Shown here: positions 1 to 64,000 of the stretch, piece by piece | Numbering within the stretch: position 1 is the first letter of the stretch | How the letters are laid out: every line of letters begins with the position of its first letter | Assembly: GCF_002215495.1 (NCBI RefSeq) | Contig: NZ_CP021378.1 | Location: 2,790,764 to 2,854,763 of the forward strand | Length of the DNA: 64,000 nt | DNA from: Porphyrobacter sp. CACIAM 03H1 | GTDB taxonomy: Bacteria > Pseudomonadota > Alphaproteobacteria > Sphingomonadales > Sphingomonadaceae | Direction of reading: 5' to 3' | Made by a program: the position numbers and the translations under genes | The notes under the pieces: model-generated | Database searches by the model: none | The model's input: the letters and a program-made list of their open reading frames with translations, nothing else | Told to the model about the DNA's origin: nothing

Positions 1-340
1 TCAGCGCCGCGATGCCGACGACGAGGCTGAACAGCGCGGCCGCGCCAAAAGCCCCCGCTGCCAGATTGCGCGGTGCAAGGGCAAAGGGCAGGTCGTCATG
101 CTTGCGCGCCCCAAGCTGGCGCAGCACGGTCTTCTGCAGGACGATCAGCGCCGCGATGGCTGTGATCGCGACCAGCGGCTCGACAAGGTCCCAGCCCAGC
201 GGCCCGGACAGGGCATTGCCTGCCATGTTGACGGGGAAGATCACGGCAACGGTCAGCGCCAGCGCGATCAGCATGGTCACAAGCGGGAAATTCACGATCC
301 GCTTCCAGAGCGGCGCGCGCGCGGGTTCGACGGTGTCCAT
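1..340 (-). CDS. N-terminus of a CPBP-like membrane protease family protein (runs off the left edge)
   Basis: The reverse strand opens with an ATG at 340 and stays open for 113 codons to the edge of the window, so the C-terminus is missing. The visible part has hydrophobic spans near residues 19-38, 55-70 and 93-113, separated by a charged loop (RQLGARKHDDLPF). The start, with a short hydrophilic leader and then LWKRIVNFPLV before the first membrane span, resembles the N-termini of CPBP (Abi/CAAX) intramembrane proteins. The EExxxR and HxxxN active-site motifs of that family would lie in the missing part. The family call is therefore tentative; the inner-membrane location is secure. Confidence 0.45.
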   Translation of the reverse strand, partial: MDTVEPARAPLWKRIVNFPLVTMLIALALTVAVIFPVNMAGNALSGPLGWDLVEPLVAITAIAALIVLQKTVLRQLGARKHDDLPFALAPRNLAAGAFGAAALFSLVVGIAAL

Positions 341-441
341 GCTGTGCAATGCTCCCCAAGGCGTTACGCACCGAGGATGGCGCAGCCGCGTGTGATTGGC
401 TAGGCCCTCGCCCGACACAACCCACGGGAGAGAGCGCCGCC

Positions 442-1077
442 ATGCTGACCATTCACCACCTGCGCCTGTCGCAATCCGAACGCATCGTCTGGCTCGCCGA
501 GGAGCTGGGGCTGGATTACGATCTCAAGCTCTACAACCGCCGCGCCGACAACCGCCTTGCCCCCGACGAATACAAGGCGCTGCACCCGATGGGCATCGCG
601 CCGGTCATCACCGACGGCGATCTGGTGCTCGGCGAGAGCGGGGCGATCATGGACTACATCGTCGCCACCTACGCTCCCGCGACACCGCTCGTCCCGCGGC
701 CGGACCATCCCGACTATGCCGACCACCTGTTCTACTACCACTGGGCCAACGCGACCTTCATGACCAACGGCATGATGGCGCTCGTGGCGCAGTTCATGGG
801 GGCGCAGGAACTGCCCTTCTTCGTCGCCGACCGGGTGCAGAAGGGCTGGGCCATCGTCGAGAAGCGCCTCGGCGAGGCGGACTATTTCGGCGGCAGCCAG
901 CTCACCACCGCCGACATCATGATGGGCTTCCAGCTCACCACCAGCCGCGCGATGAGCGGGATGAGCATCGACCACCTGCCCAACCTCAAGGCCTATCTCG
1001 CACGGATCGGCGAGCGCCCCGCCTACCAGCGCGCGATGGCCAAGTGCGAGCCCGGGATGCCGCCGAAGCTCGACTAG
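442..1077 (+). CDS. Glutathione S-transferase family protein
   Basis: A 211-residue cytosolic protein with the two-domain layout of soluble glutathione transferases. Residues 1-80 read as the thioredoxin-fold domain, with the SQSERIVWLAEELGLDY helix, the cis-proline turn MGIAPVI and the glutathione-contacting LGESGAIMDYI. The rest is the all-helical domain with the TTADIMMGF segment typical of the family. These enzymes conjugate or reduce substrates with glutathione; the substrate cannot be read from sequence. I start at the ATG at 442 because it begins directly with the first beta strand (MLTIHHLRLS); the frame is open upstream but that part is not GST-like. Its TAG stop shares the palindrome CTAG with the stop of the convergent thioesterase gene. 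Confidence 0.88.
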   Translation: MLTIHHLRLSQSERIVWLAEELGLDYDLKLYNRRADNRLAPDEYKALHPMGIAPVITDGDLVLGESGAIMDYIVATYAPATPLVPRPDHPDYADHLFYYHWANATFMTNGMMALVAQFMGAQELPFFVADRVQKGWAIVEKRLGEADYFGGSQLTTADIMMGFQLTTSRAMSGMSIDHLPNLKAYLARIGERPAYQRAMAKCEPGMPPKLD

Positions 1078-1871
1078 TAGAAGGCGAGCTGGTGCGACAC
1101 GGCGATCAGCAGGCCGCCCGCGCTCCAGATCCTGACCGCCTGCGAGAAGCGCCCGCGGGCCACGCGCGGCGCGTCGGTCTCGACCAGCAGGTAGTCGCTC
1201 CCCAGCGCCTCGAGCTCGGCGCGGGTGCACAGCAAGTGGAGGTCATAGCTCACCGTCGCGCTGAAGCGCGGGGCGGGATCGAGGAAGAAGGTGCGCGGCA
1301 TGGGGGTGTCGGAGAGTGCGAGGATCGCCTTCTCGTCCCACGGCCGCCCGCTGGCGTCGCGCACCCAGGCCGCGGTCCGCGGATGCTCCTGCGCGGTGAA
1401 GGGCTTGCCGACGGCAAGGCGCTGCTCGTAGTTCGCCAGCCAGCGCGGCCCGGGCGAGGTGGGAAGCAGAGTCGATTGCTCGGGCGGGACGACCTCGGGG
1501 AAGCCTGTGACATAGTCGAGCGCGCCCTCGCGCGCGTCGGAGAAGACGAAGTCCGCCGCGAACAGGGGTGCGGCGCGGTCTGATCCGGCGAAAGCCTCGG
1601 CACGCACGAAATCGGTGCGCCGCCCCTCGCGCAAGGTTTGCACCGTCAGCGCCAGGCCCGCTTCGGGCAGCGGCTTCATGAAATGGGCCGCGGCGCTCGC
1701 CAGCAGCCCCGCGCGCGGCCCTTCGGCCTGAACCGCTTCCAGCGCCAGCGCCAGCGCCCAGCTGCCGAAGGCCGACTGGAAGTTCCAGTAGGCCGCCCCG
1801 CCCGACGATATGAAGCTGCCATCCGCATTTCGTGCAAGCCGAGTGGCGGTGTCGAGCGGGTAATCGGTCAT
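1074..1871 (-). CDS. Acyl-CoA thioesterase family protein (double hot-dog, TesB-like)
   Basis: A 265-residue protein organised as two hot-dog halves, as in TesB-like or 4HBT_3 acyl-CoA thioesterases. The first half carries SGGAAYWNFQSAFGSWALALALEA and a conserved AAAHFMKPLPEAGLALTV strand. The second half carries FFLDPAPRFSATVSYDLHLL and ends with an AVRIWSAGGLLIAVSHQ strand typical of the family. The expected role is hydrolysis of cytosolic acyl-CoA esters to free acid and CoA; chain length is unknown. It is convergent with the GST gene and shares the CTAG stop palindrome. A 16-base palindrome upstream (1923-1938) suggests regulation by a TetR-type repressor, although no regulator gene is adjacent. 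Confidence 0.8.
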   Translation of the reverse strand: MTDYPLDTATRLARNADGSFISSGGAAYWNFQSAFGSWALALALEAVQAEGPRAGLLASAAAHFMKPLPEAGLALTVQTLREGRRTDFVRAEAFAGSDRAAPLFAADFVFSDAREGALDYVTGFPEVVPPEQSTLLPTSPGPRWLANYEQRLAVGKPFTAQEHPRTAAWVRDASGRPWDEKAILALSDTPMPRTFFLDPAPRFSATVSYDLHLLCTRAELEALGSDYLLVETDAPRVARGRFSQAVRIWSAGGLLIAVSHQLAFY

Positions 1872-1922
1872 GGGTTTCTCCGGAGGGGACAGGATGGCGC
1901 GCGGGCCTACGCGCCTGATTAT

Positions 1923-1938
1923 TGAACGCTACTGTTCA
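1923..1938 (-). promoter_or_regulatory. Possible TetR-type operator upstream of the thioesterase gene
   Basis: An inverted repeat TGAAC-N6-GTTCA lies about 50 bases upstream of the thioesterase start. On the minus strand it is followed immediately by AATAAT, a plausible -10 box, so a protein bound here would block the promoter. The TGAAC/GTTCA half-sites resemble operators of many TetR-family repressors. This is read from sequence pattern only. Confidence 0.35.
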
Positions 1939-2088
1939 CTTTCGGTTTCCGGCGCAAGCGCGATTTCTTGCGGTTGGCGTGCAATCGGTCCGGCGCACCG
2001 GCGGCGCGCCCTGCCTTGCCGCAGGAAACAGCCTGTCGCCCGCCGAGGTTATGCCTGCCTATCCGACAGCAGCAGCGAGAAAAGCATC

Positions 2089-2337
2089 ATGGCCACTCCC
2101 CCTCCCCGCAGACCGATGGCGAAATGGTTCTGGGTCGCGGCGATCGTCGTGCTCGCCTTCGTGCTAGTCGTGGTGCTCCTCAACCCGACCGGAGACCGCG
2201 ATGGCGCGGTCGAGGACCCGATCGTCATGCCCGAAACGGGCGAGGGCGTGGGCGTCGGGCAGGTCAACGAGCCGGAGGAAAGCAGCGCATCCCCCGCGCC
2301 CGAGCCCTTCGCTCCGGGCGGCGAGCCTTCGGAGTGA
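2089..2337 (+). CDS. Small single-span membrane protein of unknown function
   Basis: An 82-residue protein with a short basic N-terminus (PPPRRPMAKW), one strong transmembrane helix at about residues 15-35 (FWVAAIVVLAFVLVVVLL) and an acidic, Pro/Ser/Glu-rich tail that ends the protein. The charge pattern predicts the N-terminus in the cytoplasm and the tail in the periplasm. I chose the ATG at 2089 because the frame further upstream is compositionally unlike a protein. The stop TGA abuts the stop of the convergent ada gene in the palindrome TGATCA. I do not recognise a family. Confidence 0.55.
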   Translation: MATPPPRRPMAKWFWVAAIVVLAFVLVVVLLNPTGDRDGAVEDPIVMPETGEGVGVGQVNEPEESSASPAPEPFAPGGEPSE

Positions 2338-3411
2338 TCAGCCGGCGCCCTCGCGCCTGAGCAGTTCCGCCTTGATCGTCAGGCCATAGGCATAGCCGCC
2401 CAGCGTCCCGTCGCTGGCGATCACGCGGTGGCAGGGGATCAGCACCGCGACATGGTTCGCCCCGTTCGCCCCCCCGACCGCGCGGGACGCCTTGGGTTGG
2501 CCGAGCGCGGCGGCGAGTTCGCCATAGGAGCGCGTCTCGCCGTGGGGGATGCGGCGCAGTTCCTCCCATACGCGCTGCTGGAAGGCGGTGCCGTGGACGT
2601 CGAGCGGGATCGCGGCGCTGCCGGGCCCGGGCTGTTCGACCGCCTCGAGCACCTGCGCGAACAGGGCACGGAAGGCATCGCCCGCGGGCACCAGTTCGGC
2701 CTTCGGGAAGCCCGCCCGCAATTCCGCTTCGCCTTCGCCGAAGGCGAGGCAGCACACGCCCTTGTCCGTCGCGGCGACCAGCATGTCGCCCAGCGAGGTC
2801 GCCAGCACCGCCCAGTGGATGACGCGCCCCGCGCCGCCCTTGCGCCAGTCGCTCGCCTTCATGCCCAGCCTGCCTTTCGTTTCCGCATAGAACTGTTCCG
2901 GCCCGCTGTAGCCTGCCGTCGCGATGGCATCGCCCACCCGTTGCCCGGTCGTCAGCGCCTCGTCGAGGCGTTGTTGCCGCAGCGCGCGGGCATAGGCAGC
3001 GGGCGAGAGGCCGGTGGTGCGCTTGAACAGGCGCTGGAAATGGGCGGGGGTGTAGCCGGTCAGATCGGCCAGCTGATCGAGCGTCATCGCGCCCTGCTCG
3101 CGGATCGCGGCGAGAGCGGCGAGCACGCAGGCCTCCTCGGCACTCAGGGTGTGCGGGGAGCACCGCTTGCATGGCCTAAGCCCGGCTTTTTCAGCATCTT
3201 GCGGGCTGGCATAGAAGCGCACGTTGCGGCGCAAGGGTGCCCGCGCCGGGCAGGAGGGGCGGCAATAGATGCCGGTCGAATGCACGCCGGTGACGAAGGC
3301 CCCGTCGAACCGGCGGTCCTTGGCGAGCATCGCCTGCCAGCGGTCCTCGTCCGTGATGTTTGCCGAATGTCTCACGTGGAACACTCTGCCACAGCCGCCC
3401 GCGCGCCGCAC
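2338..3411 (-). CDS. ada: Bifunctional Ada: DNA alkylation repair and transcriptional activator
   Basis: A 357-residue full-length Ada. The N-terminal zinc domain carries the four cysteines that bind zinc and accept the methyl group (GIYCRPSC and CKRC, residues about 47-84). An AraC-type helix-turn-helix region follows (LDQLADLTGYTPAHFQRLFKRTTGLSPAAY split over two helices), then a flavodoxin-like segment and the O6-methylguanine methyltransferase domain with the acceptor motif PCHRV and a preceding GTAFQQRVWEEL helix. In characterised Ada proteins, methylation of the N-terminal cysteine turns the protein into an activator of its own gene. The start is a GTG at 3411 with an AAGGA-type ribosome site just upstream; further GTG codons at 3384 and 3375 are alternatives. 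A parS-like 16-mer overlaps codons 10-15. Confidence 0.93.
   Translation of the reverse strand: MRRAGGCGRVFHVRHSANITDEDRWQAMLAKDRRFDGAFVTGVHSTGIYCRPSCPARAPLRRNVRFYASPQDAEKAGLRPCKRCSPHTLSAEEACVLAALAAIREQGAMTLDQLADLTGYTPAHFQRLFKRTTGLSPAAYARALRQQRLDEALTTGQRVGDAIATAGYSGPEQFYAETKGRLGMKASDWRKGGAGRVIHWAVLATSLGDMLVAATDKGVCCLAFGEGEAELRAGFPKAELVPAGDAFRALFAQVLEAVEQPGPGSAAIPLDVHGTAFQQRVWEELRRIPHGETRSYGELAAALGQPKASRAVGGANGANHVAVLIPCHRVIASDGTLGGYAYGLTIKAELLRREGAG
3368..3383. other. parS-like ParB/Spo0J binding site
   Basis: The 16-mer TGTCTCACGTGGAACA differs at one position from the parS form TGTTTCACGTGGAACA; read on the other strand it differs at one position from TGTTCCACGTGAAACA. It keeps the central CACGTG and both outer TGT/ACA triplets. 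It lies in the first codons of ada. No parA or parB gene is in the window. In most bacteria such sites cluster near the replication origin, so this site hints that the window may be origin-proximal. Confidence 0.55.
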
Positions 3412-3466
3412 CCCGCTTCCTTGCGTTCAATGTCGCGCGGGCGCGCAAAGCGGCTATAAGCGGGCC

Positions 3467-5023
3467 ATGACCCGGATTCTCGGCGCGCTTGCCCTGCTCT
3501 TCGCTTTCCTCGCCCTCCCCGCCTCAGCCGACCCCGGCGATGTCGAGGCGGCCGCGCGGGGCGTGGTGCGGGTGGTGTTGATCGGCAGCGAGAACGGCCA
3601 GCCCGTTCCCGTCTCCCACGGCACCGGCTTTGCCGTCAGCCCGACCCGGATCGTCACCAACGCCCATGTCGTCACCGAGGCGTCGCAGGACGACACGCTG
3701 CGCATCGGCATCGTCCCGGCGGAGGGCGAAGGCGGCGCCTTCGCGCGGGTGGTCGCCATCTCGCCCCGCAACGATCTTGCCCTGCTCGAGATCGCCAAGG
3801 GAAGCCTGCGCCTGCCGCCGCTGGCGCTCGCGGGCGGCGTCAGCGCGAACCTCGGCGAGGTCGCGGCGGTGGGCTATCCGATGAATGTCGACCTGGCGCA
3901 GGGCCTCGACATGGCCGACATCTTCCGCGCCCAGCCGCCGGTCAAGTCGCGCGGCTTCCTGTCGGGCGAGCGGCCCAGCCGGCAGTTCGACACGATCCTC
4001 CACACCGCCCCGATCGCGCGCGGCAATTCGGGTGGCCCGCTGCTCGATCCGTGCGGGCGGGTGATCGGGGTCAATTCCTTCAGCGCGGATTCCGCGGCCG
4101 GCGAGGCGGAGTTCTACTTCGCGGTGTCCTTGCGCGAACTGCTGCCCTTCCTGAAGGACAACGGCGTCGAGCCGGTCATGAACGCGCTGCCCTGCCGCTC
4201 GATCGACGAACTCAATGCAGAGGAACGCCAGCGGCTCGAGGCCGCCCAGTCCGAGGCCCGCGCCGCCCTTGCCGAGCGCAACGAGGCCCTGCGCGAGAAG
4301 CGCGACACGGCGCGCCTCGCGGCGCAGATGGAGGTGATCGGCGAGCGCGAGAACCGCATCGCCCTGGCGCTGATCGCCCTCCTCGCCGCGCTCGGCACGG
4401 GCTATGCCGCCTTCGTGTGGCGCAGACAGGAGGAGCGGCGCACCCATGTGCGCGTCGCCGCCGCCATTTCGGCCGCGACTCTCGTGGCGGCGGTGCTGCT
4501 GTGGGTCACCCGGCCGGGCCTGGCCGAGATCGAGGATCGCGTCGCCGCGGCTCTTGCCGAAACCAACAACGGCGCCGGGACGCCAGCACCCGCCGGACCC
4601 TCCACCGCCACCGAGGGCGCGCTGATCTGCACCCTGGTGCCCGAGCGCAGCCGCGTCACCTCGGCCCGAACCGATGATGTCGCCTTCGACTGGACCGCCG
4701 ACGGCTGCGTCAACGGGCGCACGCAATACGGGCTCGGGCAAGGCGGCGAATGGAGCCGCGTTTTCGCCGCGCAGGATGACGCGGCGGTGGCGGTCAACAC
4801 CTTTGACCCCGAGACCCGCACCCTGCGCACCGACCGCTATCTGCTCGGGGCAGAGGCACTCGCCGCCGCGCGCGAGGCCCGCGCCGCCTATACGCCGCCG
4901 TCCTGCGGGGTGAGCGATGCCGCCCGCACCCTCGGCGAGCAGCAATCGGCCCTGATCGCCGCCCTGCCCGAACGGCCCAACGAGCGGCTGGTCTACAGCT
5001 GCACCGCGAAAACAAAGGGTTAA
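3467..5023 (+). CDS. Membrane-anchored trypsin-like (S1/HtrA-type) serine protease with C-terminal periplasmic domain
   Basis: A 518-residue protein. Residues 1-21 are a signal peptide ending ALPASA. Residues about 28-230 form a trypsin-fold protease with a complete triad: His67 in TNAHVV, Asp103 in RNDLALL and Ser188 in GNSGGP. A charged coiled coil (about 246-296) leads into two transmembrane helices (about 299-318 and 331-348), followed by a C-terminal domain of roughly 165 residues that contains paired cysteines and that I do not recognise. There is no PDZ domain, unlike DegP. The topology suggests that protease and C-terminal domain both face the periplasm. The next gene, same strand, encodes a secreted protein and may be a partner. 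The ATG at 3467 directly precedes the signal peptide. Confidence 0.82.
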   Translation: MTRILGALALLFAFLALPASADPGDVEAAARGVVRVVLIGSENGQPVPVSHGTGFAVSPTRIVTNAHVVTEASQDDTLRIGIVPAEGEGGAFARVVAISPRNDLALLEIAKGSLRLPPLALAGGVSANLGEVAAVGYPMNVDLAQGLDMADIFRAQPPVKSRGFLSGERPSRQFDTILHTAPIARGNSGGPLLDPCGRVIGVNSFSADSAAGEAEFYFAVSLRELLPFLKDNGVEPVMNALPCRSIDELNAEERQRLEAAQSEARAALAERNEALREKRDTARLAAQMEVIGERENRIALALIALLAALGTGYAAFVWRRQEERRTHVRVAAAISAATLVAAVLLWVTRPGLAEIEDRVAAALAETNNGAGTPAPAGPSTATEGALICTLVPERSRVTSARTDDVAFDWTADGCVNGRTQYGLGQGGEWSRVFAAQDDAAVAVNTFDPETRTLRTDRYLLGAEALAAAREARAAYTPPSCGVSDAARTLGEQQSALIAALPERPNERLVYSCTAKTKG

Positions 5024-5088
5024 GCCCTTGTTCAGGTAATGTGATAGAATCTCATCTCACCAGAAGATGCAAGGTGAGGAGAGGCGAG

Positions 5089-6024
5089 GTGGGTCGTTCC
5101 TTTGCAACCATTATCGGGGCGCTCGGCCTCGCCGCGCTGTCAGCGGCGGCCACCGCGCAGGAAGCGGCGCCCCCGCTCGCCGAGGGTAGCACCATCGAGG
5201 TGCAGGGCGACCGCGCGCTCAGCCGTGACGAGATCCTGCGCGGCCAGCGCGCGCTCTACGAGGCGGGACTCGCCTACCGCACCGCCCCGCGCTTCCACGA
5301 TCCGGTCTGCGTCGCGGTGGTCGGCCTTGCCGGGCGCCAAAACGACATCGTCGCCGAGCGCATCCGTGCGAATATCCGCGAGGCCGGGGTCGAACTGGCC
5401 GGGGCCGGATGCAAGCCCAATGCGCTGGTCTCCGCCAACCGCAAGCCCAAGGCGGTGATCGACGCGCTGCGGCGCCGCGATCCGCAGCTCTTCAACCGTG
5501 CCAGCGAGGAGGCGATCCGCCGCCAGCTCGATGCGGGAAGCCCGGCGATCGCCTGGGGCGAGACGATCCTGCGCGCCAACGACGGCATCATCTTCGGCGA
5601 GCGGTCGAGCTCGAGCTCGAACCCCGCCTTCGTCGTCCCGGTGTTCTTCGGCGCGCTCCCCTCGCGCCACCGCGCGCCGCTCTATCAGGCCAAGGTCAAC
5701 GCGCTGGTGTTCTTCGATCTCGACCGGCTGGAGGATGTCCACGTCAACCAGCTGGCGGACTATGCAACCCTGCACCTGCTCGGCGATCCGCGCGATCCGG
5801 CCGATCATGCCGGGGCCGGGGTGCCCTCGATCCTCAGCCTCTTTGCCGACGGGCCGGCCAAGGCCCCGCCGGCGATGACCTCGCTCGACCGCGCCTATCT
5901 GCGCGGCCTCTATGCGCTGCGCAGCAACGAGTGGGGTTGGCGGCTGAGTGCGAGCGTGCTCGCCGCCTACCGCGAGCCCGAGGCCCTGCCCGGGGCCGCG
6001 ACGAGCCCCGCCAGCCCCTCCTGA
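5089..6024 (+). CDS. Secreted protein of unknown function, downstream of the protease
   Basis: A 311-residue protein with a signal peptide cleaved after about residue 24 (LSAAATAQ). The mature part has no motif I recognise. It contains segments such as PVCVAVVGLAGRQNDIVAERI, a run of serines (GERSSSSSNP), and a C-terminal helical region (DRAYLRGLYALRSNEWGWRLSASVLAAYRE). The start is the GTG at 5089, which has an AGGAGAG ribosome site seven bases upstream; the frame also has an earlier GTG at 5041 with no such site. The gene follows the membrane protease by 65 bases in the same direction, so co-transcription is plausible. Proteins of this kind are annotated as hypothetical in related sphingomonads, as far as I recall. 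Confidence 0.7.
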   Translation: MGRSFATIIGALGLAALSAAATAQEAAPPLAEGSTIEVQGDRALSRDEILRGQRALYEAGLAYRTAPRFHDPVCVAVVGLAGRQNDIVAERIRANIREAGVELAGAGCKPNALVSANRKPKAVIDALRRRDPQLFNRASEEAIRRQLDAGSPAIAWGETILRANDGIIFGERSSSSSNPAFVVPVFFGALPSRHRAPLYQAKVNALVFFDLDRLEDVHVNQLADYATLHLLGDPRDPADHAGAGVPSILSLFADGPAKAPPAMTSLDRAYLRGLYALRSNEWGWRLSASVLAAYREPEALPGAATSPASPS

Positions 6025-6075
6025 TCCGCGCCACGCGGCACGGCATCCGCGCGCGTCTGACTTCGCACCTGCACA

Positions 6076-6109
6076 ATTCCCGCCCCGCACGGCTTGCGCG
6101 GGCGGGAAT
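6076..6109. terminator. Hairpin between the secreted-protein gene and the ATP synthase operon
   Basis: A strong GC-rich inverted repeat: arms ATTCCCGCC(C) and (G)GGCGGGAAT around a GC-rich centre. There is no clear T-run, so it is either a weak terminator or a stabilising 3' end. It separates the upstream pair from atpH. Confidence 0.45.
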
Positions 6110-6211
6110 CAATTGCTAGGCGCGCGCCAGCCTTGCGGGCAGCCCCTGCGCTCGTCCTGCAACCCAGGCTCAAGCAAGACCCTCTGACCCTTCCGAGAGG
6201 AAACGAAGCGC

Positions 6212-6766
6212 GTGGATATTTCCGCCGGTATCAAGGCTAGCCTCGCTGGACGCTATGCCTCGGCCCTGTTCGATCTGGCCGCCGAGAACGGCAAGGTGAC
6301 CGCGGTCGAGAAGGACCTCGGCACGCTCGGTGCCGCGCTGGCCGAATCGGGCGATCTCGCCGCGCTCACCACCAACCCGGAACTCGCCCGCAGCGCGCAA
6401 GGCGCAGCGATTGCGGCGGTGGCGAAGAAGCTGAAGCTTTCGCCCCTCACCACCAATTTCCTCGGCGTGCTCGCCGCCAACCGCCGCCTCGGCAAGCTGC
6501 CCGCGATCATCGCCGCCTTCAAGGCGATCGCCGCTGCCCAGCGCGGCGAAGTGGCCGCGACCGTCACCAGCGCCCACCCGCTCAGCGACGACCAGCTCGC
6601 CGCGCTCAAGACCAAGCTGACCGCGCGCGAAGGCCGCACCGTCATGCTCTCCGCCTCGGTCGATCCCGACCTGCTCGGCGGCCTCGTCGTCACCATCGGA
6701 TCGCAGCGCATCGATGCCTCGATCCGCACCCGTCTCAACTCGCTCGCCAAGGCCATGCAGGCCTAA
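6212..6766 (+). CDS. atpH: ATP synthase F1 subunit delta
   Basis: A 184-residue OSCP/delta subunit, part of the peripheral stalk that holds the F1 head against rotation. The N-terminal six-helix domain begins [17 protein letters not shown]; the C-terminal part has the conserved ...[28 protein letters not shown] region (here [14 protein letters not shown] and [12 protein letters not shown]). It starts with GTG at 6212 after a GAGAGGAAA ribosome site. First gene of an atpHAGDC operon; as in other alphaproteobacteria the F0 genes (atpI, B, E, F) are not adjacent. Confidence 0.95.
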
Positions 6767-8308
<1,542 letters not shown>

Positions 8309-8320
8309 GGACGCCCTGAC

Positions 8321-9189
8321 GTGCCCTCACTCAAGGAACTCAAGGGCCGGATCAACTCGGTCAAGTCGACCCAGAAGATCACCAAGGCCAAGCAGATGGT
8401 TGCGGCGGCCAAGCTGCGCCGTGCCCAGGCTGCGGCCGAGGCCGGGCGGCCCTATGCCACGCGTCTCAGCGCGGTGATGGCGTCGCTGGCGAGCAAGGTG
8501 TCGGGTTCCGCCGCGCCCCGGCTGCTGGCGGGCACCGGCTCGGATCAGCGCAACCTCCTCGTGGTGGTCAACACCGACAAGGGCCTGTGCGGCGGTCTCA
8601 ACTCGAACCTCGTCAAGGCCGCCAAGGCCAAGGCGCGCGAGCTGCAGGCGGCGGGCAAGTCGGTGGAATTCTACCTCGTCGGCAAGAAGGGCCGCGCCCC
8701 GCTGCGCCGCGACTTCCCCAAGCTCGTCGACAAGGGCTTCGACACCAGCACGGTCAAGACCCCGGGCTTCGATGAAGCGGAGGCCATCGCCAACGAGCTG
8801 ATCGCGCTGTTCGACGCCGGCGCCTTCGATGTCGCGCACCTGATCTTCCCGACCTTCAAGTCGGCGCTGGCGCAGGAGCCGACCGTCACCCAGCTGATCC
8901 CCGTCCCCGCTCCCGCCGAGGCGGTCGCTGCGGACGCCGTGGTCGAGTACGAGCCGGGCGAGGAGGAAATCCTCGAGGAACTGCTGCCGCGCTACGTGCG
9001 CACCCAGCTGTTCGGCGCGCTGCTCGAGCGCGAGGCCTCGGAACAGGGCGCCTCGATGACCGCGATGGACAACGCCACACGGAACGCGGGCGAGCTGATC
9101 CAGAAGCTCACCATCCAGTACAACCGCAGCCGCCAGGCGGCGATCACCACCGAACTGATCGAAATCATCGCGGGCGCGGAGGCGCTCTG

Positions 9190-9190
<1 letters not shown>
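8321..9190 (+). CDS. atpG: ATP synthase F1 subunit gamma
   Basis: A 289-residue gamma subunit, the rotor shaft of F1. The N-terminal helix [20 protein letters not shown] and the C-terminal helix ([16 protein letters not shown], then [16 protein letters not shown]) form the antiparallel coiled coil that penetrates the alpha3beta3 head. The start is a GTG 12 bases after atpA. Its TGA stop overlaps by one base the ATG of a small unknown gene, an arrangement typical of translational coupling. Confidence 0.97.
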
Positions 9191-10907
<1,717 letters not shown>

Positions 10908-10915
10908 GGCGCTTC

Positions 10916-11027
10916 CCCCTCCCGCTTGCGGGAGGGGAGCGAGACTTGCCAGCTTGCTGGCTAGTCGCAGCGGGGTGGGCCTCCACCGGCCCATTCCCAC
11001 CCCCAGCCCCTCCCGCAAGCGGGAGGG
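10916..11027. repeat. Compound palindromic repeat (REP-like) between atpD and atpC
   Basis: Two palindromes of the same sequence class bound this element: CCCCTCCCGC-TT-GCGGGAGGGG at 10916-10937 and CCCTCCCGC-AA-GCGGGAGGG at 11008-11027. Between them lie a smaller palindrome (GCCAGC-TT-GCTGGC) and a GGGTGGG/CCCACCC pair. The transcript could fold into several stable hairpins. It lies inside an operon, so it may lower or uncouple atpC expression or protect the atpD 3' end. Elements built from CTCCCGC/GCGGGAG arms are, as I recall, common between genes of sphingomonads. Confidence 0.8.
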
Positions 11028-11043
11028 CGGTTAGGAAGAGACA

Positions 11044-11301
11044 ATGCCCCTCCACTTCGAACTCGTCACCCCTGCCAAGCTCGTCCGCTCCGAGGAGGTC
11101 CACATGGTGGTCGTCCCCGGCACCGAGGGCGAATTCGGCGTGCTCGAGGGCCACGCGCCCTTCATGAGCACGATCCGCGACGGCGCGGTGCAGGTCTTCC
11201 GCGCCGCTGGCGCGGCGCCGGAGGTGATCCAGGTGCGCGGCGGCTTTGCCGAGGTGAACGAGAAGGGCCTCACCGTCCTTGCCGAGCACGTCGAGGGCTG
11301 A
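11044..11301 (+). CDS. atpC: ATP synthase F1 subunit epsilon, short form without C-terminal helices
   Basis: An 85-residue epsilon subunit consisting only of the N-terminal beta-sandwich ([24 protein letters not shown] ... [22 protein letters not shown], quoted in part). The usual protein is 130-140 residues and has a C-terminal two-helix hairpin that can inhibit ATP hydrolysis; that part is absent and the gene ends cleanly before a terminator. Short epsilon subunits are known in some alphaproteobacteria, so this is probably normal for the lineage. Without the helices, other inhibition must prevent wasteful ATPase activity. Confidence 0.93.
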
Positions 11302-11323
11302 GCCCTTCGCTCCCGGATGAGCG

Positions 11324-11355
11324 AAAAGGGGCGGGCCGCGAGGTCCGCCCTTTTT
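11324..11355 (+). terminator. Rho-independent terminator of the atp operon
   Basis: Stem AAAAGGGGCGGGCC / GGTCCGCCCTTTTT with a GCGA loop and T-run, about 20 bases after the atpC stop. It marks the end of the atpHAGDC operon. The A-rich left arm could also make it work on the other strand. Confidence 0.85.
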
Positions 11356-11380
11356 CGTCGGGCCAAGCCGAAAATTAACC

Positions 11381-12871
11381 ATGCCCGTGGCACAGGCTGC
11401 GGTCATGTTCGCACCGCCCGACCACAAGCGGCCGTCCGCGCTGACCCGTGCCGACCTCAAGGTCGTGGGCGTGCTCGCAGTCTTCACCCTGATCGTGCGC
11501 GGGGTGTGGTTCGGCGATCCCAATGCCGACATCGACGAGCAGCTCTATTCCCTGATCGGCAGCGGGATGCTCGAGGGCAAGGTGCCCTTCGTCGACCTGT
11601 GGGACCGCAAGCCCTGGGGCCTGTTCGCGCTCTTCGCTCTGGCCCATGCGCTGGGCGGGCCGGGACCGGTCGCCTATCAGGCGTTGGCTGCGGTGTTCAC
11701 GCTGGCGGGTGCGGTGATGATCTTCGTGCTCGCGCGCCCACTGGCGGCGCGCTGGACCGCGGCGGGCGCGGGGCTGCTTTATGTCGTGCTGGCGGCGCTC
11801 TATGGCGCCCATTCGGCGAACTCGGAGGTGTTCTTCATCCCGATGATGCTGGCAATGGCGATGCTTGTGCGCGAGCCCGACCATCCGCGCGCGCGCCTGC
11901 GGGCGATGGCGGCGATGCTGATCGGCGGGGCGGCGCTGCAGGTCAAATACACCGTCCTGCCGCAATGCCTGTTCTTCGGCCTGTGGGCGCTGTGGGGCGA
12001 ATATCGCCGCGGCGCGGGGCTGCCGGGGCTTGCAGGTCAGGCTGCTCTGTTCGGCCTGCTCGGGCTGCTGCCGACCGTCCTTGTCGGCGCAGGCTATGCG
12101 CTGGCGGGGCATGGGGAGGCCTTCGTCTTCGCCAATTTCCTGTCCTTCTTCGACCGCCTGCCCTCGGGCGCGGGGCGACTGCATGGCCAGATCATGATGC
12201 TGCTGCTGCCGCTGCTGGGCGTGGCGCTGCTGGGGCTCAATGCCGCCCGCAGACGACCCGCGCACGAGCGGCAGACCTACGCCTTCCTCGGCCTGTGGCT
12301 GGCTGCGGCGCTCGCCACGGTGTTCATGCCCTCGACCGTCTACGGCTATTACCTCGCCGCGCTGATCCCGCCTTGCGTGCTGCTCGCCCTGCCGCTGTTC
12401 GCCCGCAGGGACCCCGCCGCCGCCAATCCGCTGATCATGGCCCCCGCCGCGCTGATCCTCGCCCTGCTGCCCTCGCAGTATGGCCTCGCGCAAGGCAGCC
12501 GCGCCGCCGCCGAGCGCATGGCCGCCGCGATCGCGCCCCATGTCGATCGCGAGGACCGCTGCCTCCTCGTCTTCGATGGCCCGACCGCGCTCTACCGCCT
12601 CTCGGGAAGCTGCCTGCCGACCCGCTTCATCTACCCCGACCATCTCAACAACGCGCTCGAACGCGATGCCCTCGGCGTTCGGCAGGAGGACGAGGTCGCC
12701 CGCATCCTCGCCGCCCGACCGCCGGTGATCGTGATCGCCGACACCGCGCTGACGCCGCAGAACCCCGCGGCGCTCGGGCAGGTGCGCGCGGCGATCGCCG
12801 AGGGCTACCGGCCGCTGGCGCAGGAGGAATTCCACAAGCGCACGATCCGGGCCTTCGTCCTTCGGGAGTAG
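11381..12871 (+). CDS. GT-C fold membrane glycosyltransferase-like protein (family 39-like)
   Basis: A 496-residue integral membrane protein with about ten hydrophobic spans. The first periplasmic loop has NADIDEQLYSLIGSGMLEG, where the acidic DxDE pair matches the loop-1 motif of GT-C (PMT/ArnT-like) transferases that use polyprenyl-phosphate sugars. It continues with FVDLWDRKPWGLF, a second segment typical of such proteins. The C-terminal third is a soluble domain (from about residue 375). The sugar and acceptor are unknown. It may start at 11381 or at the ATG at 11405; a TTAACCAT 8-mer overlaps the first start codon. It stands alone between the atp terminator and the peptidase gene. Confidence 0.68.
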   Translation: MPVAQAAVMFAPPDHKRPSALTRADLKVVGVLAVFTLIVRGVWFGDPNADIDEQLYSLIGSGMLEGKVPFVDLWDRKPWGLFALFALAHALGGPGPVAYQALAAVFTLAGAVMIFVLARPLAARWTAAGAGLLYVVLAALYGAHSANSEVFFIPMMLAMAMLVREPDHPRARLRAMAAMLIGGAALQVKYTVLPQCLFFGLWALWGEYRRGAGLPGLAGQAALFGLLGLLPTVLVGAGYALAGHGEAFVFANFLSFFDRLPSGAGRLHGQIMMLLLPLLGVALLGLNAARRRPAHERQTYAFLGLWLAAALATVFMPSTVYGYYLAALIPPCVLLALPLFARRDPAAANPLIMAPAALILALLPSQYGLAQGSRAAAERMAAAIAPHVDREDRCLLVFDGPTALYRLSGSCLPTRFIYPDHLNNALERDALGVRQEDEVARILAARPPVIVIADTALTPQNPAALGQVRAAIAEGYRPLAQEEFHKRTIRAFVLRE

Positions 12872-12972
12872 CGAACCGCCCGGCCTTGCATTGCGCGCGA
12901 TCTCCGGCCACCTTTCCCCGCATCATTCGCACCCGCACCGCCGCGGATGCATCCGAGAAGGGAGAGTCTCAC

Positions 12973-15099
12973 TTGAAACTCGTATCGAGGCTGGCCATTG
13001 CCTTGGCCATGACCACTTCCAGCATTGCCGTCGCGCAGGACGGCGTCCCCGGCCCCGAACAGGATCCCTACATCTGGCTCGAGGAAGCCCGCAGCCCCGA
13101 GGCGCTCGACTGGGTCGCCAAAGAGAACGCGCGCACCCTCGCCGCCTTCGAGGCCGATCCGCGCTTCGCCCAGCTCAAGGCCGAGGCGCTGGCGATCTTC
13201 GACAGCAACGACCGCATCCCCTTCGTCAGCTTCCGCCCCGATGGCCTGTATAATCTCTGGCAGGACAAGGCGAACCCCAAGGGCGTGCTGCGCCGCACGA
13301 CGCTGGAAAGCTACCGCACCGACAAGCCGGAATGGGAAGTGGTGCTCGATATCGACGCGCTCGCCAAGGCCGAGGGCAAGGAGTGGGTCTACCAGGGCTC
13401 GACCTGCCTGCCGCCAGCGATGACCAAGTGCATGATCGCGCTGTCGGACGGCGGCGAGGACGCCACCATCATGCGCGAGTTCGACATGACCACGAAGTCC
13501 TTCGTAGAAGGCGGCTTCGTGCTCGACCAGAAGAGCCAGGGCGGCATCCAGTGGATCGACGCGGACACGCTGCTCGTAGGCCGCGGCTTCGGCGAGGGCA
13601 CCCTCACCGAAAGCGCCTATCCTTTCACCAGCCGCGTCTGGAAGCGCGGCACGCCGCTCGCCGAAGCGGAGGAGATCTTCCGCGGAGAGCCGAGCGACGT
13701 CTGGGCTGGCGCGACCCTGCTGCGCGACAACAGCGGGACGATCCACGCCCGCACCGCCTTCCGCGGCATCAGCTTCCACGAGAGCCTCAACTACGTCTGG
13801 AAGGACGGGGCATGGCTCCAGCTCGACATCCCGAAGAAGGCCGGGCTCTACGGCATCGTCGATGATCACGTGCTGATCTCGATCGACGAGGACTGGACCA
13901 CGCAGGGCCAGACCTTCCGCGCCGACAGCCTCATCGCGGTCAACCTCGAGGAGTGGAAGGCCGATCCCAACGGCGCGAAGAAGACCCTCGTCTGGGCGCC
14001 GGGCGAACGCCAGACCAAGCAGGGCGGTGCGGTAACGGCCAATGCGCTCTATGTGACCCTGCTCGACAATGTCGTGGGCAAGGTGCTCGAGTTCAACTTC
14101 GACGACGGCGCATGGCGCAGCCGCGAGGTGCCGCTGCCGGACAACGCGACGCTCGGCATCGCGGCCGCTTCGGACGAGACCGACCAGATCATGTACACCG
14201 TGTCGGGCTTCCTCGAGCCGACCACGCTCTACTACACTGACGGCAGCGCCCCGCCGGCGGTGCTCAAGACCAGCCCGTCCTATTTCGATCCGGCGGGCGC
14301 CACGGTCGAGCAATACGAAGCCGTGAGCAAGGACGGGACGAAGATCCCCTACTTCATCGTCAAGCCCAAGGGGATGAAGACCGACGGCTCCACCGCCACG
14401 CTGCTGACCGGCTATGGCGGCTTCCAGGTGCCGCGCCTGCCGGCCTATCTCGGCTCGACCGGCAAGCTGTGGGTCGAGAAGGGCGGCGCCTATGTGCTCG
14501 CCAACATGCGCGGCGGCGGCGAGTTCGGCCCGATGTGGCACCAGACCGCGATCCGCGAGAACAAGCAGCGCACCTGGGACGATTTCCTCGCCGTGGCCGA
14601 GGACCTGGTGAAGCGCGGCTTCACCAAGCCGCAGCATCTCGGCATCCAGGGCGGCTCGCAGGGCGGTCTGCTGGTCGGCACCGCCTTCACCCAGCGGCCC
14701 GACCTGTTCGGCGCGGCGATCGTGCAGATCCCGCTCTTCGACATGCTGCGCTATCACGTGATCGGGCGCGGGGCCTCGTGGATCGGCGAATACGGCGATC
14801 CTCGCATCCCCGAGCAGCGCAAGTGGATCGAGGGCTATTCGCCATACCAGAAGATCGTCGCCGGGGTCGACTACCCCGAGCCCTTCCTCTGGGCCTCGAC
14901 CGCCGACGACCGCACCCACCCCGCCCACGCCCGCAAGGGCGCGGCGCGGCTGAAGGAGCTGGGCCAGCCCTATTACTACTTCGAGGACACCACCGGCGGC
15001 CATTCGGGCGGGGTCGACAACGACCAGCGCGCCAAGCTGCAGGCGCTGCAGTTCATCTACCTAATGAAGCGGCTGATGGACCCGCGCCCCGCGAAGTAA
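12973..15099 (+). CDS. Secreted prolyl oligopeptidase family serine peptidase (S9A)
   Basis: A 708-residue protein with a signal peptide of about 21 residues (ending SIAVAQ), so it acts in the periplasm or outside the cell. The N-terminal half is the beta-propeller that limits access to small peptides. The C-terminal alpha/beta hydrolase has the nucleophile Ser562 in GGSQGG, the acid in ADDRTHP (about 645-646) and His677 in GGHSGG. The oxyanion region LTGYGGFQ and the MRGGGEFG segment are also as in S9A. The start is a TTG at 12973 preceded by GGGAGAG; the open frame upstream overlaps the previous gene out of frame and is not real. A hairpin terminator follows. Confidence 0.9.
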   Translation: MKLVSRLAIALAMTTSSIAVAQDGVPGPEQDPYIWLEEARSPEALDWVAKENARTLAAFEADPRFAQLKAEALAIFDSNDRIPFVSFRPDGLYNLWQDKANPKGVLRRTTLESYRTDKPEWEVVLDIDALAKAEGKEWVYQGSTCLPPAMTKCMIALSDGGEDATIMREFDMTTKSFVEGGFVLDQKSQGGIQWIDADTLLVGRGFGEGTLTESAYPFTSRVWKRGTPLAEAEEIFRGEPSDVWAGATLLRDNSGTIHARTAFRGISFHESLNYVWKDGAWLQLDIPKKAGLYGIVDDHVLISIDEDWTTQGQTFRADSLIAVNLEEWKADPNGAKKTLVWAPGERQTKQGGAVTANALYVTLLDNVVGKVLEFNFDDGAWRSREVPLPDNATLGIAAASDETDQIMYTVSGFLEPTTLYYTDGSAPPAVLKTSPSYFDPAGATVEQYEAVSKDGTKIPYFIVKPKGMKTDGSTATLLTGYGGFQVPRLPAYLGSTGKLWVEKGGAYVLANMRGGGEFGPMWHQTAIRENKQRTWDDFLAVAEDLVKRGFTKPQHLGIQGGSQGGLLVGTAFTQRPDLFGAAIVQIPLFDMLRYHVIGRGASWIGEYGDPRIPEQRKWIEGYSPYQKIVAGVDYPEPFLWASTADDRTHPAHARKGAARLKELGQPYYYFEDTTGGHSGGVDNDQRAKLQALQFIYLMKRLMDPRPAK

Positions 15100-15124
15100 A
15101 CGGCGGCGCATCGTCACCTTCACG

Positions 15125-15154
15125 AGGGGCGGCTTCCTGCGGGGAGCCGCCCCT
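15125..15154 (+). terminator. Terminator-like hairpin after the prolyl oligopeptidase gene
   Basis: Inverted repeat AGGGGCGGCT / AGCCGCCCCT with a 10-base loop, 25 bases after the stop. It is followed by TCGCG, not a T-run, so it may need Rho or act as an RNA 3' stabiliser. Confidence 0.6.
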
Positions 15155-15344
15155 TCGCGTTAGGTGCGGAAGGCAACGCAACTGCCTGTAAAACAAGCCG
15201 ACACAGCCGCCTCGGTTCGTCGCGCGAAAAGCACGGCGCGTTTCATCAACGCTCTCTTAACCCTGTCCGGAAAGGTCCGGTTAGCCCTCCCCGTCAACAC
15301 TCGGCCCATCGGGGGCGATGAGCAAGCGACGAGGAGCATCACCG

Positions 15345-15593
15345 ATGGCCTATGACCGGAATATCTCGATCGCCGACGCGATCAAGAGCTACTATGCCCT
15401 GCCCCGCAACCACCGCGTCCACTGGTCCAAGGCCAGGAAGGACGAGGTCGTGCGCGCGGTGCGCGAACGTGCGATCAGCTTCCACGAGGCGCGCGAACGC
15501 TACCTGCTGAGCCGGAGCGAGTTCGAGCAGTGGGAAGCGGAATACCTCGCCGGCGGCGGCGACCAGCAGGCGCGGGTCGGGCAGGACGCCTGA
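15345..15593 (+). CDS. SciP-like DUF1153 helix-turn-helix protein
   Basis: An 82-residue protein matching the DUF1153 layout: a basic segment (RVHWSKARKDEVVRAVRE), a short helix pair (ISFHEARERYLLS) and SEFEQWEAEYLAGG. In Caulobacter the DUF1153 protein SciP binds CtrA and restrains CtrA-dependent promoters in G1 phase. Here the N-terminus (NISIADAIKSYYALPRNH) differs from the SciP consensus and the usual C-terminal arginine tail is absent, so it is a variant or paralogue. The ATG at 15345 has a GAGGAG ribosome site eight bases away. A CtrA half-site-like TTAACC lies at 15257-15262. Confidence 0.65.
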   Translation: MAYDRNISIADAIKSYYALPRNHRVHWSKARKDEVVRAVRERAISFHEARERYLLSRSEFEQWEAEYLAGGGDQQARVGQDA

Positions 15594-15605
15594 CCCTCCC
15601 CTGCC

Positions 15606-15881
15606 CTAGCGCGTCGGCGCGTCGAAATCGGCGGGCTTGTTCGCGATCCAGGCGACGAACTTCGCGATGGCGGCATTGGCGCGGATCACCTCCGCGTCGG
15701 CGCCGATCCGGGCCAGTTCGTTGTTGGTGAAGTTGGCGTGGATCGTCTTGTGGCAGATCGGGTGGACCGGCACCTTCACCTTGCCCTTCTTCGACTTGGG
15801 CACGGGATGATGCCACTGCACGATCTCCCCCAACGGACGATCGCACAGCCAGCAGGTGAGGGTTTCGGCGTCCTCGCTCAC
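15606..15881 (-). CDS. Small HNH-type zinc protein coupled to glmU
   Basis: A 91-residue protein with a CWLC pair, then WHHPVPKSKKG, then HPICHKTIHANFTNNELA. This spacing of Cys-x2-Cys, His-His, a second His-x2-Cys-His and the final His with Asn fits a compact HNH fold that binds zinc and a catalytic metal. The expected activity is DNA cleavage or nicking, but no partner nuclease or mobile element is present, so a housekeeping role is possible. Its GTG start overlaps the glmU stop in GTGA, implying translational coupling. The C-terminus is helical (FVAWIANKPADFDAPTR). Confidence 0.65.
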   Translation of the reverse strand: MSEDAETLTCWLCDRPLGEIVQWHHPVPKSKKGKVKVPVHPICHKTIHANFTNNELARIGADAEVIRANAAIAKFVAWIANKPADFDAPTR

Positions 15882-17245
15882 TTCTTCTCCGCCGCCTTCT
15901 TCTTCTTCATCGTGTCGTGGAAGCGGTCCGCCCAGCCCGGCTTCATCAGCTGCTCGGCGCGCACCATGCGCAGTTCCCCCGGAGCCACATCGCGGCTGAC
16001 GGTACTGCCCGCAGCGACGATCGCATCAGCGCCGATGGTAACGGGGGCGACCAGCGCCGAGTTGGAGCCGATGAAGGCCCGCTCGCCGATCACGGTGCGA
16101 TACTTGAAATAGCCGTCGTAGTTGCAGGTGATGGTGCCCGCCCCGATGTTGGCGTTAGCACCGATGGTGGCATCGCCGAGATAGGTGAGGTGGCTCGCCT
16201 TGGCGCCTTCGTGCATCACCGCGTTCTTCACCTCGACGAAATTGCCGACGAAGCTGCCTTCCTCCATCACCGTGCCCGGGCGCAGGCGGGCGAACGGACC
16301 GACCTTGACCCCGCTGGCGAGGCGCGCGCCCTCGATGTGGGAGTTGGCGCGGATCAGGACATTGTCGGCGACCGTCACACCGGGGCCGAAGAAGACGTTC
16401 GGCTCGATGGTGACGTCGCGGCCCAGCACGGTGTCGAAGGCGAAGAACACGGTGTCGGGCGCGATCAGGGTCGCGCCTTCGTCCATCGCCTGAAGGCGCC
16501 GCACCGCCTGCCAGCGCGCCTCGGCGGCGGCGAGTTCGGCGCGGGAATTGATGCCGGCCACCTCGTCGGCGCTGGCCGCGACGATCACCGCGCAGGCGCG
16601 TCCGTCGGCGATCGCGATGTTGACGATGTCGGGCAGGTAGTATTCGCCCTGCGCATTGTCGTTGCCGACCCGCGCCAGCAGGCCGAACAGGTCCGCCGCG
16701 CGCGCGGCGAGAAGCCCGGAATTGCACAGCCGGCAGGCCCGCTCGCCCTCGTCGGCGTCCTTGTATTCGACCATCTTGAGGATCGTGCCGGCATCGTCGG
16801 CGATCACCCGGCCATAGGCGAGCGGATCGTCGGGCTCGAAGCCGAGCACCACCGCCGCGGGGCTGTCGGGCCCATGCAGCCGCTCGAGCATGGCGCGCAT
16901 CGTCTCCGCCTGCACGAAGGGCACATCGCCATAGAGCACCAGCACGTCGCCATCGAAGCCCGCCAGCGCGCCCTCGGCCTGCTGCACGGCGTGTCCGGTG
17001 CCGAGCTGCGGCTCCTGCAGGCAGGTCACCGCCCGCTCGCCCACCGCCTTCTCGATCTGCTCGCGCCCCGCACCCACGACCACCGCGAGACGCTCCGGCC
17101 CCAGTTCGGCGACGCTCGCCATCAGGTGTTCGAGCATCGCCCGGCCCGCGATTGTGTGGAGCACCTTGTGCGTGTCGCTCTTCATGCGGGTGCCCTTGCC
17201 GGCGGCGAGGATGATGGCGGCGAAAGGATGTGTGGTCGTGGTCAT
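15878..17245 (-). CDS. glmU: Bifunctional UDP-N-acetylglucosamine diphosphorylase / glucosamine-1-phosphate N-acetyltransferase
   Basis: A 455-residue GlmU. The N-terminal Rossmann-type uridyltransferase begins FAAIILAAGKGTRMKSD with the nucleotide-binding signature. The C-terminal left-handed beta helix is visible as hexapeptide repeats (VTIEPNVFFGPGVTVADNVLI, IGANANIGAGTITCNYDG, quoted in part), with the acetyltransferase active site in NYDG(Y)FKYRTVIG. It makes UDP-GlcNAc for peptidoglycan and lipid A in the cytosol. The start at 17245 (MTTTTHPF) begins at the first strand; the frame is open upstream but not homologous in appearance. It overlaps the small HNH gene by four bases and is divergent from gph. 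Confidence 0.97.
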   Translation of the reverse strand: MTTTTHPFAAIILAAGKGTRMKSDTHKVLHTIAGRAMLEHLMASVAELGPERLAVVVGAGREQIEKAVGERAVTCLQEPQLGTGHAVQQAEGALAGFDGDVLVLYGDVPFVQAETMRAMLERLHGPDSPAAVVLGFEPDDPLAYGRVIADDAGTILKMVEYKDADEGERACRLCNSGLLAARAADLFGLLARVGNDNAQGEYYLPDIVNIAIADGRACAVIVAASADEVAGINSRAELAAAEARWQAVRRLQAMDEGATLIAPDTVFFAFDTVLGRDVTIEPNVFFGPGVTVADNVLIRANSHIEGARLASGVKVGPFARLRPGTVMEEGSFVGNFVEVKNAVMHEGAKASHLTYLGDATIGANANIGAGTITCNYDGYFKYRTVIGERAFIGSNSALVAPVTIGADAIVAAGSTVSRDVAPGELRMVRAEQLMKPGWADRFHDTMKKKKAAEKK

Positions 17246-17321
17246 GAAAGCCCCTGTAAGCAAAGCCGCGCCTGCCAGCAAATGCTTGCGGTTTGATGTA
17301 GGTTGGGCCACCGCGCGCCTC

Positions 17322-18017
17322 ATGCACGACATCCCTTTCGACGCCATCGGCTTCGACCTCGACGGCACCCTGCTCGATACCTTCCGCGATCTCGGCGCGG
17401 CGGTGAACCATGCGCTGGTGCTGGGCGGGTTCGATGGGGTGTCGGTCGAGACCAGCAAGGACCTGATCGGCGGCGGGGCCAAGATCATGCTCGCCCGCGC
17501 CGTCGAGGCGCAGGGGGGCCTTCCCGAGGACGAATTCCGGCGGCTCTACAAGGCGATGCTGGCCTTCTACGAGGAAAACAACGCGGTCCACACCGTGCCC
17601 TATCCCGGGGTGCGCGAGGTTCTGGCCGATCTCGCCGCGCGCGGCATCCGCATGGCGGTGGTCACCAACAAGTTCGAGGCCTTCGCCCGCAACGTGCTCA
17701 CCGCACTCGATCTGATCGAGGCCTTCGAGGCGGTGATCGGCGGGGATTCGCTCGGCAAGGGCGAGGACGGCCAGTTCCTCGCCAAGCCCCACCCCGCCCC
17801 GGTTCTCAAGGCGCGCGAGGTAACGGGCGGCGGAAGCTTCGCGTTCCTCGGCGATTCCACCTATGACGTGCGCGCGGCCAAGGCGGCGGGCGTGCCGGTG
17901 ATCGCGGCGGCCTATGGCTACTGCGACCGGCCCCCGCACGATCTGGGCGCGGACGCGGTGATCGATTCGTTCGAGGGGCTGATTCCTGCCCTCGCGGGCC
18001 TGCGGACCACTGCCTGA
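17322..18017 (+). CDS. gph: Phosphoglycolate phosphatase-like HAD hydrolase
   Basis: A 231-residue HAD-superfamily hydrolase. Motif I is DLDGTLLDT with the two catalytic aspartates, motif II is AVVTNK, motif III includes the lysine in LAKPHPAP, and motif IV is FLGDSTYDV. The helical cap after motif I (ETSKDLIGGGAKIML) matches the Gph subfamily that removes the phosphate from 2-phosphoglycolate, a by-product of DNA repair and of oxygenase activity. It is divergent from glmU with 76 bases between the starts. HAD substrate calls by similarity are fallible, so the exact substrate is less sure than the chemistry. Confidence 0.85.
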   Translation: MHDIPFDAIGFDLDGTLLDTFRDLGAAVNHALVLGGFDGVSVETSKDLIGGGAKIMLARAVEAQGGLPEDEFRRLYKAMLAFYEENNAVHTVPYPGVREVLADLAARGIRMAVVTNKFEAFARNVLTALDLIEAFEAVIGGDSLGKGEDGQFLAKPHPAPVLKAREVTGGGSFAFLGDSTYDVRAAKAAGVPVIAAAYGYCDRPPHDLGADAVIDSFEGLIPALAGLRTTA

Positions 18018-18143
18018 CCCTACGGCACGCGCACCTGTCAGTTCGGTTGTTGCAAGGCGCGCGCGAAAGTGCCACGCAGCGCCCCGCAATTCGGTTTACG
18101 CGGGCGTAAAGCACGCCCTCTCGCACAACAGGAGAGAACACCC

Positions 18144-19073
18144 ATGAGCATCAGCTTCAAGGACAAGGTCGCCATCGTCACCGGCGCGGGCGGCGGGCTC
18201 GGCAAGGCCTATGCGCTCGAACTCGCGCGGCGCGGCGCGAAGGTCGTGGTCAACGACCTCGGCGGTTCGCGCGACGGCACCGGCACCTCGGACGCCGCGG
18301 CGCAGGTTGTCGCCGAGATCGAGGCGATGGGCGGCGAAGCCATCGCCAACGGCGCTTCCGTCACCGAATTCGAGCAGATGGAAAAGATGATCGCCGACGC
18401 CAAGCAGAAGTGGGGCGGCGTCCATGTCCTCATCAACAACGCGGGCGTGCTGCGCGACAAGACCTTCGCCAAGATGGAGCCGGCCGACTTCGAATTCGTC
18501 GTCAAGGTCCACCTCACCGGCTCGGCCTTCGCCACCAAGGCCGCTTGGGAAACCATGCGCGAGCAGGGCTATGGCCGCATCCTGATGACCGCCTCCTCGA
18601 CCGGCCTGTTCGGCAATTTCGGCCAGGCCAACTACGGCGCGGCCAAGCTCGGCCTTGCCGGCCTCACCAAGACGCTGGCGCTCGAAGGCGCGAAGTACAA
18701 CGTGCGCGTCAACACGCTCTCGCCGGTCGCGGGCACCCGCATGACCGAGGACCTCTTCCCCGAGGAAGCCTTCAAGCTCTTCGCGCCCGAGAACGTGGTC
18801 CCGGCCGCGCTCTACCTCGTCTCCGAGGACGCGCCGACCAACGCCATCGTCGGCGCGGGTGCGGGCGGCTACCACTCCTCGTGGACGGTGATGAACGAGG
18901 CCGTGTGGCTGCCGGAAGGCGAGCGCACCCTCGAAGGTTTCGCCGCGCGCTGGGAGGAGATCAATTCCTTCACCAACCTGATCGCCCCGCAATCGGGCAG
19001 CGAGCAGTCGGCCAACATCCTGAAGGCGATGCAGAAGGTGACCGGCACCGGCCCGTCGAGCGCCCGCGGCTGA
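18144..19073 (+). CDS. Short-chain dehydrogenase of the multifunctional beta-oxidation type
   Basis: A 309-residue NAD(P)-dependent oxidoreductase. The cofactor motif is [12 protein letters not shown], the structural NNAG motif is present, and the active site is YGAAK after [11 protein letters not shown]. The insertion [13 protein letters not shown] after strand 2 and the extended C-terminus ([15 protein letters not shown]) match the hydroxyacyl-CoA dehydrogenase domain of peroxisomal multifunctional enzyme 2-like SDRs. Oxidation of 3-hydroxyacyl-CoA esters is therefore the best guess. The ATG at 18144 has a GGAGAG ribosome site. A strong terminator follows at 19100. Confidence 0.85.
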
Positions 19074-19099
19074 TCCGGCATTTCCCAACGGACAAATAG

Positions 19100-19128
19100 A
19101 GGCCCGTCCCCGCGAGGGGTCGGGCCTT
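19100..19128 (+). terminator. Rho-independent terminator after the SDR gene
   Basis: Stem AGGCCCGTCCCC / GGGGTCGGGCCTTT closes over a GCGA-type loop about 25 bases after the stop, ending in a short T-run. Confidence 0.8.
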
Positions 19129-19142
19129 TGCTTTGAAGCGGA

Positions 19143-19167
19143 CAAAGCGGACACCCTGTCCGCTTTG
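19143..19167. repeat. Perfect inverted repeat built from AAAGCGGACA, at the left edge of a low-GC islet
   Basis: Arms CAAAGCGGACA and TGTCCGCTTTG (11 bases each) around CCC. The AAGCGGAC unit is also present directly upstream (19135) and again at 19216 inside a second small hairpin (CCGCTTT-CG-CAAAGCGG). It marks the left edge of a less GC-rich stretch that carries the Imm11-like gene. It could be a terminator or part of a mobile-element end. Confidence 0.55.
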
Positions 19168-19523
19168 CTTGGTCACGAATATTTCAACCTTTTCAACTGT
19201 CTGCACCCGCTTTCGCAAAGCGGACGGACAGGGAAGCGGGGCCTTGTTTCGCGCCCCGGGCGATCCAACGGCCTCGTAGACCGGGCACAACGATGGGAAA
19301 GAGCCGGGCGGATTGTAGAGGTGGGCATAGATGTAGGAAATGGCGGTATTCGCTCATCGTCAGCCAAAAGCTGACGTTCTGAAACCGACCCATAGCCGCC
19401 GCTTCCGGTTGCCTTCACCGAAGATCTTGGCGAAACAAGCGAGCGTTGATTTCGCAGCGGCGTAGGCAATCGAGCGCTGCATTCCGCGCCGGATCGGCTT
19501 ATAGACCGTGGGATTGAGGAAGA
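19168..19523. other. Non-coding stretch upstream of the Imm11-like gene
   Basis: About 350 bases with lower GC than the surroundings and no gene that I can support on either strand. Open frames here are short and compositionally poor. It contains the second CAAAGCGGAC hairpin (19208-19222). The rest may be remnant sequence brought in with the downstream gene. Confidence 0.5.
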
Positions 19524-20150
19524 ATGGCCGAATACGTCTGGGTCAGCTCGCTGTTCGATAACGCGACGCTCAACCGTGGCTGGGACATCGATCTCTTCCA
19601 TGACGGCAAGACAGACGAAGGCTCGCTGCTGTTTGCGAACAAGAACGGCAAGCCGATTGCGAGAGAACTGCGCCCCCACAAGATTTGGGCCAATGCTGAC
19701 GACCCACCGATCGAGAAGCTGCCTCCTGTTTTCAACATCGGCTATGCGCTGCTTGTCGCCGACGACGTCACTTTCGTTTTCGATGGGCTCGACCTTGGCG
19801 AGGGCGAAGTGCTGCCGTTGAACGAAGGCATTTTTCAATCGGATCAGAAGACGAGATACGCCAAAAGCTATTCGAGCTGGGTGATCGGCAACAAGAAGAC
19901 TGCCGTGGTGCTGGATGCAACTACAGCGAAGATCAAGTTAAGCTCAATGGACGTTGTGTGGGATCTTGATGGTTCACGCCTGCTGGCCGACGATGCGGTG
20001 GCCGTCACCAGAGATGCACTGGCGGGTCCGGATCAATGGGTCGATCCGCTCTTGCAAGGTTCTCTCTTCTTCAGCGCCCGTCTCGGCGACCGCATTGTGG
20101 AGGCAGGCCTGAAGGATGCCTTTTTAATGCGCCGATGCCGCGTTATCTGA
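19524..20150 (+). CDS. Imm11/DUF1629 family protein (orphan immunity-type protein)
   Basis: A 208-residue protein resembling the Imm11 (DUF1629) family, whose members often protect against polymorphic toxins. Features that fit are the N-terminal YVWVSSLFDNATLNRGWDID, the LPPVFNIGYALLVADDV segment, GNKKTAVVLD, and the C-terminal block GPDQWVDPLLQG ... FFSARLGDRIVEAGL ... RRCRVI. No toxin, Rhs or secretion gene adjoins it, so it is an orphan. It is less GC-rich and uses codons differently from its neighbours, and repeats lie at its left edge, which suggests horizontal transfer. The ATG at 19524 follows GAGGAAG. Confidence 0.65.
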   Translation: MAEYVWVSSLFDNATLNRGWDIDLFHDGKTDEGSLLFANKNGKPIARELRPHKIWANADDPPIEKLPPVFNIGYALLVADDVTFVFDGLDLGEGEVLPLNEGIFQSDQKTRYAKSYSSWVIGNKKTAVVLDATTAKIKLSSMDVVWDLDGSRLLADDAVAVTRDALAGPDQWVDPLLQGSLFFSARLGDRIVEAGLKDAFLMRRCRVI

Positions 20151-20270
20151 TCCGCTCAGGGTGACACGAAAAGCCGTCATTCGCCTTCCCACCCAGTTTC
20201 AGCCATCGAAGAAGGCAGTCAAGAAGCCCGAAAGCTGCCATTCTCGCCGCTCGGGCGCACCTCGCAGCGC

Positions 20271-20636
20271 CTACTCCTCCACCGCCTTCAGCAGCCGTCG
20301 CTCGACGGGCGCGAGGACGTTCGCCAGATCGTGCCCGCGTTTGAGCACCTGACCGTGCTCGCCGAACAAGGTCCACATGCCCTGCTTGCCACGCAACGCA
20401 GGCCGCTTTTCCACCCGCGCCTGCGGGCGTTCGGCGGCGCGGCGGAAGGCGGCGAAGGTGGCGGCGTGGCGGGTGAAGTCCATCGCGTAGTCGCGCCATT
20501 CGCCGGCCGCGACCATCCGTCCGTAGAGGTCGAGGATGCGCATCAGCTCGGGCCGTTCGAAGCCGACCTGGTCCGCGCCCCGACCGGGGAAGGGAACCAC
20601 CTGTCCGGGCATCCCCGGCGTTTGCGGTGCAGCCAT
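20271..20636 (-). CDS. DUF2794 family protein
   Basis: A 121-residue protein with the DUF2794 pattern: FERPELMRILDLYGRMVAAGEWRDYAMDF (quoted in two parts as FERPELMRILDLYGR and MVAAGEWRDYAMDF), AFRRAAERPQARVEKRPALR and GQVLKRGHDLANVL. The family is widespread and apparently confined to alphaproteobacteria; its function is not known. The N-terminal 30 residues are Pro/Gly-rich and likely flexible. It lies eight bases after cysE in the same direction and is probably the last gene of the DUF2066-like/hdaA/cysE/DUF2794 group. Confidence 0.85.
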   Translation of the reverse strand: MAAPQTPGMPGQVVPFPGRGADQVGFERPELMRILDLYGRMVAAGEWRDYAMDFTRHAATFAAFRRAAERPQARVEKRPALRGKQGMWTLFGEHGQVLKRGHDLANVLAPVERRLLKAVEE

Positions 20637-20644
20637 CCCTGCGC

Positions 20645-21385
20645 TCAGTCCTTGGTTCCGCTCTTGCGCGCCCGCACCGGCTGGAGCGGCGGCGGCGGAG
20701 CCTCGCGTTCGGCGAGCAGGGTCTTCATCGCCGCCATCTCCTCGCGCATCTGGGCGATCTCGCTCTCGAGCTTCTCGATGCAGTCGCGGCGCGGGCGGCC
20801 TTCCTCGTCGCAGGGCGGATCGTCGCAGGGCGTGCCGTAGGGCACGAATTCGCGCATCCATTGCTCCGCCGGGACCAGGGTCGAACGCGCCTTGATCCCG
20901 ACCATCGTTGCGCCGGCGGGCACATCGTCGGTGACGACCGCATTGGCGCCCACGCGGGCCCGCTCGCCGACCACGATCGGCCCGATGATCTGCGCGCCCG
21001 AACCGATGATGACATTGTCCTGCAAGGTCGGGTGACGCTTGCCGCCCTTGCCGTTGGCGGGGTTGGTGCCGCCCAGCGTGACGCATTGGTAGATCGTCAC
21101 GTTGTCGCCGATCTCCGCCGTCTCGCCGATCACGGTGAAGCCGTGGTCGATGAAGAAGTTCTTCCCGATGGTGGCGCCCGGGTGGATGTCGATCGCGGTC
21201 AGGAGGCGCGAGACATGGTTCACCAGCCGCGCGAGGAAATAGAGCCGCGCCTCGAACAGCCAGTGGGCGATGCGGTGGAAGCCCAAGGCCCACACGCCCG
21301 GGTAGAGCAGAATCTCCCAGCGCGAGCGCGGCGCGGGATCGCGGGCGCGGACCGAGTCCAGATAGCTGACCAGTTGCTCGAACAT
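20645..21385 (-). CDS. cysE: Serine O-acetyltransferase
   Basis: A 246-residue CysE, which makes O-acetylserine from serine and acetyl-CoA, the entry to cysteine synthesis. The N-terminal helices (PGVWALGFHRIAHWLFE) precede a left-handed beta helix with the signature DIHPGATIGKNFFIDHG and CVTLGGTNPANGKGGKRHP split across the active site. The C-terminus is unusual in having a predicted coiled-coil tail (CIEKLESEIAQMREEMAAMK) after the beta helix, followed by a Pro-rich end. In other CysE proteins the C-terminal tail inserts into cysteine synthase, so this extension could change that contact. Confidence 0.93.
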   Translation of the reverse strand: MFEQLVSYLDSVRARDPAPRSRWEILLYPGVWALGFHRIAHWLFEARLYFLARLVNHVSRLLTAIDIHPGATIGKNFFIDHGFTVIGETAEIGDNVTIYQCVTLGGTNPANGKGGKRHPTLQDNVIIGSGAQIIGPIVVGERARVGANAVVTDDVPAGATMVGIKARSTLVPAEQWMREFVPYGTPCDDPPCDEEGRPRRDCIEKLESEIAQMREEMAAMKTLLAEREAPPPPLQPVRARKSGTKD

Positions 21386-21438
21386 CGCCCCTCGCTTTTC
21401 CCACCAAAGCGCCGCCGATGCAATCGGCGAGCGCTGAC

Positions 21439-22089
21439 CTACAGGAGCCGCTGCTGTTCGGGGCCGTGCAGGGCCTCGAGCGCAGCGCGCCAGACAGACA
21501 TGGTGGCGGGCGTCTGGCGTTCAAGGGAGATCCGGTCGATCGCCGCCACCAGCGCCTCGATCGCGGCGAAGCTGCGGGTGGTGCGGGGTACCAGATAGTC
21601 CGCCGCGCCCGCCGGCAGGGAGAGGCCGCGCGCCTCGGCGTGCGCGAGGATCAGCTCGCCCGCCATCGCGTCGTCGGGGGGCTGGATCGCGAGCTGGAGC
21701 GAGCCGCCGATGCGCGAGGCGAGGTCCGGCAGCTTGATCCGCCAGCCGGGGCCGTCCGCTGCGTCGGCATTGGCGATCAGCAGCAGCGCCCCGCCCTCTC
21801 GCGTGCCGCCCTGCTGGACCGCGTTCCAGCGGTGGAACAGCTCGGCTTCCTCGAGCGTCTCGGCATCGTCGATCACCTCGAGCCCGGCGTCGGCGTGGAG
21901 CCCCTTCGCCCAGCGCCCGAGCAGGCTCTTGCCCGAGCGGGGCGGGCCGGTGAGGACGGCGACGTGGAAGGGCCAGCTGGCGGGATGCTGCAAGGCGTCG
22001 ATCACCGCCGCGTTGGCAGCGCCAACCACGATCCGCTGCGTCGCCCCGGGCACGGAAAGCGGAAGGGCAATCTGGGACGGCTCGCCCAT
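21439..22089 (-). CDS. hdaA: HdaA-type DnaA regulatory inactivator (DnaA-like AAA+ protein)
   Basis: A 216-residue AAA+ protein resembling DnaA domain III without the DNA-binding domain IV. The P-loop is [17 protein letters not shown], and the C-terminal lid carries [16 protein letters not shown]. In Caulobacter HdaA acts with the sliding clamp to promote hydrolysis of DnaA-bound ATP after initiation; the N-terminal QIALPLS here fits the clamp-binding motif (Q-x-x-L-P-L) of Hda proteins. Neighbouring purM/purN is a common arrangement in alphaproteobacteria. It lies 13 bases after the upstream DUF2066-like gene. Confidence 0.85.
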
Positions 22090-22102
22090 GACGGGTCAGG
22101 CC

Positions 22103-23392
22103 CTAGCGGCTGATAGCGAGCGCGTTCGCCCCGCGCCGCACGCTGAACCCGCGCGCCTCGAGCGCGGCGGCGAGTTCCTCGAGCGATCCGGCGAAGCTCA
22201 CGCTCATCACCGAGGTGCCGCCGATCGCGGTGCTGGTCACGCCCACGCCGCGCACGCCTCCGGTGCCGCGCACCGCGCCCAGCGCGGCATCGAAGGCGGC
22301 GGCATCGGGGGTGGCGAACTGGACGACGATGTTGCGCACCTGCATTTCGCCGGGCTCGATCCCGGTGACGGGGGCGGCCTCGATCCGCGGCACGCCGGCG
22401 CCCGCCAGCGCCGCCTCGGCGGCACGGCGCGCCTGCGCGGCGCGGCCGATCTCGATCAGCCGCTGGATCGCCGGATCGATCTCGCCCACGCCGCCGAGGC
22501 GCAGCGTCGGGTCGGGCCGCAGCTTGCCCGAGGCCAGCGCGCCGGTGAAGATCTGGTCCATCCGCTCGACCGCCTGCGCGAGCATGGCCGGCAGTGCGTC
22601 GGGGTTGTCGGCCTTGAGGGTGAAGCTGCCCAGCGGCCGGCTGTCGGGGCCGTAGCGCGCGGTGAAGGTACCGGTGACCGGCCCGCCCGGGAACTGGTGG
22701 TCGAGCCGGGCGAAGGCCATCACGACGTCGGTCGCGCCGTACTGGTCGAGCGTCGAGCGCCACCAGGCGCGGCTGCGGCGGCCGGTTTGCCCGAAATTGA
22801 CCAGCAGCGAATCGCCCCCCGCGCCCGACAGGCGCACGTAGTCGATGCGGCTGGTGCCCGGGTTGAACTCGGCCCAGGCGCGCTGCCAGGGGTTGCGCTG
22901 TTCGAAGGTGATGTAGGCGCCGCCGCTCTCCTGCACCGGAATCACCAGCAACGGGGCCGAGCGCGTCGCCTGCTGCGCCCCGCCGAGATAGCCGCTCGCG
23001 CGCTGGCGGTCGAACACCACGCCGAGCGTCGCGATATAGCGGCGGGGGCCGAGCCGCTCGCGCTCGATCACGATGGCGGAAACCAGCCCGTCGAGCTGGC
23101 TGTCGGAGAGCTTGGGGCCGTTGAGCTTCGCCCAGGCCTGGCGCTGCGCCTCGCGCCAGCCGTTGGCGCGGGCTTCCTCGGCGGTCTTGCCCTGCACGTC
23201 GACGCTGATGCCCTTCACCTCGATGTCGGCGCTGGCGGCGGTCGGTGCAATCCCGCGCTCGCCCGCGACCTGCGCCAGCAGGGCATAGCCGCCCCCGAGC
23301 AGGCCCAGCGCCAGCGCGGCACCACTCACCCAGCGGCGAAGCGGTCGGGAGGAGGCGGCAGCGGGGCCGGGAGGGGAAAGCGTCGCGCTCAT
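22103..23392 (-). CDS. DUF2066-like periplasm-facing membrane-anchored protein
   Basis: A 429-residue protein with a Pro-rich cytoplasmic start, one transmembrane helix at about residues 21-42 ([21 protein letters not shown]), and a large soluble part. The block [23 protein letters not shown] ... [20 protein letters not shown] ... LLVIPVQ (in pieces) resembles DUF2066 proteins. The last 75 residues ([19 protein letters not shown] ... [18 protein letters not shown]) look like a ferredoxin-like beta-alpha-beta domain of the heavy-metal-associated type but lack a CxxC metal site. Its function is not known. It heads the minus-strand group with hdaA and is divergent from purM, 69 bases apart. Confidence 0.65.
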
Positions 23393-23461
23393 GGGGAAAA
23401 TCGCTTGTCCTTTGCCCAATGGCGAGTGGAATTCCAAGCGCGAAAGGCTAAGGGACTGCGC

Positions 23462-24583
23462 ATGACCTCGGGGACAAACGACGAGAGCACGCCGCAAGGC
23501 ACGGGCTACACCTATGCCGACGCGGGCGTTTCGATCGCGGCGGGCAATGCGCTGGTCAAGGCCATCGCGCCTTTGGCGAAGGCCACCGCGCGCCCGGGCG
23601 CGACGAGCGAGCTCGGCGGGTTCGGCGGGTTCTTCGACCCCAAGGCGGCAGGATATTCCGATCCGCTGCTAGTCGCGGCCAACGATGGCGTGGGCACCAA
23701 GCTCAAGCTCGCGATCGAGCATGACCGGCACGACACCGTCGGGATCGATCTGGTCGCGATGTGCGTCAACGACCTCATCGTGCAGGGTGCCGAGCCGCTG
23801 TTCTTCCTTGACTATTTCGCCACCGGCAAGCTCGAGAACGGAGTCGCCGAGCGGGTGATCGCGGGGATTGCGGAGGGCTGCAAGATCGCAGGCTGCGCGC
23901 TGATCGGCGGCGAGACGGCGGAGATGCCGGGGATGTATGCGCCCGGCGACTACGACCTCGCCGGCTTCTGCGTCGGCGCGGTCGAGCGCGGCGAGCAGTT
24001 GACGGGCGACAAGGTTGCGCCGGGCGACGTGCTGCTGGGCCTTGCGTCTTCGGGTGTCCATTCCAACGGCTATTCGCTGGTGCGCAGGCTCGCGGCAGAC
24101 AAGGGCTGGAAGCTGAACCGCCCGGCCCTCTTCGATCAGGAGCAATTGCTGATCGACACCCTGATCGCGCCGACCCGCATCTATGTCGCGAGCCTGCTGC
24201 CGCTGATCCGCGCTGGATCCATCAACGCCCTCGCCCACATAACCGGCGGCGGCCTGCTCGAGAACATCCCGCGCATCCTGCCGCAAGGCGCGCACGCCCA
24301 TGTCGATGCCGACCTCTGGCCCCAGCCCCGCCTGATGGCCTTCCTCCAGGCGCAGGGGAACATCGAGCCCGAGGAGATGGCGCGCACTTTCAACTGCGGC
24401 GTCGGCATGGTGCTGGCGGTCAGCGAAGCGAAGGTCGCCGAAGTCACGGCCCGGCTCGAGGCGGCGGGCGAGACCGTCTTCCCGGTCGGCCGGATCGAGG
24501 CGGGGGAGAAGGGTTGCACGGTGCGCGGCTCGATCGAGACCTGGTCCGCCAAGAGCGACTGGAGCGCCACGCATCTTGGCTGA
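23462..24583 (+). CDS. purM: Phosphoribosylformylglycinamidine cyclo-ligase (AIR synthetase)
   Basis: A 373-residue PurM, which closes the imidazole ring of aminoimidazole ribotide using ATP in step five of purine synthesis. Recognisable parts are [15 protein letters not shown], the nucleotide-binding [12 protein letters not shown], the [19 protein letters not shown] strand, the [11 protein letters not shown] loop, [15 protein letters not shown] and [13 protein letters not shown]. The N-terminus is extended by about ten polar residues. It forms a purine pair with purN downstream, separated by a palindromic repeat. Confidence 0.97.
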
Positions 24584-24595
24584 ACTCCGCCCTTC

Positions 24596-24661
24596 CCGTT
24601 CGTGTCGAGCGAAGTCGAGACACATGGCGACGGGCCTCTCGACTTCGCTCGGGGCGAACGG
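24596..24661. repeat. Palindromic repeat, copy 1 (purM-purN intergenic)
   Basis: Nested inverted repeat: outer arms CCGTTCG / CGAACGG, inner arms CGAGCGAAGTCGAGA (24606-24620) and TCTCGACTTCGCTCG (24637-24651), perfect over 15 bases. A second copy with the same arms lies at 41725-41792 before astB. The right end of this copy supplies GGAGG, the ribosome site of purN. Spread of such elements between genes is typical of REP-type repeats. Confidence 0.9.
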
Positions 24662-24670
24662 AGGCGGGTT

Positions 24671-25636
24671 GTGACCGGCAAGGCCAGAATCGCCGTCCTC
24701 ATCTCCGGCGCCGGCACCAACATGGCGGCGCTGGTCTATGCCAGCCGCATCGCCCCCTGCCCATACGAGGTGGTGCTGGTCGCCTCCAACGACCCCGAAG
24801 CGGCGGGTCTGAAACTTGCCGCCGCCGAGGGGATCGCCACCTTCGCCCTGCCGCACAAGGGCATGACCCGCGAGGCACATGACGCTGCGATGGAGGCGGC
24901 GGTGCTGAAAGCGGGCGCGGACCACATCGTGCTGGCTGGCTACATGCGCATCCTCTCGGACGGTTTCGTCGAGCGGTGGGAGGGCCGGATGCTCAACATC
25001 CATCCCTCGCTGCTGCCGCTCTACAAGGGGCTCGACACCCACGCCCGCGCCATCGCGGCGGGCGACAGTCATGCGGGCACCAGCGTCCACCTCGTCACCC
25101 CCGAGCTCGACGCGGGCGAAGTGCTGGCGCAGATCGCGGTGCCGATCGTGCCCGGCGACACCCCCGCCAGCCTCGCCGAACGGGTCAAGCTTGCCGAGCA
25201 CCAGCTCTACCCGCGCGCGGTGGCCGACTACGTGTCGCGCTGGCGCAACCCGGCCTGGCTGCTCGATCAGCTCCGCGCCCGCGCCCTCGCCCTGCCCGAA
25301 ACCTGCGAGCAGGAAAGCTTCGGCTCGGCCGGCTTCCGCGTCGGCGAGGGCAAGTCGGGCAAGTATTTCGCCTATTTCGCCGACCGACCCCACGGCCACG
25401 AGCGCATCGCCCTTCTGGTCAAGGCCAGCGGCATGGACGAGCTCCACGCCCTCGTCGAGGATCAGCCGGAGACCTATTTCAAGCCCGCCTTCTACGGCGC
25501 GAGGGGATGGGTCGGGATCGTGCTCGACCGGCCCGATCTCGACTGGGGCGATGTCGAGGCGTGGCTCCAAAGAAGCTGGCGCGCGGTCGCGCCGAAGCGG
25601 CTGACGCGGCTGATGGACGTGGCCGAGGAATTCTGA
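24671..25636 (+). CDS. purN: Phosphoribosylglycinamide formyltransferase fused to an MmcQ/YjbR domain
   Basis: A 321-residue fusion. Residues about 5-195 are PurN, transferring a formyl group from 10-formyltetrahydrofolate to GAR: the start IAVLISGAGTNMAAL, the catalytic region LAGYMRILS and NIHPSLLPLYKGLDTHARAI (Asn-His-Asp chemistry, with Asp in HLVTPELDAGEV). Residues about 205-315 match the MmcQ/YjbR (DUF419) fold: ALALPETCEQESFG, FRVGEGKSGKYFAYF, PETYFKPAFYGARGWVGI and EAWLQRSWRAVAPKRL. Typical PurN ends near residue 200. I chose the GTG at 24671 because GGAGG lies six bases upstream; an ATG at 24602 would encode the repeat. Its stop overlaps the next start by one base. Confidence 0.92.
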   Translation: MTGKARIAVLISGAGTNMAALVYASRIAPCPYEVVLVASNDPEAAGLKLAAAEGIATFALPHKGMTREAHDAAMEAAVLKAGADHIVLAGYMRILSDGFVERWEGRMLNIHPSLLPLYKGLDTHARAIAAGDSHAGTSVHLVTPELDAGEVLAQIAVPIVPGDTPASLAERVKLAEHQLYPRAVADYVSRWRNPAWLLDQLRARALALPETCEQESFGSAGFRVGEGKSGKYFAYFADRPHGHERIALLVKASGMDELHALVEDQPETYFKPAFYGARGWVGIVLDRPDLDWGDVEAWLQRSWRAVAPKRLTRLMDVAEEF

Positions 25637-26844
25637 TGCCGCCCACCCGCGATCACCTGCTGGCACGCGGGCCGCTGGCCGAGCGGGCCAATGCCTTTCT
25701 GGGGCGGGCATGGGAGCGCGGCTGGCTACCGCCGCCCGTGCTCGATCCGGAGGCGCTCTGGGCGCTCGCCGCGAAGCCCTATGGCGCAAGGGCCGAGGAT
25801 GTCGAGCACGGCGGGCGCAGCGGGGAGGACGTCGCCGATTTCCGCGAGCGGCTCGTCCGGCTCATCGCCGCGATCGAGGCCGACGCCGATCTCAACCCGC
25901 TCGGGCGGGCGATGGCCTGGGGGCAGCTGTCGCGGGTGGTGAAGAACCGCCTCGCCTTCGGCGCGCTATGGCGGGAGCGGCCCGAATTGCTAGAAACCCC
26001 GCTCGCCCCGCCGATCATCGTCATCGGCCATATGCGGAGCGGCACCACCCGCATCCACACCCTGCTGGCGGCGGACCCGGCCTTTTCGCACACCCGCTAT
26101 TGCGACGCCTATCACCCCGTCCCCGCGCCGCTGGGCATGAACCGGGTCAAGGCGGCGTTGGAGTTGGCCATGCTGGGCGCGCTCAACCCGTGGATGCAGT
26201 CGATCCACCCGATGGCGCCGGCGGCGGTCGAGGAGGAGCTGGCGTGGATCTCCGCCGCGCTCCACCATTCGATCTACGAGAGCCAGTGGCACATCCCCGC
26301 CTATTCCGCTTGGAGCGAGGCGCGCGATCCTGCCGCCGTCTATCGCGAGTTCGCGCGCATCCTCGCCACCGACGCCGCGCACCGGGGCATTGCCGAGCGT
26401 CCCCGCGTCCTCAAGGTCCCCGCCTTCGCCGAGGACTTGTCGACCCTGCTCGCCCTGTTCCCCGACGCGCGTCTGGTGCTGGCGGAGCGCGAGCACGAGG
26501 CGGTGCTGAAAAGCGCGATCAGCCTTGCGGCGAACCAGATGGCGATGCAGTCGGATTCGTGCTGCCTCGAGAGAATCGAGGCGCGCTGGCGCCACAAGAT
26601 CGCCCTGCGGGAGGCGCGCATAGCGGCGGAGCTGGGGGGCTGGGACGGGCGGATCGCGCGGGCCAGCTTCGATGCGCTCAACGAGGATTGGGAATCCGCC
26701 ATCGCCTCCGTCTACGCCGAACTGGGCCTCATCCTCACCCCTGAGGCGCTCGGCGCGATGCGCCGCGTGATGGCGGCGAGCGAAGCGGGGCACCACCACG
26801 CGCACCGCGAACAGCTCGCGCGGTTCGCCGCCTCGCCGCGCTGA
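25636..26844 (+). CDS. Sulfotransferase family protein
   Basis: A 402-residue protein of the PAPS-dependent sulfotransferase family. The 5'-phosphosulfate loop is IIVIGHMRSGTTRIHTLL, and the 3'-phosphate region is seen in PDARLVLAEREHEAVLKSAISL. An N-terminal helical extension of about 115 residues precedes the core, and a His-rich C-terminus (EAGHHHAHREQ) ends it. Proteins of this branch often act on lipids or small metabolites; no substrate can be named. The ATG overlaps the purN stop (TGATG), suggesting translational coupling even though no functional link to purines is evident. Confidence 0.8.
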   Translation: MPPTRDHLLARGPLAERANAFLGRAWERGWLPPPVLDPEALWALAAKPYGARAEDVEHGGRSGEDVADFRERLVRLIAAIEADADLNPLGRAMAWGQLSRVVKNRLAFGALWRERPELLETPLAPPIIVIGHMRSGTTRIHTLLAADPAFSHTRYCDAYHPVPAPLGMNRVKAALELAMLGALNPWMQSIHPMAPAAVEEELAWISAALHHSIYESQWHIPAYSAWSEARDPAAVYREFARILATDAAHRGIAERPRVLKVPAFAEDLSTLLALFPDARLVLAEREHEAVLKSAISLAANQMAMQSDSCCLERIEARWRHKIALREARIAAELGGWDGRIARASFDALNEDWESAIASVYAELGLILTPEALGAMRRVMAASEAGHHHAHREQLARFAASPR

Positions 26845-26904
26845 GCGCGTCGACCTGCCTCACCGCGCTTCCTCGGCATCGATGTTACTCTATATCATCG
26901 AGGG

Positions 26905-27585
26905 ATGAACGCCTTCCTCGACTTCTTCAACGATCCCGCCACCGCCCCGCGCTATGCCGAGGGGCCGCCACGCTTCACGCCGGGCTTCGGCGACATGCAG
27001 ACAATGACCGCGATCCTGATGGCGGAGCGGGCCGGGCCCGAGGCCGAGGTCCTGGTGCTGGGCGCAGGCGGCGGGCTGGAACTTGCGGCCTTCGCGGCGC
27101 TGTTCCCGCGCTGGCGCTTCGTCGCGGTCGATCCCGCCGGACCGATGCTGGCGCAGGCGCGCGAGGTGATGGGGGAGGCGGCGGCGCGGGCGCGCTTCGT
27201 CGAGGGCCTGATCGAAAACGCGCCTGCCGGGCCCTTTGCCGCGGGATGCTGCCTGCTGACGCTCCACTTCCTGGAAAGCGGCGAGCGGCTCGAGACCTTG
27301 CGCGCGGTCCGCCGCAGGCTCGCACCGGGCGCGCCCTTCGTCGCGGTGCATTGCAGCTTCCCGCAGGCCGAGCCCGATCGCACGACGTGGCTCGACCGCT
27401 ATGAAGCCTTCGCGCTCGTGCAGGGCGTTGATGCGCAGCTGGCCGCGAAGGCGCGGGCGGTCACGACAAGCCTGCCGGTGCTCGACCCCGCCGAGGACGA
27501 AGCCCTGCTGCGCGAGGCGGGCTTCGGGGATGTCAACTTGTTCTATGCCGGCTTCGGCTGGCGGGGCTGGGTCGGCTACGCCTGA
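26905..27585 (+). CDS. Class I SAM-dependent methyltransferase
   Basis: A 226-residue methyltransferase. Motif I is VLVLGAGGGLELAAFAALFP and the acidic residue after strand 2 is in FVAVDPAGPML. The post-I and later motifs include AGCCLLTLHFLESGERLETL and LRAVRRRLAPGAPFVAVH, as in UbiE/BioC-like enzymes. The N-terminus (FLDFFNDPATAPRYAEGPPR) suggests a small-molecule substrate, which is unknown. It is 60 bases after the sulfotransferase gene, close enough for co-transcription, and convergent with ndk. Confidence 0.82.
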   Translation: MNAFLDFFNDPATAPRYAEGPPRFTPGFGDMQTMTAILMAERAGPEAEVLVLGAGGGLELAAFAALFPRWRFVAVDPAGPMLAQAREVMGEAAARARFVEGLIENAPAGPFAAGCCLLTLHFLESGERLETLRAVRRRLAPGAPFVAVHCSFPQAEPDRTTWLDRYEAFALVQGVDAQLAAKARAVTTSLPVLDPAEDEALLREAGFGDVNLFYAGFGWRGWVGYA

Positions 27586-27609
27586 CCCGCCCCGCCGGCA
27601 CGGATTGGG

Positions 27610-28032
<423 letters not shown>

Positions 28033-28186
28033 GGGAAGCTCCTGTGAACGTCTTTTGTTGTTGGGGGAGAGTTTGGCCGCGCCCCTAGATGCTGCGCTGC
28101 AAAATGGCAAGCCTGTGCGGGCGGGCCTGCCGATGTGCGGCGGACCCGCGCCGATCAACGGCGCCGGGGCGCGCTGGCAGGCCGGT

Positions 28187-28693
28187 TCAGCCGCCCTTTT
28201 CGCTGCCGATGATGATCTGTCCGGTCGTGGGCTTCCCGTCGGTCGCGGTGACCGAGAGCGAGGAGCCGTCGGCCTTGCGCTCGCCGCCGACCATGCGCGT
28301 GCCGTTGGTGTTCATCTCGAGCTGGATGTCGAACCCGGCCGCCTTGGCCGCGTCGCGGTAGTGGGCGACGACCGCCTCGGCGGGAGCGTCGGCCTCGAAG
28401 GTGATCATCGTGCCCTGCCCGCCGGGCTGGTTGACGACGGTGTTGGTGACGATCTTCGATCCGGGGAACAGGGTGAACCCGTCCGGCAGGCTGACCGGCA
28501 CCCCCGCGCCCGAGCGCATGGTGGCGGTGCCGTCCGGCCCCTCGACCGTCATGCTGGTCTCGCCGGTGTCCTTGTCGATGGTGTATTCGGCGTTCTGGCC
28601 GTCCTCGGTGGTGAACTCGCCCGAGGTCTCCGAACCGCAGGCGGCGAGCGCCAGCGCGGCGGCGCCTGCGAGGATGATGGCGGTCTTGCGCAT
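28187..28693 (-). CDS. Lipoprotein of unknown function
   Basis: A 168-residue lipoprotein precursor: basic start MRKTA, hydrophobic core and lipobox LAAC at about residues 16-19, followed by SETSG. The mature part is Gly/Thr-rich with beta-strand character ([38 protein letters not shown]) and a C-terminal region ([20 protein letters not shown]) that resembles a substrate-binding alpha/beta segment. The residue after Cys is Ser, not Asp, which by the E. coli rule favours outer-membrane sorting. No known function. Confidence 0.75.
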
Positions 28694-28756
28694 GGATCAT
28701 GTCCCCCCTGTCACTGGGGCGGGAGCATCCCCCATCGGCGGCCCGGGCGCAAGCCC

Positions 28757-29191
28757 TCAGCCCTTCTTGACCCAGCGCCCGTCTTCCTGCGCGAAATAGG
28801 CGCGCTCGATGCCCTCGCGCCCGTCCTGCGCGCGCCACGCCTGCCGCGCCTCGGGTGCGAGGTCGGGGGGGAAGAGCAGGAAGACGCGGGCGAAGCCGGG
28901 GCAGTCGCGGAAGGTGCCGTCGGCGAGGATCAGGTGGCTCGCGCCGTTGGCGGCGACGGGCTCTGCAGCGAGCAGGATCGGCTGGCGCTCGGCTCCCGGC
29001 GCATCGGCGGCGCCGTGGGCGAGGAAGCTTTCCGGCCCCGCCTGCCACAGCGCGGCATCGATCGCGGCGCGCTGCCCGGCATCGGCCGAAACGACCAGCA
29101 CGCGCTCACCCTGCCCGATCGCGCGCCGGGCGATGAGGGTGACGACCTTCTCGACCGGATCGTCGGTGACCTGCCAGAAATCCAGTTTCAT
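28757..29191 (-). CDS. holC: DNA polymerase III subunit chi
   Basis: A 144-residue chi subunit of the clamp loader complex, which links the replisome to single-strand binding protein. Family features are the start KLDFWQVTDDPVEKVVTLI, the central VVSADAGQRAAIDAALWQAGPESFLAHG and RVFLLFPPDLAPEARQAWR. It lies downstream of pepA, the same neighbourhood as in many proteobacteria, with a DUF2256 gene between them. Confidence 0.9.
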   Translation of the reverse strand: MKLDFWQVTDDPVEKVVTLIARRAIGQGERVLVVSADAGQRAAIDAALWQAGPESFLAHGAADAPGAERQPILLAAEPVAANGASHLILADGTFRDCPGFARVFLLFPPDLAPEARQAWRAQDGREGIERAYFAQEDGRWVKKG

Positions 29192-29201
29192 GAGTCTTGG
29201 T

Positions 29202-29229
29202 CGTCCTACCGCTGCGCTACTTGAGGACG
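29202..29229. repeat. Short hairpin, copy A, at the 3' end of the DUF2256 gene
   Basis: Arms CGTCCT and AGGACG enclose a 16-base loop ACCGCTGCGCTACTTG. The loop is nearly identical to that of copy B (29369-29410) although the arms differ, so arm pairing is kept while arm sequence changes. The DUF2256 stop codon lies in the loop. Confidence 0.65.
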
Positions 29230-29372
29230 GGGGCCTTCCCCCGCCTGCACCGATCGGAACAATACTTCACATTGTCCCAGTCCCGCTCCCACTTCTTGCG
29301 CCATGCGAAGGGCAGCCCGCAGGCGAGGCAGGTCTTGGTGGGCAGGTCACTTTTCTTCCGCATTTTTGGCAT
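29217..29372 (-). CDS. DUF2256 small zinc-ribbon-like protein
   Basis: A 51-residue protein, [15 protein letters not shown] followed by [20 protein letters not shown] and [13 protein letters not shown]. The two Cys pairs (CLAC and CSDRC) and the central RKKWERDW block are the DUF2256 signature. The cysteines likely bind zinc; the function is unknown. The start could be the ATG at 29372 or the one at 29363; the first gives the usual family N-terminus. It sits between pepA and holC, and both its start and stop codons fall within hairpins that share a loop sequence. Confidence 0.85.
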
Positions 29373-29410
29373 GAACGGCCTACCGCTTCGCTACTCGAGG
29401 CCGTTCATGC
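29369..29410. repeat. Perfect hairpin, copy B, covering the DUF2256 start codon
   Basis: Arms GCATGAACGGCCT and AGGCCGTTCATGC (13 bases, perfect) enclose the loop ACCGCTTCGCTACTCG. On the minus strand the DUF2256 ATG lies in the distal arm and the sequence in front of it in the stem, so folding of the message would hide the start. It also follows the pepA stop closely and could act as a processing site or terminator. Confidence 0.75.
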
Positions 29411-29416
29411 GTGGCA

Positions 29417-30877
29417 TCAACCCTCGACCACATCCCGCACGAACTGGTCGATCAGGCGCACGCCGTAGCCGGTCGCACCCTTGTCCCAGGTGTGGCCGGG
29501 CTTGTTCGACCAGACCATCCCCGCGATGTCGAGGTGCGCCCAGGGGGTGCCTTCCTTGACGAAGCGCTGGAGGAACTGCGCCGCGGTGATGGAACCGGCC
29601 TCGCGCGGGCCGATGTTCTTGATGTCGGCGACCGGCGAATCGATCAGCTTGTCGTAAGCGGGGCCGAGCGGCATCCGCCACAGCTTGTCGCCGCTCGCCT
29701 TGCCGGCGGCGTCGAGCTGCTGGGCGAGCGTGTCGTCATTGGCGAACATCCCGCCATACTCGTTGCCGAGCGAGATGATCATCGCGCCGGTCAGCGTCGC
29801 GAGGTCGACGATCCGGGCGGGGGCATATTGCTCCTGCGCCCAGTGGAGCGCGTCGCACAGCACCAGCCGGCCTTCGGCATCGGTGTTGAGCACCTCGACC
29901 GTCTGGCCGCTCATGGTGGTGACGATGTCGCCGGGGCGCTGGGCCTTGCCGTCGGGCATGTTCTCGACGAGGCCCATGACGCCGATGACGTTGGCCTTGG
30001 CCTTGCGGCCCGCCAGCGCGAGCATCGCGCCCGCGACCGCGCCCGCGCCGCCCATGTCCCACTTCATGTCTTCCATGCCGGGGCCGGGCTTCAGCGAGAT
30101 GCCGCCGGTGTCGAAGGTCACGCCCTTGCCGACGAAGACCGTGGGCGCCTCGCCCGCCGCGCCGCCGTTCAAGCGGATCGCGAGCAGCCGGGATTCGCGC
30201 TCCGAACCCTTGCCGACGCCGAGCAGCGCGCCCATGCCGAGCGCCTCCATCTCGGGTTCGCCCAGCACCGTGATCTCGACCCCGGTGCCCGCGAAGGCTT
30301 CCTCGCAGGCAGCGACGAAGGTGGCGGGGTAGATGATGTTGGCGGGCTCGGTCACGAGGCGGCGGGTGAATTCGACCCCGCGGGCGACCGCTTCCTCGCG
30401 GGCCCATGCGGCCTCGGTGCCCTCGGGCGCGTTGGCGACGTGGACCGCGGCGAGCGAGGGCCGCTTGTCGGCGGCAAGCCGCGTGCGATAGGCGTCGTGC
30501 CGCCACGCGCGCAGGCGCAGGCCCAGCAGCACCGCCGCGGCGTCATCCGCCGAAAGGCCCGCACCGCCAAGGTCGAGCGCCAGCGCCGTCTCGCCCGAGA
30601 CCAGATACTTGGCCGTGATCGCCGCGCCGGCGCGTTCGCAATTGGCGCGGCGGTCGGCGGAGCCGGTCTCGCCAAGGCCCGCCAGCGCGATCCGCCGGAC
30701 CGCCCCGCCCACGCCTGCGAAGCCCTCGAACAGCTGCCCCGCCCGGCCCGAGAAGCGCGATGCGGCCGCGCCCTCGACGATCGTCTCGTCCAGCCCGGAG
30801 AGGCTCTGGCCCTGATTGATCACCCGCGCCTGGAGGCGGACATCGGAGGGAGCGGCGGCGGTGAAATGGATCTGCAT
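29417..30877 (-). CDS. pepA: Leucyl aminopeptidase (M17)
   Basis: A 486-residue cytosolic aminopeptidase with two catalytic metals. The metal and catalytic residues are in VGKGVTFDTGGISLKP (Lys and Asp) and NTDAEGRLVLCDAL (Asp, Glu, Arg). The N-terminal macro-like domain precedes residue 170. It removes N-terminal residues from peptides; in E. coli PepA also binds DNA, which cannot be judged here. The ATG at 30877 begins MQIHFTAAAP; the frame is open further upstream but overlaps the promoter region shared with the divergent lptD gene. Confidence 0.97.
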   Translation of the reverse strand: MQIHFTAAAPSDVRLQARVINQGQSLSGLDETIVEGAAASRFSGRAGQLFEGFAGVGGAVRRIALAGLGETGSADRRANCERAGAAITAKYLVSGETALALDLGGAGLSADDAAAVLLGLRLRAWRHDAYRTRLAADKRPSLAAVHVANAPEGTEAAWAREEAVARGVEFTRRLVTEPANIIYPATFVAACEEAFAGTGVEITVLGEPEMEALGMGALLGVGKGSERESRLLAIRLNGGAAGEAPTVFVGKGVTFDTGGISLKPGPGMEDMKWDMGGAGAVAGAMLALAGRKAKANVIGVMGLVENMPDGKAQRPGDIVTTMSGQTVEVLNTDAEGRLVLCDALHWAQEQYAPARIVDLATLTGAMIISLGNEYGGMFANDDTLAQQLDAAGKASGDKLWRMPLGPAYDKLIDSPVADIKNIGPREAGSITAAQFLQRFVKEGTPWAHLDIAGMVWSNKPGHTWDKGATGYGVRLIDQFVRDVVEG

Positions 30878-31043
30878 GGATACTCCGGCAAAGGCTTGTG
30901 CAGGCACGCCAGCGGAAGGGCGGCCACGAGGTGTCCCGCGCGTGCGACGAACCGTGCGAAAGGCCCCGCCGCCCCGGGCGCAATGGCGATTGCGATTAGG
31001 CCCGAGCGGTGCAATAGGCAAGGCCATGTCGGGAGGCTCTCAC

Positions 31044-33311
31044 GTGGACACGCGCATCGCCGCGGACCCCGCCCAGCGCCTCCCGGCGCGGGGCGCGGCT
31101 CGCTCGCGCCTGTCGCGCCTTGCGCTCGCGCTCGTCCTCGGCGCCGCCGCCGCGCCGCTCGCCGCGCAGGACGATGCCCCGGCACCCGAGGAGGCCGAAG
31201 AAACCGCCCGCCGGATCGACTTCGAGGCGCGCGAGCTCGCCTACAACAGCGAAAGCGACATCGTCACCGCCCGCGGCGACGTGATCCTGCGCTCGGAGGA
31301 CCGCTCGGTCCGCGCCGACGAGGTGATCTGGGACCGCAACACCGGCCGGATCATCGCCAGCGGCAATATCCGCCTCGTCGACGAGGCCGGCAATCAGCTC
31401 TTCACCGATCAGGTCGAACTCACCGAGGAATTCGACACCGGCGCCATGAGCGAACTGCTGATCGCCCTGCGCGCCGGAGGCCGGCTCGCCGCGCGCTCGG
31501 CGGAACGCGGGGCGGACGGGAGCGCGGTGCTGACCGATGCCGCCTATTCGGCCTGCCCGGTGGTCGATGCCGAGGGCTGCCCGCAGGACCCGAGCTGGCG
31601 CGTCACCGCCCGGCGGGTGATCTACGACCAGAAGGCCAACCGCGTGCGGTTCGAGGGCGCGATGCTCGAACTCTTCGGCGCGCGCATCCTGCCCCTGCCG
31701 GGCCTCGCGATCCGCACCGATGGCAAGGCGGAAAGCGGCTTTCTGGTGCCCGACGTGCGGGTCACGCAGGTCAACGGCTTCGAGCTTTCGGGCGAATACT
31801 ACTGGCGCGTCGCCGACAATGCCGATCTGACGCTGGGCGCCTATGTCTTCTCCAACGCCGCCCCGATGGCGAGCGCGAAATGGCGGCACCTCACCGAGAA
31901 GGGCGCCTATCAGGCCAGCGGCTTCGTCACCTTTTCCGACCGCGCGACCGATTTCACCGGGGGCGAGAGCTTCCGCAGCGATCCTCGCGGCTATTTCGAC
32001 GGCAACGGCCGCTTCCAGTTCTCGCCCGACTGGAGCCTGACCGGCTCGATCCGCCTCGCCAGCGACCGCACCTTCCTGCGCCGCTACGACATCAGCCGCG
32101 ACGATCGGCTGCGCTCGACCCTCAATCTCGAACGCATCACCGACCGGTCCTATCTCTCGATCGCCGGCTGGGCGACCCAGACCCTGCGGCTGAACGCGGA
32201 TCAGGGGCAGGTGCCGCTCGCCCTGCCCGCCATCGACTACCGCCAGAAGATCGGCGACACCGTGCTCGGCGGCAACCTGATGGTGCAGGCCAACACCCTC
32301 GCCCTGCTGCGCAACGACGGGCAGGACACCCAGCGCGCCTTCGCGGGCGCGCAGTGGGACTGGAAGCGCCTCACCGGCATGGGGCAGGTCGTGACGCTCA
32401 CCGGGCTGGTGCGCGGCGATGTCTACAACACCAGCAATTCGCTCGCGACGACCACGCTGTCCTATCGCGGCACCGAGGGCTGGACCACGCGCGGCATCGC
32501 CACCGCCGCGCTCGACATCGAATGGCCGTTCGCTGGCGCCGCCTTCGGGGGGACGCAGGTGTTCAAGCCGCGGCTGCAATTCGTTGCCAGCCCGAAGATC
32601 CGCAACCTCGCCGTTCCCAACGAGGACGCCCGCGCCATCGATCTCGAGGATTCCAACCTCTTCGCCCTCAACCGCTTCCCCGGCTACGACCGGGTCGAGG
32701 ATGGCAGCCGCGTGACCTGGGGCGTCGACTGGGAGTTGCAGCGCCCGGGCTGGCGGGTGCGTTCGACCGTCGGCCAGTCCTTCCGGCTGGAGCGGCCCGA
32801 ACCCGGCCTGTTCCCCGAAGGCACCGGCCTGTCCGAGCGCGTCTCCGATTTCGTCGGCCGCACCGAGGTGCGTTTCCGCAACCTCGTCAGCTTCACCCAC
32901 CGCTTCCGGCTCGACAAGGACAATTTCGCGGTGCGCCGCAACGAGATCGACGCGACCATCGGCTCGCGCCGCACCTATCTCGAGGTCGGCTACCTCAGGC
33001 TCGACCGCGACATCGCCACCGTCGAGGACCTGCGCGACCGCGAGGAACTGCGCGCCGCCGCGCGGGTGGCGATCGGGCGCAAGTGGTCGGTGTTCGGCTC
33101 GGGCGTGTTCAACCTCACCGATCCCGAGGAAGACCCGGTATTCCAGCCCGACGGATTCGAGCCGATCCGCACGCGCCTCGGCATCGCCTATGCCGACGAC
33201 TGCATCGAATTCGGCACCACCTGGCGGCGCGACTTCATCGACGCGGGCGACGCGCGGCGCGGCAACGCATTCCAGGTGTTCTTCGCCCTGCGCAACCTCG
33301 GCTTCCGCTAA
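31044..33311 (+). CDS. lptD: LPS assembly outer-membrane protein LptD
   Basis: A 755-residue outer-membrane protein that receives lipopolysaccharide from LptA and inserts it into the outer leaflet. After a signal peptide (ALVLGAAAAPLAAQ) comes the OstA/LptA-like jellyroll (IDFEARELAYNSESDIVTARGDVIL and the following ADEVIWDRNTGRIIASGNIRL, in part), then the large barrel, ending QVFFALRNLGFR with a terminal aromatic-type strand. Cysteines are sparse (about four). I prefer the GTG at 31044, seven bases after GGGAGG; the ATG at 31026 is the alternative. It starts the lptD-surA-pdxA-rsmA operon. Confidence 0.95.
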   Translation: MDTRIAADPAQRLPARGAARSRLSRLALALVLGAAAAPLAAQDDAPAPEEAEETARRIDFEARELAYNSESDIVTARGDVILRSEDRSVRADEVIWDRNTGRIIASGNIRLVDEAGNQLFTDQVELTEEFDTGAMSELLIALRAGGRLAARSAERGADGSAVLTDAAYSACPVVDAEGCPQDPSWRVTARRVIYDQKANRVRFEGAMLELFGARILPLPGLAIRTDGKAESGFLVPDVRVTQVNGFELSGEYYWRVADNADLTLGAYVFSNAAPMASAKWRHLTEKGAYQASGFVTFSDRATDFTGGESFRSDPRGYFDGNGRFQFSPDWSLTGSIRLASDRTFLRRYDISRDDRLRSTLNLERITDRSYLSIAGWATQTLRLNADQGQVPLALPAIDYRQKIGDTVLGGNLMVQANTLALLRNDGQDTQRAFAGAQWDWKRLTGMGQVVTLTGLVRGDVYNTSNSLATTTLSYRGTEGWTTRGIATAALDIEWPFAGAAFGGTQVFKPRLQFVASPKIRNLAVPNEDARAIDLEDSNLFALNRFPGYDRVEDGSRVTWGVDWELQRPGWRVRSTVGQSFRLERPEPGLFPEGTGLSERVSDFVGRTEVRFRNLVSFTHRFRLDKDNFAVRRNEIDATIGSRRTYLEVGYLRLDRDIATVEDLRDREELRAAARVAIGRKWSVFGSGVFNLTDPEEDPVFQPDGFEPIRTRLGIAYADDCIEFGTTWRRDFIDAGDARRGNAFQVFFALRNLGFR

Positions 33312-33477
33312 CCCCGAACCCGATGCCTGCAACAATTGGCAGGGCGGACAAATGGCGTTAAAGGGGCCGCGGAAGGCTGGTTGCCCGGGACTCAGCTTCC
33401 ATTCAGCCGGTGCGGGGCATCGGCACCCCATCACGCACACGATGGGTGCGGGAATTTCGAGAAGGCGGATTGAACGC

Positions 33478-34851
33478 GTGAGAGTGAAGCTGTTTTCCAA
33501 GGCCCTGCTGGCCCGGACCGGAAGCGTGCTGGCGGCAGCCGGCCTCGTGGGCCTTGCCCTCACCCCGGCCACCCTGCCCGCCCAGACCGTCGCCGTGCCG
33601 ACCGCGGACAATCCCTTCGGCCTGCCCGAGGACATCACCCTGTTCGGCAAGGCCGACCCGGACAAGCGCACCGCGACCGCGATCGTCAACGGCTATGTCA
33701 TCACCGGCACCGACATCGATCAGCGCGTGGCGCTGGTGACGGCGGCCTCGGAAGCGCCGATCGCAGAGGAAGAAATGCTGCGCCTGCGCGTGCAGGTGCT
33801 GCGCAACCTGATCGACGAGACGCTCAAGATCCAGGCCGCCGAAGCGGCCGAACTGGCGGTCAAGCGCGAGGAGGTCGAACAGACCTACCAGCAGCTCGCC
33901 GGCCAGAACTTCGGCGGCGATACCAAGAAGATGGACGCCTACCTGGCCTCGATCGGCTCCTCTGCGGCCTCGCTCAAGCGCCAGATCGAGGGCGAAGTGG
34001 CATGGGAGAACCTCCTGCGCCGCAACATCATGCCTTTCGTCAACGTCTCGGCCGAAGAGGTCAACGACGTGCTCAAGCGCATGAACGAGGCCAAGGGCAC
34101 CGACGAATACCGGGTCGGCGAGATCTTCCTCTCGGCCACCACCGAAAACCGCGCGACGGTGCTGCAGAACGCCCAGGCGATCATGCAGCAGCTCCAGCAG
34201 GGCGGCAGCTTCGTCGCCTATGCGCGGCAATATTCCGAGGCGAGCAGCGCGGTCGTCGGCGGCGATCTGGGCTGGCTGCGGCTCGGCCAGCTCCCCCCGC
34301 AGCTCGCCGCATCGCTGCGCAACATGCAGGCCGGGCAGTTGCAGGGCCCGATCGAGATCCCGGGCGGCTTCTCGATCGTCTACCTCATCAACAAGCGCCA
34401 GGTGCTGATGGCCGATCCGTCCGAGGCGATGCTGAGCCTCAAGCAGATCTCGATCGACTTCCCCGATGGGGTGACCCAGGCCCAGGCCGAGGCGCGGGTG
34501 GCCGAGTTCAACACCTACCTCCAGTCGCTGCGCGGCTGCGCCGATGTCGAGGCGGGGGCGGCGAAGATCGGGGCGGAGGTCGTCTCGAACGACCAGATCA
34601 AGGCCGCGAACCTGCCCGAACAGCTGCGCGCGATCATCCTCAACCTCCAGATCGGCCAGGCGACCCCGCCCTTCGGCGGGATCCAGGAAGGCGTGCGCGT
34701 GCTGATGCTGTGCGGGCGCGACGATCCCAAGGATTCGGGCGCGCCGACCTTCGCGGCGGTGATGGACCAGATCGAGCAGGAGCGCGTCAACAAGCGCGCC
34801 CAGCGGTTCCTGCGCGACCTCCGCAACGACGCCTATATCGAGTACAATTGA
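33478..34851 (+). CDS. surA: Periplasmic chaperone / peptidyl-prolyl isomerase SurA
   Basis: A 457-residue SurA with a signal peptide (LVGLALTPATLPAQ). The SurA N-terminal chaperone domain covers about residues 55-190 (TATAIVNGYVITGTDIDQRV ... NLIDETLKIQAAE). A parvulin isomerase domain follows at about 215-315 (YRVGEIFLSATTEN ... GGDLGWLRLGQLPPQLAASL, in part). The C-terminal region has the capping strand. It escorts outer-membrane proteins, including LptD encoded next door. The start is probably the GTG at 33478; an ATG at 33442 would add a basic leader. Its stop overlaps the pdxA TTG start. Confidence 0.93.
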   Translation: MRVKLFSKALLARTGSVLAAAGLVGLALTPATLPAQTVAVPTADNPFGLPEDITLFGKADPDKRTATAIVNGYVITGTDIDQRVALVTAASEAPIAEEEMLRLRVQVLRNLIDETLKIQAAEAAELAVKREEVEQTYQQLAGQNFGGDTKKMDAYLASIGSSAASLKRQIEGEVAWENLLRRNIMPFVNVSAEEVNDVLKRMNEAKGTDEYRVGEIFLSATTENRATVLQNAQAIMQQLQQGGSFVAYARQYSEASSAVVGGDLGWLRLGQLPPQLAASLRNMQAGQLQGPIEIPGGFSIVYLINKRQVLMADPSEAMLSLKQISIDFPDGVTQAQAEARVAEFNTYLQSLRGCADVEAGAAKIGAEVVSNDQIKAANLPEQLRAIILNLQIGQATPPFGGIQEGVRVLMLCGRDDPKDSGAPTFAAVMDQIEQERVNKRAQRFLRDLRNDAYIEYN

Positions 34852-35879
34852 CGCCGGGCAGTTCATCTCCGGGCGCCCCGCTCGCGATCACGCTGGGCGA
34901 TCCGGCGGGCATCGGCCCGGAAGTGATCCTCGGCGCATGGGCGCGATTGCGGGCCGAACGCCGCGCGCCGCCCGCCTTCGTGGCCGGCGGGCCGGAGCTT
35001 TTGCGAAATGCCGCCGAAAGGCTCGGGATCGACTGCCCGATCGTGCCGATCGCGGAACCGGCCGATGCGCAGTTCGCCTCGGCTGCGGGACTGCCCGTGA
35101 TGGCGGGGCTCGATGGCATGTCGTCGCCCGGTCATCCCACGGTCGTTGGCGCCCGGTTGGCGCTCGGTTCGCTGCAATGGGGGGCGAAACTGGTGCTGTC
35201 GGGGGAGGCGGCGGGGCTGGTGACGGCCCCGATATCGAAGGCGGCATTGGCGGCGGTGGGCTGGGACTATCCGGGCCAGACCGAATTCCTCGCCGAGGCC
35301 TGCGGGCGACCCTGGCGCGACGCGGTGATGATGCTGGCGGGGCCTTCGCTGCGCACCGTGCCGCTGACCGTCCATGTCGCGCTCGCCGAGGTGCCGGGGC
35401 TGATTTCGGAGGGCCTGATCCTCCACAAGGCGCGCATCGTGGTGGAAGGATTGCGCAGGAATTTCGGTGTGTTGCAGCCCAGACTTGCGATTGCGGCGCT
35501 GAACCCCCACGCGGGCGAAGGCGGCCAGTTCGGCGACGAGGAGGCGCGCATCATCGCCCCCGCCATCGCCGCGCTCCGGGCCGAGGGGATCGATGCCTTC
35601 GGCCCCGTCCCGGGCGACGCGCTGTTCACCCCGCGCGCCCGCGCCGGCTATGACGCGGCGCTGTGCATGTATCACGATCAGGCACTTATCCCCTTGAAAG
35701 CACTGGAATTCGACGAGGGTGTGAACGTCACGCTCGGCCTGCCGATCATCCGCACCTCCCCTGATCACGGCACCGCCTTCGACATCGCGGGCAAGGGTCT
35801 GGCGGACCCGGGCGCGATGGCGGCGGCGATCAGCATGGCGAGCGGGATGGCCGAGGCGCGGGCTAGTGCCGATGCCTGA
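34848..35879 (+). CDS. pdxA: 4-hydroxythreonine-4-phosphate dehydrogenase
   Basis: A 343-residue PdxA of pyridoxal phosphate synthesis. The start [17 protein letters not shown] is diagnostic. The metal-binding histidines are in [19 protein letters not shown] and [13 protein letters not shown], and [15 protein letters not shown] is the conserved C-terminal block. It begins with TTG at 34848 in TTGA, overlapping the surA stop, so it is translationally coupled. In alphaproteobacteria PdxA supplies the DXP-dependent route to vitamin B6. Confidence 0.96.
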
Positions 35880-36693
35880 GCTCCCCCCGATCCGCGAGGT
35901 TATCCAGAGACATAACCTCGCCGCCTCCAAGGCGCTGGGGCAGAATTTCCTGCTCGACGAACAGTTGCTCGCCCGCATCGCCGCGCTCCCGGGCGATCTT
36001 GCGGGCCAGCAGGTGCTCGAGGTCGGCCCCGGCCCCGGCGGTCTCACCCGCGCGCTGCTGCGCGCCGGGGCGCGGGTCACCGCCATCGAGATGGACCGCC
36101 GCTGCCTCCCCGCGCTGGCTGAACTGGGCGAGAGCTTTCCCGGACAACTGACTGTTATCGAAGGCGATGCTCTCAAGCTCGATCATGCGGAACTGATGGG
36201 CGGGGAGCCGTTCCACGTCCTCTCGAACCTGCCGTACAATGTCGGCACCGCGCTGTTCGTGCGCTGGCTCGGCGGGGAAAGCTGGCCGCCCCTCTGGCGC
36301 TCGCTCACCCTTATGTTCCAGCGCGAGGTGGCCGACCGGATCGTCGCCGCCGCGGGCGAGGATGCCTATGGCCGCCTCGCCGTGCTCGCCCAGTGGCGGG
36401 CCGAGGCGCGCCTCGCGATGAAGGTGCACCGCAGCGCCTTCACCCCGCCGCCCAAGGTGATGAGCGCGATCGTGCACGTCACCCCCGCCGCCGCACCCGA
36501 GGGCGTCAGCGCACGCACTCTCGAACGTCTCACGGAAGCCGCCTTCGGCCAGCGCCGCAAGATGCTGCGCCAGAGCATGAAGAGCGTGCCGGGCGCACTG
36601 GAGGCGCTGGCGGCGCTCGGCATCGACGAGACGCGCCGTGCGGAAACGGTCAGCGTAGCCGAATTCGTCAGCGTGGCGCGGGCACTCGGTTAG
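35866..36693 (+). CDS. rsmA: 16S rRNA (adenine1518-N6/adenine1519-N6)-dimethyltransferase
   Basis: A 275-residue KsgA/RsmA, which dimethylates two adjacent adenines near the 3' end of 16S rRNA during 30S maturation. Motifs: [28 protein letters not shown] (SAM binding), IEMDRRC, and the catalytic NLPYNV. The C-terminal helical domain has [12 protein letters not shown]. The GTG at 35866 has GAGG nine bases upstream; the ATG at 35872 is the alternative, both overlapping pdxA. A perfect hairpin sits in the first codons. The 3' end overlaps a convergent gene by 26 bases. Confidence 0.96.
35894..35921. promoter_or_regulatory. Hairpin in the early coding region of rsmA
   Basis: Perfect 10-base arms GCGAGGTTAT and ATAACCTCGC around an 8-base loop, about 28 bases after the start codon. 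It is inside the sequence for [11 protein letters not shown] hairpin here could slow initiation or serve as an RNA-binding site; no T-run follows, so it is not a terminator. Confidence 0.4.
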
Positions 36694-37237
36694 CGGCGGG
36701 GCCAGACATTTCACGCACCAGCTCGGCCCGTCGCAGCATCAGATCGAGGATTTCGGACCTCTCGGCAGCCCATTGCATGATGTTGGAAAACATCTGGATC
36801 TCGATCCCGTCGACGCCTTCCATACGGATGCCGTACTCCTTGTCGGACATGTCCCATGCGGCAGGTTCGACCGTCATCCTGTCGAACGGCAGAAACAGGT
36901 CTCGGCAGCCGTAACGGAACGGCGGCACGATCGACAGGCTCAGGCCCTCGGGATGAACGCCGACCACAACGGGCGGATGGCGATGCGATTTGAGATCGCC
37001 CGACATATGCCCCCAGCGAAAACCCGGCTTCGCAAAGCGCACCATGCCTGTCAGCTTTTTCGCCAGCGGTTCGCGCGGTTCGAAGGCGGCGTAAAGCTGT
37101 TCGTACTCGCGCCAGCGGGAATTGCTGGCGTGCATGATGTAGAACGCCAGCCCACCGAAGAAAGCGAGGCTGAGCATGCTGACGACAGTCATGTAGAGCT
37201 GTTCGAGGATCTCGCCCATTGTCCATTGCTCCGCCAA
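36668..37237 (-). CDS. Membrane-anchored protein of unknown function
   Basis: A 189-residue protein with one N-terminal transmembrane helix at about residues 13-34 ([21 protein letters not shown]) and a soluble part that likely faces the cytoplasm or periplasm. The sequence [34 protein letters not shown] (in parts: [29 protein letters not shown]) looks like a beta-rich PH-like or bPH domain fold, but this is weak. It ends with a helix ([16 protein letters not shown]). It is convergent with rsmA, overlapping its end by 26 bases. No known family. Confidence 0.65.
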
Positions 37238-37284
37238 GGCCCGGCCGTTCGGGCAACCTTATGCGGAAGCTATGGAGAAAGAGT

Positions 37285-39384
37285 TTACCCCGCCTTCTTG
37301 CGCAATCTCCACGCGTGCAGCAGCGGCTCGGTATAGCCGCTCGGCTGCTCCACCCCCTTGAAGATCAGGTCCTTCGCCGCGCTGAAGGCCGCGCCGTTCT
37401 CGTTGCCCGTCAGCGGCACATAGAGCGGGTCGCCCCCGTTTTGCGCGTCGACCTTGGCGGCCATGCGGGCGAGGCTGTCCATCACCTGCGCTTCGCTGAT
37501 CACCCCGTGCAGCAGCCAGTTGGCGATGTGCTGCGAGGAGATGCGCAGCGTCGCGCGGTCCTCCATCAGGCCGACATCGTTGATGTCGGGCACCTTGGAG
37601 CAGCCGACCCCCTGATCGATCCAGCGCACCACGTAGCCGAGCAGGCCCTGGCAATTGTTGTCGAGTTCCTCGCGGATTTCCTCCTCCGACCAGTTCGCGC
37701 CCTCGGCGAGCGGGATCGCCAGCAGGTCGTCGAGCCCGGCGGGTTCGGGCAGGTGCTTCTGCACGTCGAACACGTCGATCTGGTGGTAGTGCAGCGCATG
37801 GAGCGTCGCGGCGGTGGGGGACGGCACCCATGCGGTGTTGGCACCCGCCTTGAGGTGGCCGATCTTCTCGACCATCATCTGCCCCATCAGGTCGGGCGCG
37901 GCCCACATGCCCTTGCCGATCTGCGCCTTGCCCGAAAGGCCGTGCCTGAGGCCGATGGCGACGTTCCTCGCCTCGTAGGACTTGAGCCACGCGCTGGTCT
38001 TCATGGCGCCCTTGCGCAGCATCGGCCCGGCGCGCATCGAGGTGTGGATTTCGTCGCCGGTCCGGTCGAGGAATCCGGTGTTGATGAAGACGATGCGGTC
38101 CTTCACCGCTTGGATGCAGGCGGCAAGGTTGGCCGAGGTGCGGCGCTCCTCGTCCATCACGCCGACCTTGATGGTGTGGCGCTTGAGGCCGAGCAGGTCT
38201 TCCACCGCGTCGAAAAGGTCGTTGGTGAAGGCGCATTCCTCGGGCCCGTGCATCTTGGGCTTCACAATGTAGATGCTGCCGGTGCGCGAGTTGCCGAACT
38301 TGCCGTGGCCCTCGACATCGAGCGTGCTGATCGCGCTGGTGAAGACCGCGTCCATGATGCCCTCGGGGATTTCGCTGCCATCGGGCAGGCGGATCGCGGG
38401 GTTGGTCATCAGGTGGCCGACATTGCGCACGAACATCAGGCTGCGGCCCTTGAGCGTCTGCGCCGTGCCGTCGGTCGCGGCGTAGGCCTTGTCCTCCGCG
38501 AGCTTGCGGGTGAGCGTCCTGCCGCCCTTCTCGAAACTCTCCTGAAGATCGCCGCGGATGATGCCGAGCCAGTTGGTGTAGGCGAGCAGCTTGTCCTCGG
38601 CATCGACGGCCGCGACCGAATCCTCGCAGTCGGCGATGGTGGTGAGCGCTGCTTCGACGATGATGTCGGCGATCGCCGCCCTGTCAGTCGCGCCGACGGG
38701 GGTCGCGGGATCGAAGACGATCTCGACGTGAAGACCGTTGTTCCGCAGCAGCACCCCCTTTTCGGTGGTGCCCACCTGCTGCGCCGGATCGGCGAGCGCG
38801 ATGGCCTCGCGGCTTGCCAGGTCGGTCCAGCTTGCACCGCCCGCGAGCGGGAAGGTCTCGTCGAGGAACCGGCGCCCGCGCGCGATCACCGCCGCGCCGC
38901 GGTCCTCGTCATATCCGCCCGGCCGGGCAGGGGCGGCATCGAGCGCGTCGGTGCCGTAGAAGGCGTCGTAGAGGCTCCCCCAGCGCGCATTCGCGGCGTT
39001 GAGCAGGAAGCGGGCGTTGAGGATCGGCACCACCAGCTGCGGCCCGGCCATGGTCGCGATCTCGGGATCGACGTTCTGCGTGCCGATCTGGAAGTCAGCG
39101 GGCTCGGGGACGAGGTAGCCGATCTCGGTCAGGAATGCCTTGTAGGCCGCCGCGTCGTGAGGCTTGCCCGCCCGCTCCACGTGCCATGCGTCGATCTGCG
39201 CCTGGAGGCTTTCCCGCTTGGCCAGCAGCGCCCGGTTCCTCGGGGCGAACTCGGCCAGCAGCGCCGCGAAACCCTGCCAGAAGGCGTCCACATCGCGCCC
39301 CAGCGGCCCCAGCACTTCGCTTTCGAGGAAGGCGGCCAACCGGGAGTCGATGCTCACTCCGGCGCGGGCGGTCATGTCAGTCAT
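37285..39384 (-). CDS. glcB: Malate synthase G
   Basis: A 699-residue malate synthase G, condensing glyoxylate with acetyl-CoA to malate. The length (about 720 is usual) and the TIM-barrel blocks [33 protein letters not shown] and the [14 protein letters not shown] region are typical. The catalytic arginine is in [13 protein letters not shown] (here [14 protein letters not shown]), and the C-terminal domain has [21 protein letters not shown] [20 protein letters not shown]. It works in the glyoxylate shunt or glycolate use; no aceA or glycolate oxidase gene adjoins it. It is divergent from the M20 hydrolase with 124 bases between. Confidence 0.97.
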
Positions 39385-39508
39385 GGTAGTCCTCGTGTGG
39401 TAAGCGTGAAGCCGAACCCGGGGAGGAGAGGACGGGCCGCCCTATGGCGCAGCGCTGCCACGATTGCAACGGGTTGGACTAGCGCCTTGAGACGGCTAGA
39501 GGGAGGTC

Positions 39509-40699
39509 ATGGACGGGACCATGGGAACGATAGACCCAGCCGCGATGCTGGCGCAGGTGCGCGCGTGGAGCGCGATCAACACCGGCACGTCCAATCTCGC
39601 CGGGCTGGCCGAACAGGCCGATGCTCTGGCCGAGGCCTTCGCGGTGCTGCCCGGAACGGTCGAGCAGGTCGATCCCGCCCCCGTCACCGCCATCGCCGCC
39701 GACGGCACTGCGTTCGACAAGCCCCACGGCCGGCATCTGGTGGTGCGGGTGCGCCCGCAGGCGAACCGGCGCATTCTGCTGACCGGCCACATGGACACGG
39801 TGTTTCCCGCCGATCACCCGTTCCAGCACCAGCGCTGGCTCGACGGGGAGACGCTGAACGGCCCCGGCGTCGCCGACATGAAGGGCGGGATCGCGGTGAT
39901 GCTGCATGCGCTGATGGCCTTCGAGGCCACCCCCGGCGCCTCGGCCCTCGGCTACGACGTTCTCATCAATTCCGACGAGGAGACCGGCTCTCTCGCCAGC
40001 GCGGCGCTGATCGCCGAGCTGGCGGCGGGCAAGATGGCGGCGCTCACCTACGAGCCCGCCGCGCTGCCCGACGGCACGCTGGCGCACGAGCGGGGCGGCA
40101 CGGGCAATTATTCGATCACGATCACCGGCAAGAGCGCCCACGCCGGTCGCAATCCGCACGAGGGGCGCAACGCCATCGTCGCGGCGGCTGACCTGATCCT
40201 GCGACTCAAGGCGCTGGAGACGCCCGAGATCACGATCAACCCGGCCAAGCTCGAAGGCGGGTCGGCCAACAATGTCGTGCCAGACCATGCCGTGCTGCGC
40301 TTCAACATCCGCCCGCGGAGCGTGGAAGCGGGTGCGGCGTTCGACCATGCGCTCGACCACCTGCTGATCGACATCCAGGCAGCCCACGAGGTCGCCACCC
40401 GCCGCCACGGCGGTGTCACCCGCCCGCCGAAAAAGGTCGATGCCGCCGCACAGAGGCTGTTCGATCTCGTGCGCGCCTGCGGGGCCGAGCTCGGGCAGGA
40501 CATCCGCTGGCAATCGACCGGCGGGGTGTGCGACGGCAACAACATCGCGGCCTGCGGGGTGCCGGTGGTCGACACGATGGGAGTGCGCGGCGGCGCGATC
40601 CATTCGCCGGACGAATATCTCATCGTCCCCAGTCTTGCCGAGCGTGCCGCCCTGTCCGCGCGCGTCATCACCCGCCTTTCCCAAGGAGCCCTCAATTGA
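39509..40699 (+). CDS. M20 family metallohydrolase, first gene of an arginine-succinyl cluster
   Basis: A 396-residue M20 peptidase/deacylase with two zinc sites. Metal ligands are visible in LTGHMDTVFP (His, Asp), GPGVADMKGGIAVML (bridging Asp), SDEETGS (catalytic Glu and ligand Glu), YEPA (Glu) and the C-terminal GGAIHSPDEY (His). A dimerisation domain interrupts the core (GNYSITITGKSAHAGRNPHEG). Family relatives include carboxypeptidase G2 and the desuccinylase DapE. It is directly followed by astA, whose start overlaps its stop, so removal of succinyl from an arginine-pathway intermediate is a reasonable inference. The AGAGGG ribosome site supports the ATG at 39509. Confidence 0.85.
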   Translation: MDGTMGTIDPAAMLAQVRAWSAINTGTSNLAGLAEQADALAEAFAVLPGTVEQVDPAPVTAIAADGTAFDKPHGRHLVVRVRPQANRRILLTGHMDTVFPADHPFQHQRWLDGETLNGPGVADMKGGIAVMLHALMAFEATPGASALGYDVLINSDEETGSLASAALIAELAAGKMAALTYEPAALPDGTLAHERGGTGNYSITITGKSAHAGRNPHEGRNAIVAAADLILRLKALETPEITINPAKLEGGSANNVVPDHAVLRFNIRPRSVEAGAAFDHALDHLLIDIQAAHEVATRRHGGVTRPPKKVDAAAQRLFDLVRACGAELGQDIRWQSTGGVCDGNNIAACGVPVVDTMGVRGGAIHSPDEYLIVPSLAERAALSARVITRLSQGALN

Positions 40700-41712
40700 C
40701 CTTCCGCCTGCGCGCCGCGCGCCCCGCCGATCTCGAGGCGCTCTACGAGATGGCCAAGCTGACCGGTGGAGGCTTCACCAACCTTCCGCCCGACCGCGCG
40801 GCGCTACGCACCAAGCTCGAGCGGGCCGAGGCGGCCTTTGCGCGCGATGGCGATACGCTCGGCGACGAGCTCTTCGTGCTGGTGCTCGAGAACGCCCGCA
40901 CCGGCGCGGTACGCGGCACCTGCCAGCTGATGAGCCAGGTCGGCCAGCGCTGGCCGTTCTACTCCTACCGGCTCAACACGCTGACCCAGTATTCGCAGGA
41001 ACTCGACCGCACGGTGCGCGCGGAACTGCTCAGCCTCGTCACCGATCTGGAAGGGTCGAGCGAGGTCGGCGGGCTGTTCCTCCACCCCAACGAGCGCGCC
41101 GGGGGCCTCGGCCTGCTGCTCGCCCGCTCGCGCTATCTGTTTGTCGCAATGCACCGCCCGCGCTTTGCCGAGCGCATCCTTGCGGAACTGCGCGGCATCA
41201 TCGACGAGCGCGGCGGGTCGCCCTTCTGGGAGGGCGTGGCGGGGCGCTTCTTCGGGATGAATTTCCAGGACGCGGACTATTTCAACGCGATCCACGGCAA
41301 CCAGTTCATCGCCGACCTCATGCCGAAGCACCCGGTCTATGTCGCGATGCTGAGCGAGGATGCGAGGAGCGTGATCGGCATCCCCCACCCCACGGGCCGC
41401 GCGGCGATGCGGATGCTCGAGGACGAGGGCTTCCGCTTCGAGAACTATGTCGACATCTTCGACGGCGGCCCGACGATGGTCGCGCGGACCGACAATGTCA
41501 CCAGCGTGCGAAACAGCAGCGAGGCCCGGGTCACCGCGCTCGACGTGGCCGAGGGCGAACGCGCGATCCTCGCCACCGGCCGCCTCGGCACCTTCCGCGC
41601 CTGCTTCGGCGCGAGGGTGCTGGACAGCGAGGGCGGCATCGCGATCGACAGCGCCAGCGCCGACCTGCTCGATGTGCGGGCGGGCGACATGGTGTGGAGC
41701 GTGGCGCGGTAG
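40696..41712 (+). CDS. astA: Arginine N-succinyltransferase
   Basis: A 338-residue AstA, first enzyme of the arginine succinyltransferase (AST) pathway, which uses succinyl-CoA to succinylate arginine. Conserved blocks are LRAARPADLEALYEMAKLTG, GGFTNLPPDRAAL, QLMSQVGQRWPFYSYRL split in the GNAT core, EVGGLFLHPNERAGGLGLLL, and FFGMNFQDADYFNAIHGNQF. It begins with TTG at 40696, seven bases after AAGGAG, overlapping the stop of the M20 hydrolase gene (TTGA). astC and astD are not in the window. Confidence 0.95.
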   Translation: MTFRLRAARPADLEALYEMAKLTGGGFTNLPPDRAALRTKLERAEAAFARDGDTLGDELFVLVLENARTGAVRGTCQLMSQVGQRWPFYSYRLNTLTQYSQELDRTVRAELLSLVTDLEGSSEVGGLFLHPNERAGGLGLLLARSRYLFVAMHRPRFAERILAELRGIIDERGGSPFWEGVAGRFFGMNFQDADYFNAIHGNQFIADLMPKHPVYVAMLSEDARSVIGIPHPTGRAAMRMLEDEGFRFENYVDIFDGGPTMVARTDNVTSVRNSSEARVTALDVAEGERAILATGRLGTFRACFGARVLDSEGGIAIDSASADLLDVRAGDMVWSVAR

Positions 41713-41724
41713 CCAACCCTTTCC

Positions 41725-41792
41725 CCGTTCGTGTCGAGCGAAGTCGAGACACGACCAGCCCCGGGGTTCTCGACTTCGCTCGAACCGAACGG
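41725..41792. repeat. Palindromic repeat, copy 2 (astA-astB intergenic)
   Basis: The same nested palindrome as at 24596-24661: outer CCGTTCG / CGAACGG and inner CGAGCGAAGTCGAGA / TCTCGACTTCGCTCG, with a different loop. It fills the gap between astA and astB and ends nine bases before the astB start codon. Confidence 0.9.
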
Positions 41793-41800
41793 ACATTTGC

Positions 41801-43048
41801 ATGCTCACCGAGATCAATTTCGACGGGATCGTCGGCCCTTCGCACAATTATGCCGGCCTCAGCCTCGGCAACATCGCCAGCGCGAGCCATGCGGGCGATC
41901 CGTCCTATCCGCGCGCGGCGGCGTTGCAGGGGGTGGCGAAGATGCGCGGCAACCTCGGGCGGCTGGGCGTGCAAGGCTTCCTCTTGCCCCTGCCCCGCCC
42001 GAACCGCGCGCTCGAGGCCGCGCTCGCGCTCGACGGCACCGAGCCCGCGCAGCTGCGCGCGGTGCCGTGGTCGGCCTCCTCGATGTGGACCGCCAATGCG
42101 GCGACGGTCAGCCCCGCCCCGGACACTGCCGACGGGCGCTGCCATCTCACCCCCGCGAACCTCGTCACGATGCTCCACCGCGCGCAGGAATGGCCCGACA
42201 CGCAGGCGCAGCTGAAGATCGCCTTCGCCGACACCCGCCACTTCGCGATCCACGACGCCGTGCCGCCGACCTTCGGCGACGAGGGCGCGGCCAATCACAT
42301 GCGGCTGTGCGAGAGCCACGAGGCACCGGGCGTCGAGGTGTTCGTCTACGGCAGGCCCGGCGGCCGCTTCCCCGCGCGCCAGCACGAACAGGCGAGCCGC
42401 CTCGTCGCCCGCGCCCACGGCCTCGCACCGGAGCGCACCGTGTTCATCGAGCAGAACCCCGAGGCGATCGCGGCGGGTGCCTTCCACAATGACGTGGTCG
42501 CGGTGGCCAACGGGCGGGTGCTGTTCACCCACGACATGGCCTTCGCCGACCAGCAGGGCGCCTATGCTGCGATCCGCGCCGCCTTCCCCGCGCTCGAGGT
42601 GGTCGAGGTGCCCTCCTCCGCCGTCAGCCTCGAGGAGGCGATCCGCACCTATCTGTTCAACGCGCAGCTCCTCACCCTGCCGAGCGGCGAGATGGCACTG
42701 ATCGTCCCTGAGGAATGCCGGGAGAGCGCGGCCGTGTGGGGCTGGGCGCAGGAGATGCTCGCGGGCAATGGCCCGATCCGGCAGGTCATTCCGGTCGACG
42801 TGCGCCAGTCGATGGCGAACGGCGGCGGCCCTGCCTGTCTGCGGCTCAGGGTGGTGTGCGATCCGGCGACGGTCGACCCGCGCTTCCTGCTCGATGAGGC
42901 CAAGGCCTACCTGCTGGAGCGCGTCATCGCCGCGCATTGGCCCGAGCAGATCGATCCGTCCGATCTTGGGTCACCCGCGCTGGCGGACAGCGTGATTGCA
43001 GCCCGGCTCGCCCTGCTGGAGGCGCTCGATCTGGCACAGCTTGGTTAA
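41801..43048 (+). CDS. astB: N-succinylarginine dihydrolase
   Basis: A 415-residue AstB of the guanidino-modifying pentein fold, which converts succinylarginine to succinylornithine, CO2 and two ammonia. The N-terminal NFDGIVGPSHNYAGLS and SSMWTANAATVSPAPDT segments and the catalytic His/Cys regions (GAFHNDVVAVAN and the late NGGGPACLRLRVV, with the nucleophilic cysteine) are all present. The ATG at 41801 is nine bases after the palindromic repeat; a clear ribosome site is lacking. With astA it gives the first two steps of the AST route. Confidence 0.96.
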   Translation: MLTEINFDGIVGPSHNYAGLSLGNIASASHAGDPSYPRAAALQGVAKMRGNLGRLGVQGFLLPLPRPNRALEAALALDGTEPAQLRAVPWSASSMWTANAATVSPAPDTADGRCHLTPANLVTMLHRAQEWPDTQAQLKIAFADTRHFAIHDAVPPTFGDEGAANHMRLCESHEAPGVEVFVYGRPGGRFPARQHEQASRLVARAHGLAPERTVFIEQNPEAIAAGAFHNDVVAVANGRVLFTHDMAFADQQGAYAAIRAAFPALEVVEVPSSAVSLEEAIRTYLFNAQLLTLPSGEMALIVPEECRESAAVWGWAQEMLAGNGPIRQVIPVDVRQSMANGGGPACLRLRVVCDPATVDPRFLLDEAKAYLLERVIAAHWPEQIDPSDLGSPALADSVIAARLALLEALDLAQLG

Positions 43049-43141
43049 CGCGTTTGGCGCCCGGCCCGCGCAGGCGTAAGGTTACCCCGATATTAAAGGC
43101 GACTCAGCCCCCGGGCCGGTCGCAGACGGTCGGGAGGCGCC

Positions 43142-43393
43142 ATGCTGCGCAAGCTGGGACGGTTGTTCGTGATCAAGACGCGCTTCGAGGCGTTCCTGAT
43201 CATCTACGCACTCGCCCTCGGCTCGAGCGCGCGCGGGATGGTCTATCTGCACGAATATCCCGGCTTCGGCGGCAAGCTGCTGTTCCTCGCGACGACCGGC
43301 GCGGTGTTCCTGGCGGGGGCGAAGATTCTCGATTGCCTGAAGCTCGAGAAGGAAGTGGCCGAATTCCGGGCAGCTCAAGTCCGCAGCGAATAG
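43142..43393 (+). CDS. Small two-span membrane protein of unknown function
   Basis: An 83-residue protein with a basic start (MLRKLGRLFVIKTRFE), a hydrophobic span at about 15-33 (FEAFLIIYALALGSSARGM), a short loop with HEYPGFGG and a second span at about 45-62 (LLFLATTGAVFLAGAKIL). The C-terminus is charged. GGGAGG precedes the ATG. It follows astB by about 90 bases. Small proteins of this kind are seen in sphingomonads; I know of no function. Confidence 0.65.
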   Translation: MLRKLGRLFVIKTRFEAFLIIYALALGSSARGMVYLHEYPGFGGKLLFLATTGAVFLAGAKILDCLKLEKEVAEFRAAQVRSE

Positions 43394-43429
43394 GGCGAGC
43401 CGCCGCCGCGCGCCGGCCCGCCCCTCTCT

Positions 43430-43900
43430 TCAGATCAGCGCCTTGCGGAAGATGACCTTGTCGTCGCCGGTCGTATAGTAGTCGCGGATGCGCGCTTCCC
43501 GCTCGTAGCCGAGCATGTCGTAGAAGCGGCGCGTGCGCCGGAACTCCGGCGTCCCCGAGGTTTCGACGAGCAGCACCCGGGCGCCCTGCCTGCGCAATTC
43601 ACCCTCGATGTGGCGCATCAGGGCCGTGCCGATCCCCTGCCCATGGGCACCGGGATCGACGCAGATCAGAAGCGTGTTCCACGTGCCCTCGGTCAGCGGT
43701 TCGGGCACGGTAAAGGCAACACCTTGAGCGACCCCGTCGCACGCAGCGACGATCCAGCGCTGGGTTTCGCCGTCTCCGGCAAAATAGGCCGCTGTCATCC
43801 CTTCGAGCATTTCGGAGGGAAACATGGCGTTGGCGTCGACCAAACAGGAAACGTGCGCGAGATCGCCGCGCGCGAGCGGGCGAATGACAATATGAGGCAT
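43430..43900 (-). CDS. GNAT family N-acetyltransferase
   Basis: A 156-residue GNAT acetyltransferase. The acetyl-CoA pyrophosphate loop is in VDPGAHGQGIGTALMRHIE (Q/RxxGxG/A pattern), with strand-helix elements before it and the C-terminal FYDMLGYEREARIRDYY typical of the fold. The substrate is not predictable. It lies between a small membrane-protein gene and ssrA, on the same strand as ssrA but probably with its own promoter. Confidence 0.85.
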   Translation of the reverse strand: MPHIVIRPLARGDLAHVSCLVDANAMFPSEMLEGMTAAYFAGDGETQRWIVAACDGVAQGVAFTVPEPLTEGTWNTLLICVDPGAHGQGIGTALMRHIEGELRRQGARVLLVETSGTPEFRRTRRFYDMLGYEREARIRDYYTTGDDKVIFRKALI

Positions 43901-44079
43901 GGAGATATCTTTCGGTAGATTGTGACTACGAGGAACCGATCGTCAGCGCATGGCGCGCTGCCGCCGGTTCGTGCAGATGCCGACCTGTCGGAAGGTCAGC
44001 GGATGGTTGCAATCGTAGTCAAAAAATCTCCGAGTACGGGTGGGGGATTCTGTTGCTACGCTCCCCCGGGCGCCCGGTT

Positions 44080-44395
44080 TCCGATTCTGTTACCCGGTTC
44101 GGTCCGAACCGTGCTCGTAGCTTTGTAAATTCAGGCCGCTAGGCCGTCACATTACGCAGCGAGAGCAAGTGCTTCGTTGTCGTTGGCACTTATGGGTTTT
44201 GAGCCTTTAACGGGTTACTCAGCCCGGACGAAAACTACGCTTTTCAACACACGTCGATCCTGGTTCGGCCCCGTCAGGAGTTGCGGCCAATCTTCGCTGA
44301 CCGCCCCTTCTGGTGGAGCCGCCGGGTACTGCCCCCGGGTCCGTTGCGTCTATTGCACGCAGCAGTTTATCGTCATAGCCGGCCGAAACCGGCGA
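44080..44395 (-). ncRNA. ssrA: Circularly permuted two-piece tmRNA
   Basis: The minus strand encodes a tmRNA in the permuted alphaproteobacterial order. The acceptor piece comes first and ends GGCTCCACCA (CCA at 44311-44313). A spacer of about 38 bases follows (44273-44310), then the coding piece begins GGGGCCGAACC at 44272. The 5' GGGGCCG pairs with CGGCTCC of the acceptor to form the acceptor stem. The tag reading frame (44187-44152) gives ANDNEALALAA with resume codon GCC and stop TAA. A T-arm-like CCGGG/CCCGG stem with a 7-base loop is in the acceptor piece. It rescues stalled ribosomes with SmpB. The 5' end of the acceptor piece and the 3' end of the coding piece are estimates. Confidence 0.93.
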
Positions 44396-44400
44396 GACCC

Positions 44401-44428
44401 CATATAGCGATCGCCAGCTTAATGTGAA
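44401..44428 (-). promoter_or_regulatory. Promoter of ssrA
   Basis: On the minus strand: -35 TTCACA (44428-44423), 16-base spacer, -10 TATATG (44406-44401). It is placed just in front of the expected 5' end of the acceptor piece (GGGTCTCGCC), as needed for an abundant RNA. Confidence 0.7.
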
Positions 44429-44442
44429 GTGAGCGGCGGCGC

Positions 44443-44865
44443 TTACTTCTTCAGCGCGTCGCGGATCTCGATCAGCAGGTCCACCTCGGTCGGGCCGGCG
44501 GGAGCGGCGGCCTCCTCGTGGCGGGCGAACTGGGCGGTCACCTTGTTCACGTAGCGAACCATCAGGAAGATGATGAAGGCGAGGATCAGGAAGTTGATCA
44601 CCACCGACACGAAGGCGCCCAGCCCCAGCACATTCGCCCCCGCCTCGCGCGCGGCAGCAAGCGGCGTACCCGGCGCGACCTCGCCCGAGAGGACGATGTA
44701 GCGGTCCGAAAAGTCGATATTGCCGAAGAGCGCGCCGACCACCGGCATGATGATCTCGTCCGTCAGCGACTTGACGATGGCGCCGAAAGCCGCGCCGATG
44801 ATCACCCCGACCGCCAGGTCCATGACATTGCCCTTGGCGATGAAAGCCCTGAATTCCGACAGCAT
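44443..44865 (-). CDS. mscL: Large-conductance mechanosensitive channel
   Basis: A 140-residue MscL, an inner-membrane pentamer that opens under high tension to release solutes after osmotic downshock. It begins [20 protein letters not shown] and has the pore helix [20 protein letters not shown], the second transmembrane helix [20 protein letters not shown] and a C-terminal helical bundle ([12 protein letters not shown]). I take the ATG at 44865, six bases after AGGGG; an in-frame ATG at 44883 lacks a ribosome site. It ends 37 bases before the ssrA promoter. Confidence 0.96.
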
Positions 44866-44951
44866 CACGATCCCCTTTGCCATTGCCGTTAGGGATGTTC
44901 TGGCACCCGCACGCCGCTCTGCCAAGCGTGAGGGTGCTGTCAGTCCACCGC

Positions 44952-44979
44952 TTGAACGGGCAAAGTGGTGTGCTATATG
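44952..44979 (+). promoter_or_regulatory. Promoter of the lemA operon
   Basis: -35 TTGAAC (44952-44957), 16-base spacer, -10 TATATG (44974-44979), 60 bases before the lemA start codon. The -10 box and spacer length are the same as in the ssrA promoter. Confidence 0.6.
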
Positions 44980-45039
44980 CGCAATACAGATTGACCGCTG
45001 CCGGCATGCGACCGGCGCGCTTTCAGGAGGGATTGCCAC

Positions 45040-45642
45040 ATGACTCTCGCCACCACCCTGCGCGGCGCCTTCGCCGCCCTCGCCGCGCTGAGCCTTGCCG
45101 CCTGCGGGATCAACTCGGTCCCGACCGCCGAGGAGGAGGCCAAGGCCAAGTGGGCCGATGTCGAGGCGCAGTTTCAGCGCCGCGCCAACCTCATCCCCAA
45201 CCTCGCCGAAGTGACCAAGGGCGCGGGCGAGAACGAGCGCACCATCCTGACCCAGGTGACCGAGGCCCGCGCCCGCGCGACCAGCATCAACGTCACTGCC
45301 GACGATCTCAACGACCCGGCCAAGATGGAGCAGTTCGCCGCCGCGCAGAGCCAGCTCGGCGCCGGGATCGGCCGCCTGCTCGCCAGCGTCGAGGCCTATC
45401 CGCAGGTCCAGTCGAACCAGAACTACCTCGCGCTGCAAAGCCAGCTCGAAGGCACCGAGAACCGCATCGCCGTCGCCATCCGCGACTACAACGAGGCGGT
45501 GCGCAAGTATAACACCACGATCCGCACCTTCCCGGATTCGATCGGCGCGAACATCATCCACGGTGCCGAGCCGATGGTGCCCTACAAGGCCGTGACCGAA
45601 GGCGCCGAGGCCGCGCCGACACTCGACATGACGTCGAACTGA
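45040..45642 (+). CDS. lemA: LemA family lipoprotein
   Basis: A 200-residue protein with a lipobox LAAC at about residues 19-22. The LemA core is a long helical coiled coil: [65 protein letters not shown]. The NLIPNL and YNEAVRKYN blocks are the family signature. Its function is not settled. It is followed within a few bases by two TPM-domain genes, a conserved association that suggests a common envelope role. Confidence 0.92.
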
Positions 45643-45647
45643 GCGGC

Positions 45648-46499
45648 GTGCTCCGCTCGCTTGTCCTGTTGCTGGCGGCCGTAGCGGCGTGGCTTGCCGC
45701 GCCGCTCGCCGCGCAGCCGCAGTTCCCCGAACTGACGGGGCGCGTGGTCGACAATGCCGACCTGCTGACGCCCGAGGCCGAGGCGGCGCTGACGACCAAA
45801 CTCGAAGCGCTGGAAACCCAGTCGCAGCGCCAGCTGGTCGTGGCGACCGTGCCGGACCTGCAAGGCTACGACATCTCCGATTACGGCTATCAGCTGGGCC
45901 GCGCTTGGGGCCTCGGCGATGCGGAGCGCAACGACGGCGCGCTGCTGCTGGTCGCCCCCAACGACCGCAAGGTGCGGATCGAGGTCGGTTATGGGCTGGA
46001 GGGCTATCTCACCGATGCCCTGTCCTCCCTGATCATCCAGAACCAGATCCTGCCGCGTTTCCGCGACGGTGATTTCCCCGGCGGAATCGAGGCAGGAACC
46101 GACGCGATCATTGCCCAGCTCCAGCTTTCGCCCGAGGAGGCCGCGAAGGTCGCCTCCGAGGCGGGCAAGGCGCGCGAGAGCGACGGCGGCTTCCCTGTCG
46201 GCGTGCTGATCTGGCTGGCCTTCATGTTCTTCTTCTTCATTCTGCCGCTGCTCGCCGGACGCGGGCGGCGCCGGCGCTACCGTTCGCGCGGGAAAGGCCC
46301 TTGGGGCAGCCGCGACCTCGGCGACACGGCGCGCGACATCATCCTGTGGGAAGTCGGCAGCGCGGTCGCGCGCGGCCTGCTCTCCGGCGGCGACAATGAT
46401 GGCGGCGGTGGCTGGGGCGGAGGCGGCTTCGGCGGCGGCGGCGGTTTTTCCGGCGGTGGCGGCTCCTTCGGGGGCGGCGGCGCCTCGGGAGGGTGGTGA
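45648..46499 (+). CDS. TPM domain protein with Gly-rich tail
   Basis: A 283-residue protein: signal peptide ([12 protein letters not shown]), a TPM domain (about residues 30-165; [60 protein letters not shown]), one transmembrane helix at about 183-204 and a short cytoplasmic part ending in a run of GGGGxFGGGG repeats. TPM domains are found in proteins linked to photosystem II repair in plants and to phosphatase-like activity; the bacterial role is unclear. It starts with GTG at 45648, five bases after lemA. Confidence 0.9.
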
Positions 46500-46502
46500 G
46501 AC

Positions 46503-47177
46503 ATGGCCTATCTTGACGATGCCGGCCGCGCACGTGTCGGCGCGGCGGTGACGGAGGCGGAGAGCGCCACCTCGGGCGAGATCGTCACGGTGCTCGCCGA
46601 TGCCTCGGACGGCTACACCGATGTCGCCCTGCTGTGGGCGGTCGGCGCGGCCTTCACCGCCATGAGCGTCTTCGCCGCCCTCCCCCAGCCCTTCCTCGAC
46701 CTGTGGGATCGCCTGATCGGCGGATGGGGCCACGAATGGACCACGGGCGAGCTCGCCAGCATGGTGATCGGGCTCGGGTTGGTGAAGTTCCTCGCCGTGC
46801 TGCTCGTGCAGCAGTGGCAGCCGCTCAAGTTCGCGCTGATCCCCGGCCCGACCAAGACGATCCGCGTCCACAATCAGGCAGTGCGCCAGTTCAAGGTCGG
46901 CGCGGAACGGCGCACCACCGGGCGCACCGGCGTGCTGATCTACCTCTCGATGCGCGAGCACCGGGCCGAGATCGTCGCCGACGAGAGCATCGCCGCCAAG
47001 GTCTCCGCCGAGGTGTGGGGCGAGGCGATGGGCGACATGCTCGCCCTGATCCGCAAGGGCCAAGTTGCCGAGGGGCTGGCGGTCGGCATCCGCGATGTCG
47101 GCTTCGTCCTCGCCGAGCATTTCCCGCGCGGCGCCGAGGACGTGAACGAGCTGCCCGACCGGCTGATCGAGGTTTAG
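46503..47177 (+). CDS. TPM domain membrane protein
   Basis: A 224-residue second TPM protein, three bases after the first. It lacks a signal peptide and begins with the domain (ARVGAAVTEAESATSGEIVTV), interrupted by two transmembrane spans at about residues 43-60 and 82-100, and ends with the second half of the fold (TGRTGVLIYLSMREHRAEIVA, VWGEAMGDMLALIRKGQVAE). The split of a TPM domain by membrane spans is typical of this partner protein. The lemA-TPM-TPM trio is likely one operon. Confidence 0.88.
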   Translation: MAYLDDAGRARVGAAVTEAESATSGEIVTVLADASDGYTDVALLWAVGAAFTAMSVFAALPQPFLDLWDRLIGGWGHEWTTGELASMVIGLGLVKFLAVLLVQQWQPLKFALIPGPTKTIRVHNQAVRQFKVGAERRTTGRTGVLIYLSMREHRAEIVADESIAAKVSAEVWGEAMGDMLALIRKGQVAEGLAVGIRDVGFVLAEHFPRGAEDVNELPDRLIEV

Positions 47178-47249
47178 CTCCCCTTCCCTATTGACCCGCC
47201 GCGCGAAGCTGTCGAAGGGCCGTCCTTCCCCAGCCGACGGAGCCCCCAA

Positions 47250-47810
47250 TTGGAACGAGACCGCGACGCCGACCTTCCCGAAGAGGTGATGTGGGAAGGG
47301 CGCTTCATCACCGCCAAGAAGCGCGGCCGGTGGGAATATGTCGGCCGCGCGCGCGGCATCCGGGCGGCGGCGATCATCGCGCTCGACGAGGACCCGGACG
47401 GCACCCGCCATGTGATCCTCGTCAGCCAGTACCGCGTGCCGCTCGGCCGCTTCAGCCTTGAAATTCCCGCCGGCCTGATCGGCGATGACGAGGGCAAGGA
47501 AGGCGAGGATGCAACCCTCGCCGCCGCGCGAGAGCTCGAGGAGGAGACCGGCTACCGCGCCGGCAAGCTCGAAGTGCTGGGCGAGTTCTACTCCTCGCCC
47601 GGCATGGTCTCGGAATGCTTCACCCTGCTGAAGGCAACCGCGCTCGAACGGGTGAGCGCAGGCGGAGGGACCGAGGGCGAGAACATCCTCGTCCACCGCG
47701 TCGCCCTGCGCGATCTGGCGCGCTTCGTCGCCGAGTGGCGCAGGGCTGGCCATGCGGTCGATGTGCGGATAGCGATGCTTCTGACACCGGGATACTTGGG
47801 AGAGGAATAG
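47250..47810 (+). CDS. NUDIX hydrolase (ADP-ribose pyrophosphatase type)
   Basis: A 186-residue NUDIX protein. The Nudix helix is EDATLAAARELEEETGY, preceded by the ADP-ribose pyrophosphatase-like FSLEIPAGLIGDDEG and followed by LGEFYSSPGMVSECFTLLKA, where the Pro-Gly-Met stretch is a marker of the subfamily. It hydrolyses ADP-ribose or related nucleoside diphosphate sugars to AMP and sugar phosphate. It starts with TTG at 47250. The following SDR starts four bases after its stop, so they share a transcript. Confidence 0.85.
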   Translation: MERDRDADLPEEVMWEGRFITAKKRGRWEYVGRARGIRAAAIIALDEDPDGTRHVILVSQYRVPLGRFSLEIPAGLIGDDEGKEGEDATLAAARELEEETGYRAGKLEVLGEFYSSPGMVSECFTLLKATALERVSAGGGTEGENILVHRVALRDLARFVAEWRRAGHAVDVRIAMLLTPGYLGEE

Positions 47811-47813
47811 AAC

Positions 47814-48596
47814 ATGGCAGGACGTGTGGCGGGCAAGCTCGCATTGGTGACCGGGGCTGCGCAGGGCCTCGGCCGGGCGCATTGCATCCGGCTGGCGCAG
47901 GAAGGCGCGCGGGTGCTGGCGACCGACATCAACGGCGCGGGCGCGGAGGAGACCGCGGCGATCGTCAACGCGGAAGTGGGCGAAGGCACCGCCTTCGGCA
48001 TGGCCCATGACGTCACCGACCCCGCCCAGTGGGAAGCCGCGGTCGATGCCGCGCGCGAGAAGCTCGGCGGCCTCAACGTGCTGGTCAACAATGCCGGGAT
48101 CGGCGTTCCCGGCAACATCGAGGCCTGCGATTTCGGCGACTGGCAGCGGTGCTTCGACATCAACGTCAACTCGATCTTCCACGGCTGCCAGAAGGCCCTG
48201 CCCCTGATGCGCGAGCACGCGCCGGGATCGATCATCAACATCTCCTCGATCGCGGGGCTGATCGCGAGCGACACCATGCCGGCCTACAACGCCTCGAAGG
48301 CGGCGGTGTGGATGCTGTCGAAGTCGATCGCGCTGCACTGCGCGAAGAAGGGGATGCAGATCCGCTGCAACTCGGTGCATCCCACCTTCGTCGACACCCC
48401 GATCCTTGACGGGACGGCCCGCGCCCATGCGCTCGACAAGGACGTGCTGATGGAAAAGCTCGCGCGACAGATCCCGCTGAAGTTCGTCGGCGAGCCCAAC
48501 GACATCGCCAACGCGGTGGTCTACCTCGCCAGCGACGAGAGCCGCTTCATGACCGGCGCGGAGCTCAAGCTCGACGGCGGCATTTCGGCGATGTGA
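47814..48596 (+). CDS. Short-chain dehydrogenase
   Basis: A 260-residue classical SDR: cofactor motif TGAAQGLGRAHC, NNAGIG, catalytic serine in SSIAGLIASD and YNASK, and the C-terminal FMTGAELKLDGG. The acidic residue after strand 2 (ATDIN) indicates preference for NAD(H). The substrate is unknown; related enzymes act on hydroxy steroids or cyclic alcohols. It is four bases after the NUDIX gene and followed by a terminator. Confidence 0.88.
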   Translation: MAGRVAGKLALVTGAAQGLGRAHCIRLAQEGARVLATDINGAGAEETAAIVNAEVGEGTAFGMAHDVTDPAQWEAAVDAAREKLGGLNVLVNNAGIGVPGNIEACDFGDWQRCFDINVNSIFHGCQKALPLMREHAPGSIINISSIAGLIASDTMPAYNASKAAVWMLSKSIALHCAKKGMQIRCNSVHPTFVDTPILDGTARAHALDKDVLMEKLARQIPLKFVGEPNDIANAVVYLASDESRFMTGAELKLDGGISAM

Positions 48597-48619
48597 TCGG
48601 CAAGAGCCAGACAAAAAGA

Positions 48620-48647
48620 AAGGGGCCCCGAAGGCCCCTTCCCGGTT
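48620..48647 (+). terminator. Terminator after the SDR gene
   Basis: Arms AAGGGGCC / GGCCCCTT around CCGAA, preceded by an A-rich stretch and followed by CCCGGTTTTC. It is located 23 bases after the stop. Confidence 0.8.
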
Positions 48648-48658
48648 TTCTCGATCAG

Positions 48659-48702
48659 GTGCAGCGGCCCGATAACCGGGAACCGCTTGTCTGGCGCTGC
48701 AC
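48659..48702 (-). terminator. Hairpin at the 3' end of the pspC operon
   Basis: Arms GTGCAGCG (48659-48666) and CGCTGCAC (48695-48702) with an internal GC-rich loop. It abuts the pspC stop codon on the minus strand and probably forms the 3' end of the message. No clear T-run. Confidence 0.45.
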
Positions 48703-48918
48703 TCAATCGGCGATCAGAGCGATCGCCAGGTAGATCAGGATGAAGCTGCCGAAGCCGAGCAGGGTGCCGGCGACGAAGCCGATCCGCACCAGCATGGCGT
48801 CGATCCCGAAGTGGTCGGCGATCCCTGCGCACACGCCGAAGATCTTGCCGTTGGTCTTGTCGAGGCGGAAGCCGCGGCTGGGCGGCTTGCCGCCGGAGTG
48901 ACCGGTGATGTCGTTCAT
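48703..48918 (-). CDS. pspC: PspC domain protein
   Basis: A 71-residue phage-shock-type PspC: a short polar N-terminus, then FRLDKTNGKIFGVCAGIADH and a hydrophobic helix (LVRIGFVAGTLLGFGSFILI). The KIFGVCAGIA motif is the family signature. In enterobacteria PspC senses secretin stress with PspB and releases PspA from PspF. Here pspA, pspB and pspF are not adjacent. AAGGA lies about ten bases before the ATG at 48918. It is the last gene of a three-gene minus-strand operon. Confidence 0.9.
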   Translation of the reverse strand: MNDITGHSGGKPPSRGFRLDKTNGKIFGVCAGIADHFGIDAMLVRIGFVAGTLLGFGSFILIYLAIALIAD

Positions 48919-48944
48919 ATGTCTCGTGTCCTTTGCGGGTTCGA

Positions 48945-49058
48945 TCAGGCGGTCAGGCCGGGGGTGGCGGGAACGATCGCGTAGGCGAAGCTGGCGACGG
49001 TCAGGATGACAGCGAAGGCGGCCGAGGCGAAGCGGGCGGTCTGGTCGGGGGAGAACAT
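48945..49058 (-). CDS. 37-residue membrane microprotein, paralogue B
   Basis: A 37-residue protein: MFSPDQTARFASAAF, then AVILTVASFAYAIVPATPGL and TA. A single transmembrane helix occupies about residues 11-30; the end AYAIVPATP is shared with paralogue A (49095-49208, AYAIIPATP). AAGGA lies upstream of the ATG. It is too short for most gene finders. Function unknown; position in a Psp-type operon suggests an envelope stress role. Confidence 0.75.
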   Translation of the reverse strand: MFSPDQTARFASAAFAVILTVASFAYAIVPATPGLTA

Positions 49059-49094
49059 GGTCAATGGTCCTTTGTCTTGGTCGGGTACTGAGGA

Positions 49095-49208
49095 TCAGGC
49101 GACGAGGGTCGGGGTGGCGGGGATGATCGCGTAGGCGAAGACGGCGGCGGAAAGCACGACCGAGAAGGCGGCGGCGAAGAAGCGGTTGCTGGTTTCGATG
49201 GCGGTCAT
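49095..49208 (-). CDS. 37-residue membrane microprotein, paralogue A
   Basis: A 37-residue protein, MTAIETSNRFFAAAFSVVLS followed by AAVFAYAIIPATPTLVA. One transmembrane helix at about residues 10-30. It has a strong AGGAG ribosome site seven bases before the ATG. It is the same length as paralogue B and shares the RF-A-AAF and FAYAI-PATP pattern, so the two arose by tandem duplication. It is the first gene after the sigma-54-type promoter at 49270-49286. Confidence 0.78.
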   Translation of the reverse strand: MTAIETSNRFFAAAFSVVLSAAVFAYAIIPATPTLVA

Positions 49209-49269
49209 TGGAAGTCTCCTTTGGTGTTTCTTGTGATGTTTCCGGGACCATCCCGGGATGCCAGATACA

Positions 49270-49286
49270 TTGCAGGAGGCGTGCCA
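49270..49286 (-). promoter_or_regulatory. Sigma-54 (RpoN)-type promoter of the pspC-microprotein operon
   Basis: The minus strand reads TGGCACGCCTCCTGCAA. Against the consensus TGGCACG-N4-TTGCA there is one mismatch (C for the first T). The invariant GG and GC are exactly ten bases apart. Initiation would fall near 49260, leaving a leader of about 50 bases before the first ATG. Psp operons in enterobacteria are sigma-54 dependent, which fits. Confidence 0.65.
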
Positions 49287-49358
49287 AACTCGAAAAACGG
49301 CGGATTTCCGCCATTTCCATCCTTGCTCCAGGCAAACGCGCCGTTCAGCCAAACGAAA

Positions 49359-49379
49359 GCTTGGGAATTTTTCCCAAGC
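49359..49379. promoter_or_regulatory. Palindrome, possible upstream activating sequence for the sigma-54 promoter
   Basis: Perfect repeat GCTTGGGAA-TTT-TTCCCAAGC, centred about 110 bases upstream of the inferred transcription start of the pspC operon. This is the usual distance for enhancer-binding proteins such as PspF. A second, smaller palindrome GGCGG-ATTT-CCGCC is at 49299-49312. Alternatively it could regulate recF, which starts 70 bases away on the other strand. Confidence 0.5.
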
Positions 49380-49449
49380 ATTGGGATCGGCGATTTCGCC
49401 GCCTCGCGTCTGGCCAAATCTCACCCCTCCCGCTACCCCCGCCCGAGCC

Positions 49450-50538
49450 ATGGGCCTCAGCCGCATCAGCCTCGAGAACTTCCGCAACCACGCCGCGACG
49501 AACCTCGGCGAGACCGCGCATTTCAATCTGCTCGTGGGCGAGAACGGCGCGGGAAAGACCAACCTGCTCGAGGCGCTCTCGCTGCTCGGTCCGGGGCGCG
49601 GGCTGCGGCGCGCGAACCTCGGCGATCTGGCGCGGCGCGCGATGCCGGGCGATGCGCCGCTCCCCTTCGCCATCGGCGCGAGCCTGACCGAGGCCGGCAC
49701 CGTCTCCGCCCGCATCGGGACCTATACCGAGGCTGGCCAGCCGGCGCGGCGGCTGGTGCGGGTCAACGGCGCGCCCGCCAGCGCGTCGAGCCTTGCCGAA
49801 TGGCTTGCGCTCTCGTGGCTGACCCCTGCGATGGACGGGTTGTTCACCGACAGCGCCGGGGCGCGGCGGCGCTTCATGGACCGCATGGCGCTCGCCCTCG
49901 CCCCCGATCATGCGCGCCGCGTCAATGCGCTCGAGGCGGCCTTGCGGGAGCGCGGCAAGCTCCTCGAGAACCGCGCCGATCCGCGCTGGCTCGATGCCGT
50001 CGAGGCGCAGGTCGCAGAGCACGGCGCATCCGTCGCCCGGGCCCGCGCCGAGCTTGTCCTGCGCCTGGCCGACGAGCTTTCCGCCCTCCCTCCGGAGCCC
50101 TTCGCGCGGCCTGCGCTCGCCTATCTGCCGGGAGGCCCCACTGACCAGACCGCCCTGCGCGCCGAACTCGCCCGCGCCCGCCCGCGCGACCGCGCCGCGG
50201 GGCGCGCCCTCACCGGCCCGCAGCGCGACGAGTTGCAGGTGAAGATGGCCTCCTCCGGCCAGCCCGCCGCATCCTGTTCGACCGGTGAGCAGAAGGCGAT
50301 GCTGATCGCGATCACCCTCGCCCACGGCATCCTTGCCGCCGCCGGACGGCCCTCGGTGCTGCTCCTCGACGAGGTCGCCGCGCACCTTGACCCGGTGCGC
50401 CGGACCGAGCTTTTCAACCGGCTCCGGACCGGCAAGGCCCAGGTCTGGATGACCGGCACCGAACTTGCCCCCTTCGATCCGATCCGGGCCGAGGCAGCGG
50501 TCTGGCGGGTGGCGGGCGGAGGCGTGGAGCGGCTCTAG
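49450..50538 (+). CDS. recF: DNA replication and repair protein RecF
   Basis: A 362-residue RecF, an SMC-like ATPase that loads RecA at gapped DNA with RecO and RecR. Walker A is GENGAGKTNLLEA after RISLENFRNHA, the signature motif is STGEQKAMLIAI, and Walker B is VLLLDEVAAHLD. The length is usual. It is not next to dnaA/dnaN, as in several alphaproteobacteria. The ATG at 49450 gives the standard N-terminus; the frame upstream is non-coding. Confidence 0.94.
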   Translation: MGLSRISLENFRNHAATNLGETAHFNLLVGENGAGKTNLLEALSLLGPGRGLRRANLGDLARRAMPGDAPLPFAIGASLTEAGTVSARIGTYTEAGQPARRLVRVNGAPASASSLAEWLALSWLTPAMDGLFTDSAGARRRFMDRMALALAPDHARRVNALEAALRERGKLLENRADPRWLDAVEAQVAEHGASVARARAELVLRLADELSALPPEPFARPALAYLPGGPTDQTALRAELARARPRDRAAGRALTGPQRDELQVKMASSGQPAASCSTGEQKAMLIAITLAHGILAAAGRPSVLLLDEVAAHLDPVRRTELFNRLRTGKAQVWMTGTELAPFDPIRAEAAVWRVAGGGVERL

Positions 50539-50545
50539 AGCGGGC

Positions 50546-50600
50546 GAAGTTTACAAAGTTGACACTGTAAACTTCACAATCCTACAGTAATTCCGCTGTA
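50546..50600 (+). promoter_or_regulatory. Palindromes overlapping a possible promoter between convergent genes
   Basis: Perfect 10-base arms GAAGTTTACA (50546-50555) and TGTAAACTTC (50566-50575); a second repeat TACAG-N8-CTGTA at 50583-50600. A TTGACA (50559-50564) in the loop of the first and TACAGT (50583-50588), 18 bases apart, form a plausible plus-strand promoter. The flanking genes recF and the esterase are convergent, so neither needs a promoter here. The patch is strikingly AT-rich. AGTTGACACT occurs again at 50629. No gene is evident downstream within this 225-base gap. Confidence 0.45.
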
Positions 50601-50763
50601 AAATCATGTTCTTGAAGCGCAAAACCGAAGTTGACACTTTGTTTTCGCTTTTTCGGCCCTTCCTTGGCTTCGCCGCTGCCTGACAATGGGAAAGAGCCGC
50701 GCTCCCCCCATAACGCCCCGGCTTCCAGTAGGAAATCGGCCGCAGCGACCGGCCTGCGCCCGC

Positions 50764-51480
50764 CTATTCGGCCGGCGGCAGGGCTTCCTGCACCTCACCG
50801 AGGGTCGATTCCACCAGCTTCTCGATCCCCTCGGCGGTCGGGTGGATGCGGTCGGACTGGAACAGCGCCGGATCGCGGTAGATGTCCTCCAGCCAGAAGG
50901 GGATCAGCGCCGCGCCGTATTCCTTCGCGAGATCGCGGTAGATCGCATCGAACTGGGCCTGGTACTCCGGCCCGTAATTCGGCGGCGCACGCATCCCCAT
51001 CAGCAACACCGGCACCTTCTGCTTCTGCAGGATCGCCAGCATCTTGCCGAGGTTTTCGCGGGTCTGCTCGGGCGAGATGCCGCGCAGCAGGTCGTTGCCG
51101 CCCAATTCGAGGATGAACAGCGCCGGCGGCGTCTTCTGCGCGGCCAGCGTGAATTCCAGCCGGTTGAGCCCCGCCGCGCTGGTATCGCCCGAGACGCCCG
51201 CGTTCACCACGTCGGCATTGATCCCCTTCGCCCGCAGCGCCGCTTCGAGCTTCTCCGGATAGGCGTCACGCGGGTCGAGGCCGTAGCCTGCGAAAAGACT
51301 GTCCCCGAAGGCGATGATCACGCGCTCGGGCCCCATTACCGGCACGGCGGGCAGTTCGGGCCGGCCATCCTCGGCCAGCGGGGCGGCAGGCGCAGCCTCG
51401 TCTGCCCCCTCCCCGCACGCTGCCAGCGCCAGCGACACGGCGGCCAAGAGGGCAATATTCGACCAAGAGCGCTTGTGCAT
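50764..51480 (-). CDS. SGNH-type lipoprotein esterase (TesA-like arylesterase)
   Basis: A 238-residue lipoprotein with lipobox LAAC at about residues 19-22. The SGNH/GDSL hydrolase blocks are complete: IIAFGDSLFAGYGL (Ser), AGVSGDTSA (Gly), ELGGNDLLRG (Asn) and QSDRIHPTAEG (Asp, His). TesA-like enzymes hydrolyse thioesters, esters and lysophospholipids; the lipid anchor places this one in the periplasm or outer membrane. I use the ATG at 51480 (AAGG upstream); 51495 is an alternative. It is divergent from the ABC transporter genes, a common arrangement for tesA and ybbA. Confidence 0.9.
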   Translation of the reverse strand: MHKRSWSNIALLAAVSLALAACGEGADEAAPAAPLAEDGRPELPAVPVMGPERVIIAFGDSLFAGYGLDPRDAYPEKLEAALRAKGINADVVNAGVSGDTSAAGLNRLEFTLAAQKTPPALFILELGGNDLLRGISPEQTRENLGKMLAILQKQKVPVLLMGMRAPPNYGPEYQAQFDAIYRDLAKEYGAALIPFWLEDIYRDPALFQSDRIHPTAEGIEKLVESTLGEVQEALPPAE

Positions 51481-51539
51481 CTGCACACCTTCCATACCTG
51501 TAGCTTGTTGCAACCCATCACCTATGCCATCGGAACCCC

Positions 51540-52241
51540 GTGACAAGCCCCTCTCTCGCGATCAGCGCCCGCAACCTCACCCTCACCCTCGGCAGCACAG
51601 CTTCGCCGGTGACGATCCTGCGCGGGATCGATCTCGACATTCCGCGCGGGGAAGTGGTGGCGCTGCTCGGGCCATCGGGATCGGGCAAGAGCTCGCTAAT
51701 GGCGGTGCTCTCCGGCCTCGAACGCGCCAGCGGCGGGAGCCTCGATGTCGCCGGCGCGGATTTCGCCGCGCTCGACGAGGACGGGCTGGCGGCCGCGCGG
51801 CGGGGACGGATCGGGATTGTGCTCCAGGCCTTCCACCTCCTGCCCACCATGACCGCCGCCGAGAACGTCGCCACCCCGATGGAACTCGCGGGCATGGCCG
51901 ATGCTGCGCCCCGCGCGCTGGCGGAACTGGAAGCGGTCGGCCTCGGCCACCGCACCGGGCACTACCCCACCCAGCTTTCGGGCGGCGAGCAGCAGCGGGT
52001 CGCCATCGCCCGCGCCACCGCCCCGCGGCCCGACCTGATCTTCGCAGACGAGCCGACCGGCAATCTCGATGCCGCGACCGGCGAGGAGATCATCAAGCTG
52101 CTATTCGCCCGCCGCGCCGAGACCGGGGCGACGCTGCTGATCATCACCCATGACGCCGCCCTTGCTGCCCGCTGCGAGCGGGTTCTGACCATGGCGGACG
52201 GGGTGATCGTCTCCGACACCCGGGCGAAGGCCGCCGCATGA
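51540..52241 (+). CDS. ABC transporter ATP-binding protein (YbbA-like)
   Basis: A 233-residue MacB-type ATPase: Walker [16 protein letters not shown]-loop LQAFHLLP, signature [14 protein letters not shown], Walker [13 protein letters not shown] and the switch histidine in ITHD. It pairs with the permease whose start overlaps its stop by four bases (ATGA). YbbA/YbbP-type systems are thought to act on envelope lipids or lipoproteins; the esterase next door supports this. The start is a GTG. Confidence 0.9.
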
Positions 52242-54763
52242 GCCTGCCGCTCGGCACGGCATGGCGCATCGCCCGGCGCGATCTCAACGCGCGCTTCCGT
52301 GGCCTGAGGCTGCTGCTGGTGTGCATCTTCCTCGGCACCGCCGCGCTCGCCGCGATCGGGACCCTGACCGCCGCGATCGAGCGCGAACTGGCGTCCAGTG
52401 GGCAGGAGCTGCTCGGCGGCGATCTCGAGGTCGAGGTGTGGCAGCGCGACCTCAGGCCCGAGGAAGTCGAGGCGCTCGGCGCATATGGCGAGGTCTCCAG
52501 CGGCTACCGGATGCAGGCGATGGCGAGCACGCCCGAGGCGGCGGCGCCCGTCGAGCTCAAGGCGGTCGATGCGAAATGGCCGTTGTTCGGCCGGCTGGAG
52601 CTGGCCGACGGGCGCCGCGTCGGCGCGCCTTCGGGCAATGACGCCTACCTCGCCGCGACCGCGCTCGAACGGCTCGGCATCGCGGTGGGCGACAGCTTCC
52701 GGGTCGGGACCCTCACCCTGCAGGTCGCCGGAGTGATCGCGGATGAGCCCGACCGCCTGTCCGAAGGCTTCCAGCTCGGCCCGACGATCATCACCGCGCA
52801 AGACATTCCCGCCCGCGCCGGCCTGCTGCAACCGGGCGCGCTCTACCAGAGCAAGCACCGCGTCGCCTTCGCCGATGCAGGGCGCGATCCGGAGGTGGTC
52901 GAGGACGCGCTGACCAAGCAGTTTCCGACCGCCGGGTTCGACATCCGCACGCGCGACCGCGCCTCGCCCGGCGCGGACCGCTTCGTGCGGCAGATGAGCG
53001 ACTTCCTGACGCTGGTGGGCCTCGCCGCGCTGGTGATCGCGGGGATCGGCATCGCGGGCGGCGTCTCCTCCTATCTCGACCAGCGCCGTGCGAGCATCGC
53101 GACGCTGAAGGTGCTGGGCGCGACCTCCTCCGACATCGTGCGCATCTATGCCATGCAGATCGGCGTGGCGGCGCTGGCCGGGAGCCTTGCCGGGCTGGCG
53201 GCGGGCGTGGCGGTGACGCCGCTGCTGGCGGGGGCCTTGCAGGGCCTGCTGCCGGTCGAGAGCGGGTTCATCGTCTCGCCCCCCGCCCTGCTTCTGGCGG
53301 CGAGCTACGGTCTGCTGGTCGCCTTCGCCTTCGCCGCCGCGCCCCTGCTGCGCGCGCGGACCTTTCCGGCGATGGCGCTGATGCGATCGGGGATCGTGCC
53401 GCTGGCGCGAGACCGGCGCGCGCTGCTGGCGACGGCGCTCGGCCTTGCGGCGATCTGCGCGCTGGCGCTGGCGACGACCGCGCAGCCGATGCTCTCGGGC
53501 GGGTTCCTGCTCGGCGCAGGCGGCGCGCTGGTGCTGCTGGCGGGCATCGGCTGGGGCATTCAGGCCCTCGCCCGCCGCCTGCCGCGTCCGGCCAATCCGC
53601 TGCTCAGGAGCGCCATCGCCAACATCCACCGCCCCGGCGCGCCCACGGGGGCGCTGGTGACGGCGCTGGGCTTCGGCCTTGCCGCCTTCGTGCTGCTGGC
53701 GGCGGTGCAGAGCGCGATCGACGGCAATATCCAGAGCCGCGTGCCGCAAGAGGCCCCCGATTACTTCGTGCTCGACGTGCCCCCCGCCAAGGAGCCGCGC
53801 TTCTTCCAACTGGTGCAGGGCGAATTCCCCAAGGCCGGGATCCGCACCGTGCCGACGATGCGCGGCGCGGTGCTCGCCTATGGGCCCAAGGACAAGATGG
53901 TGCGCGTCGCCGACCTCAAGGAGATCCCCGAAGGCGCATGGGCGCTGCGCGGCGAGCGCGGGCTGACCTATGCCGACACCCTGCCCCAGGGCAACCGCGT
54001 GGTGGCGGGGGAATGGTGGAGCCCCTTCCACAAGGGCGAGCCGCTGGTCTCGGTCGATGCCGATTTCGCCCGCGCGGTGGGCCTGAAGCCCGGCGACTAC
54101 CTTACCATCGGCATTCTCGGCGTGGAGCGCACCGCGCGCGTCGCCAACCTGCGCGAGATCGACTGGGAGAGCATGGGCTTCAATTTCGCGCTGGTCTTCA
54201 GCCGCAACGCGATCGCCGATGCACCGCACAACCTCTCGGCGACCATCGACCTACCCGAGGGCGCCGACAGCGCCGCAAGGGGCCGGTTGCTGCGCGCGAT
54301 GGTGAAGGAGATGCCCTCGTCCTCGGTGATCGAGGTGGGCGGCATTTTGGTCGAGGCGCGGAAGCTCCTCCAGCAGGTCAGCCTCGCCACGCTGGCGGCG
54401 GCGGCGGTGACGGTGCTGGCGGGGCTTGCGGTGCTGATGGGCGCGATCGCGGCGGCGCGGGCGGCGCGGACCTATGACACGGTGATGCTGCGCGTGCTGG
54501 GCGCGAGCCGGCGGCAGGTGCTGCTGCTCCAGCTGGCCGAATACGGGCTGATTGCAGGGATCCTCGCGCTGGTGGCGCTGGCACTCGGCGGGGGTCTGGC
54601 CTGGGTGGTGATCACCCAGCTGTTCGAATTCGACTGGCTGCCCGACTGGGGCGAGGTTCTCGCCGTGCTCGGTCTCGGGGTGGCGCTGGTGCTGGCCTTC
54701 GCGCTCGGCGGCTCGCTGCCGCTGCTGCGGGCCAAGCCGGCGCGCGCCCTGCGGGAACTCTAG
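52238..54763 (+). CDS. FtsX-family ABC permease (YbbP-like)
   Basis: An 841-residue permease with two MacB/FtsX cores. Transmembrane segments are at about residues 24-45, 260-280, 310-345, 355-375, 395-420, 425-445, 475-495, 710-735, 765-790 and 800-825. Two large periplasmic domains lie between (about 45-255 and 495-705). Signature strings include RRASIATLKVLGATSSDIVRI and TVMLRVLGASRRQVLLLQL, the repeated FtsX cytosolic helices. It forms the transporter with the preceding ATPase. Its stop shares a CTAG palindrome with the convergent membrane gene. Confidence 0.9.
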   Translation: MSLPLGTAWRIARRDLNARFRGLRLLLVCIFLGTAALAAIGTLTAAIERELASSGQELLGGDLEVEVWQRDLRPEEVEALGAYGEVSSGYRMQAMASTPEAAAPVELKAVDAKWPLFGRLELADGRRVGAPSGNDAYLAATALERLGIAVGDSFRVGTLTLQVAGVIADEPDRLSEGFQLGPTIITAQDIPARAGLLQPGALYQSKHRVAFADAGRDPEVVEDALTKQFPTAGFDIRTRDRASPGADRFVRQMSDFLTLVGLAALVIAGIGIAGGVSSYLDQRRASIATLKVLGATSSDIVRIYAMQIGVAALAGSLAGLAAGVAVTPLLAGALQGLLPVESGFIVSPPALLLAASYGLLVAFAFAAAPLLRARTFPAMALMRSGIVPLARDRRALLATALGLAAICALALATTAQPMLSGGFLLGAGGALVLLAGIGWGIQALARRLPRPANPLLRSAIANIHRPGAPTGALVTALGFGLAAFVLLAAVQSAIDGNIQSRVPQEAPDYFVLDVPPAKEPRFFQLVQGEFPKAGIRTVPTMRGAVLAYGPKDKMVRVADLKEIPEGAWALRGERGLTYADTLPQGNRVVAGEWWSPFHKGEPLVSVDADFARAVGLKPGDYLTIGILGVERTARVANLREIDWESMGFNFALVFSRNAIADAPHNLSATIDLPEGADSAARGRLLRAMVKEMPSSSVIEVGGILVEARKLLQQVSLATLAAAAVTVLAGLAVLMGAIAAARAARTYDTVMLRVLGASRRQVLLLQLAEYGLIAGILALVALALGGGLAWVVITQLFEFDWLPDWGEVLAVLGLGVALVLAFALGGSLPLLRAKPARALREL

Positions 54764-55617
54764 GCGAAGACCTCCTCGAGCGCCTCGGCCCCGCCGCCTG
54801 TCACCTCGCTGTGCAGCGCCGCATTGAAAGCTGCCGCGAAGATGGTGACGAGGATGAACAGGAGCACGATCAGCAGCACGCCTAGAAGAACCACGCCCTC
54901 CGAGGCGACAGCACCTTGCCCGCCGTCCGGCAGCGCGCTGAAAACGAGCACGAAGGGCAGGCCAAGCCCCACCGCCATCAGCGCCGTCAAGGCGATCATC
55001 GCGAGCAGGATGGAAAGCACCTTGCCGCGCGTCAGCACCCATGAGCGGCGCAGCGCGGCGAGCGGGTTGTACACCTGGTCGACCGCCACGACCGGCACAA
55101 GCACCGAAAAGCGGCAGGCGAGGTAGATCGCCACCGGCAGCAGCACGAGACCGATCACCGTGCCCGCGGCCGAGCTTTCCCCGCTCTCGCTGCCGCCGGT
55201 CGCCGTCTCTACCGCCACGGCGAGGGCGACATAGGCGGCCGTCGCCAGCACCGCGACGACGAAGAACGGCAGGGCACTGCGGAAGCCGCGCGCCATTGCC
55301 GGGCCGAAGGCCGGCTCCTCCAGCGGCGAGGCGAGCGTGACCATCGCCGCCTGCTGCGCCAGCACCAGCACCAGATAGGCGCCGTAGAACAGCACCACCA
55401 TCGCCAGCATCCCGATCCCCATGCCGGCGATCGCCGTGGTGTCCTCGAGCCCCTCGAGGCTCTCCATGCCCGACAGGCTCATCATCACAATCCCGACGCC
55501 CAGCGCGATCGAGCCCGCGATCTGGATCGCGAAGAACACCGCCCACATCCCCGCCAGCTTCCAGAACCGCTGCCGCAGCATGGCGAAACTCGTCGCAAAC
55601 ACGCGTCCGATCTGCAT
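54760..55617 (-). CDS. Polytopic membrane protein of unknown function
   Basis: A 285-residue protein with five or six transmembrane segments (about 20-45, 65-95, 110-135, 150-170, 200-225, 245-270). It begins MQIGRVFATSFAMLRQRFWK and contains YNPLAALRRSWVLTRGKVLS, a pattern seen in the membrane domains attached to glycerophosphodiester phosphodiesterases and in related uncharacterised proteins. A Gly/Ser-rich loop (TATGGSESGESSAAG) lies between spans. No catalytic domain is present. It overlaps the permease gene stop by four bases at CTAG. Confidence 0.7.
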   Translation of the reverse strand: MQIGRVFATSFAMLRQRFWKLAGMWAVFFAIQIAGSIALGVGIVMMSLSGMESLEGLEDTTAIAGMGIGMLAMVVLFYGAYLVLVLAQQAAMVTLASPLEEPAFGPAMARGFRSALPFFVVAVLATAAYVALAVAVETATGGSESGESSAAGTVIGLVLLPVAIYLACRFSVLVPVVAVDQVYNPLAALRRSWVLTRGKVLSILLAMIALTALMAVGLGLPFVLVFSALPDGGQGAVASEGVVLLGVLLIVLLFILVTIFAAAFNAALHSEVTGGGAEALEEVFA

Positions 55618-55690
55618 TGTGCGAAACCCCTTGCGGCCATCCCCGTGCCGCCAGGTCAGGAATGCACCGGCCAAGCCCTTGGCGCAAACA

Positions 55691-55728
55691 CAAAAAAGCC
55701 CCGCACCTTGCCGGTGCGGGGCCTTTTT
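55691..55728. terminator. Bidirectional terminator
   Basis: Stem GCCCCGCACC / GGTGCGGGGC with a TTGCC loop, flanked by AAAAAA on the left and TTTTT on the right. It is suited to end transcripts from either side. It lies downstream of the TonB-dependent receptor gene (minus strand), upstream of the membrane protein gene. Confidence 0.85.
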
Positions 55729-55757
55729 CTTGCCGGAGGGCCGAAGCCCTCCCGCGA

Positions 55758-58334
55758 TCAGAAGCGGAAGCGCACGAGACCGCCATAGGTGCGCGGCTGG
55801 TTCGGATAGCCCGAAACCGTGCCGGCCTGCGCGACGCCGTCGAACACCGTGATGATGAACTGGTCGTCGAGAAGGTTGCGCGCCCACAGGCCGACTTCCA
55901 GCCCGTTCTCCATCTGGAAGATCATCGAGGCGTTGACCAGGTTGGTCTCGCGCTGGAAGATCCGCGGGTCGCGGCGGGCGTTAACCGGGCCGTTGAAGGT
56001 CGGCAAGCCGTTGTTGATCGCGACGTTGCTTTCATGGGCATAGTCGATGCGGCTGATCAGCTTGTTGCCGCTGCTGCCGAATTCGAGCGTGTGGGTCGCC
56101 GAGGTGGCAAGGCTCCACGAAGGGATGCCGCCCGGACGGAAGCCGGTCAGGTCGCCCACCGGGCTTGCGGTGAAGCTGTCGAAGTTCGGATCGAGGTGGG
56201 TCGCCGCGAAGGTGAACACCAGGCTGTCGCTCGGACGGACCGTGGCGTCGAATTCGAAGCCGCGCACCGACTGCTGACCGGCATTGTTCAGCTGGAAGCC
56301 GGTGCCGGTGAACAGGAAGCTCTGGAAGCCCTGGATGGTCTGGTCGAACAGCGCGAGGTTGAAGCCGAAGCCCGGCCACTGCGCCTTCATGCCCAGTTCG
56401 TAGACTTCCGCCTCTTCCGGCCCGGCAAAGCGCGAACCGGTGGTGAGGTTGGGAACCGCGAGACCCGCGTTGGTCACCGGCGAGGCCGGTGCGGCGAAGG
56501 TCGAACGGCCCGGACCGGGAATGAAGTCGCCGAACACCGGACGGCTGTCACGCGAGAGGTTGATCGAGCTCGCCTTGAAGCCGGTCGCGTAGCTCGCGTA
56601 GATGTTGACCTCGTTCGAGACCTGATAGGCGGCGCGCAGCAGGTAGGTGAACTGGTCGTCCTGCGTGCGGCCCGGCTCCACCGAGTTGGGGACGTTGAGG
56701 AACGGCGGCTGGAACTGGAACGGCGTCAGCCCGAGGAAGGGGTTGGTCGCCGGGTTGGTCGCCACCGCCAGCAGCGCCTGCTGGTTGGCCGCCGGAAGCG
56801 CCTGGAACTGCGCCCGGTTACGCACCGCACCGCCGCTCGCCAAGGTGATGAAGGCATCGACGAGGTTGGTGCTCGACAGCTCGTCGAAAGCCTGCTGCGA
56901 CAGCGCGAAGTCCTTGCGGTCGTCGGTGTAGTTGAAGCCGGCGGTGAAGACGAGGCCATCGACCGGTTCGAAGTCCACGGTGCCGAACACCGACCACGCC
57001 TTGTTGTCCATCGCGAACTGTTCGGCGGTCAGCGGTCCGGCGCTGAAGATCGCGCCCTGCGGCAGGCCGAGCGCGGCCTCGACCCCGTTGAACACGGTGG
57101 GGTTGCCGGTCAGCAGGCTGAAGAACCGACGGGCGTCCGCGCCGGTGGTGAGGCGGCTGTCCTGGGTGATCGACTCGTCGAAGTAGAAGCCGCCCAGCAG
57201 GAAGTTGATCGGGCCATCGAAGTCCGAGGCCAGACGCAGTTCCTGCGTGAAGGTATCGACCTTCTGGTCACGCACTTCGGTCACCACGTTGGCGCTGGTG
57301 AAGTCGACGTCCTGATCGAGGAAGTTCTTCAGTTCGCGGTAGGCGGTGATCGAGGTGAAGGTCAGGTTGCCCACGTTCCAGTCGGCCTGGATCGAGCCGC
57401 CGTAGTTGTCGACGGTGTTGCGCGGGACCTGGCTGAGGAAGGTGTTGTAGCTGAAGAAGTCGGTGTCGAGCGCGCCGCCGACGGCGCGGATCGCGCCCGC
57501 CGTCGGGCCGGCGACCAGGGTCGAGACCTGGCAGCACACCTCGTCGATTGCCGAATAGTCGGCGATGGCGCGGATCTTGAAGTCGGGGGTCGGCTCGATC
57601 AGCAGCTGGCCGCGGGCCGACCAGCGGTTGCGGTCCGACAGTTCCTCGTCGAGGTTGACGATCGTGGCATAGCCGTCACGCCGGTTGTAGCTGCCGTCGA
57701 GCGCGAAGGCGATGTTCTCGCTGATCGGGCCGGTCACCTCGCCGCGCAGGACGAAGGCGTTGTAGTTGCCGTAGCTCGCTTCGACGAGGCCGCCGAATTC
57801 GTACTGCGGCTCCTTGGTGACGACCGAGATCACGCCCGCCGACGCGTTCTTGCCGAACAGGGTCGATTGCGGCCCGTTCAGCACTTCGATGCGCTGGACC
57901 ATGTTGAGGTCGGACAGGGCCGCGGCCGAGCGCGAGCGGAACACGCCGTCGATGAACACGCCGACCGAAGGCTCGATCCCGAAGTTGTTGTCGCCATTGC
58001 CGAAGCCGCGGATGATGAAGGTGGTGGCCGATGCGCTCTGCAGCTGGCTGACGCGCAGCGAGGGGGTGACGGTCTGCAGGTCGAGCACGTCGCGGATCTG
58101 CGCCTGCTCGAGCACCTCGCCGCTGGTCACCGAGACCGAGATCGGGGTTTCCTGAAGCGTCTGCTCGCGCTTGGAGGCGGTGACGATGATGACGTTGCTG
58201 CTCTCGGGCGCCTCGACTTCGGGCTCCCCGTCCTGGGCCAGCGCGACACCCGGCATGGCCAGGGCGAAGGACGCGGCACCCGCGAGCAGGGTGAATCGAT
58301 ACGCGCCGGCAGTGCCGGTGAAGGTCGAACGCAT
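55758..58334 (-). CDS. TonB-dependent outer-membrane receptor
   Basis: An 858-residue receptor. A signal peptide (ending ALAMPGVALAQ) is followed by a possible TonB-box region (NVIIVTASKREQTLQETPIS), the plug (DLQTVTPSLRVSQLQ ... NMVQRIEVLNGPQSTLFGKN ... AGVISVVTKEP) and a large beta barrel ending YGGLVRFRF with the terminal phenylalanine. The VTASKREQ start is typical of sphingomonad and Caulobacter receptors for plant- or algae-derived compounds or siderophores. No transport or catabolic gene is adjacent, so the substrate is unknown. The ATG at 58334 has AGGAG six bases upstream. Confidence 0.94.
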   Translation of the reverse strand: MRSTFTGTAGAYRFTLLAGAASFALAMPGVALAQDGEPEVEAPESSNVIIVTASKREQTLQETPISVSVTSGEVLEQAQIRDVLDLQTVTPSLRVSQLQSASATTFIIRGFGNGDNNFGIEPSVGVFIDGVFRSRSAAALSDLNMVQRIEVLNGPQSTLFGKNASAGVISVVTKEPQYEFGGLVEASYGNYNAFVLRGEVTGPISENIAFALDGSYNRRDGYATIVNLDEELSDRNRWSARGQLLIEPTPDFKIRAIADYSAIDEVCCQVSTLVAGPTAGAIRAVGGALDTDFFSYNTFLSQVPRNTVDNYGGSIQADWNVGNLTFTSITAYRELKNFLDQDVDFTSANVVTEVRDQKVDTFTQELRLASDFDGPINFLLGGFYFDESITQDSRLTTGADARRFFSLLTGNPTVFNGVEAALGLPQGAIFSAGPLTAEQFAMDNKAWSVFGTVDFEPVDGLVFTAGFNYTDDRKDFALSQQAFDELSSTNLVDAFITLASGGAVRNRAQFQALPAANQQALLAVATNPATNPFLGLTPFQFQPPFLNVPNSVEPGRTQDDQFTYLLRAAYQVSNEVNIYASYATGFKASSINLSRDSRPVFGDFIPGPGRSTFAAPASPVTNAGLAVPNLTTGSRFAGPEEAEVYELGMKAQWPGFGFNLALFDQTIQGFQSFLFTGTGFQLNNAGQQSVRGFEFDATVRPSDSLVFTFAATHLDPNFDSFTASPVGDLTGFRPGGIPSWSLATSATHTLEFGSSGNKLISRIDYAHESNVAINNGLPTFNGPVNARRDPRIFQRETNLVNASMIFQMENGLEVGLWARNLLDDQFIITVFDGVAQAGTVSGYPNQPRTYGGLVRFRF

Positions 58335-58739
58335 GGAAGCTCCTCTCCAAAAATCCCGCGACCCCGGCGCCCGTTGCGGGCACGCACCTCCCTGTGCGCT
58401 CTCTCCCGTGGTCGTGTGAGGCGCCTGATAAGCCAGCGCAGGGCGACCGACAAGCCGCGCCCCACTGCTTTTGACAGTCGAACAGGGAGAATGTTGCGCA
58501 AGAGTCACACTGGTTTCACCCCCTCCGGAGCCCCGCGCTTGCCCCGGAGCCACACCCCTGCTAGGCGCCGCGGCGATGTTGCATCGCAGCACACGGTCGC
58601 GGCCGCGGCGCTTGCCGTAGCGTCCGGCGCTGTCGCCAACCCGCCACAATCCCCTCCTAACGCGAGCGCCCCCGGCCGCGTTGCCTGTTTCCCCGCCCGG
58701 ATGCGAGCGCGTCCGGCTTTTCACCGGAAGTTTTCCCGA
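58335..58739. other. Intergenic region between divergent TonB receptor and typA
   Basis: About 400 bases with no gene I can support. It must contain the promoters of both flanking genes. A TTGACA at 58471-58476 on the plus strand could be a -35 box of typA, but no convincing -10 box stands at the right distance. The part near the receptor gene contains several GC-rich short repeats without clear symmetry. Confidence 0.5.
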
Positions 58740-60572
<1,833 letters not shown>

Positions 60573-60686
60573 TCCTCCCGCGCCCCAGCGTTCCCCCTGT
60601 TGCACACTTGCGGGCTGCCGCTTAACTCTCCGGCCTGAAACAGGAGGGGGGACACGAACGGGATCGATGGGCAGACTGGCGGCCGC

Positions 60687-60980
60687 GTGCAGGTCGGAGA
60701 CGCGACCGGCGTTGCGAGCGGCTTCAGCAAACGCTTCGAGCTTGCCGCAAGCGAGGCGGGACAGCAGGTGGTGGTGGCCACGGCATGGGGCGGCGGCGAT
60801 AACGTCCGCATCAGCCTCGCCTGCTCCGGCACCAACCGGGTGATGCATGCAGATGGCAGGACAGGGGCCAGCGTGACGCAGATCTTCGCCGTCGACGCCG
60901 GCTTCCGTCCCTGGGTCGAAGCGCGGGTGGAAGGACCGGGCGCCAGCTATGACATGGTGTTGCGGGTGACGGCCCTGTGA
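60687..60980 (+). pseudogene. Possible gene remnant or small unknown protein
   Basis: A 97-codon open frame starting with GTG (VQVGDATGVASGFSKRFELA ... VRISLACSGTNRVMHADGRT ... ASYDMVLRVTAL) that looks like part of a beta-rich secreted domain. In this frame a stop at 60636 lies upstream, and there is no ATG or signal peptide between; the ATG at 60667 is in another frame. A good AGGAGG lies at 60642 but leads to no start in this frame. This suggests a truncated or frame-shifted gene. No family recognised. Confidence 0.4.
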
Positions 60981-61045
60981 ACGATTAAAGCGGGGGCCTA
61001 CGCGGCCGCTGGCCAAGCGCGCCTGCACCCGTTACCCCCGCGGGC

Positions 61046-62518
61046 ATGAACCCCTATACCATCGCCACGCTCGCCGCCTATTTCGTGCTCATGCTCGCCA
61101 TCGGGCTCTATGCCTGGCGCAAGTCGACGCAGGATAGCGCGGGCTACCTGCTGGCGGGGCGTAATCTGCCGCCTTCGGTGGCGGCGCTTTCGGCCGGGGC
61201 CTCGGATATGTCGGGGTGGCTGCTGCTGGGGCTGCCGGGGGCGCTCTATGCCTCCGGGCTGGTCGAGGCGTGGATCGCCATCGGCCTTACGGCGGGCGCG
61301 GCGGCGAACTGGATCATCGTCGCCCCGCGCCTGCGCGAACAGACCGAGCGGATGGGCAATGCGCTCACCATCCCGCAATTCCTCGCCAACCGCTTCCCCG
61401 AGCGCGCGACGCTGCTGCGGGTGACCTCGGCTGTCATCATCGTCGCCTTCTTCACCGTCTACACCGCGAGCGGCATGGTCGGCGGAGGCAAGCTTTTCGC
61501 CACCGCCTTTGCCGGCGTGCTGCCGCCGACCGGGCTTTCCGACTACATGCTCGGCATCTGGATCACCGCCGGGATCGTGCTGGTCTACACCATGATCGGC
61601 GGGTTCCTCGCGGTCAGCCTGACCGACTTCGTGCAGGGCCTCATCATGATGGTCGCGCTGGTGGTGATGCCGCTGGTGATCATGTTCGGCCCCGGCGGGA
61701 GCGCAGGGGGGAGCATCGTCGCCGTGCCGCAGGAGGGGTTCCTGAGCCTCACGCAGGGCCTTAGCGGCATCGGCCTCGTCAGCGCAGTGACTTGGGGGCT
61801 GGGCTATTTCGGCCAGCCGCACATCATCGTGCGCTTCATGGCGATCGACCGGGTGGAGAACGTGCCCCGCGCCGGCTGGATCGGCATGGGCTGGATGGTG
61901 ATCTCGCTGGTGGGCGCGGTGGCGATGGGGCTTGCAGGGCGCGCCTATGTCGAGCGCAACGGCCTCGTGGTCGAGGACCCCGAGACGATCTTCATCATCC
62001 TCGCCAACCTCCTGTTCCACCCGGCCGTGACCGGCTTTCTCTATGCCGCCCTGCTGGCGGCGATCATGAGCACGATCTCCTCGCAGCTGCTGGTCTCCTC
62101 CTCTTCGCTCACCGAGGATTTCTATCGCCTGTTCCTGCGCCGCGACGCCTCGGAGCGCGAGGCGGTGAACATCGGGCGCGTCAGCGTTGCGCTGGTGGCG
62201 GCAGCGGCGATGGTGATCGCGGCCGATCCGGAGAGCGAGGTGCTGGGGCTGGTGGCGAACGCCTGGGCGGGCTTCGGCGCGGCCTTCGGCCCGCTCATCC
62301 TGCTAGGGCTGACCTGGGACCGGATGACGGGCGCGGGCGCGGTCGCGGGGCTGGTGACGGGCGCGCTCGTCGTCGCAGGATGGATCGCGCTGGGCTGGAA
62401 CAAGGCCTTTCTGGGCGGTCCCGGCCTCTACGAGATCGTGCCGGGCTTCTTCGCCGCGCTGGCGGCGATCGTGGCGGTGAGCCTGCTGACCGCCGATCGC
62501 AGGCGCGCGGCGCTGTAA
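61046..62518 (+). CDS. putP: Sodium/proline symporter
   Basis: A 490-residue inner-membrane transporter of the SSS family with 13 transmembrane segments (LeuT fold). It has the N-terminal YLLAGRNLPPSVAALSAGASDMSGW, the sodium/substrate region LGLPGALYASGLVEAWIAIG, and SAVTWGLGYFGQPHIIVRFMA, as in PutP. It imports proline with Na+. No putA gene is next to it. A remnant gene precedes it by about 65 bases. Confidence 0.9.
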   Translation: MNPYTIATLAAYFVLMLAIGLYAWRKSTQDSAGYLLAGRNLPPSVAALSAGASDMSGWLLLGLPGALYASGLVEAWIAIGLTAGAAANWIIVAPRLREQTERMGNALTIPQFLANRFPERATLLRVTSAVIIVAFFTVYTASGMVGGGKLFATAFAGVLPPTGLSDYMLGIWITAGIVLVYTMIGGFLAVSLTDFVQGLIMMVALVVMPLVIMFGPGGSAGGSIVAVPQEGFLSLTQGLSGIGLVSAVTWGLGYFGQPHIIVRFMAIDRVENVPRAGWIGMGWMVISLVGAVAMGLAGRAYVERNGLVVEDPETIFIILANLLFHPAVTGFLYAALLAAIMSTISSQLLVSSSSLTEDFYRLFLRRDASEREAVNIGRVSVALVAAAAMVIAADPESEVLGLVANAWAGFGAAFGPLILLGLTWDRMTGAGAVAGLVTGALVVAGWIALGWNKAFLGGPGLYEIVPGFFAALAAIVAVSLLTADRRRAAL

Positions 62519-62658
62519 CCGCAGGCGCGGGCGCGGCGAACAGGGCCGTGCGAGGCCCGCGCCGCCCCGCCCTCCGCCCCCGACCGGGACGGAAGCGGGT
62601 CTCGCGCCCTTTCCACGGTCCCTGCCTTCGGGCATGATCGCGGCGGGGAGGACAGGAC

Positions 62659-63054
62659 ATGGCGGTTTCGGACAAGGCAGGTCCGCGGGTGACGGGGCTC
62701 GGCGGGGTCTTCTACGTGGTGCGCGATCCCGAGGCGACCCGCGCGTGGTACCGCGAGACGCTGGGGATCGACGGCCCCTACGGCCCGCAGTTCGCCTGGG
62801 CCAACGAGCCGCGCGCGCACCCCTACTCGCTGATCAGCCACTTTGCCGACGACCAGTATATCCGGCCCGGCACGGGCGGCTTCATGATCAACCTCAGGGT
62901 CGACGACGTGGCCGGCCTTGCCGCCATGCTGCGCGACAAGGGCGTGGAGATCCTCGGCGAGGCGGACGAGGGTTACGGCAAGTTCGCCTGGCTGCTCGAC
63001 CCCGACGGGGTGAAAATCGAGCTGTGGGAGCAGGTCGAGGACAGCCTGCCCTAG
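62659..63054 (+). CDS. VOC family (glyoxalase-like) protein
   Basis: A 131-residue vicinal-oxygen-chelate protein made of two beta-alpha-beta-beta-beta units. It starts GLGGVFYVVRDPEATRAWYR and ends KFAWLLDPDGVKIELWEQV, the metal-binding glutamate being in IELWE. Such proteins include glyoxalase I, dioxygenases and resistance proteins; the reaction cannot be told. GGGGAGGACAGGAC precedes the ATG at 62659. It stands alone. Confidence 0.85.
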   Translation: MAVSDKAGPRVTGLGGVFYVVRDPEATRAWYRETLGIDGPYGPQFAWANEPRAHPYSLISHFADDQYIRPGTGGFMINLRVDDVAGLAAMLRDKGVEILGEADEGYGKFAWLLDPDGVKIELWEQVEDSLP

Positions 63055-63110
63055 GGGATTTCCCGGGGGCGATGGTCAATTTTCGCTTAGCCGTCGACGT
63101 TTCCGGCGCG

Positions 63111-63118
63111 TTAACCAT
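63111..63118 (+). promoter_or_regulatory. TTAACCAT, CtrA-type half-site upstream of the extensin-family gene
   Basis: The 8-mer TTAACCAT, a form of the alphaproteobacterial CtrA half-site, lies 22 bases before the start codon. A TTAGCC is about 25 bases upstream of it. Another TTAACCAT overlaps the start codon of the gene at 11381. Occurrence by chance is possible. Confidence 0.25.
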
Positions 63119-63140
63119 TCCTGCGTGATAATCCATAGTC

Positions 63141-63872
63141 ATGGAACGCAAGGGCAGGATTCGCGCCGGAGCGCTTTTAGCAGCCGCAGCCATGGCGCTG
63201 GCAGGCTGCGGTTCGCTGGTCCCTGGCGGGAGCGGCGGAGCGGCCCCCGCCTCTCCCGGCCAGACCGCCCGTGCGCCAGCGCGGCCCGCGGTGCCGGTCG
63301 CCTCGGTTCAGCAGAGCCTCGCCCCGCGCCCGGGTGACGCGAGCTGCCTTGCCGATCTGGGCGCAAGCGGGGCCCGTTTCGATCCCCTGCCCGACACCTA
63401 TGCCGCGCCGGGGTGCAACAAGCTCGGCACGGTGCAGCTGATGGCGCTGGCGGGCGACCGCGCGCCGCTCAGCGTCGCCAATCTCGGCCCGGTGCAGTGC
63501 CAGGTCGCCAAGGCATTCGGCGACTGGGCGCGCTTCGGGGTGGACCGCGCCGCACGCCAGATCCTCGGCAGCCCGGTGGCGCGCATCGAGACGATGGGAT
63601 CCTACGCCTGCCGCAACGTCGCCGGGACCGAGCGGCTTTCAGCCCACGCCCGCGCGGAGGCGATCGACGTGTCGGGCTTCGTGCTCGCCGATGGCCGACG
63701 CATCGTGCTCAAGCGCGACTGGAACGGCGGCGATGCGGCGACGCGCGAGTTCCTGCGGGTGGTGCATCGCAGCGCCTGCAAGCGGTTCGGCACGGTGCTC
63801 GGCCCGGAATACAACGCCGCGCACGAGGATCACTTCCATCTCGAAGGCACCGGCGCGAAGTTCTGCCGCTGA
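63141..63872 (+). CDS. Extensin family lipoprotein
   Basis: A 243-residue lipoprotein with lipobox LAGC at about residues 20-23, a Pro/Ala-rich linker and the extensin-like C-terminal domain: NLGPVQCQVAKAFGDWAR, RIETMGSYACRNV, SAHARAEAIDVSGFVL, LGPEYNAAHEDHFHLE. The conserved His and Asp residues (HARAEAID, EDHFH) resemble the metal site of LAS/MepA-type peptidoglycan peptidases, and a role in cell-wall processing is likely but unproven. Four paired cysteines suggest disulfides. A CtrA-like half-site lies upstream. Confidence 0.88.
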   Translation: MERKGRIRAGALLAAAAMALAGCGSLVPGGSGGAAPASPGQTARAPARPAVPVASVQQSLAPRPGDASCLADLGASGARFDPLPDTYAAPGCNKLGTVQLMALAGDRAPLSVANLGPVQCQVAKAFGDWARFGVDRAARQILGSPVARIETMGSYACRNVAGTERLSAHARAEAIDVSGFVLADGRRIVLKRDWNGGDAATREFLRVVHRSACKRFGTVLGPEYNAAHEDHFHLEGTGAKFCR

Positions 63873-64000
63873 CGCAGCACGGAGGGGATTTCCTGCCGCA
63901 AGCGCTCAGGGCCTGAGCCCCCCCGACCACCCCGCTAACCGGCCCTTGGAGCCGACCGCCTCGCGCTCGTGTCGCAAAACAGGGGAACGGCGACCCCTTG

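Follow-up and report, generated by a model that had tools for sequence, protein, structure and literature searches.

A candidate second PspF/sigma-54 operon encodes membrane microproteins and a short PspC in Erythrobacter-type bacteria

The window analysed here, a stretch of 64,000 nucleotides from Porphyrobacter sp. CACIAM 03H1, carries a small operon composed of two tandem microprotein genes and a gene for a short PspC. We think it rather probable that this is a second PspF/sigma-54 phage-shock operon, switched by PspF, in which the microproteins partner the short PspC. What has been found is a probable lineage-specific branch of the PspF regulon, and the microproteins probably belong to the membrane-stress (phage shock) response as new members that have hitherto been misnamed.

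Results and discussion

Two microprotein genes precede a short pspC

The three genes and the signals surrounding them are listed in table 1. The reading frames were located as the initial annotation had proposed, i.e. two paralogous 37-residue genes followed by that for PspC on the same strand, and the AAGGA/AGGAG site it had assigned to each gene is present in the form of AAAGGA, 8-10 nt 5' of the ATG in all three. The third product is a PspC as claimed, passing the Pfam model PF04024 with 63.3 bits (gathering score 25, E 1.9e-17). The two microproteins of the window are 54% identical, have AYAI(I/V)PATP in common and both carry a net charge of 0; structure prediction for microprotein 1 yields a single helix over residues 3-31 (mean pLDDT 84). 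Across the family the length ranges from 33 to 52 residues and tandem copies are frequent.

Table 1. Features of the microprotein operon and its upstream region (window coordinates).
Feature	Position	Strand	Remarks
Putative PspF site (enhancer), 9+3+9 inverted repeat	49379..49359	minus	from sequence
Enhancer core TTGGGAAAAATTCCCAA	49377..49361	minus	ends 74 bp upstream of the -24 T
Second dyad GGCGGAAATCCGCC, just upstream of -24	49299..49312	minus	conserved footprint block in 70 non-redundant promoters
Predicted sigma-54 promoter (-24/-12) TGGCACGCCTCCTGCAA	49286..49270	minus	GG and GC ten bases apart
Ribosome-binding site of microprotein 1, AAAGGAG	49216..49222	minus	from sequence
Microprotein gene 1	49208..49095	minus	37 aa; one predicted membrane helix; A-x-A-I-x-P near end
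Microprotein gene 2	49058..48945	minus	37 aa; paralogue of microprotein gene 1
Short pspC	48918..48703	minus	71 aa; PspC domain alone, without C-terminal extension
Intrinsic-terminator-like hairpin 3' of pspC	48643..48617	minus	12 pairs, then T-run

The microprotein frames are under purifying selection. In 378 pairs (not mutually independent) drawn from 28 loci with two microprotein genes, the median synonymous and non-synonymous differences were 0.39 and 0.12 for gene 1 (median pN/pS 0.32), 0.44 and 0.12 for gene 2, and 0.35 and 0.13 for the short pspC; pN was below pS in 378/378 pairs for gene 1 and in 377/378 for gene 2. Chance open reading frames are rejected on these values together with conservation across many genera. 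The divergent gene recF starts at position 49450 on the opposite strand. A simple scan of positions 48500-49560 found no sigma-70-like promoter, and Rfam at gathering scores found no RNA element in 48400-49700. The former interval contains two terminator-like hairpins, compared with a mean of 1.1 in shuffles, the second being the enhancer palindrome itself.

Neither microprotein matches any Pfam or NCBIfam model up to E 1, the models of PspG, PspD and PspB (PF06667, TIGR02976) included. Within the window's family, a search with a single sequence at E 0.1 recovered relatives in 12 of 149 genomes (one of these, G145, unconfirmed by the profile), and a profile at E 0.01 found them in 103 of 397 genomes and 35 of 96 genera, matches with E between 0.001 and 0.01 being possibly false. 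Since the other 294 sampled genomes have no profile match, a Psp response is possible without the microproteins. In a sample of the order, whose share outside the family is not given, all 101 matching genomes (out of 396) fall within the family, and a sample of the class gave two of 385, both from the window's own genus. The co-occurrence with rpoN carries no weight, as rpoN is encoded in 389 of the 397 family genomes. A protein search retrieved 1426 relatives of the microproteins; among the 120 listed, NCBI-derived names include 'recombination protein F' (12) and 'enoyl-CoA hydratase' (4). Among the papers listed in searches of the open-licence literature, we found no report on these microproteins or this operon.

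Gene order and promoter in relatives

Scanning the genomes of named species for the short PspC yielded 184 relatives, and the 80 loci closest to that of the window were retained, including Erythrobacter, Porphyrobacter, Qipengyuania, Pontixanthobacter, Tsuneonella, Pelagerythrobacter and Altererythrobacter; selection on PspC likeness biases this set to close kin. Because the loci were picked by PspC, the microproteins are the feature under test, and they were found directly 5' of the short pspC in 79 of the 80. One copy is present in 17 of these loci, two in 58 and three in four. The remaining locus (L165) encodes a 59-residue PspC and has a sigma-54-type element as well as a divergent 33-residue candidate frame that the profile missed. 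Conversely, all 30 loci picked by a microprotein contain a short PspC, some of these genomes having also supplied profile sequences. In 45 of the 79 loci, the stop codon of the last microprotein gene and the start of pspC overlap; the other 34 have a gap of 26 to 60 bases. Divergent recF is the neighbour in 77 of the 80 loci; part of the conservation is thus simple descent, and the label 'recombination protein F' looks like the name of this neighbour.

Microprotein genes also occur elsewhere. Three further loci, L015, L023 (genome G080) and L026 (G121), have them behind similar sigma-54-type elements, that of L015 with GT instead of GC, and no short pspC match was obtained within their 1.5-kb flanks. 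In G120, all four ends of its two contigs (L020, L025, L027 and L028) lie at microprotein genes, the copies at both ends of contig C1 being identical but in inverted orientation; the assembly thus seems to break where microprotein genes are duplicated.

As judged from sequence, the conservation of promoter and upstream enhancer gives strong support to sigma-54 control of the microprotein operon. The initial annotation had described a GG-N10-GC promoter element and a perfect 9+3+9 palindrome near -110, and both were located (table 1). The centre of the inverted repeat lies 83 bp upstream of the -24 T, i.e. at about -110 if transcription starts where the -24/-12 promoter dictates. The pattern TTCCCAA-N68..80-TGGCACG occurs once in the window, against 0.01 occurrences expected. 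The promoter could be tested at 77 of the 79 loci, two sequences being too short. The best -24/-12 score was 9 out of 12 in two relatives, 10 in 11, 11 in 58 and 12 in six; thus, 75/77 reach at least 10 and 77/77 at least 9, compared with 19 and 180, respectively, of 1540 single-base shuffles (161 at 9, 18 at 10 and one at 11). A second set of 35 promoters, partly overlapping the named one and with one duplicate removed, has GG in 35 and GC in 34. Both the reading frames and the GG-N10-GC element are conserved in related genomes.

The enhancer is conserved in position as well. In 69 of the 77 relatives, the distance from its end to the -24 T downstream is exactly 74 bp, and in 74 it deviates from this value by at most 2 bp, the best match lying elsewhere in three. 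Between 9 and 17 of the 17 enhancer bases are matched, and at least 13 in 61 relatives. A footprint over 70 non-redundant promoters resolves three blocks, namely the enhancer with CCAA/TTGG flanks, a GAATTC-centred dyad and the promoter. The second of these, about 19 bp upstream of -24, shows good conservation at the promoters of microprotein operons and less at those of pspA; in 49 of the 77 relatives, the best dyad has its centre 19 bp upstream of the -24 T.

PspF as the likeliest activator

The own genome, a single contig of 3,525,023 bases, encodes the remaining parts of the system. The observation that pspA and pspF are not present holds for the window and fails for the genome: pspF is divergent from a leader gene-pspA-pspB-pspC cluster some 240 kb from the microprotein operon, and this pspA is the only PspA-family gene. 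PspF, PspA, PspB and the canonical PspC all score above the NCBIfam (TIGR) equivalog cut-offs, PspF with 476.8 bits against TIGR02974 (cut-off 443.55). The gene rpoN, on which the initial annotation depended, is also encoded. Two of the three outcomes named as refuting that annotation, absence of rpoN and lack of conservation of the frames or the GG-N10-GC element, therefore did not occur. The interval between pspF and the leader gene contains AAAATTCCCAA, then AAATCCGCC and then AGTTTGGCACGCGGGTTGCAA, in the same order as in the window. Indeed, TTCCCAA-N55..85-TTGGCACG occurs twice in the 3.5 Mb genome, once at the microprotein operon and once at the pspA operon; both sites span 88 bp, and the reversed control gave no match. 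Given the matching layout of the pspA promoter in this genome, PspF is the likeliest activator of the microprotein operon as far as the sites indicate. Sigma-54 activator domains match at 11 places in this genome, seven of them strong (PspF being one of the seven), so another activator might act there.

A looser enhancer-promoter pattern was searched in 61 genomes of the genus, giving 59 matches in 36 genomes and none in the other 25, with 19 matches in all for the reversed control; 40 of the 59 span 88 bp (counted by hand). We examined the 31 matches that came with loci. A 74-bp spacer is present in 23, and 22 of these are followed by microprotein genes or the pspA leader gene, the exception being L201; among the eight off-spacing loci, the same holds only for L198 (73 bp). 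At 13 pspA promoters of relatives, the enhancer gap is 74 bp in eight, 75 in three and 76 in one (L044), and the promoter of a second PspA-family gene of G145 (L050) gave no enhancer match; the matches in L039, L044 and L046 are weak, with 10 or 11 of 16 bases. The gene pspF is divergent from pspA-pspB-pspC in all 12 genomes from the single-sequence search, 11 of which are confirmed by the microprotein profile (all but G145), and none was found within the fetched flanks of four additional PspA-family loci in these genomes. At L050, a microprotein-like 44-residue frame ending AAIAPAQVSAAQVEVVTYA precedes the second PspA-family gene, which has a sigma-54-like element.

The pspA operon has small proteins of its own. 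The leader gene in the own genome (L005 1813-1998, at about 3.080 Mb) encodes a small single-span protein with no match in Pfam or NCBIfam, and in 11 of 13 loci examined, a small single-span leader is encoded between pspA and a PspF-type promoter. These proteins (L005 and, in relatives, L039-L043 and L045-L049) have 50-61 residues and end in EIA, ELA or EIV. A common origin of the microproteins and the leader protein was considered and is not supported (hhalign probability 0.5%). Downstream of the canonical pspC, L005 3680-5510 contains a run of about six short frames, most of which are hydrophobic near the N-terminus and have in common a region of the type ER(I)(V/A)TD..EIEALR; the first has a weak PspB match below the cut-off, and the run looks like a tandem expansion of PspB-like proteins.

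In E. coli K-12, the two best matches to the Erythrobacter enhancer at pspA lie 64 and 84 bp from the promoter, i.e. one helical turn either side of 74, with 11 and 10 of 16 bases (about 0.05 matches of 11 bases are expected by chance). We take these two matches to be the known PspF sites. At pspG, the best match (13/16) lies at 145 bp and the second (11/16) at 51 bp, spacings unlike those of Erythrobacter, and the likeness of the enhancer to E. coli PspF sites is suggestive at most. According to the part of a study of the E. coli system used here, there are two PspF sites at pspA, and pspG is PspF-dependent with a single enhancer (PMC3709507).

The short PspC and its putative partners

The short PspC shares its domain with PspC proteins (PF04024) and differs from them in the absence of the C-terminal half. 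It falls below both NCBIfam PspC equivalog cut-offs; against TIGR02978 it scores 57.1 bits (cut-off 104) over profile positions 4-59 of 121. It ends at the position of residue 65 of E. coli PspC and residue 62 of the organism's own full PspC, and its C-terminus reads LIAD in 79 of the 80 named relatives and LIID in one. AlphaFold predicts three helices at low confidence (pLDDT 66). Among PDB sequences there was no match to the microproteins up to E 10, and only chance-level matches to the short PspC up to E 1.

A truncated E. coli protein, PspC1-68, offers a parallel. As described in the portion of the respective study drawn on here (PMC3068692), it bound PspB strongly and PspA not at all in two-hybrid assays and was unable to relay the stress signal; when overexpressed, it reduced the proton-motive force and growth, and co-expression of PspB offset the fall in proton-motive force. 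E. coli PspG binds PspC as well (PMC3068692). From these properties of PspC1-68, the operon would supply a PspC membrane module without feedback on PspA.

By analogy, we infer that the single-span microproteins may be membrane partners of the short PspC. Like PspB, they are predicted single-span membrane proteins encoded directly 5' of pspC, yet they are too short to include the cytoplasmic part of PspB. Like PspG, they would be small inner-membrane proteins whose operon is unlinked to pspF-pspABC, just as E. coli pspG is unlinked to pspA; however, E. coli pspG is a single gene of 80 codons, whereas the microproteins are shorter and co-encoded with PspC. The stress-induced E. coli protein YohP is, going by its partial description only, also a membrane protein of fewer than 50 residues, the microproteins differing in their predicted sigma-54 and probable PspF control. 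The suggestion that the microproteins substitute for a missing PspB is unsupported, as the genome has at another place a pspB gene whose product scores at equivalog level. They may act on the short PspC in the manner of PspB or PspG.

We propose that PspF would bind the enhancer of the microprotein operon and switch the operon on when PspA leaves PspF for the damaged membrane. The microproteins would span the membrane with a cytoplasmic N-terminus, pack along the short PspC helices and act as its PspB-like or PspG-like partners, and the complex may protect the inner membrane or tune the proton-motive force. It would not feed back on PspA, as the PspA-binding end of PspC is missing.

Alternative explanations

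The short PspC might instead be an anti-sensor that competes with full PspC for PspB or the membrane and so ends the stress response, with the microproteins mainly setting its dose by translational coupling. The lack of the PspA-binding end, the strong binding of PspC1-68 to PspB but not PspA (as given in PMC3068692) and the overlapping stop and start codons in 45 of 79 loci would fit. However, the overlap is absent in the other 34, the residues of the microproteins are conserved beyond mere position (pN/pS about 0.3), and L015, L023 and L026 have microproteins with no short pspC match nearby. We regard this explanation as unlikely.

A bolder version of the partnership between microproteins and short PspC, in our view quite unlikely, treats the operon by analogy as a proton-motive-force valve, in which the short PspC would be the counterpart of PspC1-68 and the tandem microproteins its guards, produced immediately ahead of it at a fixed ratio. 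If true, stress would bring about a controlled membrane module in place of a signal relay, and the envelope-stress regulon would contain a toxin-antitoxin-like pair, built from a new microprotein family so far found in one bacterial family.

It is also conceivable that a different enhancer-binding protein activates the operon in response to a different signal, the likeness to pspA promoters then reflecting shared helper sites. Six strong sigma-54 activators are encoded beside PspF, and the dyad near -24 is strongly conserved at microprotein promoters and less so at those of pspA. On the other hand, enhancer core, gap and -24 element come together in the own genome only at the microprotein and pspA operons, and all but one of the 23 examined on-spacing sites in the genus lead to these two operon types, which makes another activator improbable.

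Still more doubtful is the idea that the microproteins are export signals, from which signal peptidase, cutting after A-x-A, would free an uncharged, IVPASPxxxA-like periplasmic stress peptide of about ten residues. The family has features that would suit this: A-x-A-I-x-P is carried by 135 of 145 microproteins, and among these 135 an early basic residue is found in 133, an uncharged tail in 134 and a would-be peptide of 10-11 residues in 111. Some members, however, have T, C or V at the would-be cut position, and proteins with these residues there are poor substrates of signal peptidase. Both copies in the window have no net charge, and the single predicted helix would run through the cut site.

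Finally, that the microprotein genes are chance frames in the recF upstream region, conserved for other reasons, is hardly credible despite the nearly constant presence of divergent recF, given the excess of synonymous over non-synonymous differences in virtually every pair, the tandem paralogues and the additional copies elsewhere in G121 and G120.

Significance

Zymomonas mobilis belongs to the same order as the window's organism. A 2024 review of this species ascribes psp induction to PspF and sigma-54, with neither a binding site nor a second operon given in the portion drawn on here (PMC11186258). A 2022 survey, in the portion used, has PspF as a Psp regulator described only in Enterobacteriaceae (PMC9239133), and the strings 'sphingomon' and 'pspg' are absent from the main text of a 2024 survey of Psp partners (PMC11237479).

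Against this background, the footprint yields a concrete candidate for a PspF regulon of two operons in Erythrobacter-type bacteria, together with a candidate binding site. An unnamed microprotein family, carried in public records under wrong names, is added to the Psp network, and the role of PspC apart from signalling to PspA becomes testable.
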